DNA from: a virus
Direction: 5' to 3' (one strand)
Virus record (IMG/VR): IMGVR_UViG_3300042463_001626
Coordinates: 1 to 23,004 of that record
Length of the DNA: 23,004 nucleotides
Shown here: in pieces, positions 1 to 23,004 of the stretch
Layout of the letters: each line of letters starts with the position of its first letter
Numbering within the stretch: the first letter of the stretch is position 1
Position numbers and translations under genes: made by a program
Notes under the pieces: model-generated
Seen by the model: only the letters and a program-made list of their open reading frames with translations
Database searches by the model: none
What the model was told of the DNA's origin: nothing

Positions 1-372
1 GACTCTATAGTACCACATCTAAGAGATCTTGATGAATATACTTACATCTATAATCCATCGGATTTTGATACGTTTGATGTTTTGGTGTATGCATCACATA
101 ATGATCGGTTTAGTCGGGTCATTCGCCGCGCAATCTCCGAAGGTATTCCTATCATCGGCTATACTTCAGTTCCACTGATAGCCGAACTTGTAGAAGTTGG
201 CCTTGCTCTTGAGCTTAAAGAAAGTGATGATTTTGAAATTACAATCACAAATACAATATGTTACATTGGAAGCAGCATACCTTGGCAAATGACTAATTCG
301 GTTGCCTTGTTTAAGTATGCAAAAGACTTTATGAATTGGGACCGTTGGATTTATGAATTGGAACATATATAG
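1..372 (+). CDS. Partial protein, possible glycosyltransferase C-terminal part
   Basis: The reading frame is open from the first base, with no stop before 372, so the gene begins outside the window; the TTG at 82 is not needed as a start. About 123 residues are visible. The stretch VYASHNDRFSRVIRRAISEG followed by IPIIGYTS looks like the C-terminal nucleotide-sugar-binding half of a GT-B glycosyltransferase, where a conserved segment reading roughly 'EA...G.P.I' follows a beta strand. A family-2-like glycosyltransferase lies shortly downstream at 1048, so a role in glycosylating phage DNA or host surface sugars is possible, but this is inference. Without the N-terminal half the family call is weak. 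The following 146 bp to 518 hold no convincing gene or hairpin. Confidence 0.4.
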   Translation, partial: DSIVPHLRDLDEYTYIYNPSDFDTFDVLVYASHNDRFSRVIRRAISEGIPIIGYTSVPLIAELVEVGLALELKESDDFEITITNTICYIGSSIPWQMTNSVALFKYAKDFMNWDRWIYELEHI

Positions 373-518
373 TAAGAAGACCGATGCCTTATCATACATA
401 ATCATGAAATGCATGCAAAGAGTATAGCGGGTGGTGTACTGAGAAAGAGGCGAACCAATAAATACAGCTGATGGCCGTCTCAGGATGGGACAGCATCATA
501 ACATCAAGATAAACAAAT

Positions 519-716
519 ATGGACATCGTATTAGAATTCCTCAAGACACAAAGCTGGTTTGGTATTGTTACAGCCGTGATTGCTCTTGCTTCAGCGGTTG
601 CTGCATTCACACCAACACCTGAAGCGGGCTCGACTTTGGCTAAGGTTTATGCAGTTATCGACTTCCTCGCGCTTAACATCGGTAAAGCCAAGGACAAAGG
701 CGGCGAAGTTAAGTAA
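519..716 (+). CDS. Small holin-like membrane protein of the lysis cassette
   Basis: A 65-residue protein with a hydrophobic helix at about residues 12-31 (WFGIVTAVIALASAVAAF), a short loop with two Pro residues, a second weaker hydrophobic segment (AKVYAVIDFLALNIG) and a charged Lys-rich tail (KAKDKGGEVK). Small size, one or two membrane helices and a basic C-terminus are typical of phage holins. Its stop overlaps the next start by one base, and the next two genes form a spanin pair, which supports a lysis role. No endolysin is visible in the window, so holin is inferred from context and topology, not homology to a characterised holin. The ATG follows AT-rich sequence with only a weak Shine-Dalgarno. 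Confidence 0.55.
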   Translation: MDIVLEFLKTQSWFGIVTAVIALASAVAAFTPTPEAGSTLAKVYAVIDFLALNIGKAKDKGGEVK

Positions 717-919
717 TGTTTCAAACATTTTTACTCGCTATCACTGCGGCGGCTCAAGCATATTCTGCTTGGGTTCGCTGGCAGCAGCAAACAGAAATAG
801 ATCGTATTGAAGATGAAATTGATAAGCTCGCTAGTATTGGTGATGCTGCTTCAAAGCTGCGGATGGAACGTCTCTCAAAGAGAAAACAACGCAAGCTTGA
901 ACAAATCGGCACTTTATGA
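716..919 (+). CDS. Inner-membrane spanin (Rz-like)
   Basis: A 67-residue protein with an N-terminal hydrophobic segment (FLLAITAAAQAYSAWV, residues 4-19) and then a highly charged helical stretch (EIDRIEDEIDKLASIG, further on RMERLSKRKQRKLEQ) that should form a coiled coil in the periplasm. This is the architecture of an i-spanin, which with an outer-membrane lipoprotein partner joins inner and outer membranes at the last step of lysis in Gram-negative hosts. The partner gene starts inside this one in the +1 frame at 813, just like Rz/Rz1 arrangements. The start overlaps the stop of the holin-like gene (TAATG). The transmembrane helix is short and Ala-rich, which is the main weakness of the call. 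Confidence 0.7.
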   Translation: MFQTFLLAITAAAQAYSAWVRWQQQTEIDRIEDEIDKLASIGDAASKLRMERLSKRKQRKLEQIGTL

Positions 920-1043
920 TCCGCCGACTGTTACTCTAATTGAAGGACGTGTATACGACTTTAAGGAAGGCACACTAGTTGGAAGAGACCAGAAATTCCA
1001 TAGTGATTATTCATATCGCAGAGCGATTATTATTGGGGAGTAA
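813..1043 (+). CDS. Outer-membrane lipoprotein spanin (Rz1-like), overlapping the i-spanin gene
   Basis: A 76-residue protein beginning MKLISSLVLVMLLQSCGW: short basic N-terminus, hydrophobic core and lipobox LQSC with lipidation at Cys16, a classic signal peptidase II signal. The remaining 60 residues are polar, ending RRAIIIGE. The gene starts 97 bp inside the i-spanin gene, in the +1 frame, and runs past its end, the arrangement seen in overlapping Rz/Rz1 pairs. The open frame extends to a TTG at 807, but the ATG at 813 gives the better signal peptide. The mature part is not noticeably Pro-rich, unlike lambda Rz1, so the call rests on position and lipobox. Its end is followed within 5 bp by the next gene. 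Confidence 0.75.
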   Translation: MKLISSLVLVMLLQSCGWNVSQRENNASLNKSALYDPPTVTLIEGRVYDFKEGTLVGRDQKFHSDYSYRRAIIIGE

Positions 1044-1047
1044 ACAT

Positions 1048-1872
1048 GTGAATAAAAAACACAAAACTGTTATAGTTACTCCAGCAGGGCGTAAACGATA
1101 TTTGGAAGTACTTTTAAAAAATCTGATAAAGCAAAAAGATGATTTTTCAATTTGGCAACTTTGGATAAACACTGAAAACCAAGAAGACATCGATTATTGC
1201 AAATCATTGGAGAAGGAGCACAGCTGGATTAAATGTTATGACTTGGATATTCCGTATCATGGAATTAATTCTATTCATACGTTTTTTAAATATACAACCG
1301 AATCAAACGTAGTATACATACGATTAGACGATGACATCGTCTATCTTGAAAAGAATTTCATTCGCAAATTAGCAAATGAAAGAGCCAAAGACCCTGAGCC
1401 TTTTTTGATCTACGGCAACATCGTAAATAATGCTATATGCGATCATATACATCAACGAATTGGCGCTCTACCATTAAGCATTAGTGAAATGTCATATGAT
1501 TGCCTATGTCCAGTTGCATGGGCAAATGGCCAAGTTGCCGAACAAAAACATAAGAACTTTTTCAACCATGTTGAAAACGGAACTCTAAATGCATATAAGT
1601 TTAATCAATGGAATCTTAGACCGCATGCTGCCGAGAGATGCTCTATTAATTGTATTTCATGGCTAGGCTCACGCTTTGCTGAATTTGGAGGTAAAGTTGG
1701 TGAAGACGAAGAAGCTTGGCTATCAGTCGATAAACCGATGATGGATAAAACATCATACAACAAAATATATGGAAACGCGTTGTGCGTTCATTATGCGTTT
1801 TATACGCAGCGTGAACATGTCGATTCATGCCCGCACATCTTAGATAAGTACATAGAAATTGCTAGTCTTTAA
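1048..1872 (+). CDS. Family-2-like glycosyltransferase
   Basis: A protein of 274 residues from a GTG at 1048, chosen because GGGGAG lies about 8 nt upstream and because the frame upstream to a TTG at 979 overlaps the o-spanin gene. The N-terminal beta strand (KTVIVTPAGRKRYLEVLLKN) and the segment VVYIRLDDDIVYLE with an Asp triad resemble the nucleotide-binding start and DxD metal site of GT-A glycosyltransferases. A later GEDEEAWLS could be the acidic acceptor-side motif of family 2. It probably transfers a sugar from an NDP-sugar. Phage enzymes of this type glucosylate DNA bases or modify host surface polysaccharide; which applies cannot be told here. Confidence 0.6.
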   Translation: MNKKHKTVIVTPAGRKRYLEVLLKNLIKQKDDFSIWQLWINTENQEDIDYCKSLEKEHSWIKCYDLDIPYHGINSIHTFFKYTTESNVVYIRLDDDIVYLEKNFIRKLANERAKDPEPFLIYGNIVNNAICDHIHQRIGALPLSISEMSYDCLCPVAWANGQVAEQKHKNFFNHVENGTLNAYKFNQWNLRPHAAERCSINCISWLGSRFAEFGGKVGEDEEAWLSVDKPMMDKTSYNKIYGNALCVHYAFYTQREHVDSCPHILDKYIEIASL

Positions 1873-1881
1873 ATAAAACAT

Positions 1882-2649
1882 ATGTCAGCTAATCCAGTCA
1901 GAAAAACAAAGAAGAAGAAACTAAGTGATCATTTCACCGCTGCCGAGGATTCAATGGGAAACACCATTGAATCCTCTTTAGCATTAAATTTTACGCTGAA
2001 TTTCAAAATAAAAAAGCCGTTCCACTTTAATGAAAAGCATCTAGCTTTTTATGATTCTATTTGCAATGACAATACAAACATTTCATTTGTAGATGGTTCA
2101 GCTGGAACTGCTAAATCATACATCGCGGTTCTTGCTGCTTTGGAACTATTCAAAGAAAAAAAGATAAAGCAGATTGTTTATATCCGAAGCGTCATTGAAA
2201 GTGCATCGCGTTCAATCGGCGCGTTGCCTGGCGAAGTTGATGATAAGTTCTTACCTTATGCAATGCCTCTTATTGAAAAGGCTAGAGAAATAACCGACGA
2301 TGCAACCGCGCAACAGCTTAAGGCCGCGGGTATACTGCAAGCTATCCCTGTAAATTTCGTTCGTGGTTTAACATTCAATGATAGTATTGTTATTGTCGAT
2401 GAAGCGCAGAACCTAACACGCAATGAGATTGTAACTATCCTTACTCGCTTTGGTAAGAACACACGATATGTAGTGTGCGGCGACTTAAAGCAAACTGACA
2501 TCGGAAAGATGTCTGGATACAAGGACATCTTTAACCGATTTGATACGCAGGATGCGGTGCGTCACGGTATGAACACGTTTCATTTTGGTGACGGCGAAAT
2601 TGTTCGTAGCAAGATTCTCCGCTACATTGTTAGTGTACTGGAGGCTTAA
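1882..2649 (+). CDS. phoH: PhoH-like P-loop ATPase
   Basis: A 255-residue protein with a basic, likely disordered N-terminus (KTKKKKL), then the PhoH core: Walker A GSAGTAKS at residues 72-79, the family segment IVYIRSVIES (about 98-107), SIGALPGEVDDK, and Walker B IVIVDEAQ (169-176) followed by a GDLKQTD motif. PhoH-like ATPases are very common in tailed phages and are often linked to RNA metabolism (bacterial PhoH is found near YbeY and some have a PIN RNase domain), but their phage function is unsettled. No PIN domain is present. The stop overlaps the stop of the convergent helicase gene, and no terminator lies between them. Confidence 0.9.
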   Translation: MSANPVRKTKKKKLSDHFTAAEDSMGNTIESSLALNFTLNFKIKKPFHFNEKHLAFYDSICNDNTNISFVDGSAGTAKSYIAVLAALELFKEKKIKQIVYIRSVIESASRSIGALPGEVDDKFLPYAMPLIEKAREITDDATAQQLKAAGILQAIPVNFVRGLTFNDSIVIVDEAQNLTRNEIVTILTRFGKNTRYVVCGDLKQTDIGKMSGYKDIFNRFDTQDAVRHGMNTFHFGDGEIVRSKILRYIVSVLEA

Positions 2650-4355
2650 ACTAATCGGTCCATAAAGGTATCACTCAAGTATTGGCGCGAATACTTAAGG
2701 AAATCCTTAGCACGCGAATCAAGTATGTAGGTCGTACTATAATCGTCAGCATGGCGTGTAGTACGACCTGCACTTTGTTCAAGCACTGATGCAGTTTCTC
2801 CAAAGTAAACATCGCGTGCAAATTTGAATCGGCGAGCCCATAGCGGACTGCCCACATTTGGAAATGCTAGCTTGGTAATTATGTTAAATCGACCTTTATC
2901 ATCAGAAAGGTCAATACCCGTGAATAGCGATGGCCCCACAAGCACGGAGTCGCTTGGCTTGTTTTCCAGTTGATCAAGCAGCTCAAGTTTTTCAGCAGTA
3001 TTTGAATATGTTAGTAGACGATGTGAATGTCGGCTGTTAGCTTTAAGTTCTTCGGCAATCAAGTGGGTTACCGTATGAATAACACCGCGCTCATTGGAAT
3101 GCGAATCAAGCAGTTCGTCAATTTTCTTTACAGCTTTATTGACACTGTCGCGCCCGCCTGAATATCCCATGTCAGCTGTATTGCACAGCACAATTGGAGA
3201 TTTGTTTGAGTCCCACTCACTATTTACATTGATGATATAGCACTTTGCAGGATCAAGCTTCCAGCGGTCAATCAACAGCTTTGGCTGAAGCGTAGCGGAC
3301 ATGTAAATACGAGTACGCGCAAAGTTTCGGAAGTGTCGATGAAACAGCAGATGGTCCGACATATTGTGGTATGCACGTTCACCGTCGTCATCGCATACAA
3401 CAAGATTGCGTAGACCGTGTTGTGCAATCATTTGCGTATAATCCTCGACTTTACAATGATGGTCCTTAATATCATCGGCAAGCGTGAATAGACTCTTTAC
3501 TTCGCGCGGTAGGTTCTTGTGCCAAGCCGTCAAGTTAGCATTGTCATATCCGCCAGGAATGTAAGAAGATGAAAGGCTTGTTTTGATTGTTTCAAGCGTG
3601 TTCTTTACAAGCGTATATTCTGCATAAACAGTTTGCAGTGCAACATGATGGTCATGCGGATTTGACTTTTCCGGAATCTTTAGCGCTTCAGTGATTGCTG
3701 TGTAAAGCGGCTTTGTAGGTACATCATATGCATGTCCAATTTTATTTAGAGCACCAATGACTCCGTTTATACGATCGGCTGTTTCAGGCTTTAAGCGACA
3801 TGCAAAATGACTTTCCACAATGTCAGGTATCTTATGCGCTTCGTCACAAATGATTACGTCACGTGTACGAAATGGAGACTTGTCGCCCATCTTGCGCAGG
3901 ACATAATTCATTTGAATTAGCCAATAGGAATAATTCATTAGTGAACGCGGAGATTGAATAGCAGCACGCCGGCGCTGAATGTAAGCGCAAGTTCCAGCGC
4001 AAGGTAATTCATTTGCCTCGGAGTATGATAATCCTAACGAACGGCAAACTCCTAGCGAGAATTTTTCTCCGTTAATGTCGCACGTGTATGTATCGACACC
4101 GCTGATTGATTTGACGTCGGAATGACGTGATTTGAACTTTACATTGCAATCATATTCATATTGTTGCTGTAAAGACTTTTCGCTTGTTAGAAGATATGAC
4201 ATATAGCCGCTCTCTGCCAAAATCTTAGAGAGTTCAAGCGCAATAAGACTCTTTCCTGTTCCTGTAGGCGCTTGAATGAATATGTCTTTCTTACCACTTG
4301 CCATTGCTTCACGCACGTGATCAAGGACATCTTGCTGTGCTGGCCGTAATTGCAT
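2646..4355 (-). CDS. XPD/DinG-like superfamily 2 helicase with Fe-S cluster motif
   Basis: A 569-residue protein from the ATG at 4355; an upstream in-frame TTG at 4382 was rejected because a promoter -10 lies inside that extension. Seen: Q-motif-like RPAQQ near residue 4, Walker A APTGTGKS (29-36), DEAH box CDEAHK (170-175), SAT-type motif III MSATLQ, and C-terminal motif VI QSAGRTTR. Between Walker A and DEAH are four Cys at about residues 92, 104, 119 and 123, the layout of the 4Fe-4S cluster of XPD/DinG/FancJ helicases. It should unwind DNA 5'-3' or resolve R-loops or branched DNA during replication or repair. It is the only minus-strand gene here and is convergent with phoH, sharing stop-codon bases. 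Confidence 0.88.
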   Translation of the reverse strand: MQLRPAQQDVLDHVREAMASGKKDIFIQAPTGTGKSLIALELSKILAESGYMSYLLTSEKSLQQQYEYDCNVKFKSRHSDVKSISGVDTYTCDINGEKFSLGVCRSLGLSYSEANELPCAGTCAYIQRRRAAIQSPRSLMNYSYWLIQMNYVLRKMGDKSPFRTRDVIICDEAHKIPDIVESHFACRLKPETADRINGVIGALNKIGHAYDVPTKPLYTAITEALKIPEKSNPHDHHVALQTVYAEYTLVKNTLETIKTSLSSSYIPGGYDNANLTAWHKNLPREVKSLFTLADDIKDHHCKVEDYTQMIAQHGLRNLVVCDDDGERAYHNMSDHLLFHRHFRNFARTRIYMSATLQPKLLIDRWKLDPAKCYIINVNSEWDSNKSPIVLCNTADMGYSGGRDSVNKAVKKIDELLDSHSNERGVIHTVTHLIAEELKANSRHSHRLLTYSNTAEKLELLDQLENKPSDSVLVGPSLFTGIDLSDDKGRFNIITKLAFPNVGSPLWARRFKFARDVYFGETASVLEQSAGRTTRHADDYSTTYILDSRAKDFLKYSRQYLSDTFMDRLV

Positions 4356-4361
4356 ATCCTT

Positions 4362-4389
4362 ATTATAACAAACTGTAGCCAAATGTAAA
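4362..4389 (-). promoter_or_regulatory. Sigma70-type promoter for the helicase gene
   Basis: On the minus strand, TTTACA (4389-4384), a 16 bp spacer and TATAAT (4367-4362). Only six bases (AAGGAT) separate the -10 from the helicase ATG at 4355, so transcription should start at or within a base or two of the start codon. This makes a leaderless mRNA likely unless another upstream start site is used. Confidence 0.65.
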
Positions 4390-4414
4390 TGAGAAAAATT
4401 TTTGAATTTTGTTA

Positions 4415-4443
4415 TTTACATGTGCGTGAAGTCTCTGTATAAT
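4415..4443 (+). promoter_or_regulatory. Sigma70-type promoter, divergent from the helicase promoter
   Basis: TTTACA at 4415-4420, a 17 bp spacer and TATAAT at 4438-4443. It lies back to back with the minus-strand promoter at 4362-4389 and uses the same -35 hexamer. Unlike the other plus promoters it is not followed by the CTGTAAGG leader. The first ATG is at 4464, 20 nt after the -10. Confidence 0.7.
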
Positions 4444-4463
4444 AATTAAAAGTTCATTCGACG

Positions 4464-4623
4464 ATGGCTGCATTAAAGGCTGCGAAAAAAACCATGATAT
4501 CCTCAAGATCCACCGAAGGTTCCCGAAGGGATCATCAAATACCTCAAGATCCATGAAAGGTGGATTAGAGTCATTTTTCCGACCTTCAACGGATATTCTG
4601 TCAGTAAAATGCCGAAAAAGTGA
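4464..4623 (+). pseudogene. Possible frameshifted small gene between two promoters
   Basis: The ATG at 4464 opens MAALKAAKKTM and continues to a TGA at 4554-4556 (30 residues). From about 4498 the +1 frame reads YPQDPPKVPEGIIKYLKIHE and on to WIRVIFPTFNGYSVSKMPKK, ending at 4621-4623, which looks much more like protein. Dropping one base after the internal ATG would join the two into a protein of about 52 residues filling the space between the promoters at 4415 and 4643. The direct repeat CTCAAGATCCA occurs at 4502 and 4543, in different frames. This may be a decayed gene, a sequence error or chance; nothing is recognised. Confidence 0.3.
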
Positions 4624-4642
4624 AAATTTATGAAATTTCTTA

Positions 4643-4671
4643 TTTACATCTAAGAATATTCCGTTTATAAT
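4643..4671 (+). promoter_or_regulatory. Conserved promoter/leader, copy 1
   Basis: TTTACA at 4643-4648, a 17 bp spacer and TATAAT at 4666-4671, preceded by A/T-rich sequence that may act as an UP element. It is followed by CTGTAAGGAAACTACCAC and the ATG at 4694. AAGG in the leader serves as Shine-Dalgarno. Five further copies with the same layout follow in the window. Confidence 0.85.
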
Positions 4672-4693
4672 GATCCTGTAAGGAAACTACCAC

Positions 4694-4968
4694 ATGATTA
4701 TCGAATCTGCCAAAATTAACGCAAACAAATTTCGTTGGGAAAACACTGTCGGAACGGCAATGGCAAGTGATCTGGCTACCGTGCAGGTCAAGTCCCAATT
4801 CATCGGATTCATGATTGGTCGGACGATCAAGGACTGTATGTTATTGGCAAGAAAGAGAACAAAGCGTTCATCTTCTCCCGAGCAATGCGAGGTCACGAAA
4901 ACGAAATTCTTGGATGGCTTTTCAACTCCGTCGATTATAAGTTCAGCTTGGTAATCTTCAACGATTGA
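4694..4968 (+). pseudogene. Small phage protein, apparently frameshifted (or sequence error)
   Basis: The ATG 22 nt after the -10, with the conserved AAGG leader, is surely the intended start. The frame reads MIIESAKINANKFRWENTVG, then TAMASDL, and continues to a stop at 4952-4954 as an unconvincing Ser/Lys/Arg-rich tail. Shifting by -1 at about 4774 (CTGGCTACC read as if CTGGGCTACC) gives GYRAGQVPIHRIHDW, then LYVIGKKENKAFIFSRAMRG, then HENEILGWLFNSVDYKFSLV and a stop at 4966-4968, giving a coherent protein of about 91 residues. The simplest reading is loss of one G from a GGG run. No slippery heptamer is present, so programmed frameshifting is less likely. Function unknown. Confidence 0.6.
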
Positions 4969-4978
4969 TAAATATAAA

Positions 4979-5596
4979 ATGCTATCATTCAAAACATACA
5001 TCGCCGAAGGATTCACTAACCTAATCCTTTCTAAGCACGACAAAGATCGTGAAAAATATGCGACCCAAGTATGGGATATGCTGCAGGTGTCGTATGCTAA
5101 GATTGGCGGAATCAAAGGTTCTGGATTCTCTTCGGTGGATGATATGATCAAAACAATTCCGTTTTGGAAACTATACTTTGATGGTGATCGTCTTAAAACT
5201 GTCATTCTTTACAAGGATCGTGGCGGACGCAAGGCAATTGCTGTTGGAACTGATGGATCGCAAAAAGCACTGAAAGTTTTGGCTGATGTTATGCGTGAAT
5301 CCTTTAAGGTCTCGTTTGGCGAATACTCTAAAGGTTTGCTGGCATTCATCATCAAGACAGTGCCACGTGAATTGCTGAAATCGTATGCTATTCCGAATAA
5401 AAAGGTTTCGGATATTCTTGATGATTCGGTGATTATCATTCCTACACAAGAATATGTAAATGATAACCTACAGTCTGTAGATCAGGCAATGTATACTCGC
5501 TTTAAAGATTGGCGTGAGTATTTCTATGTGAGAGAAATTGGAGGCACTCCTCTACTTAAGATGGCGATTGGAACGCCTGGAAAGCCAATCTTATGA
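4979..5596 (+). CDS. Hypothetical protein, possibly GNAT-acetyltransferase-like
   Basis: A 205-residue protein. The start MLSFKTYIAEGF resembles the N-termini of many T4-like phage proteins. The central part, YAKIGGIKGSGF, WKLYFDGDRLKTVILYKDRG and then RKAIAVGTDGS, alternates strands and turns in a way reminiscent of a GNAT fold, but the acetyl-CoA pyrophosphate-loop motif is not clear. The second half (from about residue 115) has no motif I recognise. The stop overlaps the next start (ATGA), so it is translationally coupled to the esterase-like gene. No good Shine-Dalgarno precedes the ATG. Function unknown. Confidence 0.6.
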   Translation: MLSFKTYIAEGFTNLILSKHDKDREKYATQVWDMLQVSYAKIGGIKGSGFSSVDDMIKTIPFWKLYFDGDRLKTVILYKDRGGRKAIAVGTDGSQKALKVLADVMRESFKVSFGEYSKGLLAFIIKTVPRELLKSYAIPNKKVSDILDDSVIIIPTQEYVNDNLQSVDQAMYTRFKDWREYFYVREIGGTPLLKMAIGTPGKPIL

Positions 5597-6186
5597 TCGT
5601 GTATTTACATGGCTTCAACAGTGGGCATGATCCACACAATGTTAAGATTACTGCTCTGCGTAAACTTGACAAGGAAGTCCTTGGATTTTCATATGATACA
5701 TTCTCTCCACGCGAAGAAGTCATACGGTCCATTGTTGATCGTATTAAGGAATATGCAGATGACCTACTAATCGTCGGAACGAGTCTTGGTGCATATTATG
5801 CTGATGCATGTGCTAAGGCTTTAGGAGTTCCATGCGTGCTGATCAATCCGTGTGTCGATCCTTACAACGCTTTTTCGGATCGTTCGCTTGAGACTGAATA
5901 TGTCAATTATGTACATAAGACAGTTTCTCGTTTGACATCCGAAACTGTGGAATCCTGGAAAGGACATTCCATGACAGAGACCGTCGGGCATACATACATT
6001 CCGCTCGTTTTGCTAGCTGACGGCGACGAAGTATTTGATTCGAGTGAAACTGCCGAAACACTGCGGAATTATGAGGTAATGAGGTTTTTAGGTGGAACTC
6101 ATCGTTTTGAACAAATTGAGGATTCGGTAAAATCTATTGAAATTTACCGAAACATGTGCAAAATTGCCGCAAATCTCAATTTTTGA
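5593..6186 (+). CDS. YqiA-like alpha/beta-hydrolase (esterase)
   Basis: A 197-residue protein. Seen: oxyanion-side strand MIVYLHGFNSGHD at the N-terminus, nucleophile elbow GTSLGAYYA with Ser64, acid region LLADGDEVFD (Asp143 or Asp145) and C-terminal GGTHRF with His170. These positions and the length match the UPF0227/YqiA group of small alpha/beta-hydrolases. A serine esterase activity is expected; the substrate is unknown. It is the last gene of its unit and is coupled to the preceding one by an ATGA overlap. Phage copies of this group are not well understood; a role in cleaving host metabolites or surface esters would be speculation. Confidence 0.85.
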   Translation: MIVYLHGFNSGHDPHNVKITALRKLDKEVLGFSYDTFSPREEVIRSIVDRIKEYADDLLIVGTSLGAYYADACAKALGVPCVLINPCVDPYNAFSDRSLETEYVNYVHKTVSRLTSETVESWKGHSMTETVGHTYIPLVLLADGDEVFDSSETAETLRNYEVMRFLGGTHRFEQIEDSVKSIEIYRNMCKIAANLNF

Positions 6187-6216
6187 AACTTTTTTCACTT
6201 TTGGTGCATTTTCTTG

Positions 6217-6245
6217 TTTACATTGGTCGGTTTTCCGTTTATAAT
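6217..6245 (+). promoter_or_regulatory. Conserved promoter/leader, copy 2
   Basis: TTTACA at 6217-6222, a 17 bp spacer and TATAAT at 6240-6245, followed by CTGTAAGGCAACCACTACAA and the ATG at 6271. Directly upstream is the T-rich block AAACTTTTTTCACTTTTGG (from 6186) shared with copies 4, 5 and 6; here no good left hairpin arm was found, so termination is doubtful at this boundary. Confidence 0.87.
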
Positions 6246-6270
6246 AATCCTGTAAGGCAACCACTACAAA

Positions 6271-6531
6271 ATGACCAATTTACAAATTCTTAAGTCTGAT
6301 TTAGAAATGCATGTCGCTCGAAGGGAGCAGCTGGCAAATGGCAATGGCGGATTCTTTATTCGACGTGAAGGGTATCCAGTGACTGGTGTTCTTGCCAGTT
6401 ATGATAAGATCATTGTATCTCTTAAAAAAGAAATTGCCGATCTTGAAATAAAGAAGACTGCGCGTAAGCAGCCGCAGAAAAAGACCACGACCAAGAAGAA
6501 AACCTCTAGCAAAAAGAAAGCCGCTAAATGA
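6271..6531 (+). CDS. Small protein with Lys-rich tail
   Basis: An 86-residue protein: an N-terminal two-thirds predicted mainly helical with a short central loop (LANGNGGFFIRREGYPVTG), then a tail made almost entirely of Lys, Thr, Ser and Ala (KKTTTKKKTSSKKKAAK). Such tails resemble histone H1 C-termini and usually bind nucleic acid non-specifically. It is the first gene after a strong promoter and overlaps the RNA ligase start by ATGA, so it is made together with the ligase. A role as a nucleic-acid-binding partner is inference only. Family not recognised. Confidence 0.75.
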   Translation: MTNLQILKSDLEMHVARREQLANGNGGFFIRREGYPVTGVLASYDKIIVSLKKEIADLEIKKTARKQPQKKTTTKKKTSSKKKAAK

Positions 6532-7559
6532 AACTTGCCTCAGTTGAACTCGTAAAAGAAATCAAACCTCATTCAAATGCTGACTCGCTTGAGATCGCCG
6601 TTGTCCTTGGGTATGAATGTATCGTACCAATCGGTAAGTTTTCGCCGGGACAAGCTGTTGTGTTGATTCAGCCTGACGTTGTGCTTCCAGATGCTCCATG
6701 GGCAGAGGTTTTCCGGGCGCGATCAAATCGTGTCAAGGCTATGAAGCTGCGTGGAGTTTGGAGCTTCGGTATTGTCCTCAGTGTATTTGATATCGTCGAT
6801 CACAACTCACGCGGTAGTGCGCAGCTGAAGCGTTGGCTGCTTCCAATTAACATCGGAAAGGATATCTCTGAGGAAATTGGAGTCGCTAAGTATGAACCTC
6901 CCGCGCCAAAGTCTCTTGACGCTGCAGGACACTTGCCGTCTAGAATGCCAAAGACCGACGAAGAGCGTTATCAAAACCTGACTGACAGCCTGCCATACGG
7001 CGAACATGTTGACGTCACGCTGAAGATTGACGGTCAAAGCGCTACTTACTTCTGTATCCGTGACGCGAATGCTGAAGGTGGATGGCGCACTGGAATTTGT
7101 TCTCGATCTCTTGAGATTAAGCCTGAGTGCAATAACAATTACACGCTCGCTGAACGTAAGTACAACATTCTCGAAAAGCTCAAGAACTATTGTACGTACC
7201 ATAACGTCAGCCTTGCACTACGTGGCGAGGTTTACGGGCAAGGCATTCAAGCCTTTGATGCAAATCCACACTCTAAGCTCCCGCTTGACTTTGCAGCATT
7301 TAGCGTATGGAACCACGACACTCTAGCTTATGAAGGTCCCAATGACCCACATTACTACGAAAAGGTAGCAGCCGCTACGGTTGGCGAAATTCCCGTTGTA
7401 CCGATGGTCGAGCGTCAGGTAGTTCTTACGTCTGAACTGATTGAAAAGTATGCACGTGGAATCGACAAGATTGAAGGCAAGCGTTTTGAAGGAGTTGTGA
7501 TTAAGCATTCGCTTGGTAGCTTCAAAGTCATCAACCTTTCCTACGACGAACGCAAGTAA
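6528..7559 (+). CDS. ATP-dependent RNA ligase, DRB0094/Rnl5-like
   Basis: A 343-residue protein. An N-terminal domain of about 100 residues (KLASVELVKEIKPHSNADSL) looks like the OB-fold extension of the DRB0094/Rnl5 group. The nucleotidyltransferase domain has motif I LKIDGQS with nucleophile Lys166, a motif III-like LRGEVYGQG (231-239), motif IV EGVVIK (321-326) and motif V SFKVIN (332-336) near the C-terminus. The enzyme should adenylate itself with ATP and seal 3'-OH/5'-phosphate RNA ends, for example nicks in cut tRNA. It overlaps both neighbours. A tRNA/RNA-repair role fits with CCA transferase and RtcB further on. Confidence 0.9.
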   Translation: MKLASVELVKEIKPHSNADSLEIAVVLGYECIVPIGKFSPGQAVVLIQPDVVLPDAPWAEVFRARSNRVKAMKLRGVWSFGIVLSVFDIVDHNSRGSAQLKRWLLPINIGKDISEEIGVAKYEPPAPKSLDAAGHLPSRMPKTDEERYQNLTDSLPYGEHVDVTLKIDGQSATYFCIRDANAEGGWRTGICSRSLEIKPECNNNYTLAERKYNILEKLKNYCTYHNVSLALRGEVYGQGIQAFDANPHSKLPLDFAAFSVWNHDTLAYEGPNDPHYYEKVAAATVGEIPVVPMVERQVVLTSELIEKYARGIDKIEGKRFEGVVIKHSLGSFKVINLSYDERK

Positions 7560-7795
7560 TGGATCACTTTGAATTTCGTTGGAAGCAGCGGCTCGGATAT
7601 GCATTGCGAAAATCTGAACGAAAAGATTTTCACAATGCTGTTCGTACCTCGCGCAAATTCATACATAAAGAACCAAACACGAGCGGAACTGTTTATGCAG
7701 TAAAGCATAAAGGCATAAACATTGTTGTTGTATATGACCCGCTTCTTGACATTCTGATTACTGTCCTACCACCGTCAAATAACCATAAGAAATAA
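7559..7795 (+). CDS. Small protein, possibly DUF4258/RelE-fold-like
   Basis: A 78-residue basic protein whose ATG overlaps the ligase stop (TAATG). An N-terminal helical, Arg/Lys-rich half (RWKQRLGYALRKSERKDF) leads to a beta-rich half GTVYAVKHKGINIVVVYDPL ending ILITVLPP. Helix followed by a sheet ending in a strand read as 'iiTvlp' is how small DUF4258 and RelE/YoeB-type proteins look, but sequence evidence is thin and no catalytic set can be named. Being coupled to an RNA ligase makes an RNA-related role attractive, as inference. Otherwise function unknown. Confidence 0.6.
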   Translation: MDHFEFRWKQRLGYALRKSERKDFHNAVRTSRKFIHKEPNTSGTVYAVKHKGINIVVVYDPLLDILITVLPPSNNHKK

Positions 7796-7810
7796 TTTAT
7801 ATCTATTCAT

Positions 7811-8131
7811 ATGAAATACTTGAACCAGATTGCAATACTTGCGAGCTTTAGTATTCTGCTATACTACACAAAATCATATGACTTCATCTATTGGGTTATG
7901 GCCGTATTGATCGGCACTACGTATCTTCATCCGTTATTTGCGTTGATTAGTCGTTCATATCGCAAGCAATGGGATTCTCCGATCGATGTTGCACAGATGA
8001 TTATTGCCGCAAGCGTCGCAATCTTCAACATGCGCGTGGTATTGAAGGATTCTTCGCTATGCACCTTTTATGGTGTCGGCGTTGGACTTTCGTTTATTGC
8101 GACTTCATATTTAATTACACGTAGAGCATAA
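7811..8131 (+). CDS. Integral membrane protein of unknown function
   Basis: A 106-residue, strongly hydrophobic protein with about four membrane segments: residues 5-19 (NQIAILASFSILLYY), 24-50 (DFIYWVMAVLIGTTYLHPLF), 60-75 (VAQMIIAASVAIFNM) and 84-103 (FYGVGVGLSFIATSYLI), ending with basic TRRA. No family recognised. It lies between the small ligase-coupled gene and the MGEAKRR gene with 15 bp and 1 bp spacing, so it is in the same unit. Such small phage membrane proteins are sometimes involved in superinfection exclusion, but nothing in the sequence shows that. Confidence 0.7.
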   Translation: MKYLNQIAILASFSILLYYTKSYDFIYWVMAVLIGTTYLHPLFALISRSYRKQWDSPIDVAQMIIAASVAIFNMRVVLKDSSLCTFYGVGVGLSFIATSYLITRRA

Positions 8132-8132
8132 C

Positions 8133-8351
8133 ATGGGAGAGGCTAAACGAAGAGGCACATTTGAAGAGCGTGCAGACAATGCCAAAGGCGAATCGTGGCG
8201 GCCAATCTACTGGACCGAAGAACGTCTTGATGAATTCAAGGAAAGCATGCGTAAGGAACTTGGAACATACATTGACAAAGTAAAATCTGACTTGTTTATG
8301 CCTCGAAAACCAAAGGAGAAAAAATTTAGAAAAATCAAAACAGGAGGTTAA
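8133..8351 (+). CDS. MGEAKRR-type small phage protein
   Basis: A 72-residue, highly charged protein beginning MGEAKRRGTFEERADNAKG, an N-terminal signature found on many small phage and bacterial proteins of unknown function. The middle is helical and acidic/basic (ERLDEFKESMRKELGTYIDK) and the tail is Lys/Arg-rich (RKPKEKKFRKIKTGG). It starts one base after the previous stop. Its last codons supply the strong Shine-Dalgarno AGGAGG (8342-8347) of the next gene. Confidence 0.75.
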   Translation: MGEAKRRGTFEERADNAKGESWRPIYWTEERLDEFKESMRKELGTYIDKVKSDLFMPRKPKEKKFRKIKTGG

Positions 8352-8354
8352 ATT

Positions 8355-9119
8355 ATGAAGACTATTCGGCATAACACTTACGAAACAAACAGCAGCAGCA
8401 CTCACAGCATTACGATTGACACTGAGAACTACAAGAATGTTCAAATCCCAAAGACGATGACAATTCCTCTTGGGGAGTTTGGCTGGGAATACACGAAGTT
8501 CAACGACTTCCTTACAAAGGCAAGTTACTTCTGGACGCTTGCTCTTTACAATGAAGATGTGAATGAACGCATGATTCGTCTTGCGGCTGATCATGGACTT
8601 GACTTGCAGTTCAAACAATCAAAGGATGACTTCTACTATGTCGATCATGGTAGCGAGCATTACTCCGATTGGGTAAAGAAGAATCCAGAACTACTGACAG
8701 ACGAAGGTCTTTGGAATTTCCTCATCAACGAAAGCTGCTGGATTATCCTTGGCAATGACAACAGCTATGATCCTCCAAATTGGCGTATCACTGAAAAGGC
8801 TGCAAAGGCATTGGAGTATGAAGTCTACATCTGTTCAGTCGCAGCTGACGATTATGTCAATGTTAGTGACTGCACCTTTAAGACCGACAAGGGAACGATT
8901 GCAGAAAACAAAGGAGAGATTGAACATCATGTGTTTTACATGCTTGACAATGAGCGCTCTGACCGAAAATGGGATGACCCATACCCAAGTATCAAGGAAG
9001 TCAGTGATGAAGGTATCATCATGATTAGTTATGAAAAATACGATCATAATGCGAAAGAATACAAGGTTCACCGTACACGGAAACTGCGTGCTGTCGTAGA
9101 AAAAGTGAAAAAACTGTAA
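8355..9119 (+). CDS. ETNSSSTHS-family phage protein 1
   Basis: A 254-residue protein starting MKTIRHNTYETNSSSTHSIT, an N-terminal signature I associate with uncharacterised proteins of many tailed phages. It is shared almost unchanged with the genes at 10375 and 10923. The rest is acidic and aromatic-rich (WEYTKF, DFYYVDHGSEHY, WRITEKAAKALEYEVYI), with no catalytic motif I can name, and differs completely from the other two. The ATG has the best ribosome-binding site of the window, AGGAGG seven bases upstream. Last gene of its transcription unit; copy 3 of the promoter follows within 8 bp, and no terminator hairpin is visible. Confidence 0.82.
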   Translation: MKTIRHNTYETNSSSTHSITIDTENYKNVQIPKTMTIPLGEFGWEYTKFNDFLTKASYFWTLALYNEDVNERMIRLAADHGLDLQFKQSKDDFYYVDHGSEHYSDWVKKNPELLTDEGLWNFLINESCWIILGNDNSYDPPNWRITEKAAKALEYEVYICSVAADDYVNVSDCTFKTDKGTIAENKGEIEHHVFYMLDNERSDRKWDDPYPSIKEVSDEGIIMISYEKYDHNAKEYKVHRTRKLRAVVEKVKKL

Positions 9120-9126
9120 AAGATTA

Positions 9127-9155
9127 TTTACATCTGTTCATATTCCGTTTATAAT
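9127..9155 (+). promoter_or_regulatory. Conserved promoter/leader, copy 3
   Basis: TTTACA at 9127-9132, a 17 bp spacer and TATAAT at 9150-9155, followed by a leader CTGTAACGCAACCACTATAT and the ATG at 9181. This copy has AACG where others have AAGG, so its Shine-Dalgarno is weakened. The upstream T-rich block of the other copies is missing. Confidence 0.85.
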
Positions 9156-9180
9156 GAGTCTGTAACGCAACCACTATATT

Positions 9181-10128
9181 ATGAAACCAACCTCAGCGAA
9201 ATTGCTACACACTTACCAAAATGGTAATGTAACTGTGTCTCTTTATGAAGACGGCACCAAGGTTCGTGAATGGCCCGATGGTGAAGCTCCACGTGTGACT
9301 CATCCCGAAAGCTGTGACCTCAAAATTACACAGTATTGTGACCTTGACAGCATCTGCGTCTACTGCCACGAAATGTCCAATAAGCAGGGCAAGCACGGCG
9401 ACCTTGATCTTGTTGCAAAGATTTGGGAAACACAATACCCAGGCACCGAACTTGCGATTGGCGGCGGAAACCCGCTTGCGCATCCTGGCATCGAGAGTTT
9501 CCTTCGCACCGTTACTTCACGCGGCATCATTCCAAATGTCACGATGAACATGCTTCACATGAAGAAGTTCGGACCGACGATCAGGCGCTTCCAGGAAGAC
9601 CGCTTGCTGTATGGTCTTGGTATCAGCTACCGCGGTGGTGACGGATTTAAGTTCCTTCCTGACGACATTGACTACTCAAATGTTGTCTTCCACATGATCC
9701 TTGGAGTACATAGCCTTGGCGACTGTATGCAGGTTATCAAATGGTGCCGCGCTCGAGACATCAAGCCGAAGATCCTTCTGCTTGGATACAAGACGTATGG
9801 TAAAGGTAAGGATTACTACAATCCCGAGCTCCAAAAGGAACTTGACCGTTGGAAAGGTTTTTCGCTGCAGCGTCTGTTTCTATTTGAAGGAGTAACAATC
9901 AGCTTTGACAATCTTGCGATCACGCAGCTTGACTTGCAGAAGCAGGTCTCTAAGGAAGATTGGGAGCTGCTCTATCAAGGCGAAGATGGTAACCACACGT
10001 TCTACGTCGATGCAGTGAAGGGTGAGGTTGCACGTACTTCAACAAGCGACCTTCGCTACGCTATCACCGATGCCGCCACCGTCGTCGATATTTTCAACAA
10101 AGTCAAAGAAGAACACGCATACGCATGA
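9181..10128 (+). CDS. Phage radical-SAM-like protein with CX5CX2C motif
   Basis: A 315-residue protein. After an N-terminal strand region (GNVTVSLYEDGTKVRE) comes DLKITQYCDLDSICVYCHEM with Cys53, Cys59 and Cys62 (CX5CX2C), followed by ELAIGGGNPLAHP, which sits where radical-SAM enzymes have the SAM-binding GGE-type motif, and by TIM-barrel-like alternation (GLGISYR, VVFHMILGVH, KPKILLLGYK). The fold and spacing match a phage-carried radical-SAM group; the usual spacing is CX3CX2C, so this one has two extra residues. It should bind a 4Fe-4S cluster and cleave SAM; the substrate is unknown. It heads its unit and overlaps the next gene (ATGA). Confidence 0.8.
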   Translation: MKPTSAKLLHTYQNGNVTVSLYEDGTKVREWPDGEAPRVTHPESCDLKITQYCDLDSICVYCHEMSNKQGKHGDLDLVAKIWETQYPGTELAIGGGNPLAHPGIESFLRTVTSRGIIPNVTMNMLHMKKFGPTIRRFQEDRLLYGLGISYRGGDGFKFLPDDIDYSNVVFHMILGVHSLGDCMQVIKWCRARDIKPKILLLGYKTYGKGKDYYNPELQKELDRWKGFSLQRLFLFEGVTISFDNLAITQLDLQKQVSKEDWELLYQGEDGNHTFYVDAVKGEVARTSTSDLRYAITDAATVVDIFNKVKEEHAYA

Positions 10129-10373
10129 AAATAAAACTCAAAGTATCACTAGACAAAACTCCACTATCATACGTCTTTGATGAAAGAGTCGTTACGGTTG
10201 AAAAGCTGCATGCTGTGCTGATCGCCATGATGAGCGAATGGTTTGGTGCAATGAACAAAGTTGGCGTAATTCAACAAATCACAAACAACACAATTGAGTA
10301 TTGCAGCATTATGACAGACAAAGAACATGTTTCTGGATCTATGTCGTTTAGTCTCGAAACAATCACTGAATAA
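10125..10373 (+). CDS. Small hypothetical protein
   Basis: An 82-residue protein overlapping the radical-SAM gene stop by four bases (ATGA). It begins with an amphipathic strand (MKIKLKVSLDKTPLSYVF), has a helix containing the run KLHAVLIAMMSEWFGAM, and ends in polar strand-like sequence. It is too polar for a membrane protein. No motif recognised. It lies one base upstream of ETNSSSTHS protein 2, so it is co-translated within the radical-SAM unit; a partner role to that enzyme is possible but unsupported. Confidence 0.65.
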   Translation: MKIKLKVSLDKTPLSYVFDERVVTVEKLHAVLIAMMSEWFGAMNKVGVIQQITNNTIEYCSIMTDKEHVSGSMSFSLETITE

Positions 10374-10374
10374 C

Positions 10375-10908
10375 ATGAAAACAATCCGACATAACACATA
10401 CGAAACAAATTCGTCCAGCACGCATAGCATTACGATCATCAGTAAGTCCAAAGATCGCAAGAGTAAATTTCGTCGTGCTGAGATTTTTGAGGATGGGATT
10501 CTCTATCCGGGTAACCTCAATGATTCTGAAGCATACACGCATATTCCTACAGGCGAAGAAGGCTATGTCGTGAAGTGTTATACTCCTCATCAAAAGGCTG
10601 CTCTTACTGTTCATTACCTCAATGCATGTGATGAGTATGTCAACTATGATTCCAGCGGTGATATTACAACAGAGCAATATAATGCTTTCAAGCTTGAGGC
10701 GATTCGTATTCTTTCTGAACGACTTGGTCTTAAAGAGATTCGTGACTGGGAAGACTGTAACGGATTTTATTACAGCGGTGAAAATGACGAATGTCCAATC
10801 GTCGATGTTCTTGAAGACGGCGATCGTATCACAGCGTTCAACAAGTTTGTCACTGACGTTATCCTCAATGAGGACATGCTGATGATTGACGAAGACATCC
10901 CCTACTAA
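10375..10908 (+). CDS. ETNSSSTHS-family phage protein 2
   Basis: A 177-residue protein from the ATG at 10375; a longer in-frame form from 10327 would overlap the previous gene and lacks the family N-terminus. It starts MKTIRHNTYETNSSSTHSIT, identical to the gene at 8355, then diverges entirely: a basic stretch (KSKDRKSKFRR), a middle with TGEEGYVVKCYTP, and a very acidic C-terminal third (ENDECPIVDVLEDGDRI, LMIDEDIPY). No catalytic motif seen. The first 50-60 bases are almost identical to those of the gene at 10923, which follows after 14 bp. Confidence 0.82.
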   Translation: MKTIRHNTYETNSSSTHSITIISKSKDRKSKFRRAEIFEDGILYPGNLNDSEAYTHIPTGEEGYVVKCYTPHQKAALTVHYLNACDEYVNYDSSGDITTEQYNAFKLEAIRILSERLGLKEIRDWEDCNGFYYSGENDECPIVDVLEDGDRITAFNKFVTDVILNEDMLMIDEDIPY

Positions 10909-10922
10909 TAATTATAACACAT

Positions 10923-11462
10923 ATGAAAACAATCCGACATAACACATACGAAACAAACTCGTCTAGCACGCATGCTTACAGCGTGCAAGATTTGAACCTT
11001 AAGAACCGCCCTGACCTCAACATCATTCCTGGCGATGATGGATTCATTCGAGTCGGCTTTACCGAAATGACTGAGTCGACTCCTCAGAACAAGATTGGTC
11101 ATATTCTTAATTACGCCAATTCGGTTGGTGATCAAGAATTGTTTGATCGCGTCTGCAAGGTCGTCGAGGAATTCACTGGAGCAAAACTACTTGTTAGCGC
11201 TTCAGTCCGATTGAATAACAAGTGGGAAAAGGTTGACAATCTGCGTGAAGTCACCAATCCTAAGTTCAACTTCGACACCGAGGAAGAATACGATTGGGAA
11301 ACTCTAAATGATCGATGGTATTCATTTACAAACGAATATGGGCATGGCAGCATCAATGAGTTTTGTGGAGTCATGAATGAAATTGGTCGCACCGAAGAAA
11401 ACCTGAAGATCTTTATCTTCTCATCTAACCAAGGAGTACATGTCGAATCCTACTATAACTGA
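10923..11462 (+). CDS. ETNSSSTHS-family phage protein 3
   Basis: A 179-residue protein with the same N-terminal cassette (MKTIRHNTYETNSSSTHA) and then a different body: AYSVQDLNLKNRPDLNI, a helix DQELFDRVCKVVEEFTGAK, an acidic segment (DTEEEYDWETLNDRWY) and a C-terminal strand (NLKIFIFSSNQGVHVESY). No known motif. The conservation with the gene at 10375 stops abruptly after the cassette. Its 3' end overlaps the HD-hydrolase start by 23 bp, an unusually long overlap for this window, suggesting coupling. Function unknown. Confidence 0.8.
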   Translation: MKTIRHNTYETNSSSTHAYSVQDLNLKNRPDLNIIPGDDGFIRVGFTEMTESTPQNKIGHILNYANSVGDQELFDRVCKVVEEFTGAKLLVSASVRLNNKWEKVDNLREVTNPKFNFDTEEEYDWETLNDRWYSFTNEYGHGSINEFCGVMNEIGRTEENLKIFIFSSNQGVHVESYYN

Positions 11463-12033
11463 AGTATCTGATCGCCTTGCAAGTCTTAAACTTGCGGCCG
11501 AAACTCTAGGTTGTGTCGATCTTGCGTCTAAAGTTCTTGATGATAAAAACTTTCGTATTTGGAGTGGTTCTCATCATAAACTTGCGCACCATTATGGAGA
11601 CGGTGGACTACTGACGCATACCTTTGAGGTTGTCACTTTGTCATTAAATACCGCTCATCTCTATAGCGATGTTCATAAGATTGACAACAAGCAGCTGTTC
11701 TTAAGCGCGTTGTATCATGACTATGGCAAGCTATGGGATTATGATCGCAGTGAAGATGGTAAATGGGTTCGTAATAACCATCGTCGCAAGATCCACCACA
11801 TTTCGCGTTCAAACGTAGAATGGGTTTGCTGGGCAATTGCAATGGGAGCAGACGACGAATTGATTGATGCCGTTAGTCATAACATCTTATCGCATCATGG
11901 TTCACGTGAATGTGGTAGCCCAGTTGCTCCATACACACGTGAGGCGTGGATTCTACATCTCGCGGACTCCATGAGCGCGCGCGTTGATGATTGTGATCGT
12001 CTTGACTTGGTAACAATTAACAAAAATGCCTGA
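11440..12033 (+). CDS. HD-domain phosphohydrolase, YhaM-like
   Basis: A 197-residue protein. Seen: GLLTH with His60 at the start of the domain, the HD doublet in ALYHDYGK (His93-Asp94), a further HHISRSN, then ILSHHGSRECGSPVAPYTRE and LHLADSMSARVDD. The order H...HD...H...SHHG.-.GSP.-P...EA..-H..D closely follows the HD domain of YhaM, a 3'-5' exonuclease of RNA and DNA; the N-terminal OB domain of YhaM is missing. It probably hydrolyses phosphodiesters or nucleotides using metal. An RNA 3'-end trimming role would suit the RNA-repair genes, as inference. Starts inside the previous gene with AAGGAG only three bases before ATG. Confidence 0.85.
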   Translation: MSNPTITEVSDRLASLKLAAETLGCVDLASKVLDDKNFRIWSGSHHKLAHHYGDGGLLTHTFEVVTLSLNTAHLYSDVHKIDNKQLFLSALYHDYGKLWDYDRSEDGKWVRNNHRRKIHHISRSNVEWVCWAIAMGADDELIDAVSHNILSHHGSRECGSPVAPYTREAWILHLADSMSARVDDCDRLDLVTINKNA

Positions 12034-12265
12034 AGCACTACATATTCACCGTCGAGTAATTACTGACGGACCGTCCGCGATTGTTCAACAGATCCATTAT
12101 GCTCTTACTGAGGAAGGACTCGTTGACATATTGAAAATGACTGCTCATTATCTTCTTGATGATGGCAAGCTAAGCCCTAGCTTCTTCGGCGGTGAATTAA
12201 CCCAAATTATGAGAATGTCTTTACTGAGCATATTGGTCGAAGACGGAGTTATTGACATACCATGA
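12026..12265 (+). CDS. Small hypothetical protein
   Basis: A 79-residue protein overlapping the HD-hydrolase end by 8 bp and the next gene by 4 bp. It has a short beta N-terminus (ALHIHRRVITDGPSAI) followed by three likely helices (QQIHYALTEEGLVDILKM, AHYLLDD, ELTQIMRMSLLSILVE). No motif or family recognised. Tight coupling on both sides shows it is a real member of the unit. Confidence 0.65.
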   Translation: MPEALHIHRRVITDGPSAIVQQIHYALTEEGLVDILKMTAHYLLDDGKLSPSFFGGELTQIMRMSLLSILVEDGVIDIP

Positions 12266-12444
12266 AAAAGAAACAGAAACAACCTGCAGTAATTGAAGCT
12301 GTAGATGAAGTACTTAGTCTGCTACGCGAAAAGTGGATGAACGAAAAGGACGACAAGAAGAAAGTTGAATTATCCAAGAAGATTGATTCGGTATTGGATG
12401 AACGTCTTCGCCTGATGAAACTACGTGACAGTGGAGAACTATGA
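12262..12444 (+). CDS. Small charged coiled-coil protein
   Basis: A 60-residue, highly charged protein, starting MKKKQKQPAV and almost entirely helical (EAVDEVLSLLREKWMNEKD, KKVELSKKIDSVLDERLRLM), with heptad-like Leu/Val/Ile spacing suggesting a coiled coil. It overlaps both neighbours by four bases (ATGA), so it is translated with them. No function can be assigned. Confidence 0.65.
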   Translation: MKKKQKQPAVIEAVDEVLSLLREKWMNEKDDKKKVELSKKIDSVLDERLRLMKLRDSGEL

Positions 12445-12812
12445 TTAGCATATTATCACTCGCAACTATCTTAGTGGTACATTGGATCTTTGACTTTTTT
12501 CTGCAGACGAGTTGGCAGGCAACAAATAAGTCAAAGAACAACATCGCGTTGGCCAGTCATGTTGGTGTATACTCAATTGGACTGATCTTGATCGTACTGC
12601 TAAACTTTGGATATTTCCAGCATCTAGGTTGCGCAATCGGATATGTCCTCCTAAATGCCGTTGCTCATTTTTTCACAGATTACGTGACTAGTCGTGCTTC
12701 AAGTTCTCTCTATGAAAAGGAAGAATACCATGATTTCTTCGTCGTGATCGGATTTGATCAGTTACTGCATTACCTGACATTGATTGTCACATTTGTGCTG
12801 CTAGTCGGCTGA
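12441..12812 (+). CDS. DUF3307-like integral membrane protein
   Basis: A 123-residue membrane protein with four hydrophobic segments. The polar residues embedded in them follow the DUF3307 pattern: an early HWIFDFFLQT, then W/Q with K, a helix starting SHVGVYSIG, HFFTDYVTSR, and GFDQLLHY near the C-terminus. DUF3307 proteins occur in many phages and bacteria; their function is unknown, although conserved His/Asp in the membrane suggest metal or proton chemistry. Last gene of its unit; a hairpin with a T-run follows 25 bp later. Confidence 0.82.
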   Translation: MISILSLATILVVHWIFDFFLQTSWQATNKSKNNIALASHVGVYSIGLILIVLLNFGYFQHLGCAIGYVLLNAVAHFFTDYVTSRASSSLYEKEEYHDFFVVIGFDQLLHYLTLIVTFVLLVG

Positions 12813-12836
12813 TTTTCAATAAGTTGCACAAATTTG

Positions 12837-12876
12837 CACAAAAGTGGGAACTTTTTTCACTTTTGTGCATTTTTTT
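12837..12876 (+). terminator. Rho-independent-type terminator fused to the next promoter
   Basis: Left arm GCACAAAGTG (12837-12846), loop of about 11 bases, right arm CACTTTTGTGC (12858-12868) with one bulged base, then A and seven T (12870-12876). The -35 of the next promoter starts two bases after the T-run. Confidence 0.6.
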
Positions 12877-12877
12877 A

Positions 12878-12906
12878 TTTACAAGGTGACATTTTCCGTT
12901 TATAAT
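12878..12906 (+). promoter_or_regulatory. Conserved promoter/leader, copy 4
   Basis: TTTACA at 12878-12883, a 17 bp spacer and TATAAT at 12901-12906, followed by CTGTAAGGCAACCACCACAA and the ATG at 12934. The T-rich right arm of the preceding terminator sits immediately upstream and could double as UP element. Confidence 0.88.
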
Positions 12907-12933
12907 AATTCTGTAAGGCAACCACCACAAAAT

Positions 12934-13110
12934 ATGATTACTCTAGCTCCAAAATACACGAAACATTCCATCCACCTTGGCGTTCAAATTTACAAACGCA
13001 AGGCTAACACTGGAACGAGCGGCGGCATGTGGCTCACCGATTCCACTACCTTCAAGTCTCTGGCAGGAGCCAAGGCTTGGTTGGAATATCGCGCTAGCCT
13101 CAATGCGTAA
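12934..13110 (+). CDS. Small hypothetical protein
   Basis: A 58-residue protein. The open frame extends back to 12844, but that part is promoter and leader; the ATG at 12934 stands after the AAGG leader at the same distance as in the other units. It reads MITLAPKYTKHSIHLGVQIY, KRKANTGTSGGMWLTDS, then TTFKSLAGAKAWLEYRASLN: a beta N-terminus with a C-terminal helix, basic overall. No family recognised. As first gene after a strong promoter it is probably abundantly made. Confidence 0.7.
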   Translation: MITLAPKYTKHSIHLGVQIYKRKANTGTSGGMWLTDSTTFKSLAGAKAWLEYRASLNA

Positions 13111-13144
13111 GAATAAATTCAATCTCCTTTAACGCAATTACATT

Positions 13145-13501
13145 ATGACAAAATTTACAGGATTCAACAAAGCCACTGCTTCCGCTCTTCGTTCCGAACT
13201 CAACGCCGTTCTTGCCAAGTATGGTGCTGATGCAAATCTCGAGTTCAACATCGGAACTATTCGTTTCGGAGTTAGTGACGCCAAGATGCAAATTGAAACC
13301 AAGGTCAAAGGCGCAGTTAGCCGCGAAGACCGCGTCATTTCCAATTTGATCGCTTCATACGACCTCAAGGAAATTGGCCGCAACGGTGAAAAGCTCGTAA
13401 GCTACAATTCCAGAGCGCATCGCTATCCAGTGATTTACTCGCACGGCGGAAAGCGTTATAAAACCTCGATTGAGCACATGAAGTTCCTCTTCGCTAAGTA
13501 A
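13145..13501 (+). CDS. Hypothetical phage protein
   Basis: A 118-residue protein: a helical N-terminus (FNKATASALRSELNAVLAKY), a strand pair (FNIGTIRFGVSDAKMQIET), a helix (EDRVISNLIASYDLKE), then a strand-rich end containing SRAHRYPVIYSHGGKRYKTS. The overall pattern resembles a small conserved protein found in many tailed phages, whose C-terminal part reads 'r..kYPvia...g..yk'; that match is from memory and has no known function attached. Spacing of 34 bp to the upstream gene and 37 bp to the CCA gene, in the same unit. Confidence 0.7.
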   Translation: MTKFTGFNKATASALRSELNAVLAKYGADANLEFNIGTIRFGVSDAKMQIETKVKGAVSREDRVISNLIASYDLKEIGRNGEKLVSYNSRAHRYPVIYSHGGKRYKTSIEHMKFLFAK

Positions 13502-13538
13502 GAGAACTGATTGCTGCTCAAAACACTGATTACACTTT

Positions 13539-14957
13539 ATGACATTTGAATTTAATACTGCACTAGATCTGATCGGAAAGCTCGATGAAGCGTTCCCAGG
13601 AACGCAAAGTCTGATTGTCGGCGGAGCGGTTCGTGACTACTTTTTGAACGTACCCGCGCACGACGTTGACATTGCAACCAATGTTCCGTTTGAGCAGCTT
13701 GCGCTATACTTTGAGTTGCAGGACATCACGAAGAACACCGTGAATGCTCAGCCTGTTAGCATCATCGTTCATTGCGGCGTCGCTTTTGAAATTGCTCAGT
13801 TCCGCACTGACAGTATCGGTACTGACCGTAAGAGTAACGTCGCAACGGTTGTCAGCACCTTTGAAGAAGACAGTGCGCGTCGTGATATCACGATTAACGC
13901 AATAGGTCTTGACCGCAATCAGAAGATCATCGACCCACAAGGTGGACGTCAAGATCTGATTAGAGAATTGGTCACGTGCGTCGGCGATCCAAACATTCGC
14001 TTTCAGGAAGATGCAACACGTATTCTTCGGGTCTTGCGGTTTGCTGCTAAGCTAAACTTCGCTATTCACCCTGACACGCTTGACGCGGTTATTCGCAACC
14101 GTGGTCTACTCACTGATCGTGAACGTATTAGTCCAGAGAGTATCGCTAAGGAAATCTTTAAGGCTGCACATGATGGCGTAGTCTTTGCAAGATTTATTCG
14201 GCTGCTTGATCTAATGGGCATTAGTTCTCTAATCCTGCGTGAATGGATTGATCTGAATGGATTTACTCATGATCCTATTCACCATCCTGAAGGTGGAAGT
14301 ACTGTTCAAGGTCATATTCTTGAGTGCCTTGTTCAAGGTGGATTTACGAATGATCCTGTGACTAACATCGGTATCTTCTGTCATGACCTTGGTAAGGCAG
14401 TCACTCGCGGGGTCAAGAGCAACGGACAGTCCAACTATCATGGGCACGAAGGTGCAGGAGTTCCTATTGTCGAAGCACTGTTTGACCGCCTGCGGTTTAA
14501 CGATCTGTCTTCAGGCGACAAGGAAGATATCCTCTTTGCCACCGAAAAGCACATGCTGATTCATAACCTTCGTGAACTTAGCACGCGCACAATTGCACGT
14601 CTGGTTCTTGCAAAGGGTTGGAATGTTCTGAAGCAAGTTGCCTTTGCTGATGAAGCAAGCCGTGGACCTGATCTTTTCAATGCAGATGAATTCACTCAAA
14701 GGATTGCTTGGGCCGAAGAAAAGGTTCGGAACATTGCTAAGAATCGCGATGAACTTCGCCTACGCGTCAAGGAACATGTTGATGGCAACAAGCTGCTGGA
14801 ATGGTTCCCTGAACTGCAAAGCAATCGTAAACTCCTTGCGCCTCTTCTCGAGTTCCTTGCTGAATTCATTCTTGAATGCATCGACCTTGGAGAGATTCCT
14901 TCCCAAGATGACATCCGTCGCGTTGCCTCAAACGAACTTTTTTACAATCTAAATTAA
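13539..14957 (+). CDS. cca: CCA tRNA nucleotidyltransferase / poly(A) polymerase family with HD domain
   Basis: A 472-residue protein. Class II nucleotidyltransferase head: GGAVRDYFL (28-36) and DVDIATN (42-48) with the two metal-binding Asp, then RRDITINAI, and FQEDATRILRVLRFAAKLNF, the nucleotide-selecting neck segment with EDxxRxxR. A C-terminal HD domain follows with HHPEGGSTVQGH and CHDLGK (His282-Asp283). The enzyme adds or repairs the 3' CCA of tRNA; with an HD domain it may also remove 2',3'-cyclic phosphate from tRNA ends, as in E. coli Cca. Phages rarely carry it outside tRNA-rich genomes. It lies in a unit with a PTH2-like gene, supporting a tRNA-maintenance role. Confidence 0.93.
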   Translation: MTFEFNTALDLIGKLDEAFPGTQSLIVGGAVRDYFLNVPAHDVDIATNVPFEQLALYFELQDITKNTVNAQPVSIIVHCGVAFEIAQFRTDSIGTDRKSNVATVVSTFEEDSARRDITINAIGLDRNQKIIDPQGGRQDLIRELVTCVGDPNIRFQEDATRILRVLRFAAKLNFAIHPDTLDAVIRNRGLLTDRERISPESIAKEIFKAAHDGVVFARFIRLLDLMGISSLILREWIDLNGFTHDPIHHPEGGSTVQGHILECLVQGGFTNDPVTNIGIFCHDLGKAVTRGVKSNGQSNYHGHEGAGVPIVEALFDRLRFNDLSSGDKEDILFATEKHMLIHNLRELSTRTIARLVLAKGWNVLKQVAFADEASRGPDLFNADEFTQRIAWAEEKVRNIAKNRDELRLRVKEHVDGNKLLEWFPELQSNRKLLAPLLEFLAEFILECIDLGEIPSQDDIRRVASNELFYNLN

Positions 14958-14970
14958 CACGAAATACAAC

Positions 14971-15447
14971 ATGCGAAAAGAAAAACTATACATTGGCTCT
15001 ATTGAGCAGCTTCGAGAGCACTTTACAACTCTACTTAACACTACCCACAACGCTCCGGCGAATAGAAGAGTTGAACAACTCCACTTCAATTTTGAATATC
15101 AATTGCAGGCAATTTTACTAAAAGGTGGCATTAACTTTGGCGTGGTCTTTATGCTAAAAAACATGCCCGGTCGTTATATCGTTAGTAAATTTTGGGTTTT
15201 GATTAACCCAAATGAGTTTGAAGGTGGACTACACGTGAGCGACATTTATATCGGTAATCCGGATGAATTGATTGATTTTATTTCAGATGACGGAAGCGCA
15301 TCTCGTAATGACATATGTCATCAAGTGCGTATCATAGAAAACGAGCTCTACGGATTTGGTGTTGTCAATATTTTTTCTGATACGGATCTCTCCATCAAAA
15401 ATTACTATATTCTTTGCATGACACATCCACCGTTGGGGGCAAACTGA
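14971..15447 (+). CDS. Hypothetical protein
   Basis: A 158-residue protein with a helical N-terminus (LYIGSIEQLREHFTTLL) and a beta-rich middle (INFGVVFMLKNMPGRYIVSK, FWVLINPNEFEGGLHVSDIY) followed by a helix ELIDFISDD and more strands. There is no signal peptide or membrane segment and no motif I recognise. It starts 13 bp after the CCA gene. The next gene's open frame begins within its 3' end, but that gene's likely ATG lies 23 bp beyond it. Confidence 0.65.
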   Translation: MRKEKLYIGSIEQLREHFTTLLNTTHNAPANRRVEQLHFNFEYQLQAILLKGGINFGVVFMLKNMPGRYIVSKFWVLINPNEFEGGLHVSDIYIGNPDELIDFISDDGSASRNDICHQVRIIENELYGFGVVNIFSDTDLSIKNYYILCMTHPPLGAN

Positions 15448-15470
15448 GGTACATCTTAAGAAATAACAAT

Positions 15471-15872
15471 ATGAGAATGTATTTTTTTGTAATGGGAAAT
15501 TTGTCAGGACGGCAACAAGGGATTCAAGCGGGTCATGCTGCTGTTGAGTATTCACGGCATGCAGCTGACCGTGTTGAAGGATATGAGCAATATGCCGAAT
15601 TTGCTGATGACCATAAGACGTTCATCTTACTTGACGGGGGAGGTAGTCAGGATATGCCTATGCGCGCGCGTGAATTGCGATCGCTTAACATCAAGACTGC
15701 CTCATTTTATGAACCTGACTTGAATAACTCTCTATCCGCAATCGCATTCATTCTTCCAGAAGAAATTTATGGCATCGACTTAGCTGATCCTGGGGGTGAA
15801 GGCGACGAGAGTAATCTTCGTCGTTACGCTATCAAATCATACATCTCAAAATTCCGACTCGCATCAAACTAA
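15471..15872 (+). CDS. PTH2-like protein (peptidyl-tRNA hydrolase II fold)
   Basis: A 133-residue protein from the ATG at 15471; the frame extends to 15414, but that part overlaps the previous gene and precedes the first conserved strand. Seen: MRMYFFVMGNLSGRQQGIQA followed by GHAAVEYSRH, matching the PTH2 start 'viRtDLs.gq.avQagHA', then FILLDGG, a helix, and FYEPDLNNSLSAIAFI, equivalent to the family's conserved 'EPDL...LTAia'. PTH2 releases tRNA from stalled peptidyl-tRNA. The Asp of the usual RxDL is Asn here, so activity may be altered. Pairing with CCA transferase upstream points to tRNA recycling. Confidence 0.78.
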   Translation: MRMYFFVMGNLSGRQQGIQAGHAAVEYSRHAADRVEGYEQYAEFADDHKTFILLDGGGSQDMPMRARELRSLNIKTASFYEPDLNNSLSAIAFILPEEIYGIDLADPGGEGDESNLRRYAIKSYISKFRLASN

Positions 15873-15881
15873 AAATACATT

Positions 15882-16121
15882 ATGAAACTGACATTTAAAA
15901 CTAACACCGAATATCAAAACGCAAAAACTCTTCTTGGAGGAAATGGTTATCAGTTCGCCTATTACATCGATGAACGCGAAATTCGTTTTTACACCACTGG
16001 ATCTTTTCTCGATGCTGTAGCCTCAATTGGCGAAATTGGAATCCGCGAGGATACTCATTACTCCGTCGATTCTGAAGGATACCGCATGTCTGCTCTTGAG
16101 AACGGGTGGTCCGCCGGATAA
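15882..16121 (+). CDS. Small hypothetical protein
   Basis: A 79-residue protein, mixed helix and strand: MKLTFKTNTEYQNAKTLLGG, then YQFAYYIDEREIRFYTTGSF, LDAVASIGEIGIRED and a Ser/Tyr-rich end. The alternation of strand, helix and two strands could be a small ferredoxin-like fold, but no family is recognised. Starts 9 bp after the PTH2-like gene and is the last of the unit, with a terminator 11 bp downstream. Confidence 0.65.
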   Translation: MKLTFKTNTEYQNAKTLLGGNGYQFAYYIDEREIRFYTTGSFLDAVASIGEIGIREDTHYSVDSEGYRMSALENGWSAG

Positions 16122-16132
16122 ATCCTAATTTT

Positions 16133-16173
16133 CACAAAAATCTGAACTTTTTTCGGATTTTGTGCATTTTTTT
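16133..16173 (+). terminator. Rho-independent-type terminator fused to the next promoter
   Basis: Left arm CACAAAAATCTGAA (16133-16146), a short T-rich loop, right arm TTCGGATTTTGTG (16152-16164) with one bulged A and one G-T wobble, then CA and seven T (16167-16173). The next -35 follows after one base. Confidence 0.7.
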
Positions 16174-16174
16174 G

Positions 16175-16203
16175 TTTACATTCCATGAAAAACCTGTTAA
16201 AAT
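16175..16203 (+). promoter_or_regulatory. Conserved promoter/leader, copy 5
   Basis: TTTACA at 16175-16180, a 17 bp spacer and TAAAAT at 16198-16203, followed by CTGTAAGGAAACCACCGAAT and the ATG at 16228. It drives the seven-gene repeat operon. Its spacer and -10 are close to those of copy 6 (AAAACCTGTTAAAAT), so copies 5 and 6 form a sub-type. Confidence 0.85.
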
Positions 16204-16227
16204 AATTCTGTAAGGAAACCACCGAAT

Positions 16228-16620
16228 ATGACTCCAGTATACATTAACATCGGCAAATATGGCGACAAGCATTACTACAAGGACAAAGCAATGACGATAC
16301 ATCATCGTGAAGACGGTCCTGCGGTTGAATACCCCGATGGAGATAAATCTTGGTACATCAATGGAAAACTTCATCGTGAAGATGGTCCTGCGGTTGAATA
16401 TGCCGATGGAGGTAAAGCTTGGTTCATCGATGGAAAACGCCATCGTGAAGACGGTCCTGCAATTGAATTTGCCAATGGACGTAAAGCTTGGTACATCGAT
16501 GGAGTTTCACTAAGTGAACGAGAATTCCTCAAGCGAACTGCTCCAGAAATCGTCTTGACGATGGACGAGATTGCATCTAAGTTTGGGATTGAAGTGAGCA
16601 AGTTGAAGATCACTAAGTAA
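16228..16620 (+). CDS. HREDGPA-repeat protein A (3 repeats)
   Basis: A 130-residue protein made of a 25-residue head (MTPVYINIGKYGDKHYYKDK...), three 23-residue units (HREDGPAVEYADGGKAWFID type) and a 36-residue tail (LSEREFLKRTAPEIVLTMDE...). The unit resembles MORN-type repeats: a Gly at each turn and W(Y/F) as the conserved aromatic pair, so a chain of beta hairpins is expected. The tail segment MDEIASKFGIEVSKLKI looks like a short helical, helix-turn-helix-like motif. Similar HREDGPA repeats are known to me from phages and giant viruses, without established function. First gene of the operon and the only one with the AAGG leader. Confidence 0.85.
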   Translation: MTPVYINIGKYGDKHYYKDKAMTIHHREDGPAVEYPDGDKSWYINGKLHREDGPAVEYADGGKAWFIDGKRHREDGPAIEFANGRKAWYIDGVSLSEREFLKRTAPEIVLTMDEIASKFGIEVSKLKITK

Positions 16621-16657
16621 GTAAGTAAGGAACACGAAACGAACACTAAAACACATT

Positions 16658-17188
16658 ATGACTCCAGTATACATTATCATCAACGAATACAGAAGTAAGC
16701 ATTACTACAAGGACAAAGCAATGACGATACATCATCGTGAAGACGGTCCTGCAATTGAACATGCCAATGGAGGTAAAGTTTGGTACGTCAATGGAAAACT
16801 TCATCGTGAAGATGGTCCTGCTATTGAATATGCCGATGGAGGTAAAGAATGGTACTCTAATGGAAAACGCCATCGTGAAGACGGTCCTGCGGCTGAATAC
16901 GCTAATGTAGGTAAATTTTGGTACGTCGATGGAAAACTTCATCGTGAAGACGGTCCTGCAATTGAATTTGCCGGTGGACATAAAGAATGGTACGTCGATG
17001 GAAAACTTCATCGTGAAGACGGTCCTGCGGTTGAATATGCCGATGGGAGTAAATTTTGGTATCTCGATGGAGTGGAACACGATGAACAAGAATTCCTCAA
17101 GCGAACTGCTCCAGAAATCGTCTTGACGATGGACGAAATTGCTGCTAAGTTTGGTATCGAAGTTAGCAAGCTAAAGATCACTAAGTAA
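16658..17188 (+). CDS. HREDGPA-repeat protein B (5 repeats)
   Basis: A 176-residue paralogue with head MTPVYIIINEYRSKHYYKDK, five units and the tail LKRTAPEIVLTMDEIAAKFG. Its hinge after the last unit is VEHDEQEF rather than VSLSE. One unit has lost a turn Gly (ANVGKFW). It is the only copy with EIAAKFG in place of EIASKFG. It follows protein A after 37 bp containing repeats of GTAA and CGAACA. Confidence 0.85.
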   Translation: MTPVYIIINEYRSKHYYKDKAMTIHHREDGPAIEHANGGKVWYVNGKLHREDGPAIEYADGGKEWYSNGKRHREDGPAAEYANVGKFWYVDGKLHREDGPAIEFAGGHKEWYVDGKLHREDGPAVEYADGSKFWYLDGVEHDEQEFLKRTAPEIVLTMDEIAAKFGIEVSKLKITK

Positions 17189-17211
17189 GTAAGGAACCCA
17201 AAACGAACATT

Positions 17212-17742
17212 ATGACTCCAGTATACATTATCATCAACGAATACGGAAACAAGTATTACTACAAGGACCAAGCAATGACGATACGCCATCGTGAAGATGG
17301 TCCTGCGGTTGAACTTGCCGGTGGAGATAAATCTTGGTTCATCGATGGAAAACTTCATCGTGAAGACGGTCCTGCAATTGAATACGCCGATGGAGGTAAA
17401 GAATGGTACGTCGATGGAAAACTTCATCGTAAAGATGGTCCTGCAATTGAATATGCCGATGGGAGTAAAGTTTGGTACGTCGATGGAAAACGCCATCGTG
17501 AAGATGGTCCTGCAATTGAATATGCCAGTGGAGGTAAATCTTGGTTCGTCAATGGAAAACGCCATCGTGAAGATGGTCCTGCAGTTGAACTTGCCGGTGG
17601 ACATAAAGAATGGTACGTCGATGGAGTTTCACTAAGTGAACAAGAATTCCTCAAGCGAACTGCTAAAGAAATCGTCTTGACAATGGACGAGATTGCATCT
17701 AAGTTTGGGATTGAAGTGAGCAAGCTAAAGATCACTAAGTAA
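17212..17742 (+). CDS. HREDGPA-repeat protein C (5 repeats)
   Basis: A 176-residue paralogue with head MTPVYIIINEYGNKYYYKDQ, five units, a VSLSEQEF hinge and an LKRTAKEI tail. One unit reads HRKDGPA, the only change to the HREDGPA core in the array. It combines the head type of protein B with the hinge type of A and the tail type of E, so it looks mosaic. The spacer from B is 23 bp, with TAAGGAACCC about 20 bases before the ATG, rather far for a Shine-Dalgarno. Confidence 0.85.
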   Translation: MTPVYIIINEYGNKYYYKDQAMTIRHREDGPAVELAGGDKSWFIDGKLHREDGPAIEYADGGKEWYVDGKLHRKDGPAIEYADGSKVWYVDGKRHREDGPAIEYASGGKSWFVNGKRHREDGPAVELAGGHKEWYVDGVSLSEQEFLKRTAKEIVLTMDEIASKFGIEVSKLKITK

Positions 17743-17772
17743 GGAACCCAAAACGAACACGAAACGAACATT

Positions 17773-18234
17773 ATGACTCCAGTATACATTATCATCGGCA
17801 AATACGGAAACAAGCATTACTACAAGGACAAAGCAATGACGATACTTCATCGTGAAGATGGTCCTGCGGCTGAACATGCCAATGGATGTAAAGAATGGTA
17901 CTCTAATGGAAAACATCATCGTGAAGACGGTCCTGCGGTTGAATATGCCAATGGACATAAAGCTTGGTTCATCGATGGAAAACTTCATCGTGAAGATGGT
18001 CCTGCAGTTGAACTTGCCGGTGGACATAAAGAATGGTACGTCAATGGAAAACGCCATCGTGAAGACGGTCCTGCGGTTGAATATGCCGATGGACATAAAG
18101 CTTGGTTCATCGATGGAGTTTCACTAAGTGAACAAGAATTCCTTCTTAAAACCGCTAAAGAAATCGTCTTGACGATGGACGAGATTGCATCTAAGTTTGG
18201 GATTGAAGTGAGCAAGCTGAAGATCCAGAAGTAA
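17773..18234 (+). CDS. HREDGPA-repeat protein D (4 repeats)
   Basis: A 153-residue paralogue with head MTPVYIIIGKYGNKHYYKDK, four units, VSLSEQEF hinge and the LLKTAKEI tail ending KLKIQK. Head, hinge and tail types all agree with those of protein G, the last copy, so these two are the closest relatives in the array. One unit carries Cys at the variable position (ANGCKEW). Spacer to C is 30 bp. Confidence 0.85.
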   Translation: MTPVYIIIGKYGNKHYYKDKAMTILHREDGPAAEHANGCKEWYSNGKHHREDGPAVEYANGHKAWFIDGKLHREDGPAVELAGGHKEWYVNGKRHREDGPAVEYADGHKAWFIDGVSLSEQEFLLKTAKEIVLTMDEIASKFGIEVSKLKIQK

Positions 18235-18274
18235 CGAACACGAAACGAACACGAAACGAACACTAAAACACATT

Positions 18275-18805
18275 ATGACTCCAGTATACATTAACATCGG
18301 CAAATATGGCGACAAGCATTACTACAAGGACAAAGCAATGACGATACGCCATCGTGAAGACGGTCCTGCTATTGAACTTGCCGATGGAGGTAAATCTTGG
18401 TTCGTCAATGGAAAACGCCATCGTGAAGACGGTCCTGCGGCTGAAGATGCCGATGGACATAAAGAATGGTTCATCGATGGAAAACATCATCGTGAAGACG
18501 GTCCTGCAATTGAATATGCCGGTGGAGGTAAAGCTTGGTACTCCAATGGAAAACTTCATCGTGAAGACGGTCCTGCAATTGAATATGCCGATGGGAGTAA
18601 ATTTTGGTTCGTCAATGGAAAACTTCATCGTGAAGACGGTCCTGCAGTTGAACATTCCGATGGAGGTAAAGAATGGTACGTCAATGGAGTGGAACACGGT
18701 GAACGAGAATTCCTCAAGCGAACTGCTAAAGAAATCGTCTTGACGATGGACGAGATTGCATCTAAGTTTGGCATTGAAGTGAGCAAGCTAAAGATCACTA
18801 AGTAA
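18275..18805 (+). CDS. HREDGPA-repeat protein E (5 repeats)
   Basis: A 176-residue paralogue with the head of protein A (MTPVYINIGKYGDKHYYKDK), five units, a VEHGEREF hinge and an LKRTAKEI tail. Head agrees with A, hinge type with B and F, tail with C, so it is the clearest mosaic. One unit has an unusual acidic AEDADGHKEW. The 40 bp spacer before it contains three CGAACA(C) repeats and no Shine-Dalgarno. Confidence 0.85.
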   Translation: MTPVYINIGKYGDKHYYKDKAMTIRHREDGPAIELADGGKSWFVNGKRHREDGPAAEDADGHKEWFIDGKHHREDGPAIEYAGGGKAWYSNGKLHREDGPAIEYADGSKFWFVNGKLHREDGPAVEHSDGGKEWYVNGVEHGEREFLKRTAKEIVLTMDEIASKFGIEVSKLKITK

Positions 18806-18839
18806 GTAAGGAACCCAAAACGAACACGAAACGAACATT

Positions 18840-19163
18840 ATGACTCCAGTATACATTATCATCAACGAATACGGAAACAAGCATTACTACAAGGACAAAG
18901 CAATGACGATACGCCATCGTGAAGACGGTCCTGCGGTTGAACTTGCCGATGGGAGTAAAGCTTGGTACTCTAATGGAAAACGCCATCGTGAAGATGGTCC
19001 TGCGGTTGAATACCCCGATGGACATAAAGTTTGGTATCTCGACGGAGTGAAACACGGTGAACAAGAATTCCTTCTTAAAACCGCTAAAGAAATCGTCTTG
19101 ACGATGGACGAGATTGCATCTAAGTTTGGGATTGAAGTGAGCAAGCTCAAGATCCAGAAGTAA
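18840..19163 (+). CDS. HREDGPA-repeat protein F (2 repeats)
   Basis: A 107-residue paralogue, the shortest, with head MTPVYIIINEYGNKHYYKDK, only two units, VKHGEQEF hinge and LLKTAKEI tail ending KLKIQK. The loss or gain of whole 69 bp units without frame damage is shown most plainly here. Both ends remain intact, so this is not a broken gene. Confidence 0.85.
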   Translation: MTPVYIIINEYGNKHYYKDKAMTIRHREDGPAVELADGSKAWYSNGKRHREDGPAVEYPDGHKVWYLDGVKHGEQEFLLKTAKEIVLTMDEIASKFGIEVSKLKIQK

Positions 19164-19192
19164 CGAACCCGAAACAAACACTAAAACACATT

Positions 19193-19654
19193 ATGACTCC
19201 AGTATACATTATCATCGGCAAATACGGAAACAAGCATTACTACAAGGACAAAGCAATGACGATACTTCATCGTGAAGATGGTCCTGCAGTTGAACTTGCC
19301 GGTGGACATAAAGAATGGTACGTCAATGGAAAACGCCATCGTGAAGACGGTCCTGCGGTTGAATATGCCGATGGAGGTAAAGCTTGGTTCATCGATGGAA
19401 AACGCCATCGTGAAGACGGTCCTGCGGTTGAACTTGCCAGTGGAGGTAAAGAATGGTACGTCAATGGAAAACGCCATCGTGAAGACGGTCCTGCGGTTGA
19501 ACTTGCCGATGGATGTAAAGCTTGGTTCATCGATGGAGTTTCACTAAGTGAACAAGAATTCCTTCTTAAAACCGCTAAAGAAATCGTCTTGACGATGGAC
19601 GAAATTGCATCTAAGTTTGGGATTGATGTAAGCAAGCTAAAGATCTCTAAGTAA
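19193..19654 (+). CDS. HREDGPA-repeat protein G (4 repeats)
   Basis: A 153-residue paralogue, last of the seven, with head MTPVYIIIGKYGNKHYYKDK, four units, VSLSEQEF hinge and LLKTAKEI tail, ending KLKISK and with EI replaced by DV-type change (FGIDVSKL). Like D it has a Cys at a variable site (ADGCKAW). It is followed after 22 bp by an unrelated gene in the same unit. Confidence 0.85.
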   Translation: MTPVYIIIGKYGNKHYYKDKAMTILHREDGPAVELAGGHKEWYVNGKRHREDGPAVEYADGGKAWFIDGKRHREDGPAVELASGGKEWYVNGKRHREDGPAVELADGCKAWFIDGVSLSEQEFLLKTAKEIVLTMDEIASKFGIDVSKLKISK

Positions 19655-19676
19655 GGAACTCTGATAAAATAAAAAT

Positions 19677-20024
19677 ATGAATCGTACAAGTAAACTATCT
19701 AGGCTTTTTAAATTCTTCTGGATGTCTCAAGCTGAACCTGATGAGACATGGGATAAACTATTGAATCTCCTGATTGATAAAGGAACTGTTACAAAAGTAG
19801 ATAACTTCACAATTACATTCGACAACGCCTTTACTGTTTGGACCTCCAATCACCCATACGCTAGTGGAATCCTTTATGTGTACAAAGGTAAGTACACTGA
19901 CGAGAGACTACACTGCTCTAAGGCAACTAAAATTCGACTAGAGGATTTTTATTACAAATATCTAGAAGATACAAAAGCTCAAAGTTATGTAGAGAAAGAA
20001 CTAAAGATCTATAAGAACAAGTAA
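19677..20024 (+). CDS. Hypothetical phage protein
   Basis: A 115-residue protein with a basic, aromatic N-terminus (SKLSRLFKFFWMSQ), helix WDKLLNLLIDKG, strands with FTITFDNAFTVWTSNHPYAS and a basic C-terminal part (CSKATKIRLEDFYYKYL). The block 'vWtSNhPYAsG...' followed by 'SkaT..RL' recalls a small conserved phage protein of unknown function; this is from memory and uncertain. It begins the non-repeat part of the operon, 22 bp after protein G, with AAGGAA about 17 nt before the ATG. Confidence 0.68.
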   Translation: MNRTSKLSRLFKFFWMSQAEPDETWDKLLNLLIDKGTVTKVDNFTITFDNAFTVWTSNHPYASGILYVYKGKYTDERLHCSKATKIRLEDFYYKYLEDTKAQSYVEKELKIYKNK

Positions 20025-20055
20025 GAACCAAAGGAACACCAATATAATAAACAAG

Positions 20056-20607
20056 ATGAAACTAATGAAACTAATGACAATCGTTGTGGCTGCTCTTATG
20101 CTGCCTTCGTGTATTGAAGAAACCCAGCCAAGTAATGCCAGCGGCAGTGTCTCAAAGAAGACTGTTGAGGTATCAACTGATGCTGATGGTTGGACTGTAG
20201 AACAGAAGAATATTGCTGAACGACTCAAGCGTGATAATGTCGCTGGAGCAATCAAGCATCTGTATGTGATTAGTCCTTATAGTGGTCAGGTGATTCTGTA
20301 TTCCACCGTGAAAGGTAAGGTCACTTCATCTGGTAAGCGACTAACTCCTACAAGTGTATCAGCGGGTGCTTGGGAGTATGTCAACAGTCCTCATAGTGGT
20401 ATGGGTGTCAATATTAACGGGCAGACAAAATACACATCAGAAGTGCTACAAGATGATGGCTCTTATGGCAGTTCATGTGAATACATTTATTGGTTCAGCT
20501 CTAAGGGAACTTTCCATAGTCACTTCTTCACTGGTGGACAAATCATCCATGTTTCTGATCAACCAATTGCTGTAAAGAACATCACTCTTAACCTCGAAGA
20601 CCGCTAA
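20056..20607 (+). CDS. Phage lipoprotein with conserved beta-rich domain
   Basis: A 183-residue protein with a lipoprotein signal MKLMKLMTIVVAALMLPSC, lipidated Cys19 (lipobox LPSC) and Ser/Thr-rich linker. The mature domain contains WTVEQKNIAERLKRDN, KHLYVISPYSGQVILYSTV, GKVTSSGKRLTP, VLQDDGSYGSS and GGQIIHVSDQPI, segments I recognise from a conserved lipoprotein family of Gram-negative phages whose function is unknown. It should be anchored in the periplasmic side of the cell envelope. Being made from a strong promoter together with another lipoprotein, a role in altering the host envelope, for example superinfection exclusion, is a possibility only. Confidence 0.85.
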   Translation: MKLMKLMTIVVAALMLPSCIEETQPSNASGSVSKKTVEVSTDADGWTVEQKNIAERLKRDNVAGAIKHLYVISPYSGQVILYSTVKGKVTSSGKRLTPTSVSAGAWEYVNSPHSGMGVNINGQTKYTSEVLQDDGSYGSSCEYIYWFSSKGTFHSHFFTGGQIIHVSDQPIAVKNITLNLEDR

Positions 20608-20608
20608 T

Positions 20609-21073
20609 ATGAAAACCGTTGTATATATTTTTCTCTCTCTGGTAGCATGTACTGTCATCATTGGATGTAGTATCCTGAGTAAAGGATGTTCTTATGTTGG
20701 CAAGGCAACTGCTGTCGTTGAACAACAACTAGATCCGGCTCTTCTCTTGAAGAAGTATGAATGGTTCAAAAATGTAGCAGCAGAATGTGATAAGAAACTT
20801 GCTGATGTTCAGGTTTATAAGTCCCGTCTCACTAGTATGGAGAAGTCCTATGAAGGCACCTCTCGTAAGGATTGGGATCGAACTGATAAAGAACAGTTTA
20901 ATCTATGGGAGCAAGAAGTTGCGGGTGTCGTTGCCAGTTATAACAGCCTAGCTGCTGAATATAATGCAGCCATGTCCAAGATCAACTATGCCTTTACCAA
21001 TATCGGATCTCTCCCAAAGGGAGCAGCTGAACCATTGCCGCGAGAGGTGCGATCATATACTCTTTCCTTTTAA
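20609..21073 (+). CDS. Phage lipoprotein, helical
   Basis: A 154-residue protein starting one base after the previous stop. N-terminus MKTVVYIFLSLVACTVIIGC offers two lipobox cysteines, Cys14 (LVAC) and Cys20 (IIGC). The mature part is almost all helix: LLLKKYEWFKNVAAECDKKL, YKSRLTSMEKSYEG, RTDKEQFNLWEQEVAGVVAS, NSLAAEYNAAMSKINY, ending LPKGAAEPLPREV. This matches a conserved phage lipoprotein family known to me from other Gram-negative phages, function unknown. It is the last gene of the repeat operon; a perfect terminator hairpin follows 27 bp on. Confidence 0.83.
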   Translation: MKTVVYIFLSLVACTVIIGCSILSKGCSYVGKATAVVEQQLDPALLLKKYEWFKNVAAECDKKLADVQVYKSRLTSMEKSYEGTSRKDWDRTDKEQFNLWEQEVAGVVASYNSLAAEYNAAMSKINYAFTNIGSLPKGAAEPLPREVRSYTLSF

Positions 21074-21100
21074 AAGAACTCTTAAGAGCTAAATCATCGA

Positions 21101-21128
21101 GGCGTATCCCCTCCGATACGCCTTTTTT
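21101..21128 (+). terminator. Strong Rho-independent terminator
   Basis: Perfect 8 bp stem GGCGTATC (21101-21108) and GATACGCC (21115-21122) with a six-base loop CCCTCC, followed by six T (21123-21128). It closes the repeat/lipoprotein operon. Confidence 0.93.
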
Positions 21129-21182
21129 GTCTGAAAATTTTGGAAAAAAATGAACTTTTTTTGGATTTTATGCATTTTCTTG

Positions 21183-21211
21183 TTTACATTCGTCTAAAAA
21201 CCTGTTAAAAT
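21183..21211 (+). promoter_or_regulatory. Conserved promoter/leader, copy 6
   Basis: TTTACA at 21183-21188, a 17 bp spacer and TAAAAT at 21206-21211, followed by CTGTAAGGAAACCACCAC and the ATG at 21234. The block GAACTTTTTTTGGATTTTATG (from 21152) lies upstream as in copies 2, 4 and 5, although here only a weak A/T hairpin can form and a separate terminator is already present at 21101. Confidence 0.87.
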
Positions 21212-21233
21212 AATTCTGTAAGGAAACCACCAC

Positions 21234-21410
21234 ATGTCGAACCTCGATTCCCTGCTTCCCGATTCTCTCGAACTTCTTGCAATGTTTGAAACCGCCGCTG
21301 CAATCGCAGCAGCAGCTTATGCCGAAGAAGAGGATTCGCTCGAACTCGCTTTTCAAAAAGCTGCGAGTTCCGCAACGGTTGATTACATTATCTCTAACAA
21401 GAATCGCTAA
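21234..21410 (+). CDS. Small acidic helical protein
   Basis: A 58-residue protein from the ATG right after the conserved AAGG leader. It reads MSNLDSLLPDSLELLAMFET, AAAIAAAAYAEEEDSLELAF, then QKAASSATVDYIISNKN: acidic, Ala-rich and helical, without a signal peptide or membrane segment. Family not recognised. Acidic small proteins made early from strong promoters in phages are often inhibitors of host proteins, but there is no direct evidence here. Confidence 0.72.
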   Translation: MSNLDSLLPDSLELLAMFETAAAIAAAAYAEEEDSLELAFQKAASSATVDYIISNKNR

Positions 21411-21414
21411 TACC

Positions 21415-21627
21415 ATGACTGACCAACCACAATTTGATCGTGAACGCCACGGCGGACTATTTGACCGAGGCAGCGCTGATGCTTATTACCGCCGCGCTTT
21501 TTCCCCTCACTGGTATCCACAAGGCACTGGTCGCGGTGAAGCCGTCATCAATCTGACAAGTGAGGAAATTGAAGAATACCGCAAAGGCTTCCAATACCAA
21601 GAATCAACCGGAGAATTTAAGTACTGA
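21415..21627 (+). CDS. Small conserved phage protein (RGSADAYYRR type)
   Basis: A 70-residue protein from the ATG at 21415; the frame extends upstream but overlaps the previous gene. It reads ERHGGLFDRGSADAYYRR, HWYPQGTG, LTSEEIEEYRKGF and ends TGEFKY. The order 'GG.yDRGSAD.YY.R...PH..p.g....v..Lt.eEi..Y..Gy.....G.fK' is one I recognise from a widespread group of small phage proteins without known function. Its last base is shared with the next start (ATGATGA region). Confidence 0.8.
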   Translation: MTDQPQFDRERHGGLFDRGSADAYYRRAFSPHWYPQGTGRGEAVINLTSEEIEEYRKGFQYQESTGEFKY

Positions 21628-21944
21628 TGAAAATCAAATTCACAAGCGTCGATGTTACTCCGCAGCCGTCATTGCCCAAAAGAAAGTGGCTTGAGTATCG
21701 CGTGAACGGTGTTACGATTGGATGTGCAATGACATTCATGTGTAACGGACGTTTCAATGCAGGTCGCCTTGGCCGAACATTTGATTGGAATCATACAGGT
21801 CTCGAGAAACTTCTGGGAACCGAAAAGTACAATGCAAACCGTGATCGTTTCATATCTCCACGCGCAGACTTGGTTTATGGGACTGGTGCCACAATTCCTC
21901 TGAAGCGTGTAAAGGAAATCTTTACCGCTGTCGCAACTGCTTAA
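21627..21944 (+). CDS. Hypothetical protein
   Basis: A 105-residue basic protein: strands at the N-terminus (MKIKFTSVDVTPQPSLPKRK, EYRVNGVTIGCAMTFMCNGR), then GRLGRTFDWNHTGLEKLLG and a C-terminal helix IPLKRVKEIFTAVA. No motif recognised. It overlaps its upstream neighbour by one base and is followed after 4 bp by the receiver-domain protein, so it is in the RtcB unit. Confidence 0.68.
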   Translation: MKIKFTSVDVTPQPSLPKRKWLEYRVNGVTIGCAMTFMCNGRFNAGRLGRTFDWNHTGLEKLLGTEKYNANRDRFISPRADLVYGTGATIPLKRVKEIFTAVATA

Positions 21945-21948
21945 TAAG

Positions 21949-22254
21949 ATGAAAGTTTTTCTCGATGACGAAAGAGTCACTCCGCAAGGATGGTTCCGAA
22001 CATACAATCCCGACGACACGATTGATTTGCTGCACGCTGGTCTGGTGACTGAGCTTAGCCTCGATCATGACCTTGGTGATGACGACGAAATCGGAACTGG
22101 ATATGACGTGGTTCTTTGGATTGAGGAAGCCGTTGCTTTGCGAGGCTTTGTTCCTCCAATCATTCACGTTCACTCCGCAAACTCTTCGGCCGCCGCAAAG
22201 ATGCGTGCTGGAATCGAAACAATCCAAAGACTACACAATGCACTCTCCGTATAA
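21949..22254 (+). CDS. Cyclic-phosphate-processing receiver-domain protein (cREC)
   Basis: A 101-residue single-domain protein. MKVFLDDERVTPQGW with Asp6-Asp7, then LSLDHDLGDDDE (Asp39-His40-Asp41), GTGYDVVLWIEE and IHVHSANSSAAAKM match the receiver-like domain named 'cyclic-phosphate processing receiver domain' in studies of RNA repair systems (Burroughs and Aravind). It has the CheY-like acidic pocket plus extra conserved His residues, and is predicted to process 2',3'-cyclic phosphate at RNA ends. Finding it 211 bp upstream of RtcB, which uses just such ends, strongly supports the call. No biochemical data are known to me for this phage version. Confidence 0.82.
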   Translation: MKVFLDDERVTPQGWFRTYNPDDTIDLLHAGLVTELSLDHDLGDDDEIGTGYDVVLWIEEAVALRGFVPPIIHVHSANSSAAAKMRAGIETIQRLHNALSV

Positions 22255-22405
22255 TCATAACAAAAGAATCTGTGAAAAGCGTAGTCGCGCATTTTCTAAT
22301 GCAATGCGTCATCCAGTGCGCTCACGTAAATGGAATAAGTGGATGAATCGGTGGGTTAAACTTGCGACTCAACTCGTCGACTCGAAACTATCTGAACTCT
22401 CGTAA
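22238..22405 (+). CDS. Small basic protein overlapping the cREC gene end
   Basis: A 55-residue, Arg/Lys/Trp-rich protein (NKRICEKRSRAFSNAMRHPV, RSRKWNKWMNRWVKLATQL) from the ATG at 22238, overlapping the preceding gene by 17 bp. Its composition suits an RNA- or DNA-binding peptide. No Shine-Dalgarno is visible, so expression would rely on coupling. Family not recognised. Being inside the cREC-RtcB pair, an RNA-binding helper role is an attractive inference. It may also be a chance frame, though it fills the only gap in the unit. Confidence 0.5.
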   Translation: MHSPYNHNKRICEKRSRAFSNAMRHPVRSRKWNKWMNRWVKLATQLVDSKLSELS

Positions 22406-22465
22406 ATCTTTAAATAATCCATAGTGATATTGCCTGTGGAAATTATTTATAAAAATGACAATCTT

Positions 22466-23004
22466 ATGAAACTATTAGGTTCAAACAACAACATTCCGGT
22501 TTTTGGTGATCCATTACAAAATGCAGTAGATCAGATGTCGAACTGTCTCGTCAAGGGTGGCTACAAGGCTGCACTTATGGCTGACCATCACCTTGGTTAT
22601 GCTGTTCCTGTCGGCGGCGTAATTGCTTACAAGGACAAGATCTCGCCTTCAGGTGTAGGCTTCGACATCGGCTGCGGAAACAAGGCTGTGATGACTGACC
22701 TGCACTATGGAGATATCGCGGGTGATATGAACCGTATCATGGACGAAGTGTTTGATCGCATCTCGTTTGGAATCGGCCGCAAGAACAAGACTGATGTTGA
22801 CCATGCGTTGTTTGACAACGATGCTTGGACTGACATCGCTATGCTCGGCGAGCTGAAGGACATGGCGCGCGGACAGCTTGGTACTGTCGGCAGCGGTAAC
22901 CACTATGTCGATATCTTCTATGATCAAAAGGGTCGCGTTTGGATCGGAGTTCACTTTGGTTCACGTGGTCTTGGTCACAAGATTGCTTCGCATTACATCA
23001 AGGC
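22466..23004 (+). CDS. rtcB: RtcB-type RNA ligase, 3' end outside the window
   Basis: The first 179 residues are present. Seen: ADHHLGYAVPVGGVIAYKDK (usual 'PDVHlG.g..iG.via'), GFDIGCG with Asp67 and Cys70 as metal ligands, GSGNHYVDI with Asn145-His146, and VHFGSRGLG with His163. RtcB joins 2',3'-cyclic-phosphate or 3'-phosphate RNA ends to 5'-OH ends using GTP and Mn2+. The Glu usually found three residues after the GNH His is Asp149 here. The guanylylated His and remaining ligands lie outside the window. Start chosen at 22466; an ATG at 22455 leads straight to a stop. The cREC gene upstream shares the unit. Confidence 0.92.
   Translation, partial: MKLLGSNNNIPVFGDPLQNAVDQMSNCLVKGGYKAALMADHHLGYAVPVGGVIAYKDKISPSGVGFDIGCGNKAVMTDLHYGDIAGDMNRIMDEVFDRISFGIGRKNKTDVDHALFDNDAWTDIAMLGELKDMARGQLGTVGSGNHYVDIFYDQKGRVWIGVHFGSRGLGHKIASHYIK

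Follow-up and report, generated by a model that had tools for sequence, protein, structure and literature searches.

A tandem array of predicted MORN-like repeat genes in a viral contig and its variation among large phages

Introduction

MORN repeats are defined as units of 23 residues and have been reported to serve as protein–protein interaction modules; MORN1 proteins dimerize via their C-termini (PMC7725318). In marine samples, these repeats are 37-fold enriched in long reads over assemblies (PMC9238414). In Bacillus subtilis, YwqK is annotated as the antitoxin to YwqJ. The ywqJ–ywqK genes have been treated as a toxin–antitoxin pair (PMC8321402). Among viruses, uncharacterized proteins with an HREDGPA-type repeat occur in Agrobacterium phage Atu_ph07, which carries the repeat at eight places, in Celeribacter phage P12053L and in giant viruses; the genes inspected in Atu_ph07 and P12053L, one from each, are short, with approximately two units. 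Jumbo phages also contain lineage-specific expansions, such as the ∼35 zinc-ribbon copies of Bacillus phage G (PMC7824862).

In this study, a tandem array of seven HREDGPA-repeat genes was analyzed in a 23 004-nucleotide stretch of viral DNA (IMG/VR record IMGVR_UViG_3300042463_001626; hereafter the window). The array proteins share their repeat with the Atu_ph07, P12053L and giant-virus proteins, whereas their heads and tails are different. As in the jumbo-phage expansions, large paralog families are found in large phages; however, those expansions have an unrelated fold and, as far as the available part of that account goes, repeat-unit shuffling is not described for them (PMC7824862).

Results

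Organization of the array

ORF calling placed seven co-oriented genes side by side on the + strand at positions 16228–19654: gene 1 (16228..16620; 130 residues, three units), gene 2 (16658..17188; 176 residues, five units), gene 3 (17212..17742; 176 residues, five units), gene 4 (17773..18234; 153 residues, four units), gene 5 (18275..18805; 176 residues, five units), gene 6 (18840..19163; 107 residues, two units) and gene 7 (19193..19654; 153 residues, four units). Every protein has a length of 25 + 23n + 36 residues, and the head and tail are nearly constant among the seven copies. The preliminary description of seven tandem genes of 61 + 23n residues, with 28 units and no frame errors, was confirmed by the ORFs, by unit alignment and by TRF, which recovered the 69 bp period independently. 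The 28 in-frame units comprise 27 distinct DNA sequences and 26 distinct protein sequences; frame, length and core are kept in all of them, and no array gene is broken.

A candidate σ70-type promoter, identified by its match to the consensus (TTTACA-N17-TAAAAT with TG before the −10 hexamer; 16175..16203, + strand), lies upstream of gene 1. Its hexamers recur at 21183–21211 with near-identical surroundings, and promoter-like sites were in total no more numerous in the region than in shuffles, so that the one strong promoter initially proposed for the array is retained here as a consensus match. The spacer between genes 4 and 5 (18233..18267, + strand) is composed of 11 bp AACGAACACGA repeats, and the spacers between genes 2–7 have modules in common with it; on inspection, no obvious Shine–Dalgarno sequence was found near the start codons in the gene 2–7 spacers. 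The array is followed on the same strand by a gene for a 115-residue protein of PHROG 16975, a group of unknown function (19677..20024), which, judging from its spacing, is probably co-transcribed with the array, and by two genes for putative lipoproteins with lipobox-like motifs seen on inspection (LPSC, 20056..20607; IIGC, 20609..21073), neither of which had a match in Pfam. The transcription unit likely ends at a candidate intrinsic terminator with a 10 bp stem followed by a T-run (21099..21124, + strand), and the array is a probable operon. No defence or counter-defence gene and no toxin gene was recognized among the array neighbours that were scanned, several of which belong to no known family.

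Predicted fold and family relationships

Structure prediction, suggested in the preliminary description, was performed for the gene 2 protein and gave a MORN-like hairpin solenoid (AlphaFold2, pLDDT 94.5). In this model, each unit forms one β-hairpin with strands at unit positions 8–10, 14–16, 18–19 and 22–23, and DSSP assigned the same strand pattern to all five units. Seven PDB structures matched with E ≤ 0.001; all are MORN-repeat proteins, namely MORN1 of T. brucei, T. gondii and P. falciparum and junctophilin-2, with low TM-scores of 0.28–0.41. Matches in BFVD included phage proteins with TM-scores of up to 0.80, as well as mimivirus and Harvfovirus proteins. Since the fold matches are to MORN proteins while the Pfam MORN profile (PF02493) gave no match at E ≤ 10, the term 'MORN-like' is used. 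The array proteins are predicted to be short MORN-like solenoids in which a constant head is followed by two to five β-hairpin units and a two-helix tail that is likewise constant.

The resemblance to MORN-repeat proteins (PF02493; MORN1 and junctophilins) covers the 23-residue period, found in 28 of 28 units, the β-hairpin in each repeat within a predicted elongated, twisted sheet and an NGK motif with an aromatic residue; however, an HREDGPA loop takes the place of the GxG motif, and the phage family consists of arrays of many short paralogs. The bacterial MORN_2 repeats (PF07661), to which YwqK belongs, are also short and of similar length, with 22 positions in the profile, but the array proteins do not match this profile and have no recognized toxin among their neighbours. 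Five of the seven array proteins score above the cut-off of DUF6745 (PF20530); this match is confined to profile positions ∼63–96 of 206, with ∼20–35 positions aligned, and the remainder of the domain is absent. A PDB sequence search with the array proteins yielded nothing significant, NCBIfam contained no match for the repeats and the PADLOC anti-phage defence models gave no match at E ≤ 1. A surface location, as first suggested, is unsupported, with no signal peptide or membrane segment apparent in the head region on inspection.

Conserved and variable positions of the unit

Alignment of the 28 units revealed a nearly invariant core (H1-R2-[E3]-D4-G5-P6-A7, G13, K15, W17 and G21), in which changes are silent (GAC/GAT at D4; GCG/GCA/GCT at A7). 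Amino-acid changes fall at unit positions 8, 10, 12, 14, 16 (preceding the Trp), 19 and 23, which bears out the earlier observation that variation lies at the turn and pre-Trp positions and is mostly silent in the HREDGPA core. From the predicted secondary structure and hairpin geometry, positions 8, 10, 14 and 16 were assigned to a variable face, and their side chains would lie on one side of the hairpin.

The proposed per-position comparison gave values that were not uniformly low. With units that are non-independent in the bootstrap and with recombination biasing such estimates, pN/pS was 2.57 at the variable face of the window array, 2.46 in G010, 1.61 in G011 and 1.32 in L106 (bootstrap pN − pS > 0 in each), whereas G013, G017 and L117 gave values of approximately 1 and no higher, which is compatible with relaxed constraint in these three. 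The core pN/pS was 0.03 in the window array and 0.03–0.39 over the arrays analyzed. When changes of distinct type were counted, the ratio of nonsynonymous to silent changes was 21:2 at variable codons versus 6:7 elsewhere (Fisher P = 0.005, post hoc). Codon bias was ruled out as the reason for the missing silent changes, as the remaining genes of this phage use NNC freely (GAT:GAC 134:104; AAT:AAC 96:87).

Linkage between codons was found at a distance of one to two codons only and was absent at three or more, indicating that the units are recombinational mosaics. Together with the face pN/pS above 1, this favours diversity over pure dosage, between which the preliminary description had not chosen. 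A diversity-generating retroelement was rejected as the source of variation: the variable positions carry sets of codons that represent shared haplotypes and are not adenine-derived, and no match to reverse transcriptase (PF00078) was found in ten contigs, which may be fragments, including the window, G002, G005, G007, G012 and G021.

Occurrence and exchange of array genes

The whole array is present in four further contigs of the same species (L010–L013) and partially in L017, with 0–5 differences within the array. The seven-gene count is fixed among these contigs and the array is identical or near-identical in all of them, so that no rapid change is seen at the window locus. In L013, gene 3 differs by five bases (17445–17516) that match a second array, which is consistent with gene conversion.

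The copy-number variation that had been sought in relatives was found in a second phage species, a single site of which holds no repeat gene in L099 and L104, one in L105 (identical to L016) and two in G005 and G008; these states come from different samples and their junctions are clean. Between G005 and G008, one gene changes from five to four units, with a hybrid unit. The insertion at this site left a 120 bp duplication with microhomology joints, and in G005 a truncated head is fused to the target gene. Uniformly low dN/dS with fixed copy number, which had been named as evidence against selected diversity, was not found, although the gene count does not vary within the window species.

Gene 6 of the window is identical to the first G005 gene (G005:162597–162920) over the first 290 of 324 nucleotides, whereas the two phages otherwise show ∼66% DNA identity over one 2.6 kb stretch only. 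G005 is not a fragment of the window phage genome, as it has separate, diverged versions of the genes that the two have in common, with protein identities of 37% for PhoH, 47% for the CCA enzyme and 66–77% for two adjacent genes. The repeat-gene family is absent from G021, a related 207 kb phage contig.

Numerous unrelated large phages carry similar arrays, with larger arrays in viral contigs of 157–402 kb, and their tails differ between phage lineages. The array showed no DNA similarity to sequenced phages. As a separate phage-wide tag, the tail motif gave one weak match, in a crAss-like phage, and a regular-expression scan of other proteins in the fetched contigs gave none. No paper describing such arrays was found in the literature searched. 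This type of operon is widespread in large phages rather than a one-off.

Discussion

The array is tentatively interpreted as an accessory family of genes that has diversified through recombination and whose likeliest role, held at slightly less than even probability, is a co-expressed repertoire of MORN-like protein-binding adaptors or inhibitors. In this interpretation, units recombine within and between genes, and whole genes are gained, lost and copied between phages via short-homology joints; substitutions build up on one hairpin face of an otherwise maintained scaffold. The proteins would be expressed together as binding adaptors or inhibitors, with targets, such as toxins or the defence proteins of a host, that differ from one host or competitor to another. 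The anatomy of the array, its predicted fold class, the mosaic nature of the units, the variation in copy number, the sharing of genes between phages and the lack of the family in a related contig are shown here; we infer that the variable side chains lie together on one face, that this face binds something and that its partners are host or competitor proteins. These MORN-like binders possibly act in counter-defence.

The main competing explanation, somewhat unlikely in our estimation, is neutral or selfish expansion, in which the 69 bp repeats are a recombination hot spot, copies are acquired, lost and dispersed without conferring any benefit, and residues that are exposed undergo drift. Recombination of units and genes at short homologies, the lack of the family in G021, the truncated head fused in G005 and the face ratios near 1 in three arrays all agree with such drift. 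However, drift fits poorly with 28 intact units and no broken gene, a core pN/pS of 0.03, face ratios above 1 in four arrays and recurrence of arrays in many unrelated large phages. An assembly artefact or chimera is exceedingly improbable: repeats are hard to assemble and L013 differs from the other contigs by a tract matching the second array, but all seven genes are present again in four other contigs, which indicates that the array is not an artefact, and the gene-number states with clean junctions at the second-phage site come from different samples.

Two functional alternatives to a binding repertoire were also considered. A scaffold role, in the cytoplasm or the virion, for MORN-like rods that are required in large amounts and oligomerize through the tail would suit the C-terminal dimerization of MORN1 (PMC7725318), the nearly constant head and tail and the single probable operon; we regard it as improbable, because dosage needs no diversity on one face, the tails differ between lineages, and the family is missing from G021 and varies from zero to two genes at one site. 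Marginally less probable still is an array that serves as immunity or antitoxin genes against toxins that are secreted or mobile, comparable to YwqK and its single toxin. Its precedent is ywqJ–ywqK (PMC8321402), and in a Duganella contig a tandem HREDGPA array adjoins an MbeA-like relaxase gene, which places that array on mobile DNA; no toxin gene was recognized beside the window array, however, and Pfam MORN_2 gave no match.

A broader form of the repertoire reading, which we consider rather unlikely as a whole, is that large phages carry a self-renewing binding repertoire in which the exposed hairpin faces of arrayed MORN-like solenoids are combinatorially shuffled by recombination, selected for diversity and exchanged as cassettes between unrelated phages, neutralizing changing host or competitor proteins; it would parallel, on the phage side, the variable repertoires of repeat receptors, with no reverse transcriptase involved. 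If the repertoire reading is true, large phages have a general and modular means of producing and exchanging protein binders, which would account for repeat genes of this kind being so numerous in viral DNA yet nameless. Material for experiments is already at hand: a single operon offers seven naturally occurring variants of the scaffold, and one phage locus exists in natural zero-, one- and two-gene forms.

Array organization

The seven HREDGPA-repeat genes of the window, a virus record of 23,004 bases, lie head to tail on the plus strand (16228–19654, from ORF reading). Each encodes n 23-residue units between a 25-residue head and a 36-residue tail. Unit numbers in genes 1–7 are 3, 5, 5, 4, 5, 2 and 4, and unit-by-unit reading of the genes bore out the preliminary description, in which all 28 units were free of frame errors. 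The spacers are 23–40 nt long and are themselves made of GAACACGAAACGAACA-like modules. Since a consensus match marks a candidate promoter upstream of the array (16175–16203) and a candidate terminator lies downstream (21099–21124), the transcription unit likely extends over a further three small genes, of which two encode putative lipoproteins. A second copy of the candidate promoter was found just past the terminator (21183–21211), with the same hexamers, near-identical surroundings and a AAGGAAACCACC leader. Furthermore, translation of genes 2–7 may start in an unusual way, because no obvious Shine–Dalgarno sequence was seen by their ATG and the spacers (16621–19192) are A-rich ACGAACA modules.

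The same seven genes occur in four other contigs of the species (L010–L013), representing four metagenomes as judged from the record names, and part of them in a fifth (L017), with 0–5 base differences from the window across the array. The array is thus not an assembly artefact, a doubt raised in the preliminary description. Among the same-species contigs that extend the window, G002 holds another, two-gene array (proteins of 130 and 158 amino acids), which ends ∼5.6 kb upstream of window base 1. The five differences in gene 3 of L013 (17445–17516) jointly give an exact match to this G002-type second array, as expected from gene conversion or from local mis-assembly.

Predicted fold

The AlphaFold2 model of gene 2, calculated from this gene plus 25 relatives, had a mean pLDDT of 94.5 and contained short strands in every unit near positions 8–10, 14–16, 18–19 and 22–23. 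In a Foldseek search of the PDB, all seven matches at E ≤ 0.001 were MORN-repeat proteins, and among the structural neighbours in a viral library are giant-virus proteins that carry a MORN annotation. MORN repeats have been reported to be 23-residue β-hairpins that act as protein–protein interaction modules (PMC7725318); the array units resemble them in length and predicted strand pattern, but not in profile, as the Pfam MORN and MORN_2 profiles gave no match to the array proteins. Because of this, the proteins, whose PDB matches had modest TM-scores (0.28–0.41), are best described as MORN-like in predicted structure and are not placed in PF02493. The cytoplasm or the virion is a more likely location than secretion, since no hydrophobic stretch was seen on inspection of the head region.

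Variable positions and possible selection

At the protein level, unit positions 1, 2, 4–7, 9, 15, 17 and 21 are fixed, changes at them being silent (D4, A7), whereas positions 8, 10, 12, 14, 16, 19 and 23 vary. Of these, 8 and 10 belong to one strand of the hairpin and 14 and 16 to the strand paired with it, with the alternate residues Glu9 and Lys15 fixed; hairpin geometry would place these four variable positions on the same face. At this face, pN/pS was 2.57 in the window and 2.46, 1.61 and 1.32 in the arrays of contigs G010, G011 and L106, with bootstrap intervals of pN − pS above zero, and about 1 in G013, G017 and L117; at the near-invariant core it was 0.03–0.39. In a contrast picked post hoc from data already seen, distinct nonsynonymous and silent changes in the window numbered 21:2 at variable codons versus 6:7 elsewhere (Fisher P = 0.005). 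Codon bias was rejected as the reason for the missing silent changes, because NNC codons are freely used in the other genes of the phage. Taken together, these data are suggestive of diversifying selection but do not prove it, since the units lack independence and such estimates are disturbed by recombination.

Recombination, gain and loss

Linkage between variable codons across the 28 units was confined to distances of 1–2 codons (mean z 1.31), with none at three or more; the units are fine mosaics. Copy-number variation, which the preliminary description proposed looking for, was found in related phages, with zero, one or two genes at one site and a 69-bp unit difference. A second species, represented by G005 (177 kb) and G008 (42 kb), which are 99.5–99.9% identical where aligned, carries a two-gene array there; gene 2 differs between them by that single unit and a hybrid unit. 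One gene is present in L105 (the same locus as L016), and the site is empty, with a single 120-bp copy, in L099 and L104. In G005 and G008 a 120-bp sequence from the end of a phage gene is present on both sides of the array. The last array element is a head joined at HRED to EDAWKIAEK of this target gene, and short microhomology is seen at each joint (TCGTGA-GATG and GAAG). Such a structure would result if a template switch led out of the target and back into it during recombination-dependent replication. Beside the empty site, a 984-bp segment of L099 (1043–2022) is 88.5% identical to G005 between flanks at 99%, and the region is generally mosaic.

Exchange between phages was also indicated. 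No difference separates window gene 6 from gene 1 of G005 in the first 290 of 324 nt, and all six differences fall in the last 35 nt, although outside the arrays DNA similarity between the two phages is limited to one 2.6-kb stretch (66%) and one 56-base match, and homologous proteins are 24–77% identical. Such identity between phages that share almost no other DNA similarity means that this gene moved recently, either directly or via a third phage.

Distribution

Far larger sets than that of the window occur in unrelated viral lineages, with 45 HREDGPA matches in G010 (321 kb), 50 in G011 (157 kb) and at least 117 in G013 (402 kb), the contigs compared being fragments and E-values in the related-locus search being relative to the candidates only. 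Lineage-specific heads and tails surround the same repeat in these contigs. In G013, tandem HREDGPA genes at around 90–111 kb (L027) have heads with a different conserved, helical-looking region (REGVEPTPEVVREAALYGLDVEWAQ). The repeat occurs at eight places in Atu_ph07. HREDGPA genes are also found on contigs of bacterial genome assemblies, although some of these contigs may be phage sequence that was binned with bacteria. The Duganella contig L117 has six tandem genes (3747–7748) with an MbeA-like relaxase gene immediately after them, which suggests that the family travels on mobile elements too. Among the papers searched, none described the phage arrays; MORN repeats have been reported as 37-fold enriched in marine long reads versus assemblies (PMC9238414).

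Proposed role

The array unites a constant scaffold and variable positions with recombination, gain and loss, and exchange, and a related phage contig dispenses with it: no gene of the family is present in G021 (207 kb), the source of the empty locus L099. Expansion by recombination without any benefit, the main rival explanation, accounts for the mobility and drift. It accounts less well for a core held so strictly, for an array in which no gene is broken and for amino-acid changes being in excess on one face. We tentatively favour a constant scaffold with a variable protein-binding face, a reading that we regard as quite possible though short of probable; its partners would be variable host or competitor proteins, and several variants expressed together would give breadth.

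Other genes of the window

Three plus-strand genes (8355, 10375 and 10923) share the start peptide MKTIRHNTYETNSSSTH but no similarity beyond it, and the latter two have nearly identical 5′ coding DNA; genes with this start were absent from the G005, G007 and G012 DNA examined. The window also encodes PhoH (1882), an RNA ligase (6528), an HD-domain protein (11440), a CCA-adding enzyme (13539) and RtcB (22466), a set of RNA repair functions; no tRNA gene was found in this 23-kb stretch. At the start of the RtcB ligase gene, nine base differences are packed into 37 bp (22492–22528) between otherwise nearly identical contigs, which marks a short replaced tract.
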